Source: Rhodobiaceae bacterium
Lineage (GTDB): Bacteria > Pseudomonadota > Alphaproteobacteria > RS24
Direction of reading: 5' to 3'
NCBI GenBank assembly: GCA_024645085.1
Contig: JAHEGN010000011.1
Span: forward strand, 1-64,000
Length of the DNA: 64,000 bases
Of the stretch, positions 1 through 64,000 are shown in pieces; within the stretch, counting starts at the first letter, position 1; each line of letters starts with the position of its first letter. The notes under the pieces were generated by a model, which saw only the letters and a list, made by a program, of their open reading frames with translations, was not told the DNA's origin and ran no database searches. Position numbers and translations under genes: made by a program.

Positions 1-4
1 TCAA

Positions 5-81
5 TGGTCGGAGCGGCGGGATTTGAACCCACGACCCCTTGTCCCCCAGACAAGTGCGCTACCGGGCTGCGCTACGCTCCG
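5..81 (-). tRNA. tRNA-Pro (anticodon GGG)
   Basis: The minus strand folds into a complete cloverleaf. The acceptor arm CGGAGCG pairs with CGCTCCG, the D-stem is GCGC/GCGC, the anticodon stem is CTTGT/ACAAG with loop CTGGGGG (anticodon GGG), and the T-arm contains GGTTCAAATC. The discriminator A and an encoded CCA follow. It reads CCC and CCU proline codons. It lies just downstream of the merR-ihfA-fabH group on the same strand. Confidence 0.97.
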
Positions 82-129
82 ACATGGTTTTGTCTTAGAA
101 AGTTTTGCCGCGATTAGCAAGCACTGGCT

Positions 130-519
130 TTACGCTCGACCCAAAATATCCAAAGCATCAGCTAAATTTTTGCGCGCCATGGCAAGATGGCTCTTGACCT
201 CAGCCGGTGCTTGGCCCACACCGCTCGGCTCAGCCGCCGCCGCCCCCTGCCCTAAAGCGCGCATATGCGGCACGCCCTTTTCCTGCAATAGTTTTTGCAC
301 ACCCTTAATGGTCAGACCCTGCTCGTAAAGCGCGTGGCGGATGCCGCCAATCAGCGCGACGTCATCAGGACGATAAAACCGCCGACCCGCCGCCCGCTTA
401 ACCGGCTGAATTTGACTGAATTTACTCTCCCAGAAACGCAACACATGCGGTTGCACGTCGAAAAGAGCGGCAACTTCGCTAATGGTACGAAAAGCACTGG
501 CTGATTTGGATTGCGTCAT
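130..519 (-). CDS. MerR-family transcriptional regulator
   Basis: A protein of about 129 residues with an N-terminal winged-helix MerR DNA-binding domain. The segment [20 protein letters not shown] is the helix-turn-helix, and [12 protein letters not shown] is the wing and second helix typical of the family. The C-terminal part (after about residue 75) is low in complexity, rich in Ala and Gly, and has no effector-domain motif or metal-binding cysteines, so no inducer can be named. It follows ihfA with almost no gap, which is the usual alphaproteobacterial order. I chose the ATG at 519; a GTG at 537, five bases after the ihfA stop, would add six residues. Confidence 0.85.
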
Positions 520-542
520 CGATACTGGCCTGTCCACAAGCC

Positions 543-851
543 CTATTTACCAAGACCCGCCAGCTTATTTATTTTTTCTTTGAGAACGTGGCTGGCACGG
601 AAGGTCAAAACCCGACGCGGGTCAATGGGCACTTCTTCGCCGGTTTTTGGATTGCGACCAATGCGGCCATTTTTCTGCCGCACGATGAAAGAACCAAAGG
701 ACGATAATTTGACATCTTCGCCACCGACAAGAGCGGCCGAAATTTCGTCCAAAACGGTTTCAACTAATTGCGCTGACTCGCTGCGCGACAGGCCGATCTC
801 ATTGTGAACGGCCTCGCTTAAATCTGCTCGTGTAACTGTTTTGCCTGTCAT
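543..851 (-). CDS. ihfA: Integration host factor subunit alpha
   Basis: A 102-residue HU/IHF-family protein. It opens [20 protein letters not shown], like other IhfA proteins, and carries the beta-arm signature with [16 protein letters not shown] followed by [12 protein letters not shown]. IhfA pairs with IhfB to bend DNA sharply at specific sites in recombination, replication and transcription. The frame is open to 884, but the ATG at 851 has AGGGAA seven bases upstream and matches the family length, so I start there. It lies between fabH and merR on the same strand. Confidence 0.95.
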
Positions 852-935
852 TACGCATTCCCTGATGAGCTTGAATATAAGCACATAGTAAAATGCGCGT
901 GCAAGCGATAAAACGGTAAACAGCCGAACAACTTA

Positions 936-1907
936 TTACCAGCGAATCAGGTTTGAGCCCCAGCTTAAGCCGCCGCCCATGGCTTCTAACATTACTAAAT
1001 CGCCAGATTTTATGCGCCCATCACGAACCGCCAAGTCAAGCGCCAGCGGAATTGAGGCGGAGGATGTGTTGGCGTGTTTATCAACGGTGATGACGGTTTT
1101 CTCCGGCGGCAAGCCAATTTTTTTGGCCACACCCTCAATAATACGACGATTGGCTTGGTGCGGCACAAACCAGTCAATGTCCGCCACTTGATAGCCAGAG
1201 CTGGCCAATAGGCTTTCAATGGCGTCGGATATATTGCCAACCGCATGGCGATAAACCTCGCGGCCTTCCATGATCAAATGGCCGGTGGTGCCCGTGGTCG
1301 ACGGGCCGCCATCAACATAGAGAATGTCCGACAAGGCACCATCGGAGCGTAAATAACTGCCCAAGACATGCGATTGATCGCGCCCAGTGACCTCGCATTG
1401 CGACATCACAATGGCCCCTGCCCCGTCGCCAAATAACACCGCCGTTGTGCGGTCTTGCCAATTGAGCAGGCGGGTCATGGTTTCGGCGCCAATCAGCAAA
1501 GCATTTTTGGCCTGTCCGGACTCAATCATGGCGCTGGTAACGCTGAGCCCATAGACAAAGCCACTGCACACGGCTTGCACGTCAAAAGCAGCGCCATGGG
1601 TCATGCCTAGTTTTTTCTGAATCAGCGCCGCCGTCGCCGGAAAGGTCAGGTCTGGGGTGGTCGTCGCCACCACAATCAGGTCAATTTGCTCAATCGTCAG
1701 ACCGGCGTGTTGCAGCGCTTTTTGCGCCGCCTGTACGCCAAGGTCAGAGGTAAATTCACCTTCGGCCGCTTGGTGGCGCATGCGAATACCCGAGCGCTGA
1801 ACAATCCATTCATCGCTGGTATCCATGGTCTTGCTGAGCTCGTCATTGCTGATGATGCGCTGTGGAAGGTAAGAGCCAATTCCAGTAATTTTTGCTTTTG
1901 TTACCAT
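936..1907 (-). CDS. fabH: Beta-ketoacyl-ACP synthase III
   Basis: A 323-residue thiolase-fold enzyme that condenses acetyl-CoA with malonyl-ACP to start type II fatty acid synthesis. The catalytic triad is visible: Cys in DVQAVCSGFVYGL, His in WFVPHQANRRII, and Asn in KHANTSSASIPLAL. Glycine-rich GDGAGAIV and the C-terminal EAMGGGLSWG are also family hallmarks. Length is normal. The ATG at 1907 follows an AGGGG Shine-Dalgarno. It is 27 bp downstream of plsX, so phospholipid and fatty acid initiation are probably co-transcribed. Confidence 0.97.
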   Translation of the reverse strand: MVTKAKITGIGSYLPQRIISNDELSKTMDTSDEWIVQRSGIRMRHQAAEGEFTSDLGVQAAQKALQHAGLTIEQIDLIVVATTTPDLTFPATAALIQKKLGMTHGAAFDVQAVCSGFVYGLSVTSAMIESGQAKNALLIGAETMTRLLNWQDRTTAVLFGDGAGAIVMSQCEVTGRDQSHVLGSYLRSDGALSDILYVDGGPSTTGTTGHLIMEGREVYRHAVGNISDAIESLLASSGYQVADIDWFVPHQANRRIIEGVAKKIGLPPEKTVITVDKHANTSSASIPLALDLAVRDGRIKSGDLVMLEAMGGGLSWGSNLIRW

Positions 1908-1934
1908 TTCGACCCCTGACTTATTGCTTCTATC

Positions 1935-2984
1935 TTAGGCTAAAGCTTCGGCCCATGCATCATCTAAGAGTGATTGCATTTTGTCGATATCAGCGGCAAT
2001 GGTCTCAACCATGCCGGCTTCGGCGACATCAATGGCCACGCCAATGGCGGTTGCATAGCCATCAATATCGGCGCTGCCATGGCTTTTGACGACAATGCCG
2101 TTAAGCCCCAAAAACATGCCCCCATTGGCGGCATTGGGATCCATGCGGGCGCGCAAGGCGGCAAAAGCGCCACGGGCAAATAAATAGCCAATTTTAGACA
2201 TTAACGAGCTGGACATGGCTTGGCGCAAATATTCGCCCATTTGCCGCGCCGTGCCCTCAGCGGTTTTTAACGCGATATTGCCAGTGAATCCGTCAGTGAC
2301 CACCACATCAGCATAGCCCTTGCCAATGCCGTCGCCTTCAATAAAGCCGGTGAAATTGAGTTCTGAATGGCTCAATAATTCGGCCGCTTCTTTGACACTA
2401 TCAGTGCCTTTAACGTCTTCGACGCCAATATTGAGCAAGGCGATAGTTGGGTTTTGCAGACCAAAAACCGTTTTTGCATAGGCCACGCCCATGACCGCAA
2501 ATTGCGCATATTGCGCCGCCGTGCCGCCAATAGTGGCGCCAACATCCAGCACCACGCTTTCACCCTTGAGGGTTGGCCAGACACCGGCAATGGCTGGCCG
2601 TTCAATGCCCGGCAAGGTGCGCAGAATAATTTTTGCCATGGCCATGAGAGCGCCGGTATTACCGGCTGATACGCAGGCCTTGGCCTCGCCCGCCTTGACC
2701 GCATCAATCGCCCGCCACATGCCGCTAATTTTGCGCCCCTGACGCAAAGCAATACTTGGCTTGGCATCCATGGCTATCGACATTTCACAATCAATGACGG
2801 TGGAAACTTTTTTCAGAGCTTTGAATTTTGAGAGCTGGTTATTAATCGCCGCTTCGTCGCCATAAACCAAAAATGACACATTGGGATAGGCGTCCAAGGC
2901 TTGCGCCATGGCGGGAATGGTGACGTTAGGCCCATGGTCACCGCCCATGGCGTCAATTGATATCACGGTGGTGGTCAAACGCAC
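1935..2984 (-). CDS. plsX: Phosphate acyltransferase PlsX
   Basis: About 349 residues. PlsX converts acyl-ACP to acyl-phosphate for the PlsY acyltransferase in phosphatidic acid synthesis. It opens with the diagnostic [12 protein letters not shown] and contains [14 protein letters not shown] and [17 protein letters not shown]. The frame begins with GTG at 2984, but GGGAG lies only one base before that codon. The TTG two codons later (2978) has a better seven-base spacing and may be the true start. The yceD-rpmF-plsX order of many bacteria is modified here: no rpmF lies in the 70-bp gap upstream. Confidence 0.95.
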
Positions 2985-3054
2985 GCTCCCAATATTAATG
3001 CACTTTTATAAACTTGCTGCGAAGGCTGCAAGATGAGCTAATTTGTTGTAGATA

Positions 3055-3618
3055 TCAAGCACCATCGTCGGTCATTTTGAGCGCTTGCAGGGCAGCAAAT
3101 GGCGACGGTTTTTCTTCTTCTACGTCATTTGCGTCGATAACATCATTAAATTCTGCATCCGGTGCACGCGGATATACCGGCACTTCCATAGCAAAAATCT
3201 GCGTCGCAACTTCACCCAAATCGACCGCGCCATCTTCGATAATTTCCGGCACTTCGGCTTCAAAATCATCTTCTGGCACGACATATTGCATGACAATATC
3301 ACGCGGCTGAAACTCGGTTGTGAAATCAATCTCAAGGTCTGTCCACACTGGCTGCAAGGTCACGCCACATTGTTGTAACACACGCCCCGATACTTTTCCG
3401 ATAGCCATCATGCCGCGTTTGCCAAAGGGCGTCATATGCGCCTCGACCGCTAAATCAGCGACTTCATCGACATTCAGCCGCACCGCTAATTTTTCACAAT
3501 GGCTCGCATCAGCGGCGAATTTAAGATGCGCCCCCTTAGGCGGCACGTCTTCAGCCCGCACTAAATAGCTGAATTCACAGGCGCCAAAGGCCGGTGTATC
3601 GAGATATTTTTCGTCCAT
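3055..3618 (-). CDS. YceD/DUF177 family protein
   Basis: 187 residues with the DUF177 (YceD) layout: an N-terminal beta-rich half (FSYLVRAEDVPPKGAHLKFA), a central basic segment with VEAHMTPFGKRGMMAIGKV, and an acidic C-terminal half containing DLGEVATQIFAMEVPVYPR. The family is linked to 23S rRNA metabolism or ribosome assembly because it normally sits beside rpmF; its biochemistry is not firmly settled. Here it lies between the bc1 chaperone and plsX. The usual cysteine pair of many YceD C-termini is not present. Confidence 0.85.
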   Translation of the reverse strand: MDEKYLDTPAFGACEFSYLVRAEDVPPKGAHLKFAADASHCEKLAVRLNVDEVADLAVEAHMTPFGKRGMMAIGKVSGRVLQQCGVTLQPVWTDLEIDFTTEFQPRDIVMQYVVPEDDFEAEVPEIIEDGAVDLGEVATQIFAMEVPVYPRAPDAEFNDVIDANDVEEEKPSPFAALQALKMTDDGA

Positions 3619-3635
3619 TGGTTTGCCGTCCGAGC

Positions 3636-4190
3636 TTAAGGTTTTGGAAACACATTACCGGCGAGAATATCACTCAATGATTTTTCTGCCAATGCGCTTT
3701 CAGCCTGCAATAGATAGCTTGCGATAGCCCTAATGCCGGGGCTGAGCTCAGGCGCCTCAGGATAAAGATTGCGAGCCAGAACCTGGCCCAGAGCTTTTTG
3801 CGTCTGCTCGTTAATAGCGGCTGGCGATTGTTTGCCGATGGCCTCGTCATAAGCGGCGGCGCGGCCGTAAAAGGCTTGCGCCATTTTGCGAATTTTCTTG
3901 CCGACCCCCAAATCGCCAACCCCTGCCTCACGCATTGATTGATCCATATCGGCGAAAAATGTGTCAAACACCGCTTGCCCAATATCATCGCGCGCCACCC
4001 CCTCTTGGCGTAGGCGCCGCAAAAGCAAGTGAACATGCACGCTCATCATGTCAAAGCGGCCATCAAAACTATCCGGCGCGCGATCGTCGCCATATAGGTC
4101 GGGGGACCGCGCGGCACGCACAACCGACAAATAAGCGTCGGAAACATCTACCGTTTTGCGTTTGCGCAAAAGAAAATCAAACAGTCCCAT
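3636..4190 (-). CDS. Ubiquinol-cytochrome c chaperone (CBP3-like)
   Basis: 184 residues matching the ubiquinol-cytochrome c chaperone family, the bacterial relatives of mitochondrial Cbp3 that assist cytochrome b or bc1 complex assembly. Visible family features are YLSVVRAARSPDLYGD near the N-terminus, then DSFDGRFDMMSVHVHLLLRR, then AVFDTFFADMDQSMREAGVGDLGVGKKIRKM. No signal peptide or membrane segment is seen, so it probably acts at the cytoplasmic face. It is divergent from bamE and 17 bp upstream of yceD, the standard alphaproteobacterial arrangement. Confidence 0.9.
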   Translation of the reverse strand: MGLFDFLLRKRKTVDVSDAYLSVVRAARSPDLYGDDRAPDSFDGRFDMMSVHVHLLLRRLRQEGVARDDIGQAVFDTFFADMDQSMREAGVGDLGVGKKIRKMAQAFYGRAAAYDEAIGKQSPAAINEQTQKALGQVLARNLYPEAPELSPGIRAIASYLLQAESALAEKSLSDILAGNVFPKP

Positions 4191-4229
4191 AAATCACCTA
4201 TATTCGTGTTAATGCATAATTTGGTTGCA

Positions 4230-4278
4230 AGCCAATTCAGGATTGGCTAGGCACGTAGTTCATATAACTAGGGTTATA
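4230..4278. promoter_or_regulatory. Two inverted repeats in the bamE divergent region
   Basis: The 92-bp gap between the bc1 chaperone and bamE holds two perfect inverted repeats. AGCCAAT (4230-4236) is repeated inverted at 4242-4248 with a 5-bp spacer. TATAAC (4263-4268) is repeated inverted at 4273-4278 with a 4-bp spacer, ending four bases before the bamE ATG. No strong Shine-Dalgarno precedes bamE. They may be operators or, for the second, a start-site hairpin; no regulator is assigned. Confidence 0.4.
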
Positions 4279-4282
4279 AATC

Positions 4283-4771
4283 ATGGCGATGAATGAACAA
4301 GCAAAACCGGCGCGGCAAAGCAGCACTGTTAGAAACCTTCTCATGGCGGGTCTTATCGGCGGGTCTTTATTGGCCTGCGCGCCGATTATTGACCAACGCG
4401 GTTATGTTTTTGACGACCGACTGATTGAGCGGCTGGAAATTGGCAAGACCAATCTTGACCAAACCATTGCTATTCTTGGCTCGCCAAGCACCACATCAGA
4501 AATTAATGGCAAGGCGTTTTATTATATTCACAGCCGTTTTGTGCGCGAGAGCTATCGCGCCACCAAAGAGGTTGAGCGTAAGGTAATGGCGATTTATTTC
4601 GACCGCCAGTCAAACATTCGCGACATGGCGGTTTATGGCCTTGATGATGGGATTATTATTGAGATTGTACAGCGCACCACGGAGTCGCAAGGGGCTGAGC
4701 TGTCAATCATTGGCCAATTGTTCTCCAATGCTGGTCGCTTTGGCGATGGCGGTGTGGACGGCGGCCTATAA
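4283..4771 (+). CDS. bamE: BamE/OmlA outer-membrane lipoprotein
   Basis: 162 residues. A basic N-terminus is followed by a hydrophobic signal LLMAGLIGGSLLACAP whose LLAC is a lipobox, so the mature protein is a lipoprotein with the lipidated Cys near residue 33. The SmpA/OmlA domain follows (RLIERLEIGKTNLDQTIAIL, then GSPSTTSEINGKAFYYIHSR). BamE helps the BAM complex insert beta-barrel proteins. The gene is monocistronic, divergent from the bc1 chaperone, and ends at a bidirectional terminator shared with hppA. Confidence 0.92.
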   Translation: MAMNEQAKPARQSSTVRNLLMAGLIGGSLLACAPIIDQRGYVFDDRLIERLEIGKTNLDQTIAILGSPSTTSEINGKAFYYIHSRFVRESYRATKEVERKVMAIYFDRQSNIRDMAVYGLDDGIIIEIVQRTTESQGAELSIIGQLFSNAGRFGDGGVDGGL

Positions 4772-4792
4772 AAATCAAAATTTGAGCAAAAA

Positions 4793-4824
4793 AAACCCCG
4801 GATTGGATAACCAACCCGGGGTTT
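4793..4824. terminator. Bidirectional rho-independent terminator
   Basis: AAACCCCGG (4793-4801) pairs with CCGGGGTTT (4816-4824). An inner TTGG/CCAA extension closes on an ATAA loop. A run of A on the left gives a long U-tract for minus-strand hppA transcripts, and TTTCATTTT follows on the plus strand for bamE. Confidence 0.9.
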
Positions 4825-4843
4825 CATTTTGTCTATTGTTTGC

Positions 4844-6955
4844 TTAGTGAGCCAGAATAGCCAGCATCAACAGGGCAACAATATTGGTGATTTTAATCAT
4901 TGGGTTGACCGCAGGACCCGCCGTATCTTTATACGGATCGCCGACGGTGTCGCCAGTTACTGCGGCTTTATGGGCCTCAGAACCTTTACCACCATGATGA
5001 CCATCTTCGATGTATTTCTTGGCATTATCCCAAGCACCACCGCCCGCTGTCATTGACAAAGCAACGAACAGGCCGGTGACGATAACACCCATGAGCATGG
5101 CGCCAAGCGACGCGAATGCGTCTGACTTGCCAGCAATTTGCTCAATGATGAAATACAAAGCAATTGGTGACAGAACCGGCAACAGTGACGGCACAATCAT
5201 TTCTTTAATGGCTGAACGGGTCAGCAAGTCAACCGCGGCTGTATAGTCAGGCTTTTCAGTGCCTTTCATAATGCCAGGCTTGGCTTTGAACTGACGACGC
5301 ACTTCTTCGACAATCGCACCACCGGCGCGACCAACGGCCATCATGCCCATGGCACCGAACAGATATGGCAACAAGCCACCCATGAACAGGCCAACCACGA
5401 CATATGGGTTAGACAGTGAGAAGTCAGGTGTTACACCGGCAAAATACGGATAATCAGCCGCATTATTGGTGAAGTATTTCAGATCTTGCGTATAGGCTGC
5501 AAACAACACCAAAGCACCCAAACCGGCGGAACCAATGGCATAGCCTTTGGTGACGGCTTTTGTGGTGTTACCGACAGCGTCCAAGGCGTCTGTTGTGTCA
5601 CGCACTTCTTGCGGCAAATCAGCCATTTCAGCAATGCCACCGGCATTATCTGTAACGGGGCCGAAGGCATCGAGAGCGACAACCATGCCAGCCAAAGCCA
5701 ACATTGTTGAAACCGCAATGGCGATGCCGTAAAGGCCAGCCAAACCGTAGGTGACGATAATACCAATAACGATAACCAGAGCTGGCAAGGCGGTTGCTTC
5801 CATAGAAACAGCCAGACCTTGAATAACATTGGTGCCGTGACCGGTTTCAGAGGCCGCAGCAACTGATTTCACCGGACGATAGCTGACGCCTGTGTAATAT
5901 TCAGTGATCCAAATAATCAGACCCGTGATTGCGAGGCCAACAATGCCGCAATAGAACAGGCTTTGACCGTAGAACACTTTACCTTCGATGATCAGCTGTT
6001 TGTCGAGGCCGACGACATAGTCGGTGACGAAATACAGAGCGACTAAAGACAGAACGGCTGAGGCGATAAAGCCTTTATACAGCGCGCCCATGATTGAGTT
6101 GCTGGCGCCGAGGCGGACAAAGAAAGTACCAATGATTGAGGTCACAATGCAGGTGGCGCCAATGGCCAATGGATAAATCATCATGGTCATGGCATCTGTT
6201 GTGAAGAAAATGGCGCTCAAAACCATGGTCGCGACAATGGTCACGGCATAGGTTTCGAACAAGTCAGCCGCCATGCCGGCGCAGTCGCCGACATTGTCGC
6301 CCACATTGTCAGCAATCGTAGCTGGGTTGCGGGGGTCATCTTCTGGGATACCGGCTTCAACTTTACCAACCAAGTCACCGCCAACGTCAGCACCTTTTGT
6401 AAAGATACCACCGCCAAGACGGGCGAAGATTGAAATCAAGGAAGCACCAAAGCCAAGTGATACGAGTGAGTCGATCACACTGCGGCTGTCTGGCTCAAGG
6501 CCAAGGCCAACGGTCAGAACGAAGAAATATACAGCAACCGACAAGAGCGCCAGACCGGCCACCAACATGCCAGTAACGGCACCTGAGCGGAAGGCCATAG
6601 ACAGGCCAGCGGCCAAACTATTGCTTGCGGCTTGCGTGGTACGCACATTGGCCCGTACTGAAACCAACATGCCAACATAGCCAGCCAAGCCAGACAAAGT
6701 TGCGCCTACGAGAAAGCCAATGGTCTCTTTTTCGCCCAATAGGACATAAACCAAAATAGCGATGACAACACCGACCATAGCAATGGTGCGATATTGACGA
6801 TTAAGATAGGCGCTCGCACCTTCTTGAATAGCGGCAGCAATTTCTTGCATCCGCTCATTACCGGCATCGGCTGCCAGAATGCTTCGAACTGCCCAGACAC
6901 CATATGCAATGGCAAGCAGACCCGAAGCAATAATAAGCCACATTAAGTTGCTCAT
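4844..6955 (-). CDS. hppA: K+-independent H+-translocating pyrophosphatase
   Basis: 703 residues with about 16 hydrophobic segments. It couples pyrophosphate hydrolysis to proton export across the membrane. The substrate-binding core is intact: [18 protein letters not shown], then [18 protein letters not shown], and a C-terminal [18 protein letters not shown]. The segment [19 protein letters not shown] has Lys where K+-dependent enzymes have Ala, which marks the K+-independent, H+-pumping class. It is monocistronic, with a 138-bp upstream gap that also holds the terminator of the thiL operon. Confidence 0.96.
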
Positions 6956-7032
6956 AATTATACCTCTTTTTTAATTGGATAGAGACGCGCAACATGCACG
7001 CCCTCCCCCTGTCTCAAGTGACGCGAATATGC

Positions 7033-7054
7033 AAAAAAATCTGCGCTAACGCAA
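7033..7054 (-). terminator. Candidate terminator of the rib-nusB-thiL operon
   Basis: On the minus strand TTGCG TTAG CGCAG forms a short stem (five pairs including one G-U) and is followed by GA and seven T. It lies 40 bp past the thiL stop. The stem is weak, so this is only moderately supported. Confidence 0.5.
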
Positions 7055-7093
7055 GGAAAAGCAAGAAAAAGCCGCTAAAAAGCAACAAAACAA

Positions 7094-8068
7094 TTAAAAA
7101 TGTTGATATCCGCGCCTGTGCAGGGTGATGATTTGCCCTAAGCGGTCAACAAATTCGGCCCGATAGTCGCCTTCAACCGGCGGTTGCACGGTTCCAATCT
7201 TGCTGAGTCGCACATCATTGGCCGCCGCCAGCTCAGCCAATTGAGCGCTGTCATCTGGTGCAGCGGTAAAGGCCAGTTGATAATCATCGCCGCCCGATAG
7301 TAAATCGGCCAAAGTTTCGGGGCCGTCGGCATAGGCTTGGCCTTCCGGCGATAGCGGTATGTCAGCCAGCGTCACCCGCATGGCTTTGAGCGAGGCGGTG
7401 CATAAATGGTCGAGATCGGCGGCAAGCCCGTCTGATATATCAAGGCATGAATGGGCCAGACCGCGCAATTTTTGCCCGAATAAGAGCGGCGGGCGCGGCG
7501 CATGATAGGCGGCCAGACTATCCCCCTTGGTGCCAGCCAGCGCGTGTTGCAGGCCCAAAAACCCATCGCCAATGACGCCGGTAACATACACATCGTCGCC
7601 AATTTGGGCGCCAGCGCGGGTAATCATCGTGCCGCTTGGCAGTTCACCATAAACGCTTAAACTGACGCTGGCCTGTTGGCTTTGCACCGTGTCACCACCC
7701 CAGAGCGGCATTTCATAAGCCGCCAAAAGCGTGCCCAAATGGGCCGCGAAATCGGTTAAAAACGCCTCATCCCATGGCGCGCCAATGGCTAGATTAAGCA
7801 AACAGCCGACCGGCTTGGCTGATTTGGCGGCCAAATCAGATATATTGCTGCCAACCAAGCGGGCGGCGACGACGTCGGCGGCGGCGTGGGCTGGAAAATG
7901 CACGCCTGACACCAGCATGTCAGTGCTGATGACCAAATCATGACCCGGTGTTGGCGTATAGCTGGCCGCGTCATCGCGCAAATGGCCAGCAGTTTTGGCA
8001 TCAGCATGTGGCGCGAATAATTTTTCTATCAGATGAAACTCGCGGTTATTTTTGCGGGGCGCGGTCAT
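7094..8068 (-). CDS. thiL: Thiamine-monophosphate kinase
   Basis: 324 residues. ThiL phosphorylates thiamine monophosphate to the cofactor thiamine diphosphate. The PurM/AIR-synthase-like fold shows in FHLIEKLFAP, the metal/ATP loop HDLVISTDMLVSGVHFP, ARLVGSNISDLAAKSAKPVG, the substrate-binding MPLWGGDTV, and SCLDISDGLAADLDHLC plus LLSGGDDYQLAF in the C-terminal domain. Length is typical. It is the last gene of the glyA-to-thiL run, 15 bp after nusB, the usual alphaproteobacterial place. Confidence 0.95.
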   Translation of the reverse strand: MTAPRKNNREFHLIEKLFAPHADAKTAGHLRDDAASYTPTPGHDLVISTDMLVSGVHFPAHAAADVVAARLVGSNISDLAAKSAKPVGCLLNLAIGAPWDEAFLTDFAAHLGTLLAAYEMPLWGGDTVQSQQASVSLSVYGELPSGTMITRAGAQIGDDVYVTGVIGDGFLGLQHALAGTKGDSLAAYHAPRPPLLFGQKLRGLAHSCLDISDGLAADLDHLCTASLKAMRVTLADIPLSPEGQAYADGPETLADLLSGGDDYQLAFTAAPDDSAQLAELAAANDVRLSKIGTVQPPVEGDYRAEFVDRLGQIITLHRRGYQHF

Positions 8069-8083
8069 TGCTTCTTCCGTTCA

Positions 8084-8554
8084 TCAAAAGCCGATAGAAA
8101 CACTACCCTCATCGACAGCTTTGGCAAGCCGGTCCAAAAGCGCATTGGTCATGCCGCCTTCCGGGCCGTCGAAAAAAGCATGGGCAATGTCGGTATATTG
8201 CGACACCACAACTCCCGTCGGAGCTTTTTGCTCGGCCATTAACTCGCACACACCGCAGCGCAATATCGCCCGCAAAGTGCTGTCGAGACGCGATAGGCGC
8301 CAATTGGTCGCCAGATAACCGTCAATCGTGCGGTCAATTTTGGTCTGATAATCCATCACACTGCGGATGATAAATTCAAAATAGGCAATATCCGCTGGCG
8401 GCATTTCCGTGCCATCGAGCGGGTTCTCGACGCGGTGGTCTTGAAACTCGCGGATAATCACTTCTAATGGCGTTTGCGCAATTTCCATTTGATATAAAGC
8501 TTGCACCGCCAACAGCCGCGAGGTCGCGCGGGACTCAAAATTATCGTCGCTCAT
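8084..8554 (-). CDS. nusB: Transcription antitermination factor NusB
   Basis: About 156 residues, all helical. It binds boxA RNA with NusE (S10) for antitermination of rRNA operons. Family features are SRLLAVQALYQMEIAQTPLE near the start, DRTIDGYLATNWRLSRLDST and LRAILRCGVCELM in the middle, and the C-terminal VVSQYTDIAHAFFDG with GMTNALLDRLAK. I start at the ATG at 8554; the preceding in-frame GTG has poor spacing from the Shine-Dalgarno. It follows ribH by a few bases. Confidence 0.95.
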   Translation of the reverse strand: MSDDNFESRATSRLLAVQALYQMEIAQTPLEVIIREFQDHRVENPLDGTEMPPADIAYFEFIIRSVMDYQTKIDRTIDGYLATNWRLSRLDSTLRAILRCGVCELMAEQKAPTGVVVSQYTDIAHAFFDGPEGGMTNALLDRLAKAVDEGSVSIGF

Positions 8555-8562
8555 CACTTTAC

Positions 8563-8994
8563 CTAACTATTTTGCCACTGGTCGCGCAAATCCAGCAAGG
8601 CGAGTGCGGCTTTTGCTGCGCCACCGCCCTTGTCTTTTTCCGACATGCGGCACCGCGCCCATGCTTGCGCCTCATTTTCAACGGTCTGAATACCATTGCC
8701 AATGGCCAGCTTGTCTTTAATACCAAGTTCCATTAAGCCACGCGCACTTTCGCCACAGACGATATCATAATGGGTGGTTTCGCCGCGAATGACCACGCCC
8801 AAAGCCACATAGCCATCATATTTGCCTGTATCTGCGGCATATTTAATGGCCACGGGCACTTCTAAAACGCCGGGCACAGAAATACGCTCGACCTGACAAC
8901 CGGCCTGTTGCAAGACAGCTTGCGCGCCTTCGGCCAAGGCATCGGCCATGTCTTCGTAAAAACGCGCCTCAACAATCAGAATATTTTTTGTCAT
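8563..8994 (-). CDS. ribH: 6,7-dimethyl-8-ribityllumazine synthase
   Basis: About 143 residues. It condenses the RibB product 3,4-dihydroxy-2-butanone 4-phosphate with the ribityl-aminopyrimidine to give lumazine. The family motifs are [16 protein letters not shown] at the start, [15 protein letters not shown], and the active-site stretch [37 protein letters not shown] follows. Two ATGs occur in a row; the second (8994) is better spaced from GAGGGA. It sits between ribBX and nusB. Confidence 0.95.
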
Positions 8995-9008
8995 CATTCC
9001 CTCGCCGC

Positions 9009-10115
9009 TTAAGCTAAAATTTTGCGCTGACCGCTGATTTTCAAATCATAACCATCCAACGCCACCACTGTGCGCGGCGTGTCTGACAGAAGTTCTATAT
9101 CATGTAACCCCAAATCGAGAACGATTTGTGCACCGACGCCATAATCGCGCAAAAGCGTAGGCACAGAAGCCCCCGCATCGCTTGGGTTGAGACGGTCAGA
9201 AAACGGCGTCGTTGAGGTGTTGCGGATAAGCACTAAAACACCGCGCCCTTCAGCGTCGATTATTTCTAGTGATTTTTGCAATGTATTGGCGCCAGCCATG
9301 CCACTGCCGATAACATCGGAGACGATATTTTCAGCATGAAAGCGCGTCAGCACGGGTTCAGGGCCACTAATGTCGCCTTTGACCAAAGCAATATGCTCTT
9401 CGTTTTCAATAGTGTTGAGATAGACAATGGCTTTGAAGTCACCGCCATTGGCGATTTTGAAGTCGGTTTCGTGAATCCGCGTGACCAGCGTGTCTTTGCG
9501 CCGACGATAGGCAATCAAATCAGCAATCGTGCCGAGCTTGAGGCCGTGAATTTGGGCAAATTGCACCAAATCCGGCAACCGTGCCATGGACCCGTCATCA
9601 TTCATGATTTCACAAATCACGCCGGACGGATAAAGCCCAGCCAAACGCGCAATATCAACCGCCGCCTCAGTATGACCGGCACGTATCAGCACCCCACCCT
9701 CGCGGGCAACCAGCGGAAACACATGGCCCGGGGTGACAATGTCTTGCGCGCTTTTGGTCGGGTCAATGGCCACTGAGATGGTGTGCGAGCGGTCATGGGC
9801 TGAAATGCCGGTTGAAATGCCCTCGCGCGCCTCAATGGAAACGGTAAAGGCGGTTTGATGCCGCGAGCGATTGTTTTGAGACATGAGCTCAAGCTGCAAT
9901 TGGTCGGCGCGGTCGCGCGGCAGCGCTAAGCAAATCAGGCCACGACCGAATTTGGCCATAAAGTTAATCGCTTCCGGCGTCGCCATTTGCGCGGGAATAA
10001 TCAAATCCCCTTCATTTTCTCGATCCTCGGCGTCGACCAGAACAATCATTTTACCATTGCGGGCGTCTTCGAGAATTTCTTCTGGTGTTGAGAGATATTG
10101 GCTAAATTCAGACAT
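9009..10115 (-). CDS. ribBX: DHBP synthase with degenerate GTP cyclohydrolase II domain (RibBX)
   Basis: 368 residues, two domains. Residues 1-205 are a complete 3,4-dihydroxy-2-butanone 4-phosphate synthase with [28 protein letters not shown] and [14 protein letters not shown]. Residues from about 206 match RibA in fold ([16 protein letters not shown]), but the zinc ligands are lost: Asn263, Ala274 and Ala276 stand where GTP cyclohydrolase II has Cys. It should make the four-carbon precursor but not hydrolyse GTP, matching the RibBX variant described in proteobacteria. A separate ribA would then be needed elsewhere. The start at 10115 follows GGAGA and overlaps ribE by 8 bp. Confidence 0.92.
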
Positions 10116-10734
10116 TGATGTCTCCTTCGTCTTGTTGTTCGACTTCTTTGAGACGCGCGACATAGCGGGCCAGAACATCGATTTCTAAATTCACTAAATC
10201 GCCTTCGCGCGCGCCCCCCCAAGTGGTGACCTCTTGCGTATGCGAAATTAAATTAACGCCGAAATTTTGTGCCGATACTTGATTGACGGTCAGCGACGTG
10301 CCGTCCAAAGTCACCGAGCCTTTTGGGGCAATGAATCCCATTAAATTTTTTGGCGCCTCAAAACTATATCTTTGGCTGTCACCCTCAGCGACGATAGACA
10401 CAATTTTTGCAATGCCGTCAACATGGCCGGAGACAATATGACCGCCCAGCTCGTCGCCCATTTTCAAGGCCCGCTCAAGATTGAGTAAACTGCCCTCACG
10501 CCATTGACCGGCGGTGGTGACATCAAGCGTTTCTTTTGACGCCTCCATGGCAAACCAATGGCCATCGGCGCCTGTGCCTTTTTCAACCACGGTCAGACAG
10601 ACGCCAGAACAAGCAATCGACGCGCCCAGCGCAATGGTCTCGGGGTCATAGCTGGTCAAAATATCAAATCGCGTGTCACCGGCTTTGGTGATTTTCGCAA
10701 TACGACCAATGTCGGTAATTATGCCTGTAAACAT
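10108..10734 (-). CDS. ribE: Riboflavin synthase subunit alpha
   Basis: 208 residues with two tandem lumazine-binding domains. It dismutates two lumazine molecules into riboflavin and a pyrimidine. It opens MFTGIITDIGRI; the first half has GASIACSGVCLTVVEKG and GGHIVSGHVDGIAKIV, and the second repeats the pattern with GSVTLDGTSLTVNQV and VNLISHT. The ATG overlaps the ribD stop by one base (TAATG), indicating translational coupling. The last bases overlap ribBX. Confidence 0.95.
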   Translation of the reverse strand: MFTGIITDIGRIAKITKAGDTRFDILTSYDPETIALGASIACSGVCLTVVEKGTGADGHWFAMEASKETLDVTTAGQWREGSLLNLERALKMGDELGGHIVSGHVDGIAKIVSIVAEGDSQRYSFEAPKNLMGFIAPKGSVTLDGTSLTVNQVSAQNFGVNLISHTQEVTTWGGAREGDLVNLEIDVLARYVARLKEVEQQDEGDINV

Positions 10735-11810
10735 TATGCGGTGACCTCCTGTAGTGGCCGGCGGTGCCAGCTCTGATAAATATCGTCGCCCAAAATTAAT
10801 TGCTCATGCTGGTCAAACGCGCCAGCTAAATCCAACCCCATAGAGGATATATCACTCTCGCCAGAAATAGCGACCTCATGCGGCGCCTTAAAATAGGCGA
10901 CGGCGTCAACCAGCTTATTGGCTAGAAATGCCCGCGCCAATGTCGGCCCGCATTCGAGCAAAACCCTGTTGAAACCGCGCGTGGCTAAATCGTCTAGCAC
11001 ATGGGCCGGGGTTAAATCCGCCAGCTGCACATAGGCAAAGCCATGCGACTGGCTCGAGGCTTGGGTGTAAAACAACACCCGCGCGCAATCTTCACGGGCG
11101 GCCAATTTGCACGCTTCTGGCAAATGGTCGCGGCGGCTCATCACCACCGGCACGGGTGAGCGATCAGCCATGCCGGGCAAGCGGCAATCAAGCGTCGGGT
11201 TATCAGCCATGAGCGTGCCTGAGCCGGTGATTATGGCGTCATGCTGGGCCCGCAGCAAATGCCCATATTGGCGCGCTAAAGGGCCGGTAATCCAGGGCGA
11301 CTGGCCGTCTGGCGTGCGCATAAAACCATTGGCGCTAGCGGCTATTTTCAAGGTCACCATTGGCCGCGAGGCGCCGATACGGGTGAAAAACCCGTGATGC
11401 AAGCGGCTCGCCTGTTCAGCGCATAAGCCGCTTTCAATCTGCACATTGGCGGCCTGTAAAATGGCCGCGCCGCGTCCGGCTACCCGTGCATCCGGGTCAA
11501 TATTGGCGAAAAAAACTTTGCTGACACCGGCATCAACCAGAGCCTGCGCACAGGGGCCGGTTTGGCCATAATGGGCGCATGGCTCAAGGGTGACATAGGC
11601 GGTGGCGCCACGCGCTTGCGCACCCGCTTGCGCCAGCGCTTCGGTTTCAGCGTGTGGGTGCCCGCCGGGCTGAGTCCAAGCAGTGGCAATGACTTGCCGG
11701 TCGGCGTTAACCAAAACACAGCCAACGGACGGATTGCGTCCGGTGCGCCCAAGTCCGCGTCGCCCGAGGGCAATCGCTTGCTGCATGAAGTCTGTGTCGC
11801 TCGCCTGCAC
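10734..11810 (-). CDS. ribD: Bifunctional riboflavin deaminase/reductase RibD
   Basis: 358 residues. The N-terminal deaminase domain (to about 145) has zinc ligands in GGHPHAETEAL and LEPCAHYGQTGPC, with NPSVGCVLV earlier. The C-terminal reductase domain has RPMVTLKIAASANGFM, DAIITGSGTLMADNPTLDCR and LLECGPTLARAFL. It carries out the second and third steps of the pyrimidine branch of riboflavin synthesis. It starts with GTG seven bases after GGGAG. It follows nrdR by 23 bp; no FMN riboswitch was seen in front of any rib gene here. Confidence 0.94.
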   Translation of the reverse strand: MQASDTDFMQQAIALGRRGLGRTGRNPSVGCVLVNADRQVIATAWTQPGGHPHAETEALAQAGAQARGATAYVTLEPCAHYGQTGPCAQALVDAGVSKVFFANIDPDARVAGRGAAILQAANVQIESGLCAEQASRLHHGFFTRIGASRPMVTLKIAASANGFMRTPDGQSPWITGPLARQYGHLLRAQHDAIITGSGTLMADNPTLDCRLPGMADRSPVPVVMSRRDHLPEACKLAAREDCARVLFYTQASSQSHGFAYVQLADLTPAHVLDDLATRGFNRVLLECGPTLARAFLANKLVDAVAYFKAPHEVAISGESDISSMGLDLAGAFDQHEQLILGDDIYQSWHRRPLQEVTA

Positions 11811-11833
11811 TTGTGTCTCCCGTGTCAGGGAAA

Positions 11834-12301
11834 CTAGTCGTCGCTGTCTGGCGAACCGCTCATTTCCCCGAGGAATTCCTCAAAATCTTTGGCTTCGCGG
11901 AAGTTTCGGTACACCGAGGCAAACCGCACATAAGCCACTTGGTCTAATGCGTACAGCCCTTCCATTACCAGCTCACCAACCATTTTGGCTGGAATTTCCG
12001 ATTCGCCGAGATTTTCCAGGCGCCGCACGATACCGCTTACCATACGCTCAATTCGCTCGGCCTCAACGGGGCGTTTTCGCAGAGCGACTTGCACAGAACG
12101 CATGAGCTTATCACGCTCAAATGGCACTTTGCGGCCGGTGTTTTTAACTATGGTTAATTCGCGCAATTGCACGCGCTCGAAAGTTGTGAAACGGCCACCG
12201 CAATCGGCGCAAACGCGGCGCCGGCGAATGACGGTGTTTTCTTCTGTCGGACGGCTGTCCTTGACTTGCGTGTCAGCGTTCATGCAATAAGGACAACGCA
12301 T
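11834..12301 (-). CDS. nrdR: Transcriptional repressor NrdR
   Basis: 155 residues. The N-terminal zinc ribbon has MRCPYC, then [20 protein letters not shown], and the ATP-cone domain follows ([19 protein letters not shown]). NrdR represses ribonucleotide reductase genes when dATP is high. An ATP-cone regulator of this kind is nearly always encoded next to ribD. The frame opens three bases earlier with GTG, but NrdR proteins begin MRCP, so I use the ATG. It lies 9 bp after glyA. Confidence 0.95.
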
Positions 12302-12310
12302 CACAACCCC

Positions 12311-13612
12311 CTAGTAAATTGGGAAACGATTGCACAGGTCTTCGACCTGCTGGCGCACCGCTTGCTCGGCTTCAGGGGCTGGCGCGCCATTGTTTTGCGC
12401 GACCGCTTCAAGCACTTGCGCGATTAAATCGCCAACTTTTTGGAACTCGGCAACGCCAAAGCCACGGGTGGTGCCCGCCGGTGTGCCCAAACGCACGCCA
12501 GATGTAATGGTCGGCGGCTGCGGGTCAAACGGAATGCCATTTTTATTGCAGGTGATAAAGGCCCGTTCCAGCGCTTCCTCGGCAATATTGCCGGTCACGC
12601 CTTTGGGGCGCAAATCAACCAGCACAAGGTGATTGTCTGTGCCGCCCGATACAATATCAAAGCCATGACCAATGAGCGTTTCGGCTAGGGCTTTGGCATT
12701 GGCAACGACTTGCTGGATATAGGTTTTATAATCAGGCTGCAGCGCTTCACCAAAAGCCACGGCTTTGGCGGCAATCACATGCATCAGCGGGCCGCCTTGA
12801 ATCCCCGGGAAAATCGCTGAATTGAATTTTTTGCCAAGGTCGAGATCATTCGACAAAATCAGCCCGCCACGCGGACCGCGCAGAGTTTTATGAGTGGTCG
12901 TTGTCACCGCATGGGCACAAGGCAAGGGGCTTGGGTGGGCGCCACCAGCCACGAGGCCAGAAATATGCGCCATGTCTACCAGTAAATAAGCCCCGACACG
13001 GTCAGCGATTTCGCGGAAACGCTTGAAGTCAATGACCCGTGGATAGGCGGAACCGCCAGCAATAATCAATTGTGGTTTGTGCTCATCGGCCAGTGCCTGC
13101 ACTTCATCATAATCGATTAAATCATCTTCTTGGCGCACGCCATATTGCACGGCATTAAACCATTTGCCCGACTGATTTGGCTTGGCGCCATGGGTCAAGT
13201 GACCGCCAGCGGCAAGGCTCATGCCCAAAATCGTATCGCCCGGCTTAATCAAAGCCTGCATCACCGCCTGATTGGCTTGCGAGCCAGAATTTGGCTGCAC
13301 ATTGGCATAGGCGCAGTCATATAATTTACACACGCGGTCAATGGCCAATTGCTCGGCCACATCAACATGCTCGCAGCCGCCGTAATAGCGCTTGCCGGGA
13401 TAACCCTCAGCATATTTATTGGTCAGGATAGACCCTTGGGTTTCCAAAACCGCGCGCGAGACAATGTTTTCTGAGGCGATCAGTTCAATTTGGGTTTTCT
13501 GACGCCCCATCTCAAGGCCAATAACCTCGGCAATGGCGGGGTCGCGGGTGGCGACGCTGTCTTCAAAAAAACGGTTTTGACCGGCGTCGCTAAGCTGTTT
13601 CGATTCCGACAT
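12311..13612 (-). CDS. glyA: Serine hydroxymethyltransferase
   Basis: 433 residues. A PLP enzyme that interconverts serine and glycine while charging tetrahydrofolate with a one-carbon unit. The PLP lysine is in [14 protein letters not shown]; other hallmarks are [33 protein letters not shown] and VNAVQYGV-like [19 protein letters not shown]. Length is normal. AAAGGA lies seven bases before the ATG. It starts the minus-strand run that continues through nrdR, the rib genes, nusB and thiL. Confidence 0.97.
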
Positions 13613-13694
13613 GAACGGGTCCTTTCATGGGCTGACACAAACAATGATTCCACCACCGGTTTAGCATAAAGCGCAGGCGAGACCAACAAAACAC

Positions 13695-13710
13695 CGGCGC
13701 CAAGACGCCG
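13695..13710 (-). terminator. Candidate terminator after the glycerophosphodiesterase gene
   Basis: On the minus strand CGGCG TCTTGG CGCCG is followed by a T-rich GTGTTTTGTT. It lies 30 bp past the stop at 13740 and ahead of glyA. The stem is only five G-C pairs and the T-run is interrupted. Confidence 0.4.
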
Positions 13711-13739
13711 CAGGGTAAAATATTCACATAAATCAGCCG

Positions 13740-14498
13740 CTACCAGAGTTGGCGGCTTTGCAAAACCGATTTCAATAAGGCGCAATCATCAGTCATCAGC
13801 CCATCGACCTTCATGTCTAGCAGCGCATGCATGGTTGATTCGTCGTTAATCGTCCAAACATGCATGTGCATTGAGCGGCGGTGGGCATAGGCGACCAACG
13901 CCGGTGTGACCATGGCGATACCTTTATGAGCGCTGGGAAATTGCAAACAATCGGCGCCATATCGTAGCGGCAGGCGCAGCGTCGCCGCAGCGCGAAATTT
14001 GGTCGCCTGCTTGGGCCCAATACCGCGACACACGCGCCCTTGCGTTCGCCGATAAAGCTCATCAATACGCGCATCGCTAAATGCCCCAATACAAACACGG
14101 TCATGAGTTTTCGTGCGATTAATCAGTGCGGCCAAGGGCTCAACAACCGGCCAGGCTTTGGCATCAATATTAAACCGTGCCTCAGGAAAAGCCTCAAATA
14201 GATCGGCCATTTTTGGAATCTCATGCCCGCCTGGCAACCGAATAGCGGCCACCTCAGCGGCGCTCAAAGCGCTTATTGCGACATCCTCGCCGGTCATTCG
14301 TTTAAGATCATCATCATGAAAGGCGAAAACGACACCATCTGCGCTGGCGTGGACATCGGTCTCTAAATAGCGATAACCCAGCCCCACCGCATGGGCAAAA
14401 GCGGCCATGGTGTTTTCCGGTGCAGCGCGATTGCCACCACGATGGGCAAAGGCCAAGACGCCGTCATGGCGAAGGAACGGGTGCACATTATCTATCAA
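13740..14498 (-). CDS. Glycerophosphodiester phosphodiesterase
   Basis: 252 residues of the GDPD TIM-barrel family. It hydrolyses deacylated phospholipids to glycerol 3-phosphate and an alcohol. The signature is complete: FAHRGGNRAAPENTMAAFAH at the N-terminus, then ETDVHASADGVVFAFHDDDL with the metal and catalytic His residues. The C-terminal part has VNAWTIND-like MHVWTINDESTMHALLD and KVDGLMTDDCALL. No signal peptide is seen, so a cytoplasmic UgpQ-like role is likely. It is divergent from the DUF1295 gene. Confidence 0.92.
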   Translation of the reverse strand: MIDNVHPFLRHDGVLAFAHRGGNRAAPENTMAAFAHAVGLGYRYLETDVHASADGVVFAFHDDDLKRMTGEDVAISALSAAEVAAIRLPGGHEIPKMADLFEAFPEARFNIDAKAWPVVEPLAALINRTKTHDRVCIGAFSDARIDELYRRTQGRVCRGIGPKQATKFRAAATLRLPLRYGADCLQFPSAHKGIAMVTPALVAYAHRRSMHMHVWTINDESTMHALLDMKVDGLMTDDCALLKSVLQSRQLW

Positions 14499-14562
14499 AA
14501 CGCAAATCCAAACGCTAAATTCTATTGCCTATAGGCTAAATCAATATAGATTGATTTGCACT

Positions 14563-15366
14563 ATGACATTAATTGATCTTGTTTCTGACAGCCCCTTTCG
14601 GGCCGGAGCCGCTGGTGCCGCGTTGATGCTGGCCTTGGTGTGGCTTGTGAGCGTTCGCATTAAAGATGCGAGCATTGTTGATATGTTTTGGGGCCTCGGC
14701 TTTGCGGTGATTGCCGCCATTTGTTTGCTGGTCACTGAAAACCTCGCGCCACTGACCGCCGCCACCTTATGGCTGGTGATTTTATGGGGCGTGCGCCTGT
14801 TTGTTCATTTGGGCACGCGCTGGCGCCGCGAAGGTGAGGAAGATTATCGCTACCAAAAAATGCGCGCTTATCACGGGGCAAAATTTTGGTGGCGCAGCCT
14901 ATTTACCGTTTTCATCTTGCAGGGGGTTTTAATGTGGCTGGTCGCCATGCCTTATATGGCGGCGGCGTATTTTGGCGGCATTGTCGCCCTGCCCGGGGTG
15001 ACGGTGATTGGCTTGATTATTGCCCTGGCCGGACTGATTATGGAAACCTTGTCAGATCGGCAATTGACCCAATTTCGCGCCAATGCGCAGCCCGGCGAAC
15101 TGCTTGACAGCGGTTGGTGGGCGCGCACCCGCCACCCGAATTATTTCGCCGATGCGATGTTTTGGTGGGGGATTTATATTGCCGTTGTGGCGGCAACACC
15201 GGAAGCCATTTGGACGATTTTTGCACCGATTATCATGAGCTATCTTTTGATGAATGTATCTGGTGCCAAAATGCTGGAACGCCGATTGATCAAAAAACCT
15301 GGCTATGCTGACTATATGGCGCGGACAAATCGCTTTGTGCCACGGATTTTCGGCAATAAAAAATAG
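14563..15366 (+). CDS. DUF1295 membrane protein (steroid 5-alpha-reductase-like)
   Basis: 267 residues with six or seven hydrophobic segments. The DUF1295/ICMT-like pattern is visible: DMFWGLGF early, GTRWRREGEEDYRYQKMR in a loop, and the C-terminal LDSGWWARTRHPNYFADAMF, which resembles the NADPH-binding region of steroid reductases and isoprenylcysteine methyltransferases. The substrate is unknown. The frame is open further upstream, but the ATG at 14563 gives the family N-terminus. Its stop lies 4 bp from the converging mmsB stop. Confidence 0.85.
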   Translation: MTLIDLVSDSPFRAGAAGAALMLALVWLVSVRIKDASIVDMFWGLGFAVIAAICLLVTENLAPLTAATLWLVILWGVRLFVHLGTRWRREGEEDYRYQKMRAYHGAKFWWRSLFTVFILQGVLMWLVAMPYMAAAYFGGIVALPGVTVIGLIIALAGLIMETLSDRQLTQFRANAQPGELLDSGWWARTRHPNYFADAMFWWGIYIAVVAATPEAIWTIFAPIIMSYLLMNVSGAKMLERRLIKKPGYADYMARTNRFVPRIFGNKK

Positions 15367-15370
15367 CCGC

Positions 15371-16261
15371 TTAAAAGGCCCCTTTCAGCATTTGAATAAT
15401 GCCCGAAAAGTCGAGGTCCTCTTGGCCTTTTTCGGCCATTTGCTGATAAAGCTCAGTGGCCCGCAAACCCATTGGGGTTTGGCAATCAGCCGAGCCAGAG
15501 GCTTCCTGCGCCAGCTGCAAATCCTTCAGCATCATAGCGGCTGCAAAACCGGCCTTATATTCATTGTTTGACGGCGCCGTCGGCACTGGGCCGGGAGCTG
15601 GGCAATAGCTGGTCATCGACCAACATTGGCCGGAAGCGGTGGCTGAAATATCAAATAGGGTTTGCGCATCAAGCCCCAATTTTTCGCCCAGCATGAAGGC
15701 CTCGCAAGTGCCAATCATGGAAATACCGAGCAGCATATTATTGCAAATTTTCGCCACCTGCCCATTACCATTGCCGCCCGCGTGAAAAATATTTTTGCCC
15801 ATAATTTCAAGAATTGGTTTGGCCTTGGCGAACGCTTCGGCGCTGCCGCCGACCATGAAGGTTAAACTACCGGCCGCGGCGCCGCCGACACCCCCTGATA
15901 CGGGCGCATCGACCATATCAAATGCGGCCGCTTGCGCCGCCGCCGCCACACGGCGCGCCGTATCAACGTCAATCGTCGAACTATCAATCAGCAAGGCCCC
16001 TGCCGGTGCGGTGGCCAAAACGCCATCATCGCCGCTGTAAACGGTTTCAACATGGCGGCCCGCGGGCAACATTGACACCACCACTTCAGCGGCGGCAACC
16101 GCTTGGCCAGCGGTTTGCGCCACATGGCCACCGGCTGCAGCTAATTCCGTGAGGGCGGCTTGCGACAGGTCAAAGCCAGTAACATGATGACCGGCGGCCA
16201 CGAGGTTTTTTGCCATGGGCAGGCCCATATTGCCAAGGCCGATAAATCCGATAGATGACAT
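15371..16261 (-). CDS. mmsB: 3-hydroxyisobutyrate dehydrogenase
   Basis: 296 residues of the beta-hydroxyacid dehydrogenase family. The NAD-binding motif is IGFIGLGNMGLPMAKNL, the substrate-binding DAPVSGGVGGAAAGSLTFMV follows, and the catalytic Lys is in GNGQVAKICNNMLLG. It oxidises 3-hydroxyisobutyrate to methylmalonate semialdehyde in valine breakdown. It directly follows the hydrolase and acyl-CoA dehydrogenase genes, which makes the valine assignment firmer than sequence alone. mmsA is not in the window. A distant paralogue lies at 19579-20457. Confidence 0.92.
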   Translation of the reverse strand: MSSIGFIGLGNMGLPMAKNLVAAGHHVTGFDLSQAALTELAAAGGHVAQTAGQAVAAAEVVVSMLPAGRHVETVYSGDDGVLATAPAGALLIDSSTIDVDTARRVAAAAQAAAFDMVDAPVSGGVGGAAAGSLTFMVGGSAEAFAKAKPILEIMGKNIFHAGGNGNGQVAKICNNMLLGISMIGTCEAFMLGEKLGLDAQTLFDISATASGQCWSMTSYCPAPGPVPTAPSNNEYKAGFAAAMMLKDLQLAQEASGSADCQTPMGLRATELYQQMAEKGQEDLDFSGIIQMLKGAF

Positions 16262-16277
16262 GTGCTTCTCCGTCTTG

Positions 16278-17309
16278 TTAAAAGGTTAATTCGTCAGCGC
16301 CCAATGAAGCAAAAATCGCCTCAATCTGCGCCGCCGTGACATCTTGGTGGCGGGCTGGTGACCATTTGGGCTGATTGTCTTTTTCGATAATAATGGCCCG
16401 CACGCCCTCGTAAAAATCGTCTAAATGCATCAGCCTTGTGACAGCGCGCAATTCAATTTTCATGCAATTGTCGAAATCAGTTTGCGCACCATCGCGCATT
16501 TGCCGCAATGCCACCGCCGCACTGGTCGGCGATTTGGTTTCAATCAAAGCGTGTTGTTTCAGCGCCCAATCGCTGCCATCGGCCTGCAAAGCGGCTAACA
16601 CGTCAGTGACTTGATCGGCACAAAACAGCCGGTCGATATCAGATTGTAAAGCGGCCAGCGTGCCACCGTCTGGGGTGGTGTGAAATTGCGCCAAAACCGT
16701 CTCAACATCGCCGCCCGCTGCCAGCGCTTGTTTCAGCCCATCTAACGCGTCAGCCGGTGTATAATGGGTGGCAATGCCAGCGTAAAGCGCATCGGCGGCT
16801 TTTAATCTGGCGCCGGTGAGCGCCATATAGGCGCCAATTTCGCCGGGCAATCGCGGCAGAAAATAAGTGCCGCCAACATCCGGCAACAAACCAATGCCGG
16901 TCTCGGGCATGGCAAAAACCGTCGCTTCGCTGGCCACTCGATAGCGGCCATGCACTGACAGGCCGACGCCGCCGCCCATGGTGATGCCATCAATCAGCGC
17001 AATATAGGGTTTGGGACAGGTTTTTATCATCCGATTGAGAACATATTCCTCACGATAAAATCCGGTCGCTTCAGCTGCGCCAGCGCGTCCCCAATCATGC
17101 AGGGCGCGAATGTCGCCGCCGGCACAAAAGCCCTTTGCCCCAGCCCCTTCAATAATGATGTTTTCAACGCTGGCATCGTCAATCCACGCCTGTAATTGCG
17201 GCGCCATCAGCCGCACCATATTCAGCGTCAAAGCATTGAGGGCGTCGGGCCGGTTGAGGGTGATGACCCCACTGACGCCGGTTTTTTGGAACAAAATTTC
17301 GCCACTCAT
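16278..17309 (-). CDS. 3-hydroxyisobutyryl-CoA hydrolase
   Basis: 343 residues, longer than a plain enoyl-CoA hydratase and typical of the HIBCH branch of the crotonase family. The oxyanion segments are GAGAKGFCAGGDIRAL and ITMGGGVGLSVHGRYRVA, then ETGIGLLPDVGGTYFLPRL. The C-terminal EGVRAIIIEKDNQPKWSPAR is characteristic of HIBCH. It releases CoA from 3-hydroxyisobutyryl-CoA in valine degradation. It overlaps the upstream dehydrogenase by ATGA and lies 16 bp before mmsB. Confidence 0.9.
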   Translation of the reverse strand: MSGEILFQKTGVSGVITLNRPDALNALTLNMVRLMAPQLQAWIDDASVENIIIEGAGAKGFCAGGDIRALHDWGRAGAAEATGFYREEYVLNRMIKTCPKPYIALIDGITMGGGVGLSVHGRYRVASEATVFAMPETGIGLLPDVGGTYFLPRLPGEIGAYMALTGARLKAADALYAGIATHYTPADALDGLKQALAAGGDVETVLAQFHTTPDGGTLAALQSDIDRLFCADQVTDVLAALQADGSDWALKQHALIETKSPTSAAVALRQMRDGAQTDFDNCMKIELRAVTRLMHLDDFYEGVRAIIIEKDNQPKWSPARHQDVTAAQIEAIFASLGADELTF

Positions 17310-18436
17310 GCGCGCAACAAGCCGCGTGAGATGATCACCCGCATGATTTCATTGGTGCCTTCGAGAATTTGGTGAACCCGCAAATCACGCACCATGCGTT
17401 CAACTTCATAATCTTTCAGATAACCATAGCCGCCATGAATTTGCAGCGCTTCATTGGCAATGTTGAAACATGTGTCGGTGACGAAACGTTTGGCCATGGC
17501 CGATTTTTGGGTTTTCTGCGGATCATTGGCATCTAAGGATTGAGCCGCGTGATACAGCATCAGCCGCGCCGCTTCTAACTCAGTTGCCATATCCGCCAAT
17601 TTGAACTGCATGGCTTGAAAGCCGGCAATCGATTGACCAAATTGCTCGCGCTCTTTGGCATAGGCCAGCGCTTTGTCAAAGGCGCGTTGCGCCGTGCCCA
17701 AGGAGCAAGCGGCAATATTCAGGCGCCCGCCATCCAAACCCATCATGGCGAATTTGAACCCCTCGCCCTCTTCACCAATGCGGTTCTCGACCGGCACCCG
17801 GCAGTCTTCAAAAATAACCTGCGCTGTCGGCTGACTATTCCAGCCCATTTTCTTCTCATTGGCGCCAAAGCTCAAACCCGGCGTATCTTTTTCAATGATG
17901 AAACAGGAAATACCGTCAGAGCCATCTTTGCCAGTGCCTACCATGGCGACATAAATATCTGATGTGCCAGCCCCTGAGATAAAGGCTTTGGTGCCGTTCA
18001 ATATATAATGGTCGCCATCGCGCACCGCCCGCGAGCGCATGGCGGAGGCGTCTGAGCCTGAACCTGGCTCAGTGAGACAATAGCTGGCAATGAGCTGCAT
18101 GGAGGTCAGGCGCGGCAAATATTTTTCGCGCTGGGCTGGCGAGCCAAAACCGTCAATCACCCAGCTGGCCATATTGTGTATGGTCATAAAAGCTGCGGTC
18201 GATGTGCAGCCCATGGACAAGGCTTCAAAAATCACCGCCGCGTCAAACCGCGACAGACCGGAGCCGCCAAACTCATCTTGTAAATAAATGCCGGCAAAGC
18301 CTAAGCCAGCCATTTCGCGCAATGTGTCGACGGGAAATATTTTCTCCTCATCCCACAGCGCCGCATGTGGTGCCATTTTGTCCATTGCAAAATTGCGGGC
18401 CATGTCTTGAATGGCAATTTGCTCGTCGCTCAACAT
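17306..18436 (-). CDS. Acyl-CoA dehydrogenase (isobutyryl-CoA type)
   Basis: 376 residues with the full flavin-dependent dehydrogenase layout: QDMARNFAMDKMAPHAALWD, the FAD-binding CLTEPGSGSDASAMRSRAV, and the C-terminal IHGGYGYLKDYEVERMVRD followed by HQILEGTNEIMR, whose Glu is at the usual catalytic-base site. It most resembles ACAD8-type isobutyryl-CoA dehydrogenase, and the downstream HIBCH and mmsB genes support that substrate. A GGAGAG Shine-Dalgarno precedes the ATG. It heads a three-gene minus-strand valine-catabolism operon. Electrons would pass to ETF. Confidence 0.9.
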   Translation of the reverse strand: MLSDEQIAIQDMARNFAMDKMAPHAALWDEEKIFPVDTLREMAGLGFAGIYLQDEFGGSGLSRFDAAVIFEALSMGCTSTAAFMTIHNMASWVIDGFGSPAQREKYLPRLTSMQLIASYCLTEPGSGSDASAMRSRAVRDGDHYILNGTKAFISGAGTSDIYVAMVGTGKDGSDGISCFIIEKDTPGLSFGANEKKMGWNSQPTAQVIFEDCRVPVENRIGEEGEGFKFAMMGLDGGRLNIAACSLGTAQRAFDKALAYAKEREQFGQSIAGFQAMQFKLADMATELEAARLMLYHAAQSLDANDPQKTQKSAMAKRFVTDTCFNIANEALQIHGGYGYLKDYEVERMVRDLRVHQILEGTNEIMRVIISRGLLRA

Positions 18437-18502
18437 AAATCTCTCCCCAGACTCGCTTGACGTTGCTTATACCATGGCGGCGACGTAAGACAAATGTCGT
18501 AA

Positions 18503-20456
<1,954 letters not shown>

Positions 20457-20457
<1 letters not shown>

Positions 20458-20942
20458 TAGGCGTCTCCGGCAACTTGCAAGTTGGAATAAGCGCCACGAA
20501 AATAAATCAATGGCTGGCGTTGCTGGCTGCAATAATGCGCCGCATCAACGGCACCGATGAAAAGAACATGGTCGCCCGCACTGATTTTTTCATGCACGCG
20601 ACACTCAAAATTGGCCAAGGCGCCGTTTAGCAGAACCCCGCCATGCGCACCGATCGTATATTCATCAGCAGTAATTTTATGGTCGCCCGGCTTGGCCAAA
20701 CGATTGGATAAATATTGCTGGTCGGCAGCGAGAATATTGACGCTGAACTTTTCACAGGCGGCCAAGCGCGCCATCATGTCGGATTCATTGGCCAAACACC
20801 AAGACAGGAGTGCTGGCTGTAAGGAAACCGAGGCGAAACTATTAATCGTCAGCCCATAGGCTTGCTGGTCTTCGCCGCGCACGGCGATAATGGCGACGCC
20901 GGTTCCAAAATTGCCAAAAGCCTTGCGAAGTTCCTGCTGCAT
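20457..20942 (-). CDS. Flavin reductase-domain protein
   Basis: 161 residues matching the flavin reductase-like FMN-binding domain. It begins LRKAFGNFGTGVAIIAVRGE, then has YGLTINSFASVSLQPALLSW and NVLAADQ-like VNILAADQQYLSNRLAK, and ends with GDHVLFIGAVDAAHY and PLIYFRGAYSNL. Such proteins supply reduced flavin to a partner monooxygenase. No such partner is adjacent; the SsuD-like enzyme at 43268 is a distant candidate in this window, which is speculation. It is divergent from the SLC13 transporter across 78 bp. Confidence 0.85.
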
Positions 20943-21020
20943 TGGTTTTCCCTTTCAATTCACTTCCTTATGCCCGAAAGCCAGTGTTTAATCTAGTGGC
21001 TGGCTGGAGATATATGTATA

Positions 21021-22859
21021 GTGATTGCGATGTTTGGCGAATTTCATATGTGGTTTACCTTTTTGGTCATTATCGTCGCGATGGCACTCTATGTCAGCGA
21101 GCGATTGCCCATGGAAGTCACCTCGCTAGTCATCATTATTGCGCTCTTGCTGGTGTTTTCCATCGACCCATCGCTGAATGACCAAGGCGCGGCGATTATT
21201 ACGCCGCTGGAGCTGCTTTCCGGTTTCTCCAATCCGGCGCTGATTACCATTGTTGCCTTGCTGATTATGGCGCAGGGGCTGTTTCAATCAGGGGCACTGG
21301 AAAAGCTTATTGACCAAGCCTCGCGACGCGCCTTGCGGTCGCCGCAAATTGCGATGATTGTCGTGCTTCTGGCGGCCATGGTGTCGAGCGCCTTTTTGAA
21401 CAATACGCCAGTTGTTCTGATGACCATTCCGATTTTAGTGGCGATTGCCAATCGCGCGCAAATGGCCAGCAGCCCCTATATGATGGGGCTGAGTTTCATT
21501 ACGATTTTGGGCGGCATGCTGACGCTGATTGGCTCGTCAACCAATTTGCTGGTGGCCGATACGGCGTTTCGTATTGGCAGTGCCAAAATTGGGTTTTTTG
21601 AGCAAACCCTGCCCGGCCTTGTGCTGATGACGGTTGGCGGGCTTTATGTGTTTTTCATCATGCCGCGATTATTGGGGGCGCGCGCCGAGGCCGAGGCCGA
21701 GGACACTTCTGACAATGGCCGGCAATATATTATCGAATTGCGCCTGCGCGGCGGCGATCAATTGGTCGGGCGGCAGTCTCGGGCGGGGTTTTTTCCGGAA
21801 ATAACCGGCATGACGGTGCAAATGATTGTCACCAAAAACGAGACCATGCTGCCGCCGTTTGATGATTACACATTGGCCGCCGGTGACCGCTTATTTGTCG
21901 CCGCCACGCGCCGCGAAATATCCGATGCGCTGGCGCAAAAAGACCATCCGCTGCGCAATCAACTCATGCCGCTTGTGCCACGCCCTGCTGAAAGCGAGGC
22001 CGAGGATTTGATGTTGGCGGAAATCGTCGTGGCGCCGGGCTCGCGGATGGCGACGCGGGCGGTTTATCAAACCGGCTTCACCCATACGACAGATTGTTTC
22101 ATCATTGGTGTGCAGCGACGCCGCTCTATGCTGCGCCACGAAATGGCCAATGTGCGGCTCGAAGCTGGCGATGTACTGCTGGTCATTGGCCATGCTTCAA
22201 ATATTGATGCGCTGCGCGGCAATCGCGACACTTTGCTGATGCAATGGTCAGCCCGCGAATTGCCGCGTTTTGAAAAAGCCAATGCAGCGCGGATGATTTT
22301 TGCCGCCACTGTCATTGCCGCCGCCTCTGGATTAGTGCCGATTGTCGTCGCCGCCCTGACCGGCGCCACGGCAATGGTGTTGAGCGGGGTTTTGAATGTG
22401 CGCCAAGCCAGTCGCGGCTTTGATTTGCGGATTTTTCTGGTGATTGCCGCCGCCCTCGCCATGGCCAATGCGTTATCAGCGACCGGCGGCGCCGGCTATA
22501 TTTCAGACGGGTTTTTGGCGCTCTTTGCTGGCGCCCCAGCGGCGATTATACTTTCAGCGTTTTTCTTACTTTGCGCCATTGTCACCAATGTGTTGTCAAA
22601 TAATGCAACGGCGGTGCTGTTTACCCCGCTGGCGGTGAGCCTCGCAGCCTCGCTTGAGGTTGATCCTATGGCGTTTATTTTCGCCGTCATCTTCGCCGCC
22701 AATTGCAGTTTTGCCACGCCGATTGCCTATCAGACTAATTTGCTGGTGATGGCGCCGGGTAATTTCAAATTCACTGACTTTATGCGCGCCGGTATCCCCT
22801 TGATTATTTTGTTATGGCTGACTTACTCTTTCTTTGCGCCTTGGTATTTTGGGCTGTAA
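21021..22859 (+). CDS. SLC13-type permease with TrkA-C domains
   Basis: 612 residues. Two blocks of hydrophobic segments (about 1-215 and 420-612) of the citrate/DASS ion-transporter superfamily flank a soluble insert with two RCK_C/TrkA-C domains. Signature stretches are FLNNTPVVLMTIPILVAIAN, TLIGSSTNLLVADTA and, in the second half, VLSNNATAVLFTPLAVSLAA. The two RCK_C domains probably sense a ligand. Substrates in this family include sulfate, dicarboxylates and other anions; none can be assigned here. Start is GTG at 21021 with GGAGA upstream; an ATG at 21030 is possible. Confidence 0.88.
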   Translation: MIAMFGEFHMWFTFLVIIVAMALYVSERLPMEVTSLVIIIALLLVFSIDPSLNDQGAAIITPLELLSGFSNPALITIVALLIMAQGLFQSGALEKLIDQASRRALRSPQIAMIVVLLAAMVSSAFLNNTPVVLMTIPILVAIANRAQMASSPYMMGLSFITILGGMLTLIGSSTNLLVADTAFRIGSAKIGFFEQTLPGLVLMTVGGLYVFFIMPRLLGARAEAEAEDTSDNGRQYIIELRLRGGDQLVGRQSRAGFFPEITGMTVQMIVTKNETMLPPFDDYTLAAGDRLFVAATRREISDALAQKDHPLRNQLMPLVPRPAESEAEDLMLAEIVVAPGSRMATRAVYQTGFTHTTDCFIIGVQRRRSMLRHEMANVRLEAGDVLLVIGHASNIDALRGNRDTLLMQWSARELPRFEKANAARMIFAATVIAAASGLVPIVVAALTGATAMVLSGVLNVRQASRGFDLRIFLVIAAALAMANALSATGGAGYISDGFLALFAGAPAAIILSAFFLLCAIVTNVLSNNATAVLFTPLAVSLAASLEVDPMAFIFAVIFAANCSFATPIAYQTNLLVMAPGNFKFTDFMRAGIPLIILLWLTYSFFAPWYFGL

Positions 22860-22873
22860 GGGACTTAAGAGCC

Positions 22874-23593
22874 ATGAACCAGTTTGACGACAAAATCAGA
22901 CCCGCCTTTTTCATTACGGAAGCGGCGCCCTGCCCCTATATTGAGGGGCAAAAGGAACGCAAATTATTTACCCATTTGGCTGGCGACAATGCCGAAGCGC
23001 TGAATTATTCGCTGTCGCGGGCCGGTTTTCGGCGTAGCCAAAACATTGCCTATCGTCCAGCCTGTGACTTTTGTCAGGCCTGCCAATCATCGCGGGTGAT
23101 GGCCGACCGGTTTACCCCAACGGCTAATTTTCGGCGAGTCTTGCGGCGCAATGAGGATGTGACACGCACGGTGACGCCAGCCAGCGCCTCGCGCGAGCAA
23201 TATGAGCTTTTGCGCAGCTATATTGACGCGCGCCATGAAGACGGTGGCATGGCTGATATGACCAGCCTGCACTATATTGAAATGGTTGAGGAAACCACCG
23301 TCGACACGCATTTGGTTGAATATCGCCTGGCCGATGGGCGGCTGATTGCCTGTCTGATTTGCGACACCATGCCGGATGGGCTGTCGATGGTCTATTCGTT
23401 TTTCGACCCGCTGGAGAAATCGCGCAGCCTTGGTAGTTTTCTTATTCTCGACCAGATTCAGCGGGCGCAACACGCCGGGCAGCCCTTTGTCTATCTTGGA
23501 TATCTTATCGAAGATTGCCAGAAAATGGCCTATAAAAAGCGTTTTCGCCCCCTGCAATGCCTTGGCAAAGATGGCTGGACGCTCTACAACTGA
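22874..23593 (+). CDS. bpt: Aspartate/glutamate leucyltransferase
   Basis: 239 residues of the arginyl/leucyl-tRNA-protein transferase family. Bpt adds leucine to N-terminal Asp or Glu, marking proteins for ClpAP via ClpS (N-degron pathway). Family features are APCPYIEGQKERKLFTHL, the cysteine-containing ACDFCQACQSSRV, and the acyltransferase-like SLGSFLILDQIQRA followed by YLGYLIEDCQKMAYK. I start at ATG 22874, 14 bp after the transporter; the frame is open upstream inside that gene. Confidence 0.92.
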   Translation: MNQFDDKIRPAFFITEAAPCPYIEGQKERKLFTHLAGDNAEALNYSLSRAGFRRSQNIAYRPACDFCQACQSSRVMADRFTPTANFRRVLRRNEDVTRTVTPASASREQYELLRSYIDARHEDGGMADMTSLHYIEMVEETTVDTHLVEYRLADGRLIACLICDTMPDGLSMVYSFFDPLEKSRSLGSFLILDQIQRAQHAGQPFVYLGYLIEDCQKMAYKKRFRPLQCLGKDGWTLYN

Positions 23594-23625
23594 AGTCAAT
23601 ACAAGACAGGCTATGGGAGGCTTTG

Positions 23626-24711
23626 ATGTCTAAAAAAATAGGTCGTCGCCAGCTATTGGGCGGATTGGTTACCGGCACAGCAACGGCAGCTGTCGCAGCG
23701 CCATCTTATGCGCAGGGCAAACGGCGCCTGAAAATGGTCACCACTTGGCCGAAAAACTTCCCTGGCCTCGGCACCGCCCCTGAAAATATCGCCAAGCGTG
23801 TACACGCCATGACTGATGGTCAGCTGGACATTAAAATATACGCTGCCGGTGAATTGGTCGGTGCCTTTGACGCGTTTGATGCGGTGTCGACGGGCACGGC
23901 TGATTTATATAATGGTGCGGAATATTATTGGCAGGGCAAATCGCCGGCCTATAATTTTTTCTGCGCCGTGCCGTTTGGTATGACGGCGGCAGAGATTAAT
24001 GCATGGATTAACTTCGGCGGCGGGCAAGAGCTTTGGGATGAATTATCCGCCAAGTTCAATATTCGCGCTTTCCAATCAGCCAATACGGGCGTGCAAATGG
24101 GCGGCTGGTTCCGCAATGAGATAAACTCTCTGGATGATTTTAAGGGGCTGAAAATTCGTATGCCGGGGCTGGGTGGCGAAGTGATGCGGCGGCTCGGGGC
24201 AGCCGCGGTTTCCATGCCCGGCGGTGAAATTTTTCCGAGCATGAAAAGCGGCGCCATTGACGCCAGCGAATGGGTTGGGCCTTGGAATGATATGGCTTTT
24301 GGCTTTCATCAAGTGGCGAAATATTATTATTGCCCGGGCTTTCAAGAACCCGGCGCCATGTTGGCAACCGGCATAAATCTTGATGTTTGGGCCTCGCTGA
24401 CAGCGGCCCAGCAAGAGGTTTTGCGCACCGCTTGCGAAGCTGAGAATAACGCCACTTTGAGCGAATATAATTATAAAAATGCTGCCGCTCTGGAAACCTT
24501 GGTCAAAAAACACAATGTCGAAGTGCGCAGTTTCTCGCCGGAAATTATGGCCGCATTGAAGCAAACCTCGCAGCAAGTGCTTGAGGAGGCGGCCGCCAAA
24601 GACCCGTTCACCAAACGGGTTTATGACAGCTATCGCGCCTCTTTGGCCAATTCAATGCAATGGGGCGCGCGCAGTGAAGAGCCCTACACAAAAGCTCGCC
24701 GCGAGCTTTAG
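23626..24711 (+). CDS. TRAP transporter substrate-binding protein (DctP/TakP-like)
   Basis: 361 residues. The N-terminus has a Tat-type signal (GRRQLLGGLVTGT, ending near APSYAQ), so it is exported folded. The mature part matches the DctP family, closest in pattern to TakP-like 2-oxo-acid binders: FDAFDAVSTGTADLYNGAEY, INFGGGQELWDEL, GWFRNEINSLDDFKGLKIR and GAIDASEWVGPWND, whose conserved Arg binds the carboxylate. GGGAGG lies five bases before the ATG. It is followed by dctQ and dctM, completing the transporter. The exact substrate is not known. Confidence 0.92.
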   Translation: MSKKIGRRQLLGGLVTGTATAAVAAPSYAQGKRRLKMVTTWPKNFPGLGTAPENIAKRVHAMTDGQLDIKIYAAGELVGAFDAFDAVSTGTADLYNGAEYYWQGKSPAYNFFCAVPFGMTAAEINAWINFGGGQELWDELSAKFNIRAFQSANTGVQMGGWFRNEINSLDDFKGLKIRMPGLGGEVMRRLGAAAVSMPGGEIFPSMKSGAIDASEWVGPWNDMAFGFHQVAKYYYCPGFQEPGAMLATGINLDVWASLTAAQQEVLRTACEAENNATLSEYNYKNAAALETLVKKHNVEVRSFSPEIMAALKQTSQQVLEEAAAKDPFTKRVYDSYRASLANSMQWGARSEEPYTKARREL

Positions 24712-24719
24712 AGGGTATT

Positions 24720-25247
24720 TTGATCACCGGATTTTTGAGTTCTCTTGCAGGCGCTATTGACCTGACCAATCGGCAGATTGGCCGCGCTGCCGCCTGGCTG
24801 AGTTTGGCCATGGTTCTGGTGCAATTTACCAGTGTGGTGCTGCGCTATGTTTTCGGCATTGGCTCAATTTTAATGCAAGAAGCTGTGGTCTATATGCATG
24901 GGGTTTTGTTCATGATGGCGGCGGCTGACACGCTATTGCATGATGAACATGTGCGGGTTGATATTTTTTATTCGCGGGCCAGCCCATGGCGCAAAGCTCT
25001 CGTCGATTTTCTCGGCTGCGCCCTGCTGATTATGCCCGTATGTATTCTTCTGTTCAGCGTATCGTTTAATTATGTGGCGATTTCTTGGTCAGTGCTTGAG
25101 GGCTCGCGCGAAACCAGCGGCATTCACGGCGTCTTTTTGCTGAAAACCGTGATTTTAGTGTTTGCCGTCCAAATGGGCCTGCAGGCGATTTCTGGCATGA
25201 TTAAAAATGGCCTGACATTGCGCCATGGTGGTGAGGCCAGCCAATGA
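24720..25247 (+). CDS. TRAP transporter small membrane subunit (DctQ)
   Basis: 175 residues with four membrane segments, the DctQ layout. LFMMAAADTLLHDEHVRVDIF in the second loop is the common DctQ motif. The start is most likely TTG at 24720: it has GAGG close upstream and gives the family N-terminus, while the first ATG in frame would cut off the first membrane segment. It lies 8 bp after dctP and overlaps dctM by ATGA. Confidence 0.9.
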   Translation: MITGFLSSLAGAIDLTNRQIGRAAAWLSLAMVLVQFTSVVLRYVFGIGSILMQEAVVYMHGVLFMMAAADTLLHDEHVRVDIFYSRASPWRKALVDFLGCALLIMPVCILLFSVSFNYVAISWSVLEGSRETSGIHGVFLLKTVILVFAVQMGLQAISGMIKNGLTLRHGGEASQ

Positions 25248-26797
25248 GTGAAGCCCTTGATCTGTTGATGTTTGCCAGCGCTTGCTTATTGCTGATGAGC
25301 GGCTTTCCGGTGGCCTTTACTTTGGCTGGCACGGCTTTGTTATTTGGCTTTATTGGGCAAGCCGCCGGGGTGTTTGATATTGGCTTTTTCTATGCCCTGC
25401 CGCAGCGAATTTTTGGCACGATGACCAATGAAGTATTGATGGCGGTGCCGCTATTTGTGTTCATGGGAACAATGCTAGAGCGGGCCCGCATTGCTGAAGA
25501 TTTGCTGGAGAATATGGCCCGCTTATTTGGCAGTTTGCGGGGGGGCTTGGGCGTTTCCGTGGCCATTGTCGGGGCGCTTTTGGCCGCCTCTACCGGCATT
25601 GTTGGGGCCACTGTGGTAACCATGGGGCTGTTGTCGCTACCGACCATGCTCAAGCGCGGCTATGACCCAGCCTTGGCGTCTGGCTCAATTGCCGCCGCGG
25701 GCACGCTGGGACAAATTATTCCGCCCTCGATTGTGCTGGTGTTGCTCGGCGATGTGATTGCCAATGCCTATCAAAAAGCGCAATTGGAGCAAGGCATTTT
25801 CTCGCCGGAAACCGTGTCAGTGGGCGAATTATTCGCCGGTTCGTTAATTCCCGGTCTGGTGCTAGTCAGCGCTTATATTATTTATCAATTGGTCATTGCC
25901 ATTGTGCAACCACATAAGGCCCCGCCAGCCAAGGCTGAAGAAGCGGTCGCTTTGAGCGCTATTTTATCGGCTCTGCTGCCGCCGATTTTCTTGATTATCT
26001 CTGTCCTTGGTTCGATTTTGGGCGGTATTGCAACGCCGACTGAGGCGGCTGCCGTGGGCGCTATTGGCACAATTTTGCTGGCTGGCGATCGCTTGCTGGG
26101 CGGCAATCTATGGGTGCGCAGCGGCGTCTTCGGCCTATTTGCGCTAGTCGCATTGACCAGCACGTTTGACCTGCGCCTTGAGCGTGACGACATTGGCCTG
26201 TTCAGCGCCATGGCCATGGGCACGGCTTTATTGCTGTGCGCGGTGATTGCATTTTCTTTGGCCCGCAGCTTATGGGCGGCGCATCAAAGCGCGGTGCTGA
26301 AATCGGTCATGCAAAGCACCATGCACACCACCTCAATGGTGTTTGTTATTCTGATTGGCGCGGCGCTGTTTTCGCTGGTGTTTCGCGGCCTCGGCGGTGA
26401 TGAGACCATCAAAGCCCTGCTTGAAGATTTACCTGGTGGCAAATGGACGGCGATTGCCCTGGTCATGCTGATTATGTTTGCCCTCGGCTTTTTCCTCGAT
26501 TTCATCGAGATTATTTTTGTCGTGGTGCCGATTGTTGGGCCGATATTGCTGGCTATGGATATTGATCCCGTGTGGCTGGGCGTGATGATGGCGATTAATC
26601 TGCAAACCAGTTTCTTGACCCCGCCATTTGGTTTTGCCTTGTTCTATTTACGCGGCGTGGCGCCGCCGTCGGTGACAACGGGGCAGATTTATCGCGGCGC
26701 CATTCCATTTGTCTTGATACAAATTTCAATGCTGGCTCTGCTGGCCGTTTTCCCGCAACTGGCAACCTGGCTGCCAGAGGTTATTTTTGGAGAGTAG
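25244..26797 (+). CDS. TRAP transporter large permease (DctM)
   Basis: 517 residues with about 14 hydrophobic segments. DctM features include LMSGFPVAFTLAGTALLFG, MAVPLFVFMGTMLERARIAE, STGIVGATVVTMGLLSLPTM, GTLGQIIPPSIVLVLLGD and the C-terminal LQTSFLTPPFGFALFYLRG. Usual length is near 430; the excess is an extra stretch at about residues 275-370 with two or three added hydrophobic segments, found also in other large TakM-type subunits. It is translationally coupled to dctQ. It imports the DctP ligand using a sodium gradient. Confidence 0.92.
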   Translation: MSEALDLLMFASACLLLMSGFPVAFTLAGTALLFGFIGQAAGVFDIGFFYALPQRIFGTMTNEVLMAVPLFVFMGTMLERARIAEDLLENMARLFGSLRGGLGVSVAIVGALLAASTGIVGATVVTMGLLSLPTMLKRGYDPALASGSIAAAGTLGQIIPPSIVLVLLGDVIANAYQKAQLEQGIFSPETVSVGELFAGSLIPGLVLVSAYIIYQLVIAIVQPHKAPPAKAEEAVALSAILSALLPPIFLIISVLGSILGGIATPTEAAAVGAIGTILLAGDRLLGGNLWVRSGVFGLFALVALTSTFDLRLERDDIGLFSAMAMGTALLLCAVIAFSLARSLWAAHQSAVLKSVMQSTMHTTSMVFVILIGAALFSLVFRGLGGDETIKALLEDLPGGKWTAIALVMLIMFALGFFLDFIEIIFVVVPIVGPILLAMDIDPVWLGVMMAINLQTSFLTPPFGFALFYLRGVAPPSVTTGQIYRGAIPFVLIQISMLALLAVFPQLATWLPEVIFGE

Positions 26798-26801
26798 CAA
26801 A

Positions 26802-27278
26802 ATGAAAATACCCAATATTAATATGCTGGCGACGACGTTTCTGATTATTTTGGTGATCAGCGTTATCGCTTATATCAACCGTCCACTGCCGGGCGTGCCA
26901 GATGGCGAGATTGGCTTGGAAATTGGCGTGCCGGTTGAACATAGTTTGCAGGCTGGATATGAGACAATACCGCTGCCAGTGGTGTTGCGCCTGCGCAATC
27001 GCACAGCCTCAGAAATGACCCTGCAAGTAGCCGATCCGTGCAAAGTGTTTCGTTTTGTAGTGACCACCAGCGCCGGTGAATTTGTGCAGGCCGGTGGTGT
27101 GAAAGACGTCTGCGCACAAGTTGTAAAATCAACCTTCATCAATCCGCAGGAAAATATCGAAGAAATTCGGCAAATTCCTCTAGATGCTGAGCGCTATCAA
27201 ATCGGCCAGTATCGGCTGATGGTGAAGTTTTGGAATTATAGCGGTGAAGCGACGTTTAATTTAGTCGATAGTCAATAA
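26802..27278 (+). CDS. Membrane-anchored small protein, unrecognised
   Basis: 158 residues, four bases downstream of dctM and so probably in its operon. One N-terminal hydrophobic helix (MLATTFLIILVISVIAYI) anchors a predicted beta-rich periplasmic domain of about 130 residues. It contains two Cys (ADPCKVF and KDVCAQV) that could form a disulfide. VVLRLRNRTASEMTLQV and IGQYRLMVKFW weakly recall the BsuPI proteinase-inhibitor-like beta sandwich; I would not assign that function. The gene ends one base from the converging parC stop. Confidence 0.75.
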   Translation: MKIPNINMLATTFLIILVISVIAYINRPLPGVPDGEIGLEIGVPVEHSLQAGYETIPLPVVLRLRNRTASEMTLQVADPCKVFRFVVTTSAGEFVQAGGVKDVCAQVVKSTFINPQENIEEIRQIPLDAERYQIGQYRLMVKFWNYSGEATFNLVDSQ

Positions 27279-27279
27279 T

Positions 27280-29532
27280 CTACAGCCGGTTTTTGAAGGC
27301 CGGGCCGAGCAGACCATCGGTCGGGAAACCCTTGGGCCGTATGCGGCCAGCTTGTGCGCGGTGTCCGGCCCATTCGCTCAAATCATCAAACACACGTTCG
27401 CGACCGGCGCGATCGGTTATTTTCAGCCCCTCGGCTTCGACATAGCAGCGTGCATCGGCCAAATGACCGTCGCCATGACGCTGCAAACGCACGCCCTTGC
27501 CACGCGGCATTTCCGGCACATCGGCCAAGGCAAAGCACAAAAGTTTTTTGTTTTCCCCGAGCACCGCCACACGATCGCCAATCGCCGGCACGCAAATGGC
27601 GGCTTCATCGGGAGCTTTGACATTCAAAATTTGCTTGCCGGCCTTGCGGGTGCTGATGAGCTCGGTTTCAGCCACAATAAAGCCATTGCCAATGCGCGAA
27701 GCGACCAGCAATTTGCGCTCTGGGTCATGCACCATGATTTCGAGAATTTCCTCGGCTGGCGCCAAATCAATCATCAAGCGCACCGGATCGCCATTACCAC
27801 GCCCGCCGGGTAATTTACTGGCATCGAGGGCATAAGCGCGGCCATTGGAGGCAAAGAGCACTAATTTGTCAGTGGTCATGGCGTGCAACACGAAATTAGC
27901 CGCGTCACCGTCTTTATAGGTCAGCTTGCTGCCATCTTCGACATGGCCTTTCATGGCGCGAATCCAGCCTTTTTGCGAACATATAATGGTCACTGGTTCT
28001 TTTTCGACCAGCATTTCCAGGGCAATGTCTTCGTCATCAGCGGCAATGATAAATTCGGTGCGGCGACGACCCAAGGCGGTTTTCGGGCCAAATTGTTTTC
28101 TGACCTCACGAATATCATTGGCGATAATTTCGCTTTGGCGGCTTTCGGAAGCCAGCAAATCTTTCAAATCGGCCATTTCAGCCGATAGCTCTTTGTGCTC
28201 GCCGCGAATGGTTTGTTCTTCAAGCTTGCGCAAGGCTCGCAAACGCATATTCAAAATCGCTTCCGCCTGAACCTGTGACAGCTTGAAGGCGGCCATGAGA
28301 GAGGCGCGCGCATCGTCTTCTTCGCGGATAATGCGGATGACCTCATCGAGATTGAGATAGGCAATCAAATAGCCGTCGAGCACTTCGAGGCGGGCAATAA
28401 TTTTTTCGAGGCGGAACTTGCTTTTGCGCACCAGCACGACATTGCGGTGGTCGAGCCATTGCAGCAAAATTTCGCGCAAGCCCATGACCCGTGGCACGCC
28501 CTGATTGTCCAACACATTCATGTTCAGCGAGAAACGCGATTCCAAATCGGTCTGTTTGAACAACACCGCCATCACCTGCTCCGGCGACAGGTTTTTGCTC
28601 TTTGGCTCAATCACCACGCGGATATCTTCGGCGCTTTCGTCGCGAATGTCTTCCAACATTGGCAAGGCGCGGTTTTGCATCAGCTCAGCAATTTTTTCAA
28701 TCAGCCGTGACTTTTGAATTTGATAAGGAATCTCAGTGATGACAATTTGCCAAGCGCCACGCGGTAATTCTTCAACTTCATAACGGGCCCGCACGCGCAT
28801 GCTGCCGCGCCCGGTGGCATAGGCTTCACGCAGCACTTCAGGGCTCTCAATGCAAATACCGCCGGTTGGGAAATCTGGCCCAATGACATGTTCCATCAAA
28901 GTTTCAATGCGCGCATTCGGGGCTTTGATTAAGTGCAGTGCGGCGGTGCATAATTCATCGACATTATGCGACGGAATACTGGTCGCCATGCCCACGGCAA
29001 TGCCCGATGAGCCATTGGCCAAGAGATTTGGAAAGGCGGCGGGCAGAACAATCGGCTCTTCGTCTTCGCCGTCATAAGTGGCACGAAAGTCGACCGTGTC
29101 GCTGTCTAAATCGCGCAGCAAAAGGCTGGCGATTTCAGTCATGCGGGCTTCGGTATAACGCATGGCGGCGGCATTATCGCCATCGACATTGCCAAAATTA
29201 CCTTGCCCGTCAACCAGCGGATAGCGCACGGCGAAGTCTTGCGCCAAACGCACCAGCGCGTCATAGACGGCTTGGTCACCATGCGGGTGATAACGACCAA
29301 TCACATCGCCAACTACACGGGCGGATTTTTTGAAGCCATTTTCCGGATCTAAACGCAATTGCCGCATGGCAAATAACAAACGCCGGTGAACCGGCTTCAA
29401 ACCATCACGCACATCCGGCAAAGCCCGATTGGTAATGGTCGATAGCGCATAGGCGAGATAACGCGTTTCAAGCGCTTGCTTGAGACTTACCTGCTCGCCC
29501 TGCGGCGGATCCATTTGCTTTGTGTCACTCAT
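27280..29532 (-). CDS. parC: DNA topoisomerase IV subunit A
   Basis: 750 residues. ParC cuts and rejoins DNA to unlink daughter chromosomes, with ParE as ATPase partner. The winged-helix core begins [20 protein letters not shown], and the catalytic Tyr is in [15 protein letters not shown]. The coiled tower region follows, and a six-bladed C-terminal domain starts near 490 ([19 protein letters not shown]). The layout with this short C-terminal domain fits ParC rather than GyrA; no GyrA-box is visible. It lies 38 bp after recO. Confidence 0.94.
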
Positions 29533-29570
29533 CTGCGCTTTATAGCAAGATTCTGTTCGACGTCTTCAAG

Positions 29571-30299
29571 CTAGTTCTTCAGCAGACGGCGAATATTATC
29601 CATTAATCTTTGCCGCGCCGGTGGCAACACCAGTTGATTGGGCAAATAGACCCGCCGTTCAAGGAAATGACCGGTTAAAGTGAAGCCGGCAATGATCTCA
29701 TCAAGCGGCGCCGCGGCTTGCGCATTGAGCAAAAAATTCGGCAAATCGAATAATTGATCCAAATAGGGTTGCGCCGCTGTCAAACTGACGGCGCGCCCAC
29801 TGCGCGGCGATACATGGGTCAATTCAGTGGTGGCGCCAGTGGCCGCACAGCACGACAGATCGAGGCCAAAGCCAACCTCCTCGAGCAGCGCCATTTCAAA
29901 GCGCACCAAAAGCGGCAACCATACTTCGGCCTCACCTAATTCTTCCAACAACACCATGACAGTGTCGTAAAGCCGCGGATAGGCTTGGCGTTCTGAGGTG
30001 ACTTGCAACATGGCGCACATGGAACTGACACCGGATAGTAAAAGCGGGTCTGAGAGAGCTTCGGCGGCATAGGCGCGGCCTGCATCGAGCGTCATTGTGC
30101 CCAAATGTTCCGACAAGCGGGCCCGCCATGTGACTTGCGCCATATTGCCGGGTTGCAAAATCGGCCGCAGGCGACGGCTGTTACCGCCGCGCACCAGCCC
30201 CATATAACGGCCATGCTGGCGGCTAAAGACGTCGATAATGGCGCTGCTTTCGCCGTGCGACCGGCAATCAACTATCAGCGCATCAGCCGTCCATTGCAT
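29571..30299 (-). CDS. recO: DNA repair protein RecO
   Basis: 242 residues. RecO loads RecA on gapped single-stranded DNA with RecF and RecR. The N-terminal OB-fold domain has ALIVDCRSHGESSAIIDVFS and GRYMGLVRGGNSR, followed by a helical domain with RFEMALLEEVGFGLDLSCCA. The zinc-binding Cys set of some RecO proteins is only partial here. It follows era by three bases in the conserved rnc-era-recO order. Confidence 0.92.
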   Translation of the reverse strand: MQWTADALIVDCRSHGESSAIIDVFSRQHGRYMGLVRGGNSRRLRPILQPGNMAQVTWRARLSEHLGTMTLDAGRAYAAEALSDPLLLSGVSSMCAMLQVTSERQAYPRLYDTVMVLLEELGEAEVWLPLLVRFEMALLEEVGFGLDLSCCAATGATTELTHVSPRSGRAVSLTAAQPYLDQLFDLPNFLLNAQAAAPLDEIIAGFTLTGHFLERRVYLPNQLVLPPARQRLMDNIRRLLKN

Positions 30300-30302
30300 G
30301 GG

Positions 30303-31193
30303 TTAAGCTCGATAATCCAAGCCCAAAACACGATAGCGTTCGGGGTCTTCTTGCCAATTTTTGCGCACTTTCACGAATAGAAATAAATGCACGCGACAGT
30401 CGAAAATTTCTTCCAATTCTTTGCGCGACTCGGCGCCAATATCTTTAATGGCCTTGCCACCCTTGCCCAGCACAATGGCTTTTTGCCCATCGCGGCGGAC
30501 AAACACTGTTTGCTCAATGCGCACACTGCCATCTTTGCGCGGCTCCCATTTTTCGGTTTCCACGGTCAGCGCATAGGGCAATTCTTGGTGCAGCCGCAAA
30601 AAAAGTTTTTCGCGGGTGATTTCCGAAGCCAACAAAAGCGACGGAATATCTGCCGCTTGATCTTCGGGATAGAGCCATGGCCCATCTGGCATGCGCGCGC
30701 CCAGCGTGTCTTTCAAGCGCTGCAGACCATCGCCAGAGAGAGCCGAGATGAGGAACGTATCTTTGAAGGCGACGATTTCATTGAGTTTTTGTACAAGTCC
30801 CAACAGCGTATCGCGGGCCACGGTGTCGATTTTATTGAGCACTAAAGACACGGGCTTTTTCGAGGTTGAAAGACGCTCCAGGGCAATATCGGTCTCAGGT
30901 GATTTGGCATGCGCCGCATCGAGCACCAAAAGCACTTCATCGGCATCATCAATGCCGAGCCAAGCCTCATTGACCATGGCCCGATCAAGGCGCTGTTTGG
31001 GCTCAAAAATACCCGGCGTATCAACCAGAATAATCTGCGCCTCATTGTGCATAACAACGGCGCGCAACCGCATGCGGGTGGTTTGCGCCTTTTGCGTCAC
31101 AATCGCCACTTTCTGCCCGACCAAAGCATTGGACAGTGTTGACTTACCCGCATTTGGCGGGCCAACGACCGCAACGAAACCACATTTTTGCAT
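30303..31193 (-). CDS. era: GTPase Era
   Basis: 296 residues. Era assists 16S rRNA 3'-end maturation and 30S assembly. The G-domain has GPPNAGKSTLSNAL (G1), TTRMR (G2), LVDTPGIFEP (G3) and LVLNKIDTVA (G4). The C-terminal KH domain carries IVLGKGGKAIKDIGAESRKE. The frame is open upstream, but the ATG at 31193 overlaps the rnc stop as TAATG and gives the family start (MQKCGFVAVVG), so I use it. Confidence 0.96.
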   Translation of the reverse strand: MQKCGFVAVVGPPNAGKSTLSNALVGQKVAIVTQKAQTTRMRLRAVVMHNEAQIILVDTPGIFEPKQRLDRAMVNEAWLGIDDADEVLLVLDAAHAKSPETDIALERLSTSKKPVSLVLNKIDTVARDTLLGLVQKLNEIVAFKDTFLISALSGDGLQRLKDTLGARMPDGPWLYPEDQAADIPSLLLASEITREKLFLRLHQELPYALTVETEKWEPRKDGSVRIEQTVFVRRDGQKAIVLGKGGKAIKDIGAESRKELEEIFDCRVHLFLFVKVRKNWQEDPERYRVLGLDYRA

Positions 31194-31882
31194 TAATTCT
31201 GACCTTTCGACGTCATTTGTTTCAAACAATCAGCCGCCGCCAATTGCTCCGCCATTCGGCGTGATTTGCCCTTTGCCACGGCCTGCGCCTCTTGGGTGCG
31301 AACGATGACGGTAAATTCTGGCGCATGGGCCGGGCCTTGTTGATCAATAATCTCATAATCGGGCAAGGGCTGACCGCGCTTCATTGTCCATTCTTGCAAC
31401 GCAGACTTATGGTCAATCGGCGCTTCAACTTGTTTATCATAATGTGGCGCCCAATGGGTCATAATCACCTGCCGTGCCACTTCAAGCCCGCCGTCGAAAT
31501 AAACCGCCGCTAAAACCGCCTCACAGGCATTGGCCAAAATATTATCGGTCATGCCAGTATTGCTCATCGCGGCCTTATCAGCCTGAATAATCGCACCAAG
31601 GTCGATTGTCTTGGCAATTTGCGCGCAGGTTTTGCGGCTCACCAATTGCCCTAAACGACGGGCCAAATCGCCTTCGCTTTCACCGCTATAACGGGACAGT
31701 AAATCTTCGGCAATGACCAGGCCCAAGACCCGATCACCGAGAAACTCTAAATGCTCATTATCATCGTCAACATCAAGGCTGGCATGGCGCACGGCGCGCT
31801 CAAGCCAGCTTTTGTCGGCGAAGTCATAGCCCAATTTGGCAGTAAAGTTGTGCAGCGCTTTGGTGTCTATCGGCATGCTCAT
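31193..31882 (-). CDS. rnc: Ribonuclease III
   Basis: 229 residues. It cleaves double-stranded RNA, notably rRNA precursors. The catalytic motif NEHLEFLGDRVLGLVIAEDL is intact, with the second acidic site in NILANACEAVLAAVYFDGG. A C-terminal double-stranded RNA-binding domain begins near 155 (DHKSALQEWTMKRGQPLPDY) and ends QAVAKGKSRRMAEQLAAADC. Its ATG overlaps the lepB stop by four bases (ATGA). Confidence 0.96.
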   Translation of the reverse strand: MSMPIDTKALHNFTAKLGYDFADKSWLERAVRHASLDVDDDNEHLEFLGDRVLGLVIAEDLLSRYSGESEGDLARRLGQLVSRKTCAQIAKTIDLGAIIQADKAAMSNTGMTDNILANACEAVLAAVYFDGGLEVARQVIMTHWAPHYDKQVEAPIDHKSALQEWTMKRGQPLPDYEIIDQQGPAHAPEFTVIVRTQEAQAVAKGKSRRMAEQLAAADCLKQMTSKGQN

Positions 31883-32661
31883 TCAACCCAATTGAGCAAG
31901 CGGCTATACCGAATGGCGCTCGGCCATTGCCATATTTTCCACACGGGCGTCATGTCATCAAATGAGAAAAACAGGATTTGCGCTGGTCCAACCAAATTTT
32001 CATGCGGCACATAGCCGACATAGCGGGTTACGCGACTGTCGGCGGAATTGTCGCGATTGTCGCCCATCATGAAATAATGACCAGCCGGTACGCGATAAAG
32101 ACCAGTATTATCCGCCGGCCCATTTTCAACCTCATCAAGCACAAAATAGCTGCGCCCGTTGGGCAAGGTCTCGCGATAACGACGGAAGGTTTTTTGCCCG
32201 CCATCGCGGCCCGCTTCGGTAAAGTTTTCAACCGCTTCACGCGGCACGGCCTGACCGTTCAAAATCACCACCCCATTACGCATTTGGATGGTGTCGCCCG
32301 GCAAACCAATCACCCGTTTGATAAAATCAGTGCGATTGTCGGCCGGTAATTTGAATACCACCACATCGCCGCGTTCGGGCGCCCCCGCCATTATGCGTCC
32401 GTCCATAATCGGCGGGCTAAACGGCAGGCTGTGGCGCGAATAGCCATAGCTAAATTTTGACACAAATAGAAAATCGCCAATCAATAATGTCGGCTTCATT
32501 GAGCTCGAGGGAATATTAAATGGCTGGAAGAAGAAGGAGCGAATAATCAGCGCTATGACGACAGCCCATGCCAGCGTTTTGACGTTGTCGCGCCATGTTT
32601 CGGGTTTTTTCGTCTCCGATATTTTATCTGCTTGCGCGCGTCTGAAAATATTCCAAGCCAT
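31879..32661 (-). CDS. lepB: Signal peptidase I
   Basis: 260 residues. One N-terminal membrane segment (TLAWAVVIALIIRSFFFQPF) precedes the periplasmic protease domain. The catalytic Ser is in IPSSSMKPTLLIGDFLFV and the general-base Lys in TDFIKRVIGLPGDTI; the box E motif GHYFMMGDNRDNSADSR is also present. It removes signal peptides from exported proteins. It is coupled to acpS upstream (TAATG) and rnc downstream (ATGA). Confidence 0.96.
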   Translation of the reverse strand: MAWNIFRRAQADKISETKKPETWRDNVKTLAWAVVIALIIRSFFFQPFNIPSSSMKPTLLIGDFLFVSKFSYGYSRHSLPFSPPIMDGRIMAGAPERGDVVVFKLPADNRTDFIKRVIGLPGDTIQMRNGVVILNGQAVPREAVENFTEAGRDGGQKTFRRYRETLPNGRSYFVLDEVENGPADNTGLYRVPAGHYFMMGDNRDNSADSRVTRYVGYVPHENLVGPAQILFFSFDDMTPVWKIWQWPSAIRYSRLLNWVE

Positions 32662-33086
32662 TAGTTTTTCTTTTCTATATCTGCTGCGGTTTTGGGAACG
32701 GCGGAAATAATCACAATGGCCTGAGCCAGCGGAAAATCATCAGTGATGGTGAGGTCAATTTGTGGACTCATGCCGGCTGGGGTTATTTTTTCTAGCCGCG
32801 CCAAGGCGCCATTGGTGAGCACCAATGTTGGTTTGCCGGAGGGTAGATTAGCCACCCCCATATCGCGCCAAAACACCCCCTGGCGTAACCCCGTGCCGAG
32901 CGCTTTGGCGCAGGCTTCTTTGGCGGCAAATCGCTTGGCATAAGAGGCGGCGCGCATCATGCGGCGGTCAGAGCGTTTTTGCTCGGTCTGGGTAAATACG
33001 CGATCGATAAACCGCTGGCCAAAACGCTCCAGCGTTTTCTCAATACGTTGGATATCAATCAAATCATTGCCAAGGCCAATGATCAT
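32661..33086 (-). CDS. acpS: Holo-[acyl-carrier-protein] synthase
   Basis: 141 residues. It transfers 4'-phosphopantetheine from CoA to ACP. The two metal-binding motifs are [19 protein letters not shown] near the start and [18 protein letters not shown]. The final 20 residues extend past the usual end and are of no evident function. Start and stop overlap pdxJ (ATGA) and lepB (TAATG). Confidence 0.95.
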
Positions 33087-33850
33087 GACTGCGCCATTGC
33101 TTGGGCTCGCGCCGCTTGCATCAGCTCACGCATTTTGATAATTGCCGCTTCCAGCCCGATGAAGATTGCCTCGCCAATCAGAAAATGCCCAATATTGAGC
33201 TCAACCATTGACGGAATAGCGGCAATTGGCCCGACAGTGTCGAAACACAGGCCATGGCCGGCATGAACCTCAAGGCCCAGCCTATCAGCCATTTGTGCGG
33301 CTTGCTGCAAGCGCGCCAGCTCGTCATTCATGCGCGCCTCATCGCCATCGTGAAAGGCATGGCAATAAGTGCCGGTGTGTAATTCAACAATATCAGCACC
33401 GCATTTATGCGCCGCCTCAACCTGTTCAGCCACCGGATCGATAAACAGCGAAATGCGAATACCAGCCTGTTTCAGCGGGTCAATAATATATTGCAGCTTA
33501 TTGCCCGCAGCGCGCACATCCAGCCCGCCCTCAGTGGTTACTTCTTGGCGCTTTTCCGGCACTAAACAACAGGCATTTGGCTTGTGGCGCAGGGCAATGG
33601 CGCACATCTCGTCAGTGGCCGCCATTTCGAGATTGAGCGGCAGGCCGATATTTTCAGCCAAAGGGGCAATGTCGTCATCGCCAATATGCCGGCGGTCTTC
33701 GCGCAAATGCGCCGTAATGCCATCAGCCCCCGCCCGTTTGGCCGCTTCCGCCGCCCGCACAGGGTCTGGCAAACCGCCGCCACGGGCATTGCGTATGGTG
33801 GCCACATGGTCAATGTTTACACCTAATCGCAATTTTTTATGGTCTGACAT
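33083..33850 (-). CDS. pdxJ: Pyridoxine 5'-phosphate synthase
   Basis: 255 residues of the PdxJ TIM barrel. It condenses 1-deoxyxylulose 5-phosphate with 3-amino-1-phosphohydroxyacetone. Family motifs are [44 protein letters not shown] and [16 protein letters not shown], ending [16 protein letters not shown]. It starts in a one-base overlap with the DUF2062 gene and ends inside the acpS start. Confidence 0.96.
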
Positions 33851-34440
33851 TAAGCGGCATCTCCGTTCATAGGTTTGTTGGCGTTGCGCTGGGCAAGGTC
33901 ACGGCGTTTCTTTTCAATACGAAAGCCACGGCGTTTTTGATAAATCTTTATCGCCCATAGGCTTGGGTAATAGGTCGCAACCCCCAACGCAAGCCCGACT
34001 GGCAAAGAGCCGACCAGCATTGGTAAAATAACCGGCTGAAAAAGTTCCAGTGGTTTGTCAATAATCAGCCCAAAACTGAGCGTCGGCAATTCTGATAGAC
34101 GACCATTGCCGCCCATTATCAAAGAACCCGACGAATAAGTGGCAAGCCAAATGAATGGAAAGGTAAATGGATTGCCAACCCATGTGCCAGCCACGGCGGC
34201 GAGAAAATTGCCGCCAATGAAATAAACAATCAAGCCAGCCCATAAAATATGCGTGCCGAGAAGCGGGTTGGCTGAGATGAAGCCGCCAACAGCCAAACCC
34301 AGAGCAATATTATGCGGGCTGCCTTGCAGTCGAACCGTGCGACGCCATAAATACAGTGTGGCCCGCTTCCAGCCTTCGCGAGGCCAGAGAAATTGCCTTA
34401 ATCGTTGAAGCGCAGTAAGCGGATTGCGGCGTTTAAACAT
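33850..34440 (-). CDS. DUF2062 membrane protein
   Basis: 196 residues with three hydrophobic segments. The DUF2062 pattern is seen in GSPHNIALGLAVGGFISANP, VAGTWVGNPFTFPFIWLATY and PMLVGSLPVGLALGVATYY. The function of the family is unknown; in alphaproteobacteria it is regularly encoded between pyrE and pdxJ, as here. The C-terminus is basic (KKRRDLAQRN) and probably cytoplasmic. Confidence 0.85.
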   Translation of the reverse strand: MFKRRNPLTALQRLRQFLWPREGWKRATLYLWRRTVRLQGSPHNIALGLAVGGFISANPLLGTHILWAGLIVYFIGGNFLAAVAGTWVGNPFTFPFIWLATYSSGSLIMGGNGRLSELPTLSFGLIIDKPLELFQPVILPMLVGSLPVGLALGVATYYPSLWAIKIYQKRRGFRIEKKRRDLAQRNANKPMNGDAA

Positions 34441-34463
34441 GAACGACTACCCTCCCTGGTAGA

Positions 34464-35048
34464 CTATTTAAGTCCGCGACTGCCCGGTTTAATGGCCGGT
34501 GTGTCCTGCAAATCCTCTGGCACCTGATCGGCCTCAAAGGTCTCAAAGGAAACTTGCGCAAGCGACTCAAGGTTCACTCCGATATTAGCGGTGCCAGCAG
34601 AACGGTCAATCAAACATCCTGCGCCAACCACTTGCCCGCCATGCGCATGTATCGCTTCAATCGCCTCGCGCGACGACAGGCCGGTGGTGACAATGTCTTC
34701 AATCATCACTGTGCGCGCTTGGGCGGCCAGCTCAAAACCACGCCGCAGGGTGAACGTGCCGTCGACGCGCTCTAAAAACATTGATGGCACGCCTAAGGCG
34801 CGAGCCACTTCATGGCCGATAATCAAACCGCCCATGGCCGGCGCGACAACGCATTCAATCTCAGTGTCAATTGAGGCGCGCAATTTATCGGCCAATGCCT
34901 CGGCCAAACGCGCCGCCCGGCGCGCATCCATCAACACGCGGGCGCATTGCAAATAATTACGGCTGTGCAGACCTGACGACAAAACAAAATGCCCATCAAG
35001 CAAAGCTTGGGCATCACGAAATTCTTGTAACACGTGTTCTGGTGTCAT
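34464..35048 (-). CDS. pyrE: Orotate phosphoribosyltransferase
   Basis: 194 residues. It joins orotate to PRPP in pyrimidine synthesis. The PRPP-binding motif is VMIEDIVTTGLSSREAIEAI; other features are DGHFVLSSGLHSRNYLQCA and VVAPAMGGLIIGHEVARALG. The usual length is about 190-230. It lies 15 bp after rsh and 23 bp before the DUF2062 gene. Confidence 0.95.
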   Translation of the reverse strand: MTPEHVLQEFRDAQALLDGHFVLSSGLHSRNYLQCARVLMDARRAARLAEALADKLRASIDTEIECVVAPAMGGLIIGHEVARALGVPSMFLERVDGTFTLRRGFELAAQARTVMIEDIVTTGLSSREAIEAIHAHGGQVVGAGCLIDRSAGTANIGVNLESLAQVSFETFEADQVPEDLQDTPAIKPGSRGLK

Positions 35049-35062
35049 CAGCTATCCTTTAC

Positions 35063-37243
35063 TTACTCAAACAAGACGCGCGACACAAAACTTACCACAC
35101 TGCTGCCCTTTAAGGCGTCGATAAGTTGCGTCACATGGTCGACGTCGCGCACTTCAATATCAATTTTCAAATCACAAAAATCATCATTGCGCTGGGTGAT
35201 CGCCAAATTCAGAATATTGGCATCAAAATCCGCAATGGTCTGGGTGATGGCGCTGAGCGCACCGGTTCGGTTGACCGCCGTCATTTGCAAACGCGAGCTA
35301 AACAATTGATCGCGCCGGTGGTTGCCCTCATCATCCCAATGCATGCTCACCCAACGCTCGCGCTGGTTTTCGTAATTTTCCAAAATCGCAGCGGCGCGCG
35401 GGTAAATCACCACACCCTCGCCCATGGTGACAATGCCGACAATATCATCGCCCGGCAGCGGGAAACAATTTTCAGCGACTTTCACCGCGGTTCCGTAAAG
35501 CGCACCATTGACCGGCACCGCAACATTGTCGAGACGGCGGCGGCGTCCGGGAGCGCCAATCAAGGCCCGCATAGCACCAGCCAGAGCAGCGCGCCTGCCA
35601 CGGCGGCGGCGTTGCGGGAACACCGCCATTAAAACTTCTGCAGCGCCCAATTCCCCGCGACCGACATCGGCATAAAGCTCGCTCAATGTGGCATATTTCA
35701 GCACCCCAAGGGCGCGCTCGAGAACCGGCTTACTCAGCACTTTGTCTTCGCTGTCAAAAATACTCTTCAGCATGTTTTGGCCAAGTTCGGCATAGGCCGC
35801 TTGCTGACTTTCACGCAAGGCTTGGCGAATGGCAGCGCGCGCCTTACCGGTTTTGGCGTGGTGCAACCAAGCCTCGGTCGGCAACTGGTTTTTGTCGCAA
35901 ATGACTTCAATTTCATCGCCATTTTTCGGCGAGGTGCGGAACGGTAAATTTAGGCCATTAATCCGCACACCGGTGCATTTATTGCCAATATCCGTGTGCA
36001 CAGCATAGGCGAAATCCAGCGCTGTGGCGCCGCTTGGCAGAGCAATCAGGCGACCTTTGGGGGTGAAGCAAAACACCTGATCGGTAAATAATTCCAATTT
36101 GGTGTTTTCCATAAATTCTTCGGCCGTTTCACCGGTGCGAATTTGCGCCACCATTTCTTGCAGCCAGGTGAAGGGCTGAATATCGCTGCCACTCAGGGCT
36201 TTGCCGCGCGCTTCTTTATAGGCCCAATGCGCCGCCACGCCATTTTCGGCGACATCATTCATTTGTTCGGTACGAATTTGAATCTCAACCCGCTGATTAT
36301 TCGGGCCAATCACCGTGGTGTGCAAAGAACGATAGCCATTGACCTTGGCGGTCGAAATATAATCCTTATAGCGGCCCGGCACACATCGATAGGCTTGGTG
36401 CAAAACGCCGAGCGCTTGATAGCAGGCATCCTCATCTTTGACGATAACGCGATAGCCGAAAATATCGGATAATTGCTCAAGCGACAGGGCTTTGTGCTGA
36501 ATTTTCCGCCAAATCGAAAACGGGCGTTTTTGCCGACCATAGACTTTGGCGTGCAGGCCTTTTTCAATCAGTAAGGTGGAAAACTCATATGCGATTTCAT
36601 TCAGCATATCGCCGCTTTCGGCAACCAATTCAGCGAGCCGATCTTGCAGCGTGTCGCGAGCGCTTTTGTTTAATTGGCCAAAAGACAAATCTTCCAATTC
36701 TTCGCGGAAAGCCTGCATGCCCATACGGCCGGCCAATGGCGCGTAGATGTCTAATGTCTCTTGCGCAATGCGGCGACGTTTGTCTTCTGAGCTGATAAAA
36801 TGCAGGGTTCGCATATTGTGCAAACGGTCGGCCAGTTTGACCAATAAAATGCGCACATCATTGGCCGTGGCCAGCAATAATTTACGGAAATTTTCGGCCT
36901 GCGCACTGCCCTCTGAAGAAAGCTCCAACATGGATAATTTGGTGACGCCATTGACCAAATCGGCAATTTCGGCGCCGAAAAGGCTTTTGATCTCGTCAAA
37001 ATTAGTGTCGGTATCTTCAATTGTGTCGTGCAATAGCGCCGTTGCAATGCTTGCGCAATCAAGCCGCAAGTCGGTTAAAATACCGGCAACTTCAACGGGG
37101 TGGGAGAAATAGGGATCGCCGGAAGCGCGCTTTTGGTCGCCGTGTTTCTGGGTTGCAAAAACATAAGCGCGGTTGAGCAATTCCTCATCCGCTTGCGGTT
37201 CATAACTGGAGACACGGTCAATTAATTCATATTGGCGCATCAT
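35063..37243 (-). CDS. Bifunctional (p)ppGpp synthetase/hydrolase (RelA/SpoT homologue)
   Basis: About 726 residues. The HD hydrolase domain is intact (YFSHPVEVAGIL and ATALLHDTIEDTD), as is the synthetase domain (VYGRQKRPFSIWRKIQHKAL, YKDYISTAKVNGYRSLHTTV, VEIQIRTEQM). TGS (VFCFTPKGRLIALPSGATAL) and C-terminal ACT domains follow. It makes and destroys the stringent-response alarmone and is probably the main Rsh enzyme. The frame opens with GTG at 37258; I use the ATG at 37243, with GTGGAG upstream. It lies next to rpoZ. Confidence 0.95.
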   Translation of the reverse strand: MMRQYELIDRVSSYEPQADEELLNRAYVFATQKHGDQKRASGDPYFSHPVEVAGILTDLRLDCASIATALLHDTIEDTDTNFDEIKSLFGAEIADLVNGVTKLSMLELSSEGSAQAENFRKLLLATANDVRILLVKLADRLHNMRTLHFISSEDKRRRIAQETLDIYAPLAGRMGMQAFREELEDLSFGQLNKSARDTLQDRLAELVAESGDMLNEIAYEFSTLLIEKGLHAKVYGRQKRPFSIWRKIQHKALSLEQLSDIFGYRVIVKDEDACYQALGVLHQAYRCVPGRYKDYISTAKVNGYRSLHTTVIGPNNQRVEIQIRTEQMNDVAENGVAAHWAYKEARGKALSGSDIQPFTWLQEMVAQIRTGETAEEFMENTKLELFTDQVFCFTPKGRLIALPSGATALDFAYAVHTDIGNKCTGVRINGLNLPFRTSPKNGDEIEVICDKNQLPTEAWLHHAKTGKARAAIRQALRESQQAAYAELGQNMLKSIFDSEDKVLSKPVLERALGVLKYATLSELYADVGRGELGAAEVLMAVFPQRRRRGRRAALAGAMRALIGAPGRRRRLDNVAVPVNGALYGTAVKVAENCFPLPGDDIVGIVTMGEGVVIYPRAAAILENYENQRERWVSMHWDDEGNHRRDQLFSSRLQMTAVNRTGALSAITQTIADFDANILNLAITQRNDDFCDLKIDIEVRDVDHVTQLIDALKGSSVVSFVSRVLFE

Positions 37244-37275
37244 GGTCTTATACTCCACTCGCGCATGTGAATCGC

Positions 37276-37680
37276 CTAATCAGACAGGCCGCCCCGACCG
37301 CTATCTTTTGGGGTCGCTGCTTCCATTGATTGCAAGGCAGCCAAAATATCGTCTTCGCTCATCTCAGCCATGTTTTCGGCCGGTGCTTCTTCGTGACCAA
37401 AGGTTTGCGGGCCAGCCAAAGGCATGATGACGTCTTCATCTGGCTCATCAATATCAATTTGTTTTTGCAAGGAGCTGACCAAGTCTTCGCGAATTTCGCT
37501 TGGAATGAGTTTTTCTTCGGCAATCTCGCGCAGCGCGACAACCGGATTTTTGTCATTATCGCGCTCAACAAGGATTTCAGCGCCTGCGGACATGCCGCGC
37601 GCTCTGTGTGAGGCGACCAAAACCAGCTCAAACCGGTTGGTGACTTTATCTACGCAATCTTCGACGGTGACCCGAGCCAT
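37276..37680 (-). CDS. rpoZ: RNA polymerase subunit omega
   Basis: 134 residues. It begins [20 protein letters not shown] and contains [18 protein letters not shown] and [14 protein letters not shown], the omega core. After residue 75 an acidic tail of about 60 residues follows, with [13 protein letters not shown] and [14 protein letters not shown]; such tails are common in alphaproteobacterial omega subunits. The frame is open 45 bases further upstream, but this ATG gives the conserved N-terminus. It sits in front of rsh. Confidence 0.95.
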
Positions 37681-37753
37681 GATGTAAACTCCTAAGTTAT
37701 TGTTTTTATCTATGCCTTTTACCAAGATTTCGCAAGGAAAAAGTCACGAAACG

Positions 37754-38248
37754 TCACGATTTGAGGCGTTTTACGCTGTTGAGCTCGCCAATTGGCAGAT
37801 CAGCCAGCAATTGCGCGATATGACGACCACTAACCGGATGACGCCACGCCGGCGCGATTTGGCGCAAAGGCTGTAGCACAAAACCACGTTGCGCCAAACG
37901 CGGGTGCGGTAAATCAATACGATGCTGGCAGCGTTGCCCGCGATAATCGAGAATATCAATGTCCAATGTGCGCGGCCCCCATTTTACCCGTCGGCGGCGG
38001 CCAAATTCAGCCTCAATGGCGTGGCACTCAGCCAACAGCCCCAAGGGCGCCAGATTGCTGCTAACCGCCAGCACCGCATTGACATAAGCGGCCTGGCCAG
38101 CCGGCCCCACCGGCGGCGTTTGGTAAAGCGGCGAGCGCGCGTGCACCCGCAAACGCGCCCGAGATAAGCGCGCGATTGCCGCCTCCATTAAGGCTTCACT
38201 GCTGGCAAATGCGCCAGATAAATTGCTGCCAAGCGCAAGATAAATCAT
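37754..38248 (-). CDS. folK: 6-hydroxymethyldihydropterin pyrophosphokinase
   Basis: 164 residues. It pyrophosphorylates the pterin precursor of folate. It begins MIYLALGSNLSG, has SPLYQTPPVGPAGQAAYVNA, and the substrate-binding RVKWGPRTLDIDILDYRGQR followed by LPHPRLAQRGFVLQPLRQI. The length is normal. It is upstream of rpoZ on the same strand and divergent from the uracil-DNA glycosylase across 76 bp. Confidence 0.95.
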   Translation of the reverse strand: MIYLALGSNLSGAFASSEALMEAAIARLSRARLRVHARSPLYQTPPVGPAGQAAYVNAVLAVSSNLAPLGLLAECHAIEAEFGRRRRVKWGPRTLDIDILDYRGQRCQHRIDLPHPRLAQRGFVLQPLRQIAPAWRHPVSGRHIAQLLADLPIGELNSVKRLKS

Positions 38249-38324
38249 ACCGACCCCTTGTTGGTGACTGGCTTATGACAGATGCCAGTTGCTGGCAAGC
38301 CCCCGCTGCTCTTATACTGGCGCG

Positions 38325-38972
38325 ATGACAGATTCAATATCCCCCCTGCCGGCCGCTGATTGTGCGATTTGCCCACGATTGGCCGACTATCGCCGCGACA
38401 ATGCCGGCGCCCATAGCGATTGGTTCAACGCCCCCGTGCCGTGTTTCGGCGACCCGCAGGGGCAATTATTGATTGTCGGCCTGGCCCCCGGCGTGACCGG
38501 CGCCAACCGCACCGGACGCCCGTTCACCGGCGATTGGGCTGGCGATTTATTATATGAGACGCTGGCCAAATTTGGCTTTTCTAGCGGCCGCTATGACCGC
38601 CATATTGGCGACGGGCTGCGCTTGCAAAATTGCATGATCACCAATGCAGTGCGCTGTGTGCCGCCGCAAAACAAACCAACCGGGCCGGAGATCAATAATT
38701 GCCGACCGTTTTTACGGGCCCGCATTGACAGCCTGCCGCGCGTCAAAGCGATTTTATCTTTGGGACGTATTTCGCATGAAAGCGTGCTGCGCAGCCTCAA
38801 TGTGAAACTGAAGGATCACGCTTTTGCCCATGGTGCGGTGCATGATATCAATGGCTTAGCGCTTTATGACAGCTATCATTGCTCGCGCTATAACACCAAT
38901 ACGCGGCGCTTGACGGTGGCCATGTTTGAGCAGGTCTTTGCCACTATTCGCGACGATTTGGCAATTGCTTAA
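38325..38972 (+). CDS. Uracil-DNA glycosylase, family 5 (UDGb)-like
   Basis: 215 residues. It belongs to the Fe-S UDG superfamily; LIVGLAPGVTGANRTGRPFT is the UDGb form of motif A, lacking the acidic catalytic residue of family 4. Cysteines for a 4Fe-4S cluster are plausible in DCAICPRLADY, ITNAVRCVPPQNKP, NNCRPF and the C-terminal YHCSRYNTNTRR. Motif B is YHCSRYN rather than the HPS of classical UDG. It removes uracil, and in UDGb also other deaminated bases, from DNA. Its stop abuts the converging smpB stop with no gap. Confidence 0.88.
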   Translation: MTDSISPLPAADCAICPRLADYRRDNAGAHSDWFNAPVPCFGDPQGQLLIVGLAPGVTGANRTGRPFTGDWAGDLLYETLAKFGFSSGRYDRHIGDGLRLQNCMITNAVRCVPPQNKPTGPEINNCRPFLRARIDSLPRVKAILSLGRISHESVLRSLNVKLKDHAFAHGAVHDINGLALYDSYHCSRYNTNTRRLTVAMFEQVFATIRDDLAIA

Positions 38973-39455
38973 CTATTTCAGCAGGCGGGCTTTTTGCCGC
39001 TGCCAATCGCGTTTTTTCTCGTTTTCACGCCGGTCTGCCTTTTTGCGACCGCGCGCCAAGCCAATCAGGCATTTCACCAGACCTTGCTCATTGAAATAAA
39101 TCTTCAGCGGCACCACGGTCATGCCGTCGCGCTGCACGGACGACATCAGCTTGTTCAACTCGCGCCGGTGCAGCAGCAATTTACGCGGCTGGGTGGCTTT
39201 GTGATTGTGCCGATTGCCGCCGCTATATTCGGGTATGTCGGCATTCATCAAAAACCCCTCGCCTTTTTCAAAATTGGCATAGGAATGGGCCAAATTAGCC
39301 TGCCCTTGACGCAGCGATTTTACTTCTGTGCCTTGCAACACCAGACCAGCTTCAAATGTGTCAACGACTTCAAAATCTCGCCGCGCGCGACGGTTTTCGG
39401 CAATCGTGCCATCGCCCGCTGTGTTTTTTTTCCGACCGCCGCTTTTCGAAGACAT
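38973..39455 (-). CDS. smpB: SsrA-binding protein SmpB
   Basis: 160 residues. It delivers tmRNA to stalled ribosomes. Family features are [52 protein letters not shown]-like [19 protein letters not shown] and the basic tail [19 protein letters not shown]. It lies 4 bp after dapA on the same strand. No ssrA gene is in the window. Confidence 0.96.
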
Positions 39456-39459
39456 CGGA

Positions 39460-40332
39460 CTAAATCAGACCCAGCTCGGCCAAGGCGGCGTCAACTTGCG
39501 CCCGCGTGGCCGCCGTGGCTGGCAATAGCGGCAAGCGAATATCTTCAGCGCAATGACCAAGCCGCGCCATCGCATATTTAATCGGCGACGGGCTCGACTC
39601 GCAAAATAACGCGCGAATGAGCGGCACTAATTTGGCCTGCATGGCTTCCGCCGTGGCAATATCGCCGTCGAGGCTGGCGTTTTGCATGGCGGCGCATAAA
39701 TCTGGCACAATATTGGACACCACCGAAATACACCCGCGCCCGCCCTGCTTGTTAAAGGCGACGGCGCTTTCATCTTCGCCTGATAATTGAATGAAATCAG
39801 CCCCACACTGTGCCGCTTGCTGGCCGACGCGCGCCATATCGGCGGTGGCATCTTTGACGCCAATAATATTATCGCGCTTGGCCAAAACGCCCATAGTCTC
39901 CGGCGTCATGTCAACAATACTGCGACCGGGAATATTATAAATCACAATCGGCAAAGCGCTGGCGTCGCTGATCGCCTCAAAATGCGCGATCAATCCGGCC
40001 TGCGTCGGCTTATTATAGTAAGGTGTGACGTGCAAAACCGCATCGGCGCCAGCTTTGGCCGCGTGCTGGGTAAAAGCCACGGCTTCGGCGGTGGAATTAG
40101 AGCCAGCACCGGCAATCACCGGCACCCGACCGGCGACCGCCTCAATGCAAATTTCAACAACACGCTGATGCTCGCCATGGCTCAGCGTCGGTGACTCGCC
40201 GGTGGTGCCGCATGGCACCAAGCCATGACTGCCCTGCACGACTTGCCAATCAACCAATTTGGCAAAAGCCGCTTCATCGACGGCGCCGTTTTTGAACGGC
40301 GTAATCAGGGCGGTGTTAGAACCATGCAACAT
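39460..40332 (-). CDS. dapA: 4-hydroxy-tetrahydrodipicolinate synthase
   Basis: 290 residues. It commits aspartate semialdehyde and pyruvate to lysine and peptidoglycan precursor synthesis. The Schiff-base Lys is in [17 protein letters not shown], the catalytic Tyr in [18 protein letters not shown] and [13 protein letters not shown], and [18 protein letters not shown] binds pyruvate. The length is typical. Upstream of its ATG a 95-bp gap separates it from the divergent SDR gene. Confidence 0.95.
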
Positions 40333-40427
40333 GGGTGTCTCCGAAATTCAGTTTTTTCTAGCAACAGCGCTATAATGGCGGCAACATAGCATAATGTTTT
40401 GATGCAACTAAAGAAAAAGGCTGAGTA

Positions 40428-41177
40428 ATGACACAAGCAACTAAAAATGCAGTGATTTTTGGCGTCGGCGCGCGCAATGGCGTGGGCGCCGAATTATGCC
40501 ACCAAGCCGCAGAGCGCGGCTTTCATGTGTTTGTTAACGGCCGCACGGAAGAAAAAATCACCGCCATTGCCGAGACTATCGTGGCCGATGGCGGCGAAGC
40601 GACACCGCTTTTGGCCGATGTCACCGACGAGTTAGACGTCAAAAACGCGCTGGTGAAAGTCGCCCAAGATGCGCGCCCACTGGAATTGGCGGTGTATAAT
40701 GCCGGCAATAATCGGCCAAGCCCGTTTTTGGACGTTACGCCGAAAGTGTTTGAACAAATGTGGCGGGTGATTTGCTTTGGCGGCTTTTTGACGGCGCAAG
40801 CGACGCTGAAACTCATGTTGCAGCAGCAGACCAAGGCGGCGCGCCAGTCATTTATGTTTACCGGTGCCAGCGGCAGCATGCGCGGCAAAGCCAATTTCGC
40901 CGCTTTCGCCGCCGGTAAAGGCGCCATGCGCATGTTGGCGCAAAGCCTCGCTCGCGAATTTGGCCCGCAAGGCATTCATATTGCACATGTGATTATCGAC
41001 GGGGCGATAAACGGCCATATGCTGCAAAAAAATTACGCCGGTTATCTCGACAAGCTGGGCGAGGACGGGGCACTTGATGTGGCCGCCATTGCCGCAACCT
41101 TTATGATGCTGCACGACCAGCCGCGCTCGGCGTGGACGCAAGAAATTGACCTGCGCCCCTTCAAAGAGACGTTTTAA
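40428..41177 (+). CDS. Short-chain dehydrogenase/reductase with Phe at the catalytic Tyr site
   Basis: 249 residues of the classical SDR fold. The cofactor-binding FGVGARNGVGAELCHQAAER, the NNAG-like AVYNAGNNRPSPFL, and the catalytic-region Ser in FTGASGSMRGKANFAAF are present. The active-site YxxxK is FAAGK here, so Tyr is replaced by Phe while Lys is kept. Reduced or unusual activity is possible, although related SDRs with this FAAF signature appear to be common. The substrate is unknown. The 3' end overlaps the converging flavoprotein gene by 17 bp. Confidence 0.85.
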   Translation: MTQATKNAVIFGVGARNGVGAELCHQAAERGFHVFVNGRTEEKITAIAETIVADGGEATPLLADVTDELDVKNALVKVAQDARPLELAVYNAGNNRPSPFLDVTPKVFEQMWRVICFGGFLTAQATLKLMLQQQTKAARQSFMFTGASGSMRGKANFAAFAAGKGAMRMLAQSLAREFGPQGIHIAHVIIDGAINGHMLQKNYAGYLDKLGEDGALDVAAIAATFMMLHDQPRSAWTQEIDLRPFKETF

Positions 41178-42195
41178 CCGCCGCCGCCAAAGCGGTGCCG
41201 CTGGCAAAGCCGTGGCGCACACGTGTGCCGAGACACCAATCGCCGGCGACGCCGAGGCCGCCCGCCGCATCGAATAAGAAACCCTGCGGATTTGGCAAAG
41301 GCTTGGCGGCGGCGGCATAGAGCCAGCGATGACAGCTGTGATAAGCCAGCGCCTTGGGGCTGAGGCCCAGCGTGTCGCCGAATAGGTCGAACAGGCGGGC
41401 TTGGATAAGCGCGCCAAGCTCGGCCGCTGGCACATCAATATGTTCGGCGCTCCATTGATGCTGGGTTTGCACAACAATGGCGCGTTGCCGATCGCGCCCC
41501 GGTTTGCGGTGATTGGCAATGATAAGTTCAAGCATCGGGTCATCAACCAAAGCGACATCCCATTCAGGCGCATCCTCGGGTGTGCTGGCTGTTTCTGATT
41601 CCAGTTGTGGCGCCAGCATCAGCGTATGACACGGCTGCATGGCGACGCTTTCGCAGGCCTGACGCATGGCGCCTTGCGGCAAAAGCGCGGCCGCTTGCGC
41701 CGGTGGCATGGCAAGAATGACGCGGTCAAAATTTTCATAAATCTGACCGTCGGCTTGCAGCCGGTAGCGATGATCAGCTTGTCTTTCAAGTGCGCCTACG
41801 GCGGCACCGAGATGAACGGCGTCGAATTGATAATGCGCCAGCACAGCGCGACCAAGGCTGCTCATACCGGGGCTAGCAACCCATTGACGGCGCGCTGGCA
41901 AAGTTTGTGTGATCGCACCTTGCGGCGATAAGCGGACGGTGTTCGGCGACCAAGCCAAAACGCTTCCGGCGGCGGTCAGCGGCTCAAGAAAAGCGGCGAA
42001 ATCTGCGTCGGCGGAAAACCGGCTGACGCCATGGTCAAACGCCACCAACTCGCTGCGCCGCGTCGCCATGCGCCCGCCGAGCCCGCGCGATTTATCAAAC
42101 AGGCTGATGGCGGCGTGGCCATGCAACTGGGCGGCGCAGGCCAGCCCAGCAATGCCAGTGCCAATAATAGCAATTTTAGGAAGCAGATTTTGCAT
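41161..42195 (-). CDS. Renalase-like FAD-dependent oxidoreductase
   Basis: 344 residues. The N-terminal FAD-binding motif is KIAIIGTGIAGLACAAQLHG with the second-strand SLFDKSRGLGGRMATRR. That LGGRMATR stretch and the C-terminal GLGVAGDWCLGTRVRHGFAS are typical of the renalase/amine-oxidase-like group. Substrate in bacteria is uncertain; renalases act on alpha-NAD(P)H isomers. It overlaps the converging SDR gene by 17 bp and has no obvious operon partner; the lysozyme gene upstream is 45 bp away on the same strand. Confidence 0.85.
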   Translation of the reverse strand: MQNLLPKIAIIGTGIAGLACAAQLHGHAAISLFDKSRGLGGRMATRRSELVAFDHGVSRFSADADFAAFLEPLTAAGSVLAWSPNTVRLSPQGAITQTLPARRQWVASPGMSSLGRAVLAHYQFDAVHLGAAVGALERQADHRYRLQADGQIYENFDRVILAMPPAQAAALLPQGAMRQACESVAMQPCHTLMLAPQLESETASTPEDAPEWDVALVDDPMLELIIANHRKPGRDRQRAIVVQTQHQWSAEHIDVPAAELGALIQARLFDLFGDTLGLSPKALAYHSCHRWLYAAAAKPLPNPQGFLFDAAGGLGVAGDWCLGTRVRHGFASGTALAAAVKTSL

Positions 42196-42240
42196 GCCGC
42201 CACGCTAACCGATAATGCAGCAAGAAACTATCCTTTTGGT

Positions 42241-42735
42241 TTATTTAAGGGGCCACCAGTCTGGAGGCTGGCCGCTGGCCAATATGGCGGCGGTCTCATG
42301 GGCGCGGTGCGGCACTTGCTTGGCCCAGCGACTATCAAGCGCCGCGGCTTGGGCTTGGCGCCAATCTTGCGCAATAATGGCGGCGCGCAGGTTTTTGAAA
42401 CCAGCCAGACCAGCGTGGCCGAGATTAAACGCCATAGCAATCAGCGCCGCTTGGCGAGCCTCGGTCAGTTGCGACCAGACCGGCGCGTAAAGTCGCCTGG
42501 CGCTGGATTGGGCGCGCTCAATATCATCATCGAGATAGGCTTGCACCATGCGCGGGCTGAGGCGAAAGCCATGATGCGTTAGCCGCCGCGCCAACTCATC
42601 GTCGCACCATTGGCCCTTTTTTCGGTCAACCAAATAGCCGACACCAATCGTCCAATAGCCCAAATGGTCTTGATAAAGCTGCGCCCGCACGCCCTCATGG
42701 CGGCGGATGAAGTGGCACAAAAACTGGCTGGCCAT
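42241..42735 (-). CDS. GH24 lysozyme (T4-type muramidase)
   Basis: 164 residues. The catalytic E-8aa-D-5aa-T triad of phage T4-type lysozymes is exact: Glu14 in RRHEG, Asp23 in YQDH and Thr29 in WTIGVGY. FNLGHAGLAGFKNLRAAI is a second family motif. It hydrolyses peptidoglycan. There is no signal peptide or holin nearby, which fits either a prophage relic or a cellular lytic enzyme. I use the ATG at 42735 with AAGGGG upstream; a TTG at 42789 is poorly spaced. It lies 85 bp from tRNA-Ser. Confidence 0.88.
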   Translation of the reverse strand: MASQFLCHFIRRHEGVRAQLYQDHLGYWTIGVGYLVDRKKGQWCDDELARRLTHHGFRLSPRMVQAYLDDDIERAQSSARRLYAPVWSQLTEARQAALIAMAFNLGHAGLAGFKNLRAAIIAQDWRQAQAAALDSRWAKQVPHRAHETAAILASGQPPDWWPLK

Positions 42736-42819
42736 CGGGGCCCCCTTTGGGTCGAAAAACCCCTCAAAATCGGCGTTTTCGGGTTGCAATCCTTGGCCAG
42801 CTTGTTTATCACCACAGGT

Positions 42820-42910
42820 GGAGAGGTGGCCGAGTGGCTGAAGGCGCGCCCCTGCTAAGGGTGTATGGGTTTATAGCCCATCGAGGGTTCGAATCCCTTC
42901 CTCTCCGCCA
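42820..42910 (+). tRNA. tRNA-Ser (anticodon GCU)
   Basis: A 91-nt cloverleaf with a long variable arm. GGAGAGG pairs with CCTCTCC, the D-arm is GCCGAGTGGCTGAAGGC, the anticodon arm is CGCCCCTGCTAAGGGTG (GCT), the variable stem is GTATGGGTTTATAGCCCATC, the T-arm is GAGGGTTCGAATCCCTT, and G plus CCA follow. tRNA-Ser genes are frequent integration targets, and accessory-like DNA follows. Confidence 0.97.
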
Positions 42911-43267
42911 CTTACTGGTCTATTTCATTGAAATTATTGATTGTTATATGAAATACCGGACCACAGCCCACAATTTAACCCACAATGGAGCTGTTGAATT
43001 CGTGACCTGCATGCGTTAATTTAATAGATATAAACCAATTAATGAAGAATGGCTGGTAAGCTCCTCCTCTAGTAATTTCTTGCTTCCGTAAACCCTTCAT
43101 TAGGCAAGCAGCCTACTGCTCGGGCTGTTTTCCCGCATTTTGGTCTGCCAAGAAAAGACCCAAGTTCCAGGTCACCCGGTGCGCGAAAAAAGGTGCTTGG
43201 GGTTTCCTAAAAACTCTGCGAGCTCGGGTATGGGCTAAGCCGCTGCGGTTGTTCAGATAGCAGAGAG
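42911..43267. other. 357-bp gene-free stretch after tRNA-Ser
   Basis: No convincing gene is seen. The first 110 bases are A/T-rich and contain the near repeat CCCACAATTTAACCCACAATG. A 79-residue open frame on the minus strand (43113-43352) overlaps the SsuD-like gene and looks like chance. No integrase, integrase fragment or second copy of the tRNA 3' end is visible. Confidence 0.6.
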
Positions 43268-44320
43268 TTAAACCAATAAAGGTCTCACATATTCGCCAAA
43301 CCGGGTTGCTTCCTCGTCGTGCGGGTATCCCGATAAACAAAACGATGTGCACCCAACGGCAATAAACTCCTTTAAGGTGTCGGCCACTTGCTGAGGATTA
43401 CCGACAACCGCAACGCCTGCGCCGGGACGAACTTTGGTGATGCCGGCCCAGAGGTGCTTTGCAAGCAATTGATCATCATCCTCAGAAAAACTCTTCATTT
43501 TTTTATCGGCAGCACTGTCTTCGAATAATGTCAGTCTTGTTTTATCTTTATCAGCATCTCGTATTAAATCTTGTGCAGCAGCCCAGGCGTCTTCTTCTCG
43601 TTCTCGGCATATAATCTGTAGCCGCATGCCAAATCTTATCTCATTTTCGCGCCCATAAGCCCGGGCTTTCTGCTTGATAGCCCTGATTTGTTCGGCAATG
43701 GAGGCAGGGGTATCTCCCCAAAACAAATGGACATCTGAGTGTTTTGCAGAAACCTCTAGCGCGTCTGGGGAAGCACCGCCTAAGAAAAACGCAGGGCCCG
43801 GGTCTTGCTTCACGTCGGGCTGAATAACCAAGTCATGCACCTGATGGTATTTTCCCTCAAACGTAATCGGGCCGTCACTGGCCCATATTTTTTTGAGTAA
43901 CTCTACCTCTTCACTCATCATGGCATATCGCTCTTCTTTGGGAACATTCACGCCTTCTCTTGCTGTCTCAGCAGAACTCCCGCCAGCGATTAAATTAATA
44001 AGCACCCGCCCATTGGATAGCTGATCGAGGGTCGCAATCATTTTAGCCAATTGGGCAGGTTTAATATATCCAGGCCTTAAGGCGATTAACATTTTCAGCG
44101 TCTGGGTTTTCGCTGCCATCATCGCACCTGCGATCCAAGCCTCCCAGCACGGCCCTGCCGTCGGAATTAAAATATAGGAAAAACCTGCTTTCTCCGCGGC
44201 AGCACTCACGTCTTCAAACAGTTGCAGCGAAGGCTCGATTGCGAAATCGGGGTTACCCAAGCGCGTCTTTGCATCCCCCGGAGAGGGAAGAAACCAGCCA
44301 TAATCTATTTGCTCGCTCAT
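43268..44320 (-). CDS. LLM-class flavin-dependent monooxygenase (SsuD-like)
   Basis: 350 residues of the luciferase-like family, with the SsuD alkanesulfonate monooxygenase pattern: LIALRPGYIKPAQLAKMIAT, LSNGRVLINLIAGGSSAE, FFLGGASPDALEVSAKH, VHLFWGDTPASIAEQI and the C-terminal TSFCLSGYPHDEEATRFGEY. SsuD-type enzymes release sulfite from sulfonates using reduced flavin; no flavin reductase is adjacent. The exact substrate may differ. Codon use looks more A/T-rich than in neighbours. It overlaps a DUF285 remnant at its 5' end and lies beside tRNA-Ser, suggesting acquisition. Confidence 0.88.
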   Translation of the reverse strand: MSEQIDYGWFLPSPGDAKTRLGNPDFAIEPSLQLFEDVSAAAEKAGFSYILIPTAGPCWEAWIAGAMMAAKTQTLKMLIALRPGYIKPAQLAKMIATLDQLSNGRVLINLIAGGSSAETAREGVNVPKEERYAMMSEEVELLKKIWASDGPITFEGKYHQVHDLVIQPDVKQDPGPAFFLGGASPDALEVSAKHSDVHLFWGDTPASIAEQIRAIKQKARAYGRENEIRFGMRLQIICREREEDAWAAAQDLIRDADKDKTRLTLFEDSAADKKMKSFSEDDDQLLAKHLWAGITKVRPGAGVAVVGNPQQVADTLKEFIAVGCTSFCLSGYPHDEEATRFGEYVRPLLV

Positions 44321-44520
44321 AGTTTATTCTGCTGGTTCCCGTCCGCTGTGTCAAGCCGAGCCCAGCCGCGCAAAGTCGCATCCAAATTGGCCGTCGACAA
44401 AACACTATTACCGTCTGGGTCATCAAAAATGCCAGCAGCTGTGGCAAGGGAGGAAATATCCCAACTGCCAAGGTTTTGGTTAAAGGCACTGGCGCCGGAG
44501 AACATGTCAGCCAGCACGTC
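44317..44520 (-). pseudogene. C-terminal remnant of a BspA/DUF285 repeat protein
   Basis: The minus strand encodes about 66 residues starting inside a DUF285 (BspA-like leucine-rich) repeat, DMFSGASAFNQNLGSWDIS, and ending with a tail LDATLRGWARLDTADGN typical of these proteins' C-termini. A stop codon lies at 44521-44523, so the rest of the gene is missing. A GTG at 44517 could in principle restart translation. Its stop overlaps the ATG of the SsuD-like gene (ATGA). Full-length relatives are long secreted surface proteins, so this is a decayed fragment. Confidence 0.75.
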
Positions 44521-44591
44521 TTAAAAGTAGTAAGATGGCTTCCCAAGCGCAGCAACAGGCGATAATCTATTTCCTTCTGGGGGGAACTATT

Positions 44592-45956
44592 ATGGCGTAT
44601 TTGGGTTTATTGGCTGGTTTGGCCTTGTTGATTTTTCTCGCATTGCGCGGGGTGAATATTTTATTTGCATCTCTACTTTGCGGTTTGGTTGTTGCCTTGA
44701 GCAACGGGTTGCCAATTGCTGAAGCTTTTTCACAACATTATGCCGCCGGCCCTTTGGGCACGTTTAGTTTTGCCGGTAAGTTTTTCCTCTTGTTTATCGC
44801 TGGCGCAATTTTTGGCCGCATTATGGGCGAAAGCAAAGCCGCCTCATCCATTGCCCTATCATTGGTCGATAAGCTGGGGGCCGACCGTGCCTTATGGATT
44901 ACGGTAATTTCCTGCGCCCTGCTGACCTATGGCGGTGTGGTGGTGTTTGTGGTGATTTTCGCCATGTATCCGCTCGGCCTCAGCCTGTTGAAACAAGCCG
45001 ATATTCCAAAACGTCTGTTCTGCGCGGCTTTGGCTTTGGGGGCTGGCACGTTTACGCTTGCCGCCCTGCCCGGCACGCCGTCGATTCAAAATGTCATTCC
45101 AAGCGTGGCTTTGGGCACTGATTTATTCGCTGCCCCCGGGCTTGGCCTATTGGGCGGGGCGATTATGTTCGGCCTCGGCATGGCCTATCTGGAACGTCAA
45201 CGCCGTGCCGCCAAAGCGGCTGGCGAAGGATTTGAACCAGGGCCAAATGACAAGGTCGAGAATATGGTGGCCAGCGATGATATGCCGTCATGGCAATTGG
45301 CAATTATTCCGCTTATCTTTGTGCTCGGCACTATTCTTTTGCCGCGACTGCTGCTCACCCTTGGGGTGGCGCCGGAAACCGGTGTAATTGCCGATATTAT
45401 TCAATTCGCCAAAGTACAGCCAATTTTCTGGCCAAGTCTGGCCCTGATTTTAGGCAGTGTGCTGGCTTATCTATTATTCGCCAATTTGCGTGGCCGTGGC
45501 CTGCAAGTGTTTGGCGAAGGCACGAATGATGCGATTTTGCCGCTGTTAAATACGGCGGCGGTGATCGGCTTTGGTGGCATTGTGGTGCAAACCGTCGGCT
45601 TTCAAGATTTTTCATCAGCCATGCTGAACTCCGGCCTGCCGCCAAAATTATCGGCCTTTGCCTCGGTCAGTGTGGTGTCGGCAATTACCGGCTCGGCCTC
45701 GGGCGGGTTGCAAATTTTCATGAGCACCATGGCCGACGCCTATTTAGCAATGGGGATTCCGGCGGAAGAATTGCACCGCCTGACAGCCATGGCTAGTGGC
45801 GGTTTCGATAGTCTGCCGCATTGCGGGGCGGTAATTGCCATGCTGACGGTGACCCAGCTGACCCACAAACAAGCCTATAGAGATGTCGGCGTGATTACTG
45901 TGGTCATTCCGGTGACCGCCACGCTGATCTGTTTGGCTGTGAGCATGGTCATTTAA
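44592..45956 (+). CDS. GntP-family permease
   Basis: 454 residues with 12-14 hydrophobic segments. The pattern matches the gluconate permease (GntP) family and related carboxylate transporters: LALGAGTFTLAALPGTPSIQ, the central loop, and SAITGSASGGLQIFMSTMAD with MASGGFDSLPHCGAVIAMLT near the end. Sugar acids are the usual substrates; the real one is unknown. The ATG at 44592 is preceded by GGGGGGA, better than the upstream ATG at 44535-44549. It precedes cysD with 136 bp between. Confidence 0.85.
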   Translation: MAYLGLLAGLALLIFLALRGVNILFASLLCGLVVALSNGLPIAEAFSQHYAAGPLGTFSFAGKFFLLFIAGAIFGRIMGESKAASSIALSLVDKLGADRALWITVISCALLTYGGVVVFVVIFAMYPLGLSLLKQADIPKRLFCAALALGAGTFTLAALPGTPSIQNVIPSVALGTDLFAAPGLGLLGGAIMFGLGMAYLERQRRAAKAAGEGFEPGPNDKVENMVASDDMPSWQLAIIPLIFVLGTILLPRLLLTLGVAPETGVIADIIQFAKVQPIFWPSLALILGSVLAYLLFANLRGRGLQVFGEGTNDAILPLLNTAAVIGFGGIVVQTVGFQDFSSAMLNSGLPPKLSAFASVSVVSAITGSASGGLQIFMSTMADAYLAMGIPAEELHRLTAMASGGFDSLPHCGAVIAMLTVTQLTHKQAYRDVGVITVVIPVTATLICLAVSMVI

Positions 45957-46092
45957 GTGGCGAAGGCTCAAAACTGTGGCGCATACTGATTATTTGACCA
46001 TATTTACTTTATCTGGTTGTAGATTACATAAATTTACGTTTGCAAAGGGTCGAATTATAAGCGACAAGCACCAGAATAGGTAAAGGTGATTT

Positions 46093-46992
46093 GTGAAGAC
46101 GTTAACCCATTTGCAGCGGCTGGAAGCTGAGAGCATTCACATTTTGCGTGAAGTTGTCGCCAATAGCGACAATCCGGTGATGCTGTATTCGGTCGGCAAA
46201 GATTCGGCTGTTATGTTGCATTTGGCGAAAAAAGCCTTTTTCCCCTCGCCGCCGCCATTTCCGCTTTTGCATGTTGATACGACATGGAAATTCCAAGCAA
46301 TGTATCAATTGCGGCAGAAGGCGGCCGATGATGCCGGTATGCAATTGCTGGTGCACCAAAACCCCGAAGCCTTGGCCAAAGCTATCAACCCGTTTGACCA
46401 TGGCGCTTTGCATACGGATATGTGGAAAACCGAGGGGCTGAAACAGGCGCTGGATAAACATCGGTTCGACGTCGCCTTTGGTGGCGCACGTCGCGATGAA
46501 GAAAAAAGCCGCGCCAAAGAAAGAGTGTTTTCGTTCCGCTCGGCCAATCATCAATGGGACCCGAAAAACCAACGTCCTGAATTGTGGAAATTATATAACG
46601 CACGCAAGGCTAAGGGCGAAAGCATTCGCGTATTCCCGCTGAGCAATTGGACGGAATTGGATATTTGGCAATATATCCATTTGCAGAGTATCGAGATTGT
46701 GCCGCTGTATTTCGCCGCCCCGCGACCAACGGTGGAGCGCGATGGGCTGTTGCTGATGGTCGATGACGAACGCTTTCCTTTGCGCGACGGTGAAGTGCCG
46801 GTTGAGCGCTCTATCCGCTTCCGCACATTGGGCTGCTATCCCTTGACCGGCGCGGTTGAAAGCCAAGCCACCAGCCTGCCGCAAATCATTCAAGAAATGC
46901 TGCTGACAACAACCTCTGAACGCCAAGGACGGGCCATTGATAAGGACGCCGGCGCCAGTATGGAAAAGAAAAAACAAGAGGGGTATTTCTAA
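46093..46992 (+). CDS. cysD: Sulfate adenylyltransferase subunit 2
   Basis: 299 residues of the PP-loop pyrophosphatase fold. The nucleotide loop is [19 protein letters not shown]; other motifs are [20 protein letters not shown] and [12 protein letters not shown], ending [20 protein letters not shown]. With CysN it makes APS from sulfate and ATP. It starts with GTG after AAAGG and its stop overlaps the cysNC start by one base. The 136-bp region upstream is A/T-rich but I see no riboswitch in it. Confidence 0.95.
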
Positions 46993-48899
46993 TGACCGAT
47001 GCCCCGATTTATCAGACAGATGCGCTGATCAGCCAAGATATTGACGCTTATTTGCAAGCCCATCAGCATAAAACCATGCTGCGCTTTATCACCTGCGGCT
47101 CAGTTGATGATGGCAAGTCAACGCTGATTGGGCGCTTGCTTTATGACAGTAAAATGATTTTTGAAGATCAATTGGCGGCGCTGGAAGCGGATTCGCAAAA
47201 GCTTGGCACACAGGGCCAGCAAATTGATTTCGCGCTATTGGTCGATGGGCTGGCGGCTGAGCGCGAGCAAGGCATTACCATTGATGTCGCCTATCGGTTT
47301 TTCGCCACGGAAAAGCGCAAATTTATTGTCGCCGACACGCCGGGCCATGAGCAATACACGCGCAATATGGTGACCGGTGCGTCGACCGCAGATTTGGCAA
47401 TTATTCTGATTGATGCGCGCAAGGGCATACTCACCCAGACCCGCCGCCATAGCTATTTGGCGCATTTGATTGGCATAAAGAAAATTGTTCTGGCGATTAA
47501 TAAAATGGACTTGGTGGATTATGACGCGGCGCGCTTTGCCGAGATTTGCGCCGCCTATCAGGATTTCGCCAGCTCGATTGGCATTGAGGCGTTTACCGCC
47601 ATTCCAATCTCTGGTCTGGCCGGTGACAATATCACCCATGCGTCGGCGCGCACGCCTTGGTATGACGGGCCGACCTTGCTGAGCCATTTGGAAGATGTCG
47701 AGCTTGACCAAACACAAGCCGCCGACAAACCGTTTCGTATGCCCGTACAATGGGTCAACCGCCCTAATCTCGACTTTCGGGGGTTTAGTGGGCAGATTGC
47801 CAGCGGCAGTATCTCCCAAGGCGATATGGTGCGCATTGTGCCGTCAGGCAAAACCACAAAAGTCGCGCGCATTGTGACCATGGATGGCGATTTGCCCATG
47901 GCCGTTGCCGGACAGTCGGTGACGCTGACGTTTGACGATGAAATCGACTGCTCGCGCGGCGATGTGATTGCCATTGCTGACGCCCCGCCAATGGTGGCTG
48001 ACCAATTTGAAAGCACGCTAGTGTGGATGGACGAAGCGGCGCTGCTGCCGGGCCGCAATTATATTATGAAAATTGGCACGCAAAGCGTTGAGGCCTGTGT
48101 GCAGAGCCTGAAGTATCAAATTAATGTCAATAATACCGAACATTTGGCGGTTAAGACATTGGCGCTGAATGACATTGGGGTGGTCGAAATTGCCACCACA
48201 CGGCCGATTGTTTTTGAGGCTTATGGCGATAATCGTGACCTCGGTGGGTTTATTTTAATTGATAAAATGACCCATGCGACGATTGCCGCTGGCATGTTGC
48301 ACTTTAGCTTGCGGCGGGCGCAAAATGTTCATTGGCAAGCCACGGATATTGACCGGCAAGCCCATGCAGCGCAGAAAAATCAGACGCCACGCGTGCTGTG
48401 GTTCACCGGCTTGTCGGGCTCAGGTAAATCGACCATTGCCAATGCGCTGGAGAAACGCCTGTATCAAGACGGCCAGCATAGTTTTCTGCTGGATGGCGAT
48501 AATGTGCGCCACGGGCTGAATAAGGATCTCGGCTTTACCGATGCGGCACGGGTCGAGAATATTCGCCGTGTGGGCGAAGTGGCCAAGTTAATGACCGACG
48601 CCGGATTGATTGTTCTAACTGCGTTTATTTCGCCATTCCAAGCCGAACGCGAAATGGTGCGCAATATGTTGCCGGAGGGCGAATTTATTGAAATCTTCGT
48701 CGATACGCCGCTGGCGGTGGCCGAGCAACGCGACGTCAAAGGGCTGTACAAAAAGGCCCGGGCTGGCGAACTGAAGAATTTCACCGGTATTGATAGCCCC
48801 TATGAGGCACCCTCAGCGCCTGAAATTCATATTGATACGCGCACCACAAGTGTCGAGCAGGCCGTCGATGACATCATGGCTTGGCTGGCGAAAAATTAA
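46992..48899 (+). CDS. cysNC: Bifunctional sulfate adenylyltransferase subunit 1/APS kinase
   Basis: 635 residues, a CysN-CysC fusion. The GTPase half has [32 protein letters not shown] and [12 protein letters not shown], with beta-barrel domains to about 440. The APS kinase half has [36 protein letters not shown] and the lid [13 protein letters not shown]. Together with CysD it turns sulfate into APS and then PAPS. No sulfite or PAPS reductase genes are adjacent. Its stop lies 17 bp from the converging TauD-like gene. Confidence 0.95.
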
Positions 48900-48916
48900 C
48901 GCCAATTTGCGGCGCT

Positions 48917-49771
48917 TTAGGCGGCTGGGTCGAAATAGGGCTGGTCACCGGCAATGGTGACCCGCTCCATGGCCCGCACTTGCGGGAAATAATCGGAAGC
49001 TGCGAAATGCTGACTGGCGCGATTGTCCCAAAATGCCATGGAGCCGACTTCCCAGCGGAAACGGCACTGCACTTCTGGATTCCACGCCGTCAGATAAAGC
49101 TCTTTCAGCAAAGCGGCGCTTTCGTCCGCCGCCATGTCTTTAATGTGCGAGGTAAAAGCGGCGTTCACATAAAGCGCCCGCTGTTTGGTCTCGGGATGGG
49201 TGCGCACCACTGGATGCTCCATTGGCGGATATAAATCGTGCAATTCTTCTGGCGTTTTCTTGAGCCGTTTGGCAAACACCCGGGCAATGTCATGCACCGC
49301 CGTTAACCCGTCAATTTTTTCTTTCATGGCATCAGACAGACGATCATAGGCGAGCACCATATTGGCAAATAATGTGTCGCCACCAACCGGCGGCAATTCA
49401 ATGGCCCGCAAGATTGACCCCAAAGACGGGCACTGACGCCAAGTGACATCTGAGTGCCACATGTTTTCTGATCCGCGCGAGTCGGGGCCGTGCTCAATGC
49501 GCAGAACCTCAGGGTCGGCCTGCCCTTTGGGCGTGGCTGGATGAATTTCAAGCGGGCCGAACTGGCGGGCGAAATCAATGTGTTGGGCCCGCGTCAATTT
49601 TTGGTCACGGAAAAAAACCACCTTATAGGTCAACAAAGCGTCGCGAATCTCAGCAATCATATCTTGGTTATATTGCGCCAAATCAAGATTCAGAATTTCC
49701 GCCCCAATGAACGGTGTCATTGGCTGAATGGTGAATTTTTGATGTGCCATTGTGGCTTGCGTCATGCTCAT
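48917..49771 (-). CDS. TauD/TfdA-family Fe(II)/2-oxoglutarate dioxygenase
   Basis: 284 residues. The Fe-binding HxD is in MWHSDVTWRQCPSLGSIL and the distal His in MAFWDNRASQHFAASDYFP, with an Arg (MERVTIAG) for 2-oxoglutarate. FRDQKLTRAQHIDFARQFG is another family motif. TauD enzymes release sulfite from taurine, while TfdA-type members act on other substrates. Position beside sulfate-activation and SsuD-like genes suggests sulfur scavenging, but that is inference. The ATG at 49771 follows GGGAG. Confidence 0.9.
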   Translation of the reverse strand: MSMTQATMAHQKFTIQPMTPFIGAEILNLDLAQYNQDMIAEIRDALLTYKVVFFRDQKLTRAQHIDFARQFGPLEIHPATPKGQADPEVLRIEHGPDSRGSENMWHSDVTWRQCPSLGSILRAIELPPVGGDTLFANMVLAYDRLSDAMKEKIDGLTAVHDIARVFAKRLKKTPEELHDLYPPMEHPVVRTHPETKQRALYVNAAFTSHIKDMAADESAALLKELYLTAWNPEVQCRFRWEVGSMAFWDNRASQHFAASDYFPQVRAMERVTIAGDQPYFDPAA

Positions 49772-49904
49772 TGTTTTGTCTCCCACGAAAGGCCAACTGT
49801 GCCAGCCGGTTTTTCATGCGTCAAGCCACCCCTTGACGGCAAACCGGTTTCGCGGGAACAATACAGCAGATAAGATAAATAACCTGCGACTAGGGGAGCG
49901 GTTC

Positions 49905-51131
49905 ATGAAAATTGTCATTCTGGGCGCCGGCCAGGCGGCGCTGCAAACCGCTTTGAGCCTGCGGCAAGGCAATTTTGACGGTGATATTGATATCGTCGGC
50001 AATGAGCGGTTTTTACCCTATCAGCGCCCGCCCCTGTCGAAAGCCTATTTGAAGGGCGCGCTTGACCGCGAGCGGCTGTTTTTGAAACCGCAAGAGTTTT
50101 TCGACGCGCAAAATATTACCGTGCATTTGGCCCAACAAGTGACCGCCATTGACCGACAAGCGCAGCGCATCAGCGGCGATAATGGTTTTGCGCTGGACTA
50201 TGACAAATTAGTGCTGGCCACCGGCAGCCGCCCGCGCCGCCTTGATTTACCCGGTCGTGATTTAGAAAATATCTTTGACTTGCGTGATATGGCCGATGTC
50301 GACGCCATGGCCGGTCAATTTCAAGCCGGTAAAAAACTGGTGATTATTGGCGGCGGCTATATCGGCCTTGAGGCGGCCAGTGTGGCCCGTGCCATGGGGC
50401 TTGAGGTGACGGTTTTGGAGGCCGCGCCCCGTCTTTTGGCGCGCGTCGCCGAACCAGAGATTTCTGAATTTTACGCCCAATTGCACCAAAGCCATGGGGT
50501 TGAAATTATCACCCAATGCCAGATTGCCGGCTTTCAGGGCAGCCAGCACGTAACCGCCGTTGACTTTGCCGATGGCAGCAGTTTGGCAGCCGATTTGGTG
50601 ATCACGGGCATTGGTATTTTGCCAAATATTGAACTGGCTGAGGCGGCCGGTATCGCGGTTGATAATGGCATTATTGTTGATGAGCTGGGGCGCACCAATG
50701 CGGCTCACATTTACGCCACTGGTGACTGCACGATGCACCCGAATAAACTACTGGGCCGCAATTTGCGCCTTGAGAGCGTGCCCCATGCCATTGAGCAAAG
50801 CAAGGCGGTGGCTTCGGATATTCTCGGTGCGCCGCAAGCCTATGCCGAAGTGCCATGGTTCTGGTCTGATCAATATGATGTTAAATTGCAAATCTCCGGC
50901 GTGCCGACGCAAATCGACAAAAAGATTTTGCGCGGCGATGGCGATAGCACGTCATTTGCCTGGTTTTACTTCACTGGCGACAAGCTGACCGGCGTCACCA
51001 CGGTCAATCGGGCGGCGGAATTTATGGCTGGCAAACAACTGATTTTGAGAGCCTTGCGCGACGGCGCCCGCATTGACCCCGAAGCGCTGCGCGACGAAAG
51101 CCAGAAACCGAAAAACTGGCTGGCCGACTAA
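49905..51131 (+). CDS. FAD-dependent ferredoxin reductase-like oxidoreductase
   Basis: 408 residues. FAD-binding KIVILGAGQAALQTALSLR, the second site LVLATGSRPRRLDLPG, NAD(P)-binding KLVIIGGGYIGLEAASVARA, and IYATGDCTMHPNKLL are all present. The C-terminal EVPWFWSDQYDVKLQISGVP marks the putidaredoxin/rhodocoxin reductase family, which passes electrons from NADH to a 2Fe-2S ferredoxin for P450s or Rieske oxygenases. No ferredoxin gene is adjacent. The ATG at 49905 has GGGGAG upstream. It is divergent from the TauD-like gene. Confidence 0.9.
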   Translation: MKIVILGAGQAALQTALSLRQGNFDGDIDIVGNERFLPYQRPPLSKAYLKGALDRERLFLKPQEFFDAQNITVHLAQQVTAIDRQAQRISGDNGFALDYDKLVLATGSRPRRLDLPGRDLENIFDLRDMADVDAMAGQFQAGKKLVIIGGGYIGLEAASVARAMGLEVTVLEAAPRLLARVAEPEISEFYAQLHQSHGVEIITQCQIAGFQGSQHVTAVDFADGSSLAADLVITGIGILPNIELAEAAGIAVDNGIIVDELGRTNAAHIYATGDCTMHPNKLLGRNLRLESVPHAIEQSKAVASDILGAPQAYAEVPWFWSDQYDVKLQISGVPTQIDKKILRGDGDSTSFAWFYFTGDKLTGVTTVNRAAEFMAGKQLILRALRDGARIDPEALRDESQKPKNWLAD

Positions 51132-51150
51132 GCTACCCTGCCGCTCAAGC

Positions 51151-51402
51151 TCAGGGCGTCCCCTGCTTTTGCTGATTCAGATGAACAAGGCCAATGATAA
51201 GCGCCTCAATGACAAATAGCGGCGGAAGCAAAATATAAAATAAAAAGCCGAGGGTTGCCATCAATGGCTGATTGGCAGTTTTCGCCGTCAAGCCAAGACA
51301 TATGTGTTCGCCGCCGACCATCACGGCCGAAAAACCATATCGCAATGCGCGACTGACGCAATTTTCGAACACCGTTCCTTTTTTTTCAGTAAGCCGGGAC
51401 AT
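51151..51402 (-). CDS. Small membrane protein, unrecognised
   Basis: 83 residues. One strong hydrophobic segment (ATLGFLFYILLPPLFVIEAL and on to IIGLVHL) is preceded by a weaker one containing AVMVGGEHICLGLTA. Basic residues near the N-terminus (TEKK, RALR) suggest that end faces the cytoplasm. It starts with ATGTCCCGGC after AGGAGGG, one of four near-identical leaders in this locus, which supports real translation. It is the last gene of the unrecognised set and stops 20 bp from the converging ferredoxin-reductase gene. Confidence 0.65.
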   Translation of the reverse strand: MSRLTEKKGTVFENCVSRALRYGFSAVMVGGEHICLGLTAKTANQPLMATLGFLFYILLPPLFVIEALIIGLVHLNQQKQGTP

Positions 51403-51415
51403 GTTTTGCCCTCCT
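51394..51415 (-). repeat. Shine-Dalgarno/start-codon leader repeat, copy A
   Basis: AGGAGGGCAAAACATGTCCCGG in minus-strand sense. GGGCA can pair with TGTCC (one G-U) around an AAACA loop, enclosing the start codon of the 83-residue gene. It shares ATGTCCCGG with copy B. Confidence 0.75.
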
Positions 51416-51529
51416 TTTGTTTTGCGTGGCCGACGGCGCTCAAACCGCCTTATGAGCCACTCAACTTACTTTGGATTTTCTTAACGCTTCGCTAACCAAA
51501 CCGCAGATTATTTTATTTTTCTGGCTGTC

Positions 51530-51553
51530 TCAAAAAGCGGCCCGCCGGGACAT
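51530..51553 (-). other. 7-codon orphan ORF behind leader copy B
   Basis: Copy B of the leader is followed by ATG TCC CGG CGG GCC GCT TTT TGA, a 7-codon frame. The bases after the ATG match those of the 83-residue gene for six positions (TCCCGG) and then diverge. It may be a leader peptide, or the 5' stub of a gene lost by deletion. Confidence 0.4.
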
Positions 51554-51572
51554 TTTTGCCTTCCTATTATTT
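51548..51572 (-). repeat. Shine-Dalgarno/start-codon leader repeat, copy B
   Basis: In minus-strand sense AATAATAGGAAGGCAAAAATG continuing TCCC. It begins inside the stop codon of the 156-residue membrane protein gene. Its hairpin is weaker (four pairs, GGCA/TGTC). It is closest to copy D, sharing the AATAATAGGA lead-in. Confidence 0.75.
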
Positions 51573-52041
51573 AAGTTTCGTCGGCATCTATAACCGGAGG
51601 TTCTTCCGAGAGCTTCTCAGAAAATTCCTCAGCTTCCGTTACCAACCCCAGCACAATACTTGAAGCAATTACAAGGGGCGGAAACGCGATGCATAGGGCC
51701 AAAAGGATAATTCCTACAAGCGGGTTAATAGCGATAACCTCTAGTAGGCCAACTATCGATTTACCGAGGCCCCGAAGGCATATACCTGCGGCATAAAAAG
51801 CTATAGCGACGCCCACACAAAGCAGGGCCCCCGCTGCGATCAATAGCCCCACGCTGACGACGTAAAGAACAGTTGTCGCAACGATTTCTAGAGAGGGTTG
51901 TAGTGGCTCGTAGCTGATTATTAGCTCTAGTAAGGGGACCAAGCAGATTGCGATGAGCGACCATACTATCGGCATCGGGTGCTTTTCTATTGCTTCACGC
52001 AAGGACTGTTCTGGCTGACCGTCTCCGTTTTGATGGGACAT
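51571..52041 (-). CDS. Multi-pass membrane protein, unrecognised
   Basis: 156 residues. An N-terminal polar stretch (SHQNGDGQPEQSLREAIEKH) is followed by four hydrophobic segments, at about 24-41, 51-70, 70-88 and 103-130, and an acidic tail (EEFSEKLSEEPPVIDADET). I do not recognise a family. It begins 19 bp after the lipoprotein gene with leader copy C and ends inside leader copy B. Codons such as AGG, CTA and ATA are more frequent than in neighbouring housekeeping genes, which suggests foreign origin. Confidence 0.7.
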   Translation of the reverse strand: MSHQNGDGQPEQSLREAIEKHPMPIVWSLIAICLVPLLELIISYEPLQPSLEIVATTVLYVVSVGLLIAAGALLCVGVAIAFYAAGICLRGLGKSIVGLLEVIAINPLVGIILLALCIAFPPLVIASSIVLGLVTEAEEFSEKLSEEPPVIDADET

Positions 52042-52055
52042 TTTTTGTCCTCCTT
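52034..52055 (-). repeat. Shine-Dalgarno/start-codon leader repeat, copy C
   Basis: In minus-strand sense AAGGAGGACAAAAAATGTCC, starting the 156-residue membrane protein. GGACA pairs perfectly with TGTCC around a five-A loop. It follows the stop of the upstream lipoprotein gene by a few bases. Confidence 0.78.
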
Positions 52056-52059
52056 AGCC

Positions 52060-52887
52060 TTATCTACACGTTGTGTTAGATGTTACGCCGACGGAGAGGC
52101 CGGTGGACACTGTTGTGCATTTCGTTACAGGCCCACGCGCATAACCGAAGCCGCGTCCGTTGAGCAGTCCAATCGCCGTCGCCAACCCTTGTTGTCTTTG
52201 ATTGTATGATATTTGTTTTTGTATCCGCCGTTCTTGTTCAATTCGCTGACTTATCTCCTCGAGGGAGGCTGAAAACTGATGGTCGGCGTTAAGTGTTGCT
52301 TGGTTGTACTGACCATAGGTGTATACGCCGGTGACAAGGTGGGCGAGACTTAGCTCATAAGTTTTGTAAAGTTCATTGGCGATTGTCCCAAAAACAGGAT
52401 GGCCATTATAAATTCCCTTATAGCATTGGGCCATTAGATTAGCGTAATCGCTGATAATCAGCTTGTCTTTTTCGGTAACGCGAGAGGTTTCGGCAAGCTG
52501 CTCAAACGAATCACCAAACTTTGCTCTAGAAACGGTCAAGCGTTCCTCGGTGTGCTTGTTAGTTAAGTTTTTCAAGCCCTGTTCAAAACACATTCTGCCC
52601 GCCGCAAATTTTTCAATGCAGAAAAACGTTAAAACTTCGGTATTCTCTAACCGCTCGTTTTTTTGGTGGATGGGCGACAACCAGCGGCTGTTGCAAAACT
52701 TTGCCGCCTTCTGGTTGTTGACTATCGCGGCGCCTCCCGCTGGTTCTTGTGGGCTGGATACGGAGAATACATTTGGCGCAACAGTTCTATAGCCTTCGCG
52801 CACTTCTTCTTTAGTTAGTTGGCTGGCCGCACAAGCGGATAGATACGCACAGGAAAATATAATCAGAACTAGCTTCATCTGGGACAT
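52060..52887 (-). CDS. Lipoprotein of unknown function
   Basis: 275 residues. The N-terminal signal LVLIIFSCAYLSACAASQL carries the lipobox LSAC, so it should be lipid-anchored, probably to the outer membrane (no Asp after the Cys). Several Cys (KFCNSRW, FFCIEKF, RMCFEQG, AQCYKG, TKCTTV, NTTCR) imply disulfides. A helical middle region (SLEEISQRIEQERRIQKQI) precedes a Gly-rich C-terminus. I recognise no domain. It is the first gene of the four-leader operon, directly downstream of the anti-Shine-Dalgarno hairpin. Confidence 0.75.
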   Translation of the reverse strand: MSQMKLVLIIFSCAYLSACAASQLTKEEVREGYRTVAPNVFSVSSPQEPAGGAAIVNNQKAAKFCNSRWLSPIHQKNERLENTEVLTFFCIEKFAAGRMCFEQGLKNLTNKHTEERLTVSRAKFGDSFEQLAETSRVTEKDKLIISDYANLMAQCYKGIYNGHPVFGTIANELYKTYELSLAHLVTGVYTYGQYNQATLNADHQFSASLEEISQRIEQERRIQKQISYNQRQQGLATAIGLLNGRGFGYARGPVTKCTTVSTGLSVGVTSNTTCR

Positions 52888-52902
52888 TTTTGTCCTCCTA
52901 TT
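52881..52902 (-). repeat. Shine-Dalgarno/start-codon leader repeat, copy D
   Basis: In minus-strand sense AATAGGAGGACAAAAATGTC followed by CC, starting the lipoprotein gene. GGACA pairs perfectly with TGTCC around an AAAA loop, so part of the Shine-Dalgarno and the UG of the start codon lie in the stem. ATT repeats (AATAATAATAATAAT) precede it. Confidence 0.78.
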
Positions 52903-52924
52903 ATTATTATTACTTCAAGACTAT

Positions 52925-52949
52925 CCCTCGCCTGCTGGCATGGCAAGGG
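52925..52949 (-). other. Second intergenic hairpin upstream of the lipoprotein gene
   Basis: In minus-strand sense CCCTTGCC pairs with GGCGAGGG (eight pairs, one T-G) around a nine-base loop, 38 bp before the lipoprotein ATG. No T-run follows, so it is not a typical terminator. Confidence 0.55.
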
Positions 52950-52955
52950 CCTAGG

Positions 52956-52996
52956 GTGATGAGGGCTAGAGGAGGAGGTGGACTAGCCCTCATCAC
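52956..52996 (-). promoter_or_regulatory. 14-bp perfect hairpin with anti-Shine-Dalgarno loop
   Basis: GTGATGAGGGCTAG (52956-52969) is repeated perfectly inverted at 52983-52996 around a 13-base loop. In the sense of the flanking minus-strand genes the loop reads TCCACCTCCTCCT, which contains the CACCTCCT of the 16S rRNA 3' end. It begins 11 bp past the peroxiredoxin stop and lies about 70 bp before the lipoprotein start. There is no T-run. On the other strand the loop is a Shine-Dalgarno-like purine run. Confidence 0.7.
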
Positions 52997-53007
52997 AGGG
53001 GACGGGG

Positions 53008-53544
53008 TTAAGCGGCTTTCTCAGCCTGTAAATAATCAAGCAAGTTTTGCGGCGCGGTTTCGCCATAAGGGTCTTGCTCGCAATTGTCGCTGCGGCCAGG
53101 CTCTTCAAACCAAGCGCTGACCAAACCATTGTCAATAATCGCCGCATAGCGCCATGACCGCATGCCAAAACCAAGATTGTCCTTGTCGACCAACATGCCC
53201 ATGCCACGGGTGAAATGACCCGACCCGTCTGGAATCAGGCCGATGTTTTGCAGCTCATTTTTGCGACCCCATGCGTTCATAACAAAGGCGTCATTAACCG
53301 ATACGCAATATATCGCATCAATGCCAAGGGCACTGAATTGCGGATAAAGCCGCTCAAAGTCCGGCAATTGAAAAGTCGAACACGTCGGCGTGAAGGCGCC
53401 CGGCAAAGAAAATATAATAACCTTCTTGCCAGCAAAATAATCATCGCTGCTCATCTCTTGCCAACGATAGGGATTGTCGCCACCAATGGACTCATCGCGC
53501 ACACGGGTTTTGAAGCTTATTTGAGGAATAGTTTGGTTAATCAT
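53008..53544 (-). CDS. Peroxiredoxin (Prx5 family)
   Basis: 178 residues. The peroxidatic Cys55 is in the Prx5 motif FSLPGAFTPTCSTFQLPDF, and AIYCVSVNDAFVMNAWG is the second family hallmark. LGFGMRSWRYAAIIDNGLV follows. It reduces hydrogen peroxide and alkyl hydroperoxides, normally with glutathione/glutaredoxin or thioredoxin. No glutaredoxin domain is fused. Two ICE-like palindromes lie upstream, so iron- or haem-responsive control is plausible. It is divergent from the globin gene. Confidence 0.93.
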   Translation of the reverse strand: MINQTIPQISFKTRVRDESIGGDNPYRWQEMSSDDYFAGKKVIIFSLPGAFTPTCSTFQLPDFERLYPQFSALGIDAIYCVSVNDAFVMNAWGRKNELQNIGLIPDGSGHFTRGMGMLVDKDNLGFGMRSWRYAAIIDNGLVSAWFEEPGRSDNCEQDPYGETAPQNLLDYLQAEKAA

Positions 53545-53558
53545 GGGAGAAATCCTTT

Positions 53559-53575
53559 GTTAGAATGTTTCTAAT
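53559..53575. promoter_or_regulatory. ICE/Irr-like palindrome 1
   Basis: GTTAGAATGTTTCTAAT: TTAGAA and TTCTAA are perfect inverted arms with a 3-bp spacer. It fits the TTTAGAA-N3-TTCTAAA pattern I recall for the Irr iron-control element in 12 of 14 arm positions. It sits 14 bp upstream of the peroxiredoxin ATG. Confidence 0.55.
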
Positions 53576-53607
53576 ATATAGAGCGGGCAATCACATCTGT
53601 CAATGTT

Positions 53608-53624
53608 TTTATAATAATTCTAAA
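53608..53624. promoter_or_regulatory. ICE/Irr-like palindrome 2
   Basis: TTTATAATAATTCTAAA matches the TTTAGAA-N3-TTCTAAA pattern at 13 of 14 arm positions. It lies 33 bp from the first site and about 70 bp before the globin ATG. The surroundings are A/T-rich, so chance is less easily excluded than for site 1. Confidence 0.5.
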
Positions 53625-53694
53625 ATAAAAAACTGGCTTCACATTGAGAATTGCCGCAAAATTTAGTCTTATTTCACCAACCCTGAGAGCCCGA

Positions 53695-54078
53695 ATGAAC
53701 GCCGCGATTCTTCATACGATTGAGCCATTTGAGGGGCGGTTTGACGATTTTACGGCGCAGACTTATGAATTATTGTTTGCCCGCTATCCGGACTATTTAG
53801 ACATGTTTATATTGGATGTCGATGGCGGTGTGCAGCGCTCCATGATGCGCACCAGTATGGAGATTATCACCAGCTATGCGACCGGCGCTGATGTCAATAA
53901 TCGGCTTGAGGGCGCCCGCCTCAATCATTTTGGCTATGGCGTCACTGATGAGATTTTCGACCAGTTTTTCGACGTGCTGCATGAGATATTCCAACGCCAT
54001 TTGGGCGAGGCTTGGGGCGACGACCATCAGCGCGCGTGGCTGGAAATGCGGCAAAGCTTTGCCGCCACCGCTGGTTAA
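53695..54078 (+). CDS. Single-domain globin-like haem protein
   Basis: 127 residues of the bacterial globin fold. The N-terminal helices include [19 protein letters not shown], resembling the B-helix with a Tyr for ligand binding, and His78 in [12 protein letters not shown] is the likely proximal haem ligand. Possible roles are nitric oxide or oxygen handling; no reductase domain is attached. A TTG at 53644 would extend the frame, but the ATG at 53695 follows GAGAG and gives the usual length. The stop shares TTAA with the converging dehydrogenase gene. Confidence 0.82.
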
Positions 54079-55259
54079 AAAGCAGCGATTCCGGTAATGG
54101 CGCGGCCCAATATTAGGGCGTGCACATCATGCGTGCCTTCATAAGTGTTGACGGTTTCGAGGTTAATCGCGTGACGCATAACATGATATTCACCGGCGAT
54201 ACCATTGCCACCGTGCATATCGCGCGCTTGGCGGGCGACGTCGAGGGCTTTGCCAACATTATTGCGTTTCACGATCGACACCATTTCAGGGGCAAACCGG
54301 CCCTCATCCATTAATCGGCCGACCCGCAGGCTGGCCTGATAGCCAAGCGCAATATCGGTTTGCATATCAGCAAGTTTTTTCTGGAACAATTGATTGGCCG
54401 CCAATGGCTTATTGAACTGATGACGCTCAAGGCCATAATCACGCGCCGCCATATAGCAAAACTCGGCCGCCCCCATGGCGCCCCAGCTAATGCCATAACG
54501 CGCCCGATTGAGACAGCTAAACGGGCCTTTCAGCCCTTCAACATGCGGCAATAGATTTTCTTCAGGAACAAAAACCTCATCCATCATAATCATGCCAGTG
54601 ACCGAGGCGCGCAGCGATAATTTGCCCTCAATTTTGGGCGCCGACAGGCCTTTCATGGCTTTTTCGAGAACAAAGCCTTTAATCTGTCCGCCATGCTCTT
54701 CCGATTTGGCCCAGACGACGAAAACATCGGCGATGGGGGCGTTGGAAATCCATGTTTTGGACCCTGATAATGAATAACCACCATCAACTTTTTTCGCATA
54801 AGTGCGCATGCCAGCCGGATCTGAGCCGGCGTCTGGCTCGGTCAAGCCGAAACAGCCAATCCACTCGCCACTGGCCAGTTTGGGCAGATATTTCTGCTTT
54901 TGCTCTTCCGAACCAAATGTATTGATAGGGTGCATGACCAGGGAAGATTGCACCGACATCATCGAGCGATAGCCACTGTCGACGGCTTCGACTTCGCGCG
55001 CCACCAGACCATAGCTGACATAGGAGGCGCCAGCGCCGCCATATTCCGGCTTAATGGTGACCCCCAACAGCCCCTGCTCGCCCATTTCGGCAAAAATTTC
55101 AGGGGCCACTGTCTCATTGACAAAGGCGTCGGCAACCCGCGGCAATAGTTTTTCGCGGGCAAAGGCGCGCGCACTATCGGCAATCATTCGCTCGTCTTCG
55201 GTCAGCTGCTCGCTGAGCAAAAACGGATCTTCCCAATTGAATTTAGCAATTTTTTCCAT
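54075..55259 (-). CDS. gcdH: Glutaryl-CoA dehydrogenase-type acyl-CoA dehydrogenase
   Basis: 394 residues. FAD-binding [40 protein letters not shown], and the GCDH-typical [18 protein letters not shown] with [20 protein letters not shown] are present. The catalytic Glu is in [18 protein letters not shown]. The enzyme oxidises and decarboxylates glutaryl-CoA to crotonyl-CoA in lysine and aromatic breakdown. Enoyl-CoA hydratase genes lie close by. A strong terminator separates it from the upstream aldehyde dehydrogenase gene. Confidence 0.92.
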
Positions 55260-55300
55260 GCAATCTTATCTCACAATTTTTGCTTTCTGAGGCAAAAAAA

Positions 55301-55333
55301 AGCCCGCGTGCATCAGTTTAACGCACGCGGGCT
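55301..55333 (-). terminator. Rho-independent terminator of the aldehyde dehydrogenase gene
   Basis: AGCCCGCGTGC (55301-55311) pairs perfectly with GCACGCGGGCT (55323-55333), an 11-bp stem with an 11-base loop. In minus-strand sense the stem is followed by seven or more T. It lies 18 bp past the stop at 55351. Confidence 0.92.
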
Positions 55334-55350
55334 GAATTTTATGGCGCGGT

Positions 55351-56808
55351 TTATTTTTTGATAATACCGGCCAGCATTTTGCGGGTCTTTTCACCATATG
55401 GCGGGCGCAAAGCACCTGCGGCAAATTCAAATGGTGTTTGACGGAACACAGTCTTGGCATGGCTGAAGTTAATAAAACCTTCTTTACCATGATAGGAACC
55501 CGTGCCCGATGGCCCAACGCCGCCAAATGGGGCGTCTTCTTGCATGATGTGGGTAATCACATCATTAACGGCAACACCGCCTGAGGTGGTCGAATTGATG
55601 ACGCGGTTTTCTTCATTGCGGTCATCGCCGAAATAATACAGGCCGAGCGGACGGTCATGGTCATTGACATAGCCAATAGCGTCGTCAACTGACTTGTAAG
55701 ATTTTACCGGCAGAATGGGGCCGAAAATTTCTTCCTGCATCACTTTCATATCTTCGGTTGGCTCGATAATGATGGTCGGCGGAATTTTGTGGTGCGGCTG
55801 CTGCGAGAAATCCTCATTGGCAGGATTAATTTCAACAATTTTCGCTCCTTTTGCGCGCGCATCATCAAGATAGCTTTGCAGACGATCATAGTGACGCTGA
55901 TTGACCACAGAGGTGTAATCAGGGTTTTCTTTCATCGTCGGGAACATGGTCTCGACTGATTTAGTAGCTTGCGCGACAAAATCATCGACCTTGCCTTCTG
56001 GCACCATAACATAGTCAGGTGCCAAGCAGATTTGACCAGCATTGAGGGTCTTGCCTGTCATCACCCGCGCCGCCGTTTTTGTCATATCAGCCGATTGTGA
56101 AACGATAACCGGCGACTTGCCACCCAATTCGAGGGTCACAGGCACAAGGTTTTCAGCCGCGGCCCGCATCACATGGCTGGCAATCGACGTCGCGCCAGTG
56201 AACAGCAAATGGTCAAATGGCATACGCGAGAAAGTGGCGCCAGTTTCTGGGCCACCCAAGACTACAGCGACTTCGTCTTCGCTAAAATATTTGTCGCAAA
56301 GTTCTTTGGTCAGCAAAGCACTGCGCACGGTATATTCAGACGGTTTAATAATTGTCCGGTTACCGGCAGCGAAAATACTGCTCATGGGGCCGAAGCACAG
56401 ATTAAATGGGAAGTTCCACGGCACAACATTGCCGACACAACCGAGCGGTTGATATTCAACCCGAGTGCTGGCGCCCAGAACACCCAAGGGGAACATGGAG
56501 CTACGCTTTGATGGTTTCATCCATTTGCGGACATTGTGTTTGGCATATTTAAGCGCGCCCAATGTGCCGCCCACGTCTGTTGCCAATGTGCCCTCTGGGC
56601 TACGATTGCCAAAGTCAGCGACCAAGGCGTCGACCATTTTATCGCCATTTTCAACCAGCAAAGCAATTGTCCGGTCAATCAGGTCAATGCGCCGTTCAGC
56701 CGTCATCGGGCCTTCGGCAATGTGAGCTTTCTTTTGCAGCGCAACAAGGCGGCGCATTTCTTCTTCTGACGTCTCCGGCAGATCAATCATGTTTTCAGCA
56801 GCACTCAT
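55351..56808 (-). CDS. Coniferyl-aldehyde dehydrogenase-type aldehyde dehydrogenase
   Basis: 485 residues of the ALDH superfamily. The catalytic Glu is in PVTLELGGKSPVIV and the catalytic Cys in NAGQICLAPDYVMVPEG; VVPWNFPFNLCFGPMSSIFA binds NAD. The C-terminal GVAVNDVITHIMQEDAPFGG and SHAKTVFRQ are typical of the CalB-like branch, which oxidises coniferyl aldehyde and other bulky or medium-chain aldehydes. The substrate is inferred only from family resemblance. It is monocistronic, divergent from the enoyl-CoA hydratase pair, with its own terminator. Confidence 0.9.
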   Translation of the reverse strand: MSAAENMIDLPETSEEEMRRLVALQKKAHIAEGPMTAERRIDLIDRTIALLVENGDKMVDALVADFGNRSPEGTLATDVGGTLGALKYAKHNVRKWMKPSKRSSMFPLGVLGASTRVEYQPLGCVGNVVPWNFPFNLCFGPMSSIFAAGNRTIIKPSEYTVRSALLTKELCDKYFSEDEVAVVLGGPETGATFSRMPFDHLLFTGATSIASHVMRAAAENLVPVTLELGGKSPVIVSQSADMTKTAARVMTGKTLNAGQICLAPDYVMVPEGKVDDFVAQATKSVETMFPTMKENPDYTSVVNQRHYDRLQSYLDDARAKGAKIVEINPANEDFSQQPHHKIPPTIIIEPTEDMKVMQEEIFGPILPVKSYKSVDDAIGYVNDHDRPLGLYYFGDDRNEENRVINSTTSGGVAVNDVITHIMQEDAPFGGVGPSGTGSYHGKEGFINFSHAKTVFRQTPFEFAAGALRPPYGEKTRKMLAGIIKK

Positions 56809-56913
56809 TTTACTTTCTCCCTGAGTTGATGAATTAAAAGTAAAACAAAATTAGCGCCTCTTGCCAATAGCTGTTTTATCGCTAACCTATGCGGAAATTA
56901 GTGGAGAGCTAAA

Positions 56914-57753
56914 ATGAGCGAAATTGTTACCCAAACCCTGTCCGATAGTGGCGTGTTAACTATTTGTATGAACCGACCCGAGGTTCTTAATAGTCTCAAC
57001 CGACCGATTGTTGAAGCTCTGGTCGCGGCGCTCAATGGCGCCAGCACCAATGATGACGTGCGCTGCGTGATTTTCACCGGTGCCGGACGCGGGTTTTGCG
57101 CCGGTGCCGATTTAGCCAATGGCGGATGGCCGCGCGAAGAAGGTTGGACGCCGGGCGATGTGACCTGGAACAGTATGGAAACCGGCTATAATGTGCTGGG
57201 CCGAGCTTTGGTCAATTGTGACAAGCCAGTGATTTGCGCGGTTAATGGCATTGCCGCCGGCGCTGGCGTCGGCTTGGCGCTGAGTGGTGACCTGACGATT
57301 GCCGCTCAGAGCGCTTCTTTTAAATTAGTTTTCGGCCCGCAATTGGGCATTATTCCCGATGTTGGCGCCTCATGGCATGTGCCGCAATTGGTCGGCCGCG
57401 CGCGGGCCAATGGTCTGTCGCTATTGGGCGACACCCTGCCAGCTGAAAAGGCTGAGCAATGGGGAATGATTTGGGAAGTGGTGCCGGATGAGCAGTTAAT
57501 GGAAGCCGCCATGGCCTATGCCGAACGCATGGCCGCCAGCGCCATTACCGGTCTGAAAGCCGTCTCGCGGGCGCATGATAAGGCGATGGAAAACAGCCTC
57601 GATGCACAATTGGACTATGAGCGCGATATGCAACGCCATTATTGCAATCAGCCGGTGTTTTTCGAGGGCGTGTCTGCTTTTATCGAAAAACGCAAACCGA
57701 ATTTTAGAGATATTGAAACAGCGCAAATTAAAGCCGCGCGGGAGAAAAAATAA
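56914..57753 (+). CDS. Enoyl-CoA hydratase/isomerase family protein
   Basis: 279 residues of the crotonase family. The oxyanion-hole segments are FTGAGRGFCAGADLANGG and NGIAAGAGVGLALSGDLTIA, followed by GPQLGIIPDVGASWHVPQLV. The insertion with WPREEGWTPGDVTWNSMETG after the first oxyanion loop is unusual in plain hydratases. It is coupled (TAATG) to a second crotonase gene, with which it may form a pair in a CoA-thioester pathway. The exact substrate is not determined. Confidence 0.88.
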   Translation: MSEIVTQTLSDSGVLTICMNRPEVLNSLNRPIVEALVAALNGASTNDDVRCVIFTGAGRGFCAGADLANGGWPREEGWTPGDVTWNSMETGYNVLGRALVNCDKPVICAVNGIAAGAGVGLALSGDLTIAAQSASFKLVFGPQLGIIPDVGASWHVPQLVGRARANGLSLLGDTLPAEKAEQWGMIWEVVPDEQLMEAAMAYAERMAASAITGLKAVSRAHDKAMENSLDAQLDYERDMQRHYCNQPVFFEGVSAFIEKRKPNFRDIETAQIKAAREKK

Positions 57754-58556
57754 TGCAGCTTGATCTTTTGACACTTGATATTGATGGCGATATTGCAACC
57801 ATTACGTTTAATGACCCCGATAATTTGAACGCCATGTCTTTGCCGATGTTGCAAAGCATTGATACGGCGCTTGATCATATTGACGGTGAGGACAGCACAA
57901 TTCGTTGTTTGATTTTAACTGGCGCCGGTCGTGGTTTTTGCGCCGGTGCCAATATTGGCGGCGACGGCCCGGTGCGTGAAACCCGCAGCAGCAATCGCAA
58001 GCCCGATGCTGGCGAGGGACTGGAAAAAGTCTATCACCCGATTTTGCGCCGTTTGCGCGCCCTACCGTGCCCGATTGTTTCTGCGGTCAATGGCCCATGC
58101 GCCGGTGTCGGCATGAGCTTTGCGCTGATGGGTGACATGGTGATTGCCGGCAAATCAGCGTTTTTCTTGCAAGCCTTTCGCGGCATTGGCTTGGTGCCAG
58201 ATGGCGGCGCGACTTATATTTTGCCGCGTTTGGTGGGCATGGCACGGGCTAAGGAATTGGCTTTAATGGGCGAACGCCTGCCAGCCGAAACGGCGCTTGA
58301 ATGGGGCCTGATTAACCGTGTTTATGACGATGGGGCGCTGATGGATGAGGCCAAAAAATTGGCCGCCACCATGGCTGAGGGGCCGTATTCTTTGAGCCTT
58401 ATTCGCAATCTTTTGTGGAATAGTGTCGATGCGACCTATGAAGAACAGCTGAATAATGAGCGCTGGGCGCAGCAAAAAGCCGGTTGGTCAAAAGATTTCG
58501 CCGAGGGCGTGAAGGCGTTTAACGAAAAACGCCCTGCTAAATTCACCGGTCAGTAA
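57753..58556 (+). CDS. Enoyl-CoA hydratase/isomerase family protein (PaaG-like)
   Basis: 267 residues, second of a coupled pair. It has LTGAGRGFCAGANIGGDGP, GPCAGVGMSFALMGDMVIA and GIGLVPDGGATYILPRLVGM. The catalytic segment with Asp (PDGG) in place of the hydratase Glu resembles isomerases such as PaaG. Its identity with the first gene is moderate only, so the two are not recent duplicates. Its stop directly abuts a possible 22-codon ORF on the other strand. Confidence 0.88.
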   Translation: MQLDLLTLDIDGDIATITFNDPDNLNAMSLPMLQSIDTALDHIDGEDSTIRCLILTGAGRGFCAGANIGGDGPVRETRSSNRKPDAGEGLEKVYHPILRRLRALPCPIVSAVNGPCAGVGMSFALMGDMVIAGKSAFFLQAFRGIGLVPDGGATYILPRLVGMARAKELALMGERLPAETALEWGLINRVYDDGALMDEAKKLAATMAEGPYSLSLIRNLLWNSVDATYEEQLNNERWAQQKAGWSKDFAEGVKAFNEKRPAKFTGQ

Positions 58557-58625
58557 TCAGCCAACAACACATGAGGCCAAAAGCCCCAAAAAGCCGATTG
58601 CGAAGAAAATCACCAAATGCGGCAT
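58557..58625 (-). CDS. Possible 22-residue membrane peptide
   Basis: A short frame begins six bases after the gatB stop and encodes MPHLVIFFAIGFLGLLASCV plus VG. It is almost entirely hydrophobic, enough for one membrane helix. GAAGAG lies about eight bases upstream of the ATG, overlapping the gatB end. Its stop abuts the stop of the converging hydratase gene. It could be a genuine microprotein of the gat operon or chance. Confidence 0.3.
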   Translation of the reverse strand: MPHLVIFFAIGFLGLLASCVVG

Positions 58626-58630
58626 GGTGA

Positions 58631-60106
58631 TTACTCTTCGAGGCCGAGCTTTTGCATGACTAATTTATTGACCGCTTGCGGATTGGCTTTGCCGCCAGTC
58701 GCCTGCATCACCTGACCGACAAACCAACCGGCCATTTTTGGCCGCTCGCGGGCTTGCTCGACTTTATCAGGATTGGCTTGAATAACCTCGTCAACCGCCG
58801 CTTCAATGGCGCCCGTATCGGTAACTTGTTTCAAGCCTTTTTCCTCGACAATGACAGCCGGATCTTTGCCTTGGTCGGGGCCCTGCTCGAACATCAACTC
58901 AAAGACTTCCTTGGCAATGCGGCTCGACACTGTGTCATTGCTTTGCAAATCGACCAATTGCCCCACTTGGTCGGCGCTAACGGGCGATTGCGAAATCGAC
59001 AGACCGGCCTTATTGAGACCAGCAAAAACACTACCAATAACCATATTGGCGGTGGCTTTGGCGTCGCGCCCAGCGGCGGCGGCTTCAAAGAAATCAGCGT
59101 TTTCACCTTCCGAAACCAAAACGCTCGCATCATAGGGCGACAGGCCATAATCAGCGATAAAGCGGGCCTTTTTATCGTCCGGCAATTCCGGTAGGCTGGC
59201 CGCAATGGTGTCGACGAATTCTTGCGAAAAGCTCAAAGGCAGCAAATCCGGATCAGGGAAATAGCGATAATCATGGGCTTCTTCTTTTGAGCGCATTGAG
59301 CGTGTTTCGCCATTTTTCGGGTCGAATAAACGCGTCTCTTGGGCAATTGTGCCGCCATCTTCAATAATATCAATTTGCCGCCGTGCCTCGTGCTCAATGG
59401 CTTGGCCGATAAAGCGGATAGAATTGACGTTTTTGATTTCGCAGCGCGTGCCCAATGGGTCGCCCGGGCGACGCACAGATACATTGACGTCAGCTCGCAG
59501 ACTGCCCTGCTCCATATTGCCATCGCAAGTGCCCAAATAACGCAATATAGCGCGTAATTTTTTCACATAGGCCTGCGCCTCAGCAGCGGAGCGCATGTCG
59601 GGGTAAGAAACAATCTCCATCAGCGCCACGCCCGAGCGATTCAAATCGACAAAACTCATACTCGGGTGTTGGTCGTGCAGCGATTTGCCGGCGTCTTGCT
59701 CAAGGTGCAAACGCTCAATACGCACGGTTTTTACGTCGCCACCATCGAGGTCAATATCAATCGTCCCCTCGCCGACAATCGGCTGCTGGAATTGCGAAAT
59801 CTGGTAGCCCTGCGGCAAGTCTGGATAGAAATAATTCTTCCGGTCAAATACCGAGTAATTATTAATCTGCGCTTTCAAGCCAAGACCGGTGCGCACCGCT
59901 TGCTCAACGCATTTTTGATTGATCACCGGCAACATGCCGGGCATGGCGGCGTCGACAAGCGACACTTGTGTGTTTGGCTCCGCGCCAAATTCAGTGGCCG
60001 CGCCGGAAAATAATTTTGCCTGGGACGAGACTTGCGCATGCACTTCCAAGCCAAGCACAATTTCCCAATCGCCCGTAGCTCCAGCAATAAGATTTTTATT
60101 CGTCAT
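58631..60106 (-). CDS. gatB: Asp/Glu-tRNA amidotransferase subunit B
   Basis: 491 residues. It converts Glu-tRNA(Gln) or Asp-tRNA(Asn) to the amide forms. Family features include [60 protein letters not shown] and [14 protein letters not shown], with a C-terminal YqeY-like tRNA-binding domain from about 330. The ATG at 60106 overlaps the gatA stop as ATGA. Confidence 0.96.
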
Positions 60107-61581
60107 TCGGCGCTCCACCAATCATCTGCTCGTGCGGTAAATTGAGCGGCCGTTTCCAGCACGCCTGCAACGCGCAACAAATCTTCTTCTCCAAAGGTTT
60201 TGCCAATTAATTGCAAACCCAATGGCAAGCCTTTTGCATCAACACCGGCAGGCACAGAAATGCCCGGCAAGCCTGCCAGATTTCCGGTCACGGTGAACAC
60301 GTCATTGAGATACATTTCCAATGGATCGTCGGACTTCTCGCCAATGGCAAAGGCTGATGATGGGGTTGTTGGTGTCAGCACCACATCGCATTTTTCATAA
60401 GCCTTGGTAAAATCTTCGGCAATCAGGCGGCGTACTTGCAAGGCTTTCACATAATAGGCGTCATAATATCCGGCCGATAGTGCATAGGTGCCAATCATGA
60501 TCCGCCGAATGACCTCATCACCAAAACCAGCGGCGCGGGTTGAGGCATACATGTCGTCAATGTCTTTGCCAGCCACGCGCATGCCATAACGCACGCCATC
60601 ATAGCGGGCCAAATTAGAGGAGGCCTCGGCGGGGGCGATAATATAATAGGCCGGCAAGGCATATTTGGTGTGCGGCAAGCTAATGTCGACAATTTCAGCA
60701 CCGGCTTGGGTCAGCCAATCAATGCCCTGCTGCCATAGGGCTTCAATCTCAGACGGCATATTATCAACCCGATATTCAGCCGGTATACCGACCCGCAGGC
60801 CTTTGATGTCACCGGTCAAAGCGGCTTCATAATTGGGCACGGGTAAATTGACGCTGGTCGAGTCTTTGGCGTCATAGCTGGCCATAGAACCAAGCATAAT
60901 GGCCGCGTCGCGCACGGTTTGGGTAATCGGCCCCGCTTGATCAAGCGACGAGGCAAAGGCCACCACCCCCCAACGTGAACAGCGGCCATAGGTCGGTTTC
61001 AAACCGACTGTGCCGGTAAAAGCGGCAGGCTGGCGAATTGAGCCGCCAGTGTCAGTTGCCGTTGCTGCAATGCCCAAACGCGCCGCCACTGCCGACGATG
61101 AGCCGCCTGATGAGCCGCCCGGCACTAACGGTTTTTGGTCGGCGCCGCGCCATGGATTTATCACCGCGCCAAAGCGCGAAGTTTCATTCGATGAGCCCAT
61201 GGCAAATTCATCATTGTTCAATTTGCCCAACATCACCGCGCCATCGGCCCATAGATTGCCGGTTACGGTGCTTTCATAAGGTGGCGTAAATTCGGCTAGA
61301 ATATTTGAGCACGCCGTGGTGCGCACGCCTTTGGTGCAAAACAAATCTTTAATGCCCAAAGGAATACCTTCCAGCGGGCGGGCCTCACCTTGGGCGATTT
61401 TCGCATCACTAGCATCGGCCATTTCAAGGGCTTTTTCCGGCGTCTGCAAAACATAGGCATTGAGCTTGTCAGCCGCCGCCACACGCTCAATATGAGCTTG
61501 CGTCAACTCGCGGGCGGAAAATTGTTTGTCACGCAATCCATCGCGGGCTTGTGCCAAATTCAAATCGGTCAGCTTGCTCAT
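60103..61581 (-). CDS. gatA: Asp/Glu-tRNA amidotransferase subunit A
   Basis: 492 residues of the amidase-signature family. The Ser-cisSer-Lys triad is visible: Lys in [15 protein letters not shown] and the serines in [18 protein letters not shown] and [16 protein letters not shown]. It hydrolyses glutamine to supply ammonia to GatB. The length is normal. It is coupled to gatC (TAATG) and gatB (ATGA). Confidence 0.96.
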
Positions 61582-61868
61582 TATTCTACAACTTTCGGAA
61601 CAGCGAAATAATCATCGTCGCGCTCTGGCGCATTGGCCAAAACATCAGCCGGATAGCCGCCATCATTGATCACATCCTCGCGGCCCAACATGGTGGTTTC
61701 AACGGCACTGGTCAGCGGCTTAACGCCGCTTGTGTCGAGCTCGGACAGCTGCTCAACAAAGCCCAGAATAGCGCTTAATTCCTTGGCTAAAGCTGGCAAT
61801 TGCGCATCACTAACCCCAATGCGGGCAAGGGTCGCAATGCGGCGCGCCATTTTTTCATCTACAGACAT
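61581..61868 (-). CDS. gatC: Asp/Glu-tRNA amidotransferase subunit C
   Basis: 95 residues. The small helical subunit wraps around the GatA-GatB interface. It has [40 protein letters not shown] and the C-terminal [19 protein letters not shown]. The frame is open upstream, but the ATG at 61868 gives the family N-terminus. It is the first gene of gatCAB and divergent from ruvX. Confidence 0.95.
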
Positions 61869-61899
61869 TTTTGGACCTTTAATCGGTGGTATGCGGAAG

Positions 61900-61913
61900 G
61901 TTTCGCGCGAAAC
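61900..61913. promoter_or_regulatory. 14-bp perfect palindrome between gatC and ruvX
   Basis: GTTTCGCGCGAAAC is a perfect palindrome 31 bp before the gatC ATG in the 123-bp divergent region. A related core, TCTCGCGCGAAG, occurs near 62507 upstream of pyrB. It may bind a regulator; none is known to me. Confidence 0.4.
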
Positions 61914-61991
61914 TAGCAAAGCCGCGCCGGTGGTGCAACACGCCATTCACTTCTGCTATCGCTTTCTTTTGAGCTATGATATGACAGCGGC

Positions 61992-62468
61992 ATGGCAATT
62001 ATCGAAAATGCAGCTGATTTGACACCGCTTATGAGCAAGGGCCAGCGGCTGATGGGGCTCGATTTGGGCACGAAAACCATTGGCATGGCGACGGCCGATA
62101 TTGACCATAAAATCGCCACCCCATTTGACACGATCAGACGCAAAAAATTCGGTCTCGACGTGGCAGCTTTGGAAAATGTGCTGATGGGCGAAAACATCGG
62201 CGGTCTGGTGATGGGCTTGCCGCTGAATATGGATGGCTCATCGGGCCCGCGCGTGCAAGCGACAAAAGCCTTTGTTCGCAATTGTATCGGTCGCCCGAGC
62301 TTTCCTGATATTCCAATTTTATTGTGGGATGAACGGCTATCGACGGCGGCCGTCGAGCGCACGCTCATTGCCGCCGATACCTCGCGGGCCAAGCGCGCAA
62401 CTGTGATTGATAAAATGGCCGCCGCCTATATTTTGCAGGGCGTGTTGGATTTGCTAAATCGCGATTAA
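61992..62468 (+). CDS. ruvX: Putative pre-16S rRNA nuclease (YqgF/RuvX)
   Basis: 158 residues of the RNase H-like YqgF family. LMGLDLGTKTIGMATADID holds the first catalytic Asp, GLVMGLPLNMDGSSGPRVQA is the second motif, and ILLWDERLSTAAVERTLIAA plus IDKMAAAYILQGVLD complete the active site. It is implicated in 16S rRNA 5'-end processing. It precedes pyrB by 72 bp. Confidence 0.94.
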   Translation: MAIIENAADLTPLMSKGQRLMGLDLGTKTIGMATADIDHKIATPFDTIRRKKFGLDVAALENVLMGENIGGLVMGLPLNMDGSSGPRVQATKAFVRNCIGRPSFPDIPILLWDERLSTAAVERTLIAADTSRAKRATVIDKMAAAYILQGVLDLLNRD

Positions 62469-62540
62469 ATATGGCCGCTTGGCAAGCCGCGCAAAACTTC
62501 TTGCCAGAATCTCGCGCGAAGCCTATACACTATTGTTTTA

Positions 62541-63512
62541 ATGGATAGTTCACAGGTCAAATTCACCTTCCCTCATCGAGACCTTCTCGGTATCGAAGGG
62601 CTATCTGTTTCAGACATTACGCATTTATTGGATCTTTCCGACGCCTATGTGGCGCACAACCGACAGCGCGATAAGAAAATGTCAACGCTGCGCGGACGCA
62701 CACAAATCAATTTATTTTTTGAAAGCTCAACACGCACGCAAAGTTCTTTTGAACTGGCCGGTAAGCGATTGGGCGCCGATGTGATGAATATGAGCGTTGC
62801 CGCCTCGGCGGTGAATAAGGGCGAAACCCTGGTCGATACGGCAGTAACGCTGAATGCAATGAACCCAGATTTGCTGGTGGTCCGCCATGCTGATAGTGGC
62901 GCCGTCGAATTGCTGGCGCAAAAAGTGTCCTGCGCCGTGCTTAATGCTGGCGATGGCGCCCATGAACACCCAACACAAGCGCTGCTCGATGCGCTGACCA
63001 TTCGCCGGCGGCTTGGCCACCTTGAAGGCCTGCGCGTGGCGATATGCGGCGACATTACCCATTCGCGGGTGGCGCGCTCTAATCTTTTATTGCTCAATCG
63101 CATGGGCGCTCATGTGCATTTGATTGGGCCGCAAACTTTGCTGCCTTCAGGAGCCGAACAATTAGGCGCTTCAGTGTTTACCTCAATGCGCGAAGGGCTG
63201 GAAGGCTGCGATATTGTGATGATGTTACGGGTGCAAAATGAACGTATGTCCGGCGCCCTCATTCCGTCGGTTCGCGAATATTATCACTTGTATGGCCTGA
63301 ACCGCGAAAAGCTCAGCTATGCCAAACCCGGCGCATTGGTGATGCACCCTGGGCCGATGAATCGCGGCGTCGAAATTGATAGCGCCATCGCCGACGATAC
63401 GAATATCAGCCTTATTCGCGACCAAGTCGAAATGGGGGTTGCGGTGCGCATGGCGGTGCTGGAAACACTGGCGGCAAATTTAATCAATGATCGCGAGGTC
63501 GAAAATGACTGA
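62541..63512 (+). CDS. pyrB: Aspartate carbamoyltransferase catalytic subunit
   Basis: 323 residues. It makes carbamoyl-aspartate in pyrimidine synthesis. The carbamoyl-phosphate site is [39 protein letters not shown] and [14 protein letters not shown] bind aspartate, and [13 protein letters not shown] is the C-terminal motif. It overlaps the next gene by 8 bp. The downstream dihydroorotase-like protein may be a structural partner, as in other bacterial ATCases. Confidence 0.96.
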
Positions 63513-64000
63513 CGCAGCGTTTTATGCCTTTGTGAATGCGCGGCTGGTTGATCCGGTGCAAGAGCGCGATGAAATTGGCGGCCTGTTGATTCAGGGTGAC
63601 CGGATTGTCGATAGCGGGCCGGATATTATTATTCCGGACGAAGCTGAGACCCTCGACTGCACTGGACTGACGCTGCTGCCGGGGCTGGTCGATATGCAAG
63701 TGTTCACCGGAGAACCGGGCGAAGAACACCGCGAAACCCTGGCCACTGTGTCGCGCGCAGCAGCGGCTGGCGGGGTGACCAATTTGGCGATGATGCCAAA
63801 CACCTCACCGGTGATTGATGATGCGGCGCTGGTGGACTATGTATTGCGCCGCGCCCGCGCCACGTCGATTGTGCGCATTCACCCAATGGCGGCAATCACC
63901 AAAAATTGTGACGGCACACATATGTCTGAGTTTGGCTTATTGCAAGAAGCCGGCGCGGTGGCCTTTACCGATGGCGATAAAGCGGTGATGAACGCGCTGA
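63505..64000 (+). CDS. Dihydroorotase-like protein, probably non-catalytic (5' part)
   Basis: The first 165 residues run off the window end. [20 protein letters not shown] is the dihydroorotase metal site, but the HxH that binds zinc is Gln65-x-Phe67. The rest ([48 protein letters not shown]) is well conserved. Such pyrC' or PyrX homologues support ATCase structurally, while an active PyrC is encoded elsewhere. It is coupled to pyrB by an 8-bp overlap. Confidence 0.88.

Follow-up and report, generated by a model that had tools for sequence, protein, structure and literature searches.

A peroxiredoxin gene (prx) and a globin gene diverge from a short intergenic region in a Rhodobiaceae bacterium (genome G000), and two palindromes lie between them. 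Which regulator uses these palindromes, and does it repress or activate the genes on either side? An initial annotation of the window, the whole stretch of 64,000 nucleotides analysed here, had read them as Irr/ICE-like sites at 53559-53624, set 33 bp apart in a 150-bp divergent region between peroxiredoxin and globin genes. The positions and the extent of the region (53545-53694, 150 bp, 35% G+C) held, whereas the spacing was measured as 32 bp, or 49 bp from centre to centre. Both neighbours were confirmed by Pfam (Redoxin/AhpC-TSA and Globin, respectively). The prx product contains PGAFTPTC, which we take to be the active-site stretch. The globin, for which an alternative upstream TTG start is possible at 53644, has an invariant His at position 78 and a Phe at position 38; its nearest profiles are single-domain haemoglobins and flavohaemoglobin globin domains (best E 3.5e-05). 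A reductase gene in the window lies ~2.5 kb from the globin, with prx and other genes intervening.

Table 1 Features of the prx-globin locus, with positions in the window.
Feature	Position	Strand	Remarks
Ferredoxin--NAD(+) reductase-like flavoprotein	49902-51131	+	Pyr_redox_2 and Reductase_C
prx (peroxiredoxin, 178 aa)	53008-53544	-	Pfam Redoxin, AhpC-TSA; start codon at 53544
ICE1, putative Irr-box GTTAGAATGTTTCTAAT	53559-53575	.	2 mismatches to consensus; genome-wide pattern scan
prx -10 TATATA (predicted)	53575-53580	-	Spacer to -35, 17 bp
prx -35 TTGACA (predicted)	53598-53603	-	Kept in relatives: TTGACA in G000 and G001, TTGACG in four others
ICE2, putative Irr-box TTTATAATAATTCTAAA	53608-53624	.	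1 mismatch to consensus; genome-wide pattern scan
Globin, single-domain, 127 aa	53695-54078	+	Pfam Globin, 24.4 bits (cut-off 22); ATG at 53695

To score the palindromes, we used the consensus TTTAGAANNNTTCTAAA, i.e. TTTAGAA-N3-TTCTAAA. ICE1 and ICE2 are the sole places in the window within two mismatches; at up to three mismatches the window holds four, an unremarkable number against a shuffle mean of 1.98. The whole genome (1,705,443 bases) contains four places within two mismatches, namely ICE1, ICE2, a perfect copy at C20:11228 and C33:58595, and a reversed control pattern gave seven. C33:58595 falls within an open reading frame and was dismissed as a chance match. We then derived a weight matrix from 30 sites in the other genomes of the family and scored with it the 48 genome places within three mismatches. 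It ranked the irr/rubrerythrin site first and ICE1 and ICE2 second and third (25.1 and 19.1 bits for the pair, 13.1 bits for the fourth place).

Palindromes might arise by chance in A+T-rich intergenic DNA such as this, and matches within three mismatches are common in the window. However, when the 150-bp region was shuffled 20,000 times with dinucleotide composition preserved, at least one site within two mismatches appeared in 105 shuffles and two sites in none. Moreover, ICE1 and ICE2 are identical at 34 of 34 bases in the congener G001, against 85 of 121 aligned columns in the remaining intergenic region. Both observations argue against coincidence, the probability of which we regard as negligible. 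Cooperative binding to ICE1 and ICE2 on one helix face was also considered and rejected, because the centre spacing of 49 bp in G000 becomes 50 bp in G001, indicating no fixed helical phase.

Two Fur-family proteins are encoded in G000, Irr and one Fur-like protein. The irr gene, whose presence the initial reading called for, exceeds the cut-offs of two NCBI models (NF045678, 190.6 bits, cut-off 150; NF045677, 178.8 bits, cut-off 170) and is flanked by a fabA-like gene (read from its translation) on one side and a rubrerythrin gene (rbr, by Pfam) on the other. The perfect ICE at C20:11228 lies 4 bp past the irr stop codon, ahead of rubrerythrin. Across the family, 25 of 28 genomes have an Irr match over the cut-off; none was found in G015, G018 and G020 (56-74% complete), although G015 and G018 still bear ICE sites. 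The HXH haem motif (as HHH) is present in all 25 family Irr proteins examined. An N-terminal Cys-Pro haem-regulatory motif is the mark of the degradation-type Irr of Bradyrhizobium. The N-terminal region of the G000 protein has no such motif, and a cruder scan of family Irr detected none in the 15 readable loci of 25. Its absence from G000 Irr makes haem-triggered release likelier than the B. japonicum degradation route.

The second Fur-family protein, which is Fur/Mur-like (G000:C20:32103-32459), could conceivably bind ICE1 and ICE2, being present in the genome and related to Irr. We consider this very improbable, because a perfect motif copy sits beside irr itself and a site lies directly behind irr in 21 of 25 family loci. 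Ownership of the sites by a PerR-type peroxide regulator is just as improbable. The target genes are peroxide defences, and ICE2 has a left half-site, TTATAAT, that looks like a PerR box, but no G000 Fur-family protein came near any PerR-model cut-off: the Fur-like protein scored 38.9-65.2 bits on models with cut-offs of 180-250, and Irr itself scored 30-62.7. Furthermore, relatives have complete ICEs at the corresponding position, for example TTTAGAATTATTCTAAA in G013.

Comparison with relatives supported the link between site and gene pair. We searched 61 genomes, 28 of them in the family, for the globin and found it in 22, of which 19 are family members. All nine divergent globins, six with prx as the partner (G000, G001, G006, G013, G021 and G026) and three with bacterioferritin (bfr; G005, G009 and G015, with TIGR00754 run on the G009 copy), have an ICE within two mismatches between the gene pair. 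The site is thus kept wherever the globin diverges from prx or bfr. By contrast, the globin follows a ferredoxin-NAD reductase-like gene in ten genomes (G002, G003, G010, G016, G019, G022, G023, G024, G025 and G027), and none of these ten has a site within three mismatches in the 260 bp upstream (9 of 9 against 0 of 10, p ~1e-5 by hand calculation), which again speaks against chance palindromes. At these ten reductase-globin loci (L020, L025-L031, L033 and L038), a small lipoprotein-like gene mostly stands in between. In the six prx-globin genomes, prx sits between reductase and globin. The recurring reductase neighbour suggests a possible electron donor for the globin.

In the globin tree, which carries a long-branch warning, the prx-linked globins fall in two places; the prx-globin linkage may nonetheless stem from a single ancient gain followed by losses. 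The prx gene itself (E <= 1e-30) occurs in 9 of 28 family genomes and stands away from the globin in three, G009, G020 and G024. Upstream of these unlinked copies, no site was found in G020 or in G024, the latter being a weak prx match. The G009 copy (G009:C128:5724-6245; L103, L114) has one internal stop and a 3-mismatch ICE upstream, and is perhaps decaying. In four g5 genomes (L021, L023, L034 and L035), the globin ATG is preceded at 6-7 bases by GATAAACT, which would give a leaderless mRNA.

Across the family, the motif recurs at rubrerythrin, katG and bacterioferritin genes. The irr-linked sites lie before rubrerythrin in 11 loci and before katG in 10, and the remaining four of the 25 loci examined have no ICE behind irr; in G003, one ICE precedes irr and another precedes katG. 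At the irr loci of genera g4/g5 (L073, L078, L081-L084 and L086-L089), katG replaces rubrerythrin with the same ICE-promoter joint. An irr-linked katG never co-occurs with prx in the six prx-globin genomes, in counts too small to lean on. G026 has a second katG type (G026:C20:5393-7974, L196), 62% to the ICE-linked katG and without an ICE, which adjoins a third Fur-family gene (39 bits on the Irr model); the two are possibly a PerR-like pair.

Both palindromes in the window are closely joined to a predicted prx promoter. Read along the prx strand, ICE2 is followed after 4 bp by TTGACA (53603-53598) and, past a 17-bp spacer, by TATATA (53580-53575) and ICE1 (53575-53559). ICE1 overlaps the final base of the -10 element and spans the predicted prx start at ~53568 (7 bases past the -10), which adjoins the ICE1 centre, and the centre of ICE2 falls near -48. 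A promoter scan of the region had returned two weak plus-strand hits only; it missed TTGACA-17-TATATA because its rule required T at -10 position 6. The ICE2-position site and the prx promoter are retained in 6 of 6 prx-globin loci with an ICE-to--35 gap of 4-5 bp throughout, and the ICE2 counterparts in the five relatives have 0-2 mismatches. Among these six loci, ICE1 is present only in G000 and G001, the globin promoters of which differ in an alignment judged by eye. The joint extends to all 30 irr-, prx- and bfr-linked family sites (11 rbr, 10 katG, 6 prx and 3 bfr): each lies upstream of the predicted -35, with TTGAC/T 3-6 bp away (17 at 4 bp, 7 at 5, 5 at 3 and 1 at 6).

With an irr gene present, near-consensus sites and conservation with the gene pair, the Irr/ICE reading of the initial annotation gained support at the level of predicted binding, and neither outcome that it had named as contrary was observed. 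The best explanation overall is that ICE1 and ICE2 are predicted operators of Irr, a haem-responsive Fur-family regulator of alphaproteobacteria, a reading in which we have considerable confidence. For prx in particular, we regard an Irr operator as highly likely. Conservation of the sites at both bfr-globin and prx-globin pairs points to control of the globin through ICE2, and Irr quite probably governs the globin as well.

Given Irr as the regulator, we infer that its net effect is probably repression. The near-consensus -35 element and its close joint to ICE2 together suggest this; activator-dependent promoters usually lack a near-consensus -35. ICE1 over the predicted start would occupy a repressor position, as at Rhodobacter sphaeroides mbfA (PMC3413700). 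Repression by Irr is also known for bfr and mbfA of Bradyrhizobium japonicum (PMC4902296). Under repression, haem scarcity would leave apo-Irr on ICE2, with a footprint reaching the -35, and on ICE1 over -10/+1, shutting the strong prx promoter; Irr at ICE2 would also lower expression of the globin on the other side. With ample haem, or after peroxide, Irr would be released or destroyed, and prx and globin would be switched on along with rubrerythrin. Peroxide defence and a haem protein would then be made at high iron/haem, hence at high Fenton risk.

The opposite sign is unlikely. Irr might activate prx from ICE2 in a class II-like position (~-48), so that an iron-free peroxidase takes over under iron shortage, with ICE1 as a brake in two genomes of one genus. 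The constant 3-6 bp gap, with the site upstream of the -35, would suit an activator, prx requires no iron, and the prx relatives outside genus g1 bear ICE2 alone. Irr binds ICEs without haem and represses or activates depending on ICE position, and direct activation is said to be far commoner for Irr than for Fur or DtxR (PMC7762939). In Pelagibacter, rubrerythrin and suf transcripts rise under iron limitation (PMC2864753), which fits activation by Irr if rubrerythrin and suf there carry ICEs. Against activation stand the near-consensus -35 elements and the recurrence of the same geometry at bfr and katG, whose products use iron or haem and which should be silent when iron is low. Moreover, loss of Irr somewhat raises R. 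sphaeroides ccpA, the start of which lies ~40 nt downstream of the box (PMC3413700). Repression thus remains our preferred sign.

Beyond the family, we scanned 250 bp upstream of 80 named prx loci of other bacteria, mostly rhizobia. Six of them have a site within two mismatches and 14 a site within three, where the remaining sequence of the loci predicts ~0.04 and ~0.8, respectively; the other 66, mostly rhizobial, have no site within three mismatches. By eye, the site abuts a -10-like TATATT at L137, L144 and L177, as ICE1 does, and L177 has two sites ~47 bp apart that resemble the ICE1/ICE2 pair. A profile search of 100 loci (these 80 prx loci and 20 class-pattern loci) found no globin beside prx in the 80 prx loci.

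Searching 385 genomes of the class for core-N{2,30}-TTGAC gave 20 matches, compared with 0 for the reversed control. The gap is 3-7 bp in 18 of the 20 (binomial 2e-12), or in 16 of 18 with G000 and G001 removed (7e-11). The genes that follow, read from translations with no profile, are mostly rubrerythrin, and also KatG, catalase, an AhpC-like peroxiredoxin and SufB. An unconditioned search for the exact core in 133 genomes found 24 cores, against 2 for the control, fronting genes read from translations as rubrerythrin, KatG, catalase, SufB, Dps-like and Fur-family. In the 23 of these loci that were read, TTGAC/T stands at a gap of 4-6 in eight, a ninth (L252) has it at a gap of 4, and several show other spacings. 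A class-wide 3-7 bp spacing rule was accordingly softened: the fixed joint holds as a rule within the family and is one arrangement among several in the class. Paired ICE-like palindromes also precede rubrerythrin at L238 (G075) and katG at L240 (G036) in other alphaproteobacteria.

Judged from sequence comparison, prx is very probably, and the globin quite probably, a new member of the known Irr regulon, not a new kind of circuit. Both genes would then follow iron supply via Irr sites, and the set of genes that alphaproteobacteria seem to put under a haem-sensing regulator would gain a peroxiredoxin and a globin. In the literature searched, which did not include the key 2006 regulon paper, we found no paper that names a globin or a prx among the targets of Irr, an absence that does not prove there is none. 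We further propose, tentatively, that in this lineage an ICE and a strong promoter with a 3-6 bp joint form a portable module serving peroxide-defence and iron-storage genes in turn, with rubrerythrin or katG after irr and prx or bfr next to the globin. In two or more globin clades, placement of prx or bfr beside a reductase-operon-type globin would have put the globin under haem control. The globin, perhaps reductase-fed, would then be part of a peroxide or haem-buffering response. One family holds the regulator site at one distance from the promoter, so whether Irr represses or activates from this geometry becomes simple to test.

These predictions can be set against three known systems. Pelagibacter ubique, likewise alphaproteobacterial and small in genome, has both fur and irr, and its rbr and suf are iron-responsive; its response rises at low iron, unlike the repression proposed here, and the word peroxiredoxin has 0 occurrences in the text of its iron paper (PMC2864753). 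Bradyrhizobium japonicum similarly has a Fur-family Irr acting via ICE motifs, but G000 Irr is without the CP motif, and the targets here include prx, katG and globin. In B. japonicum, bfr and mbfA are the tightest-bound Irr targets and are repressed (PMC4902296). Irr of R. sphaeroides also has a small regulon with oxidative-stress genes; unlike here, it has two predicted targets, neither of them prx or globin, and a weak iron response. Its starts, within the box at mbfA and ~40 nt downstream of it at ccpA, are comparable to the arrangements at ICE1 and ICE2, respectively (PMC3413700).
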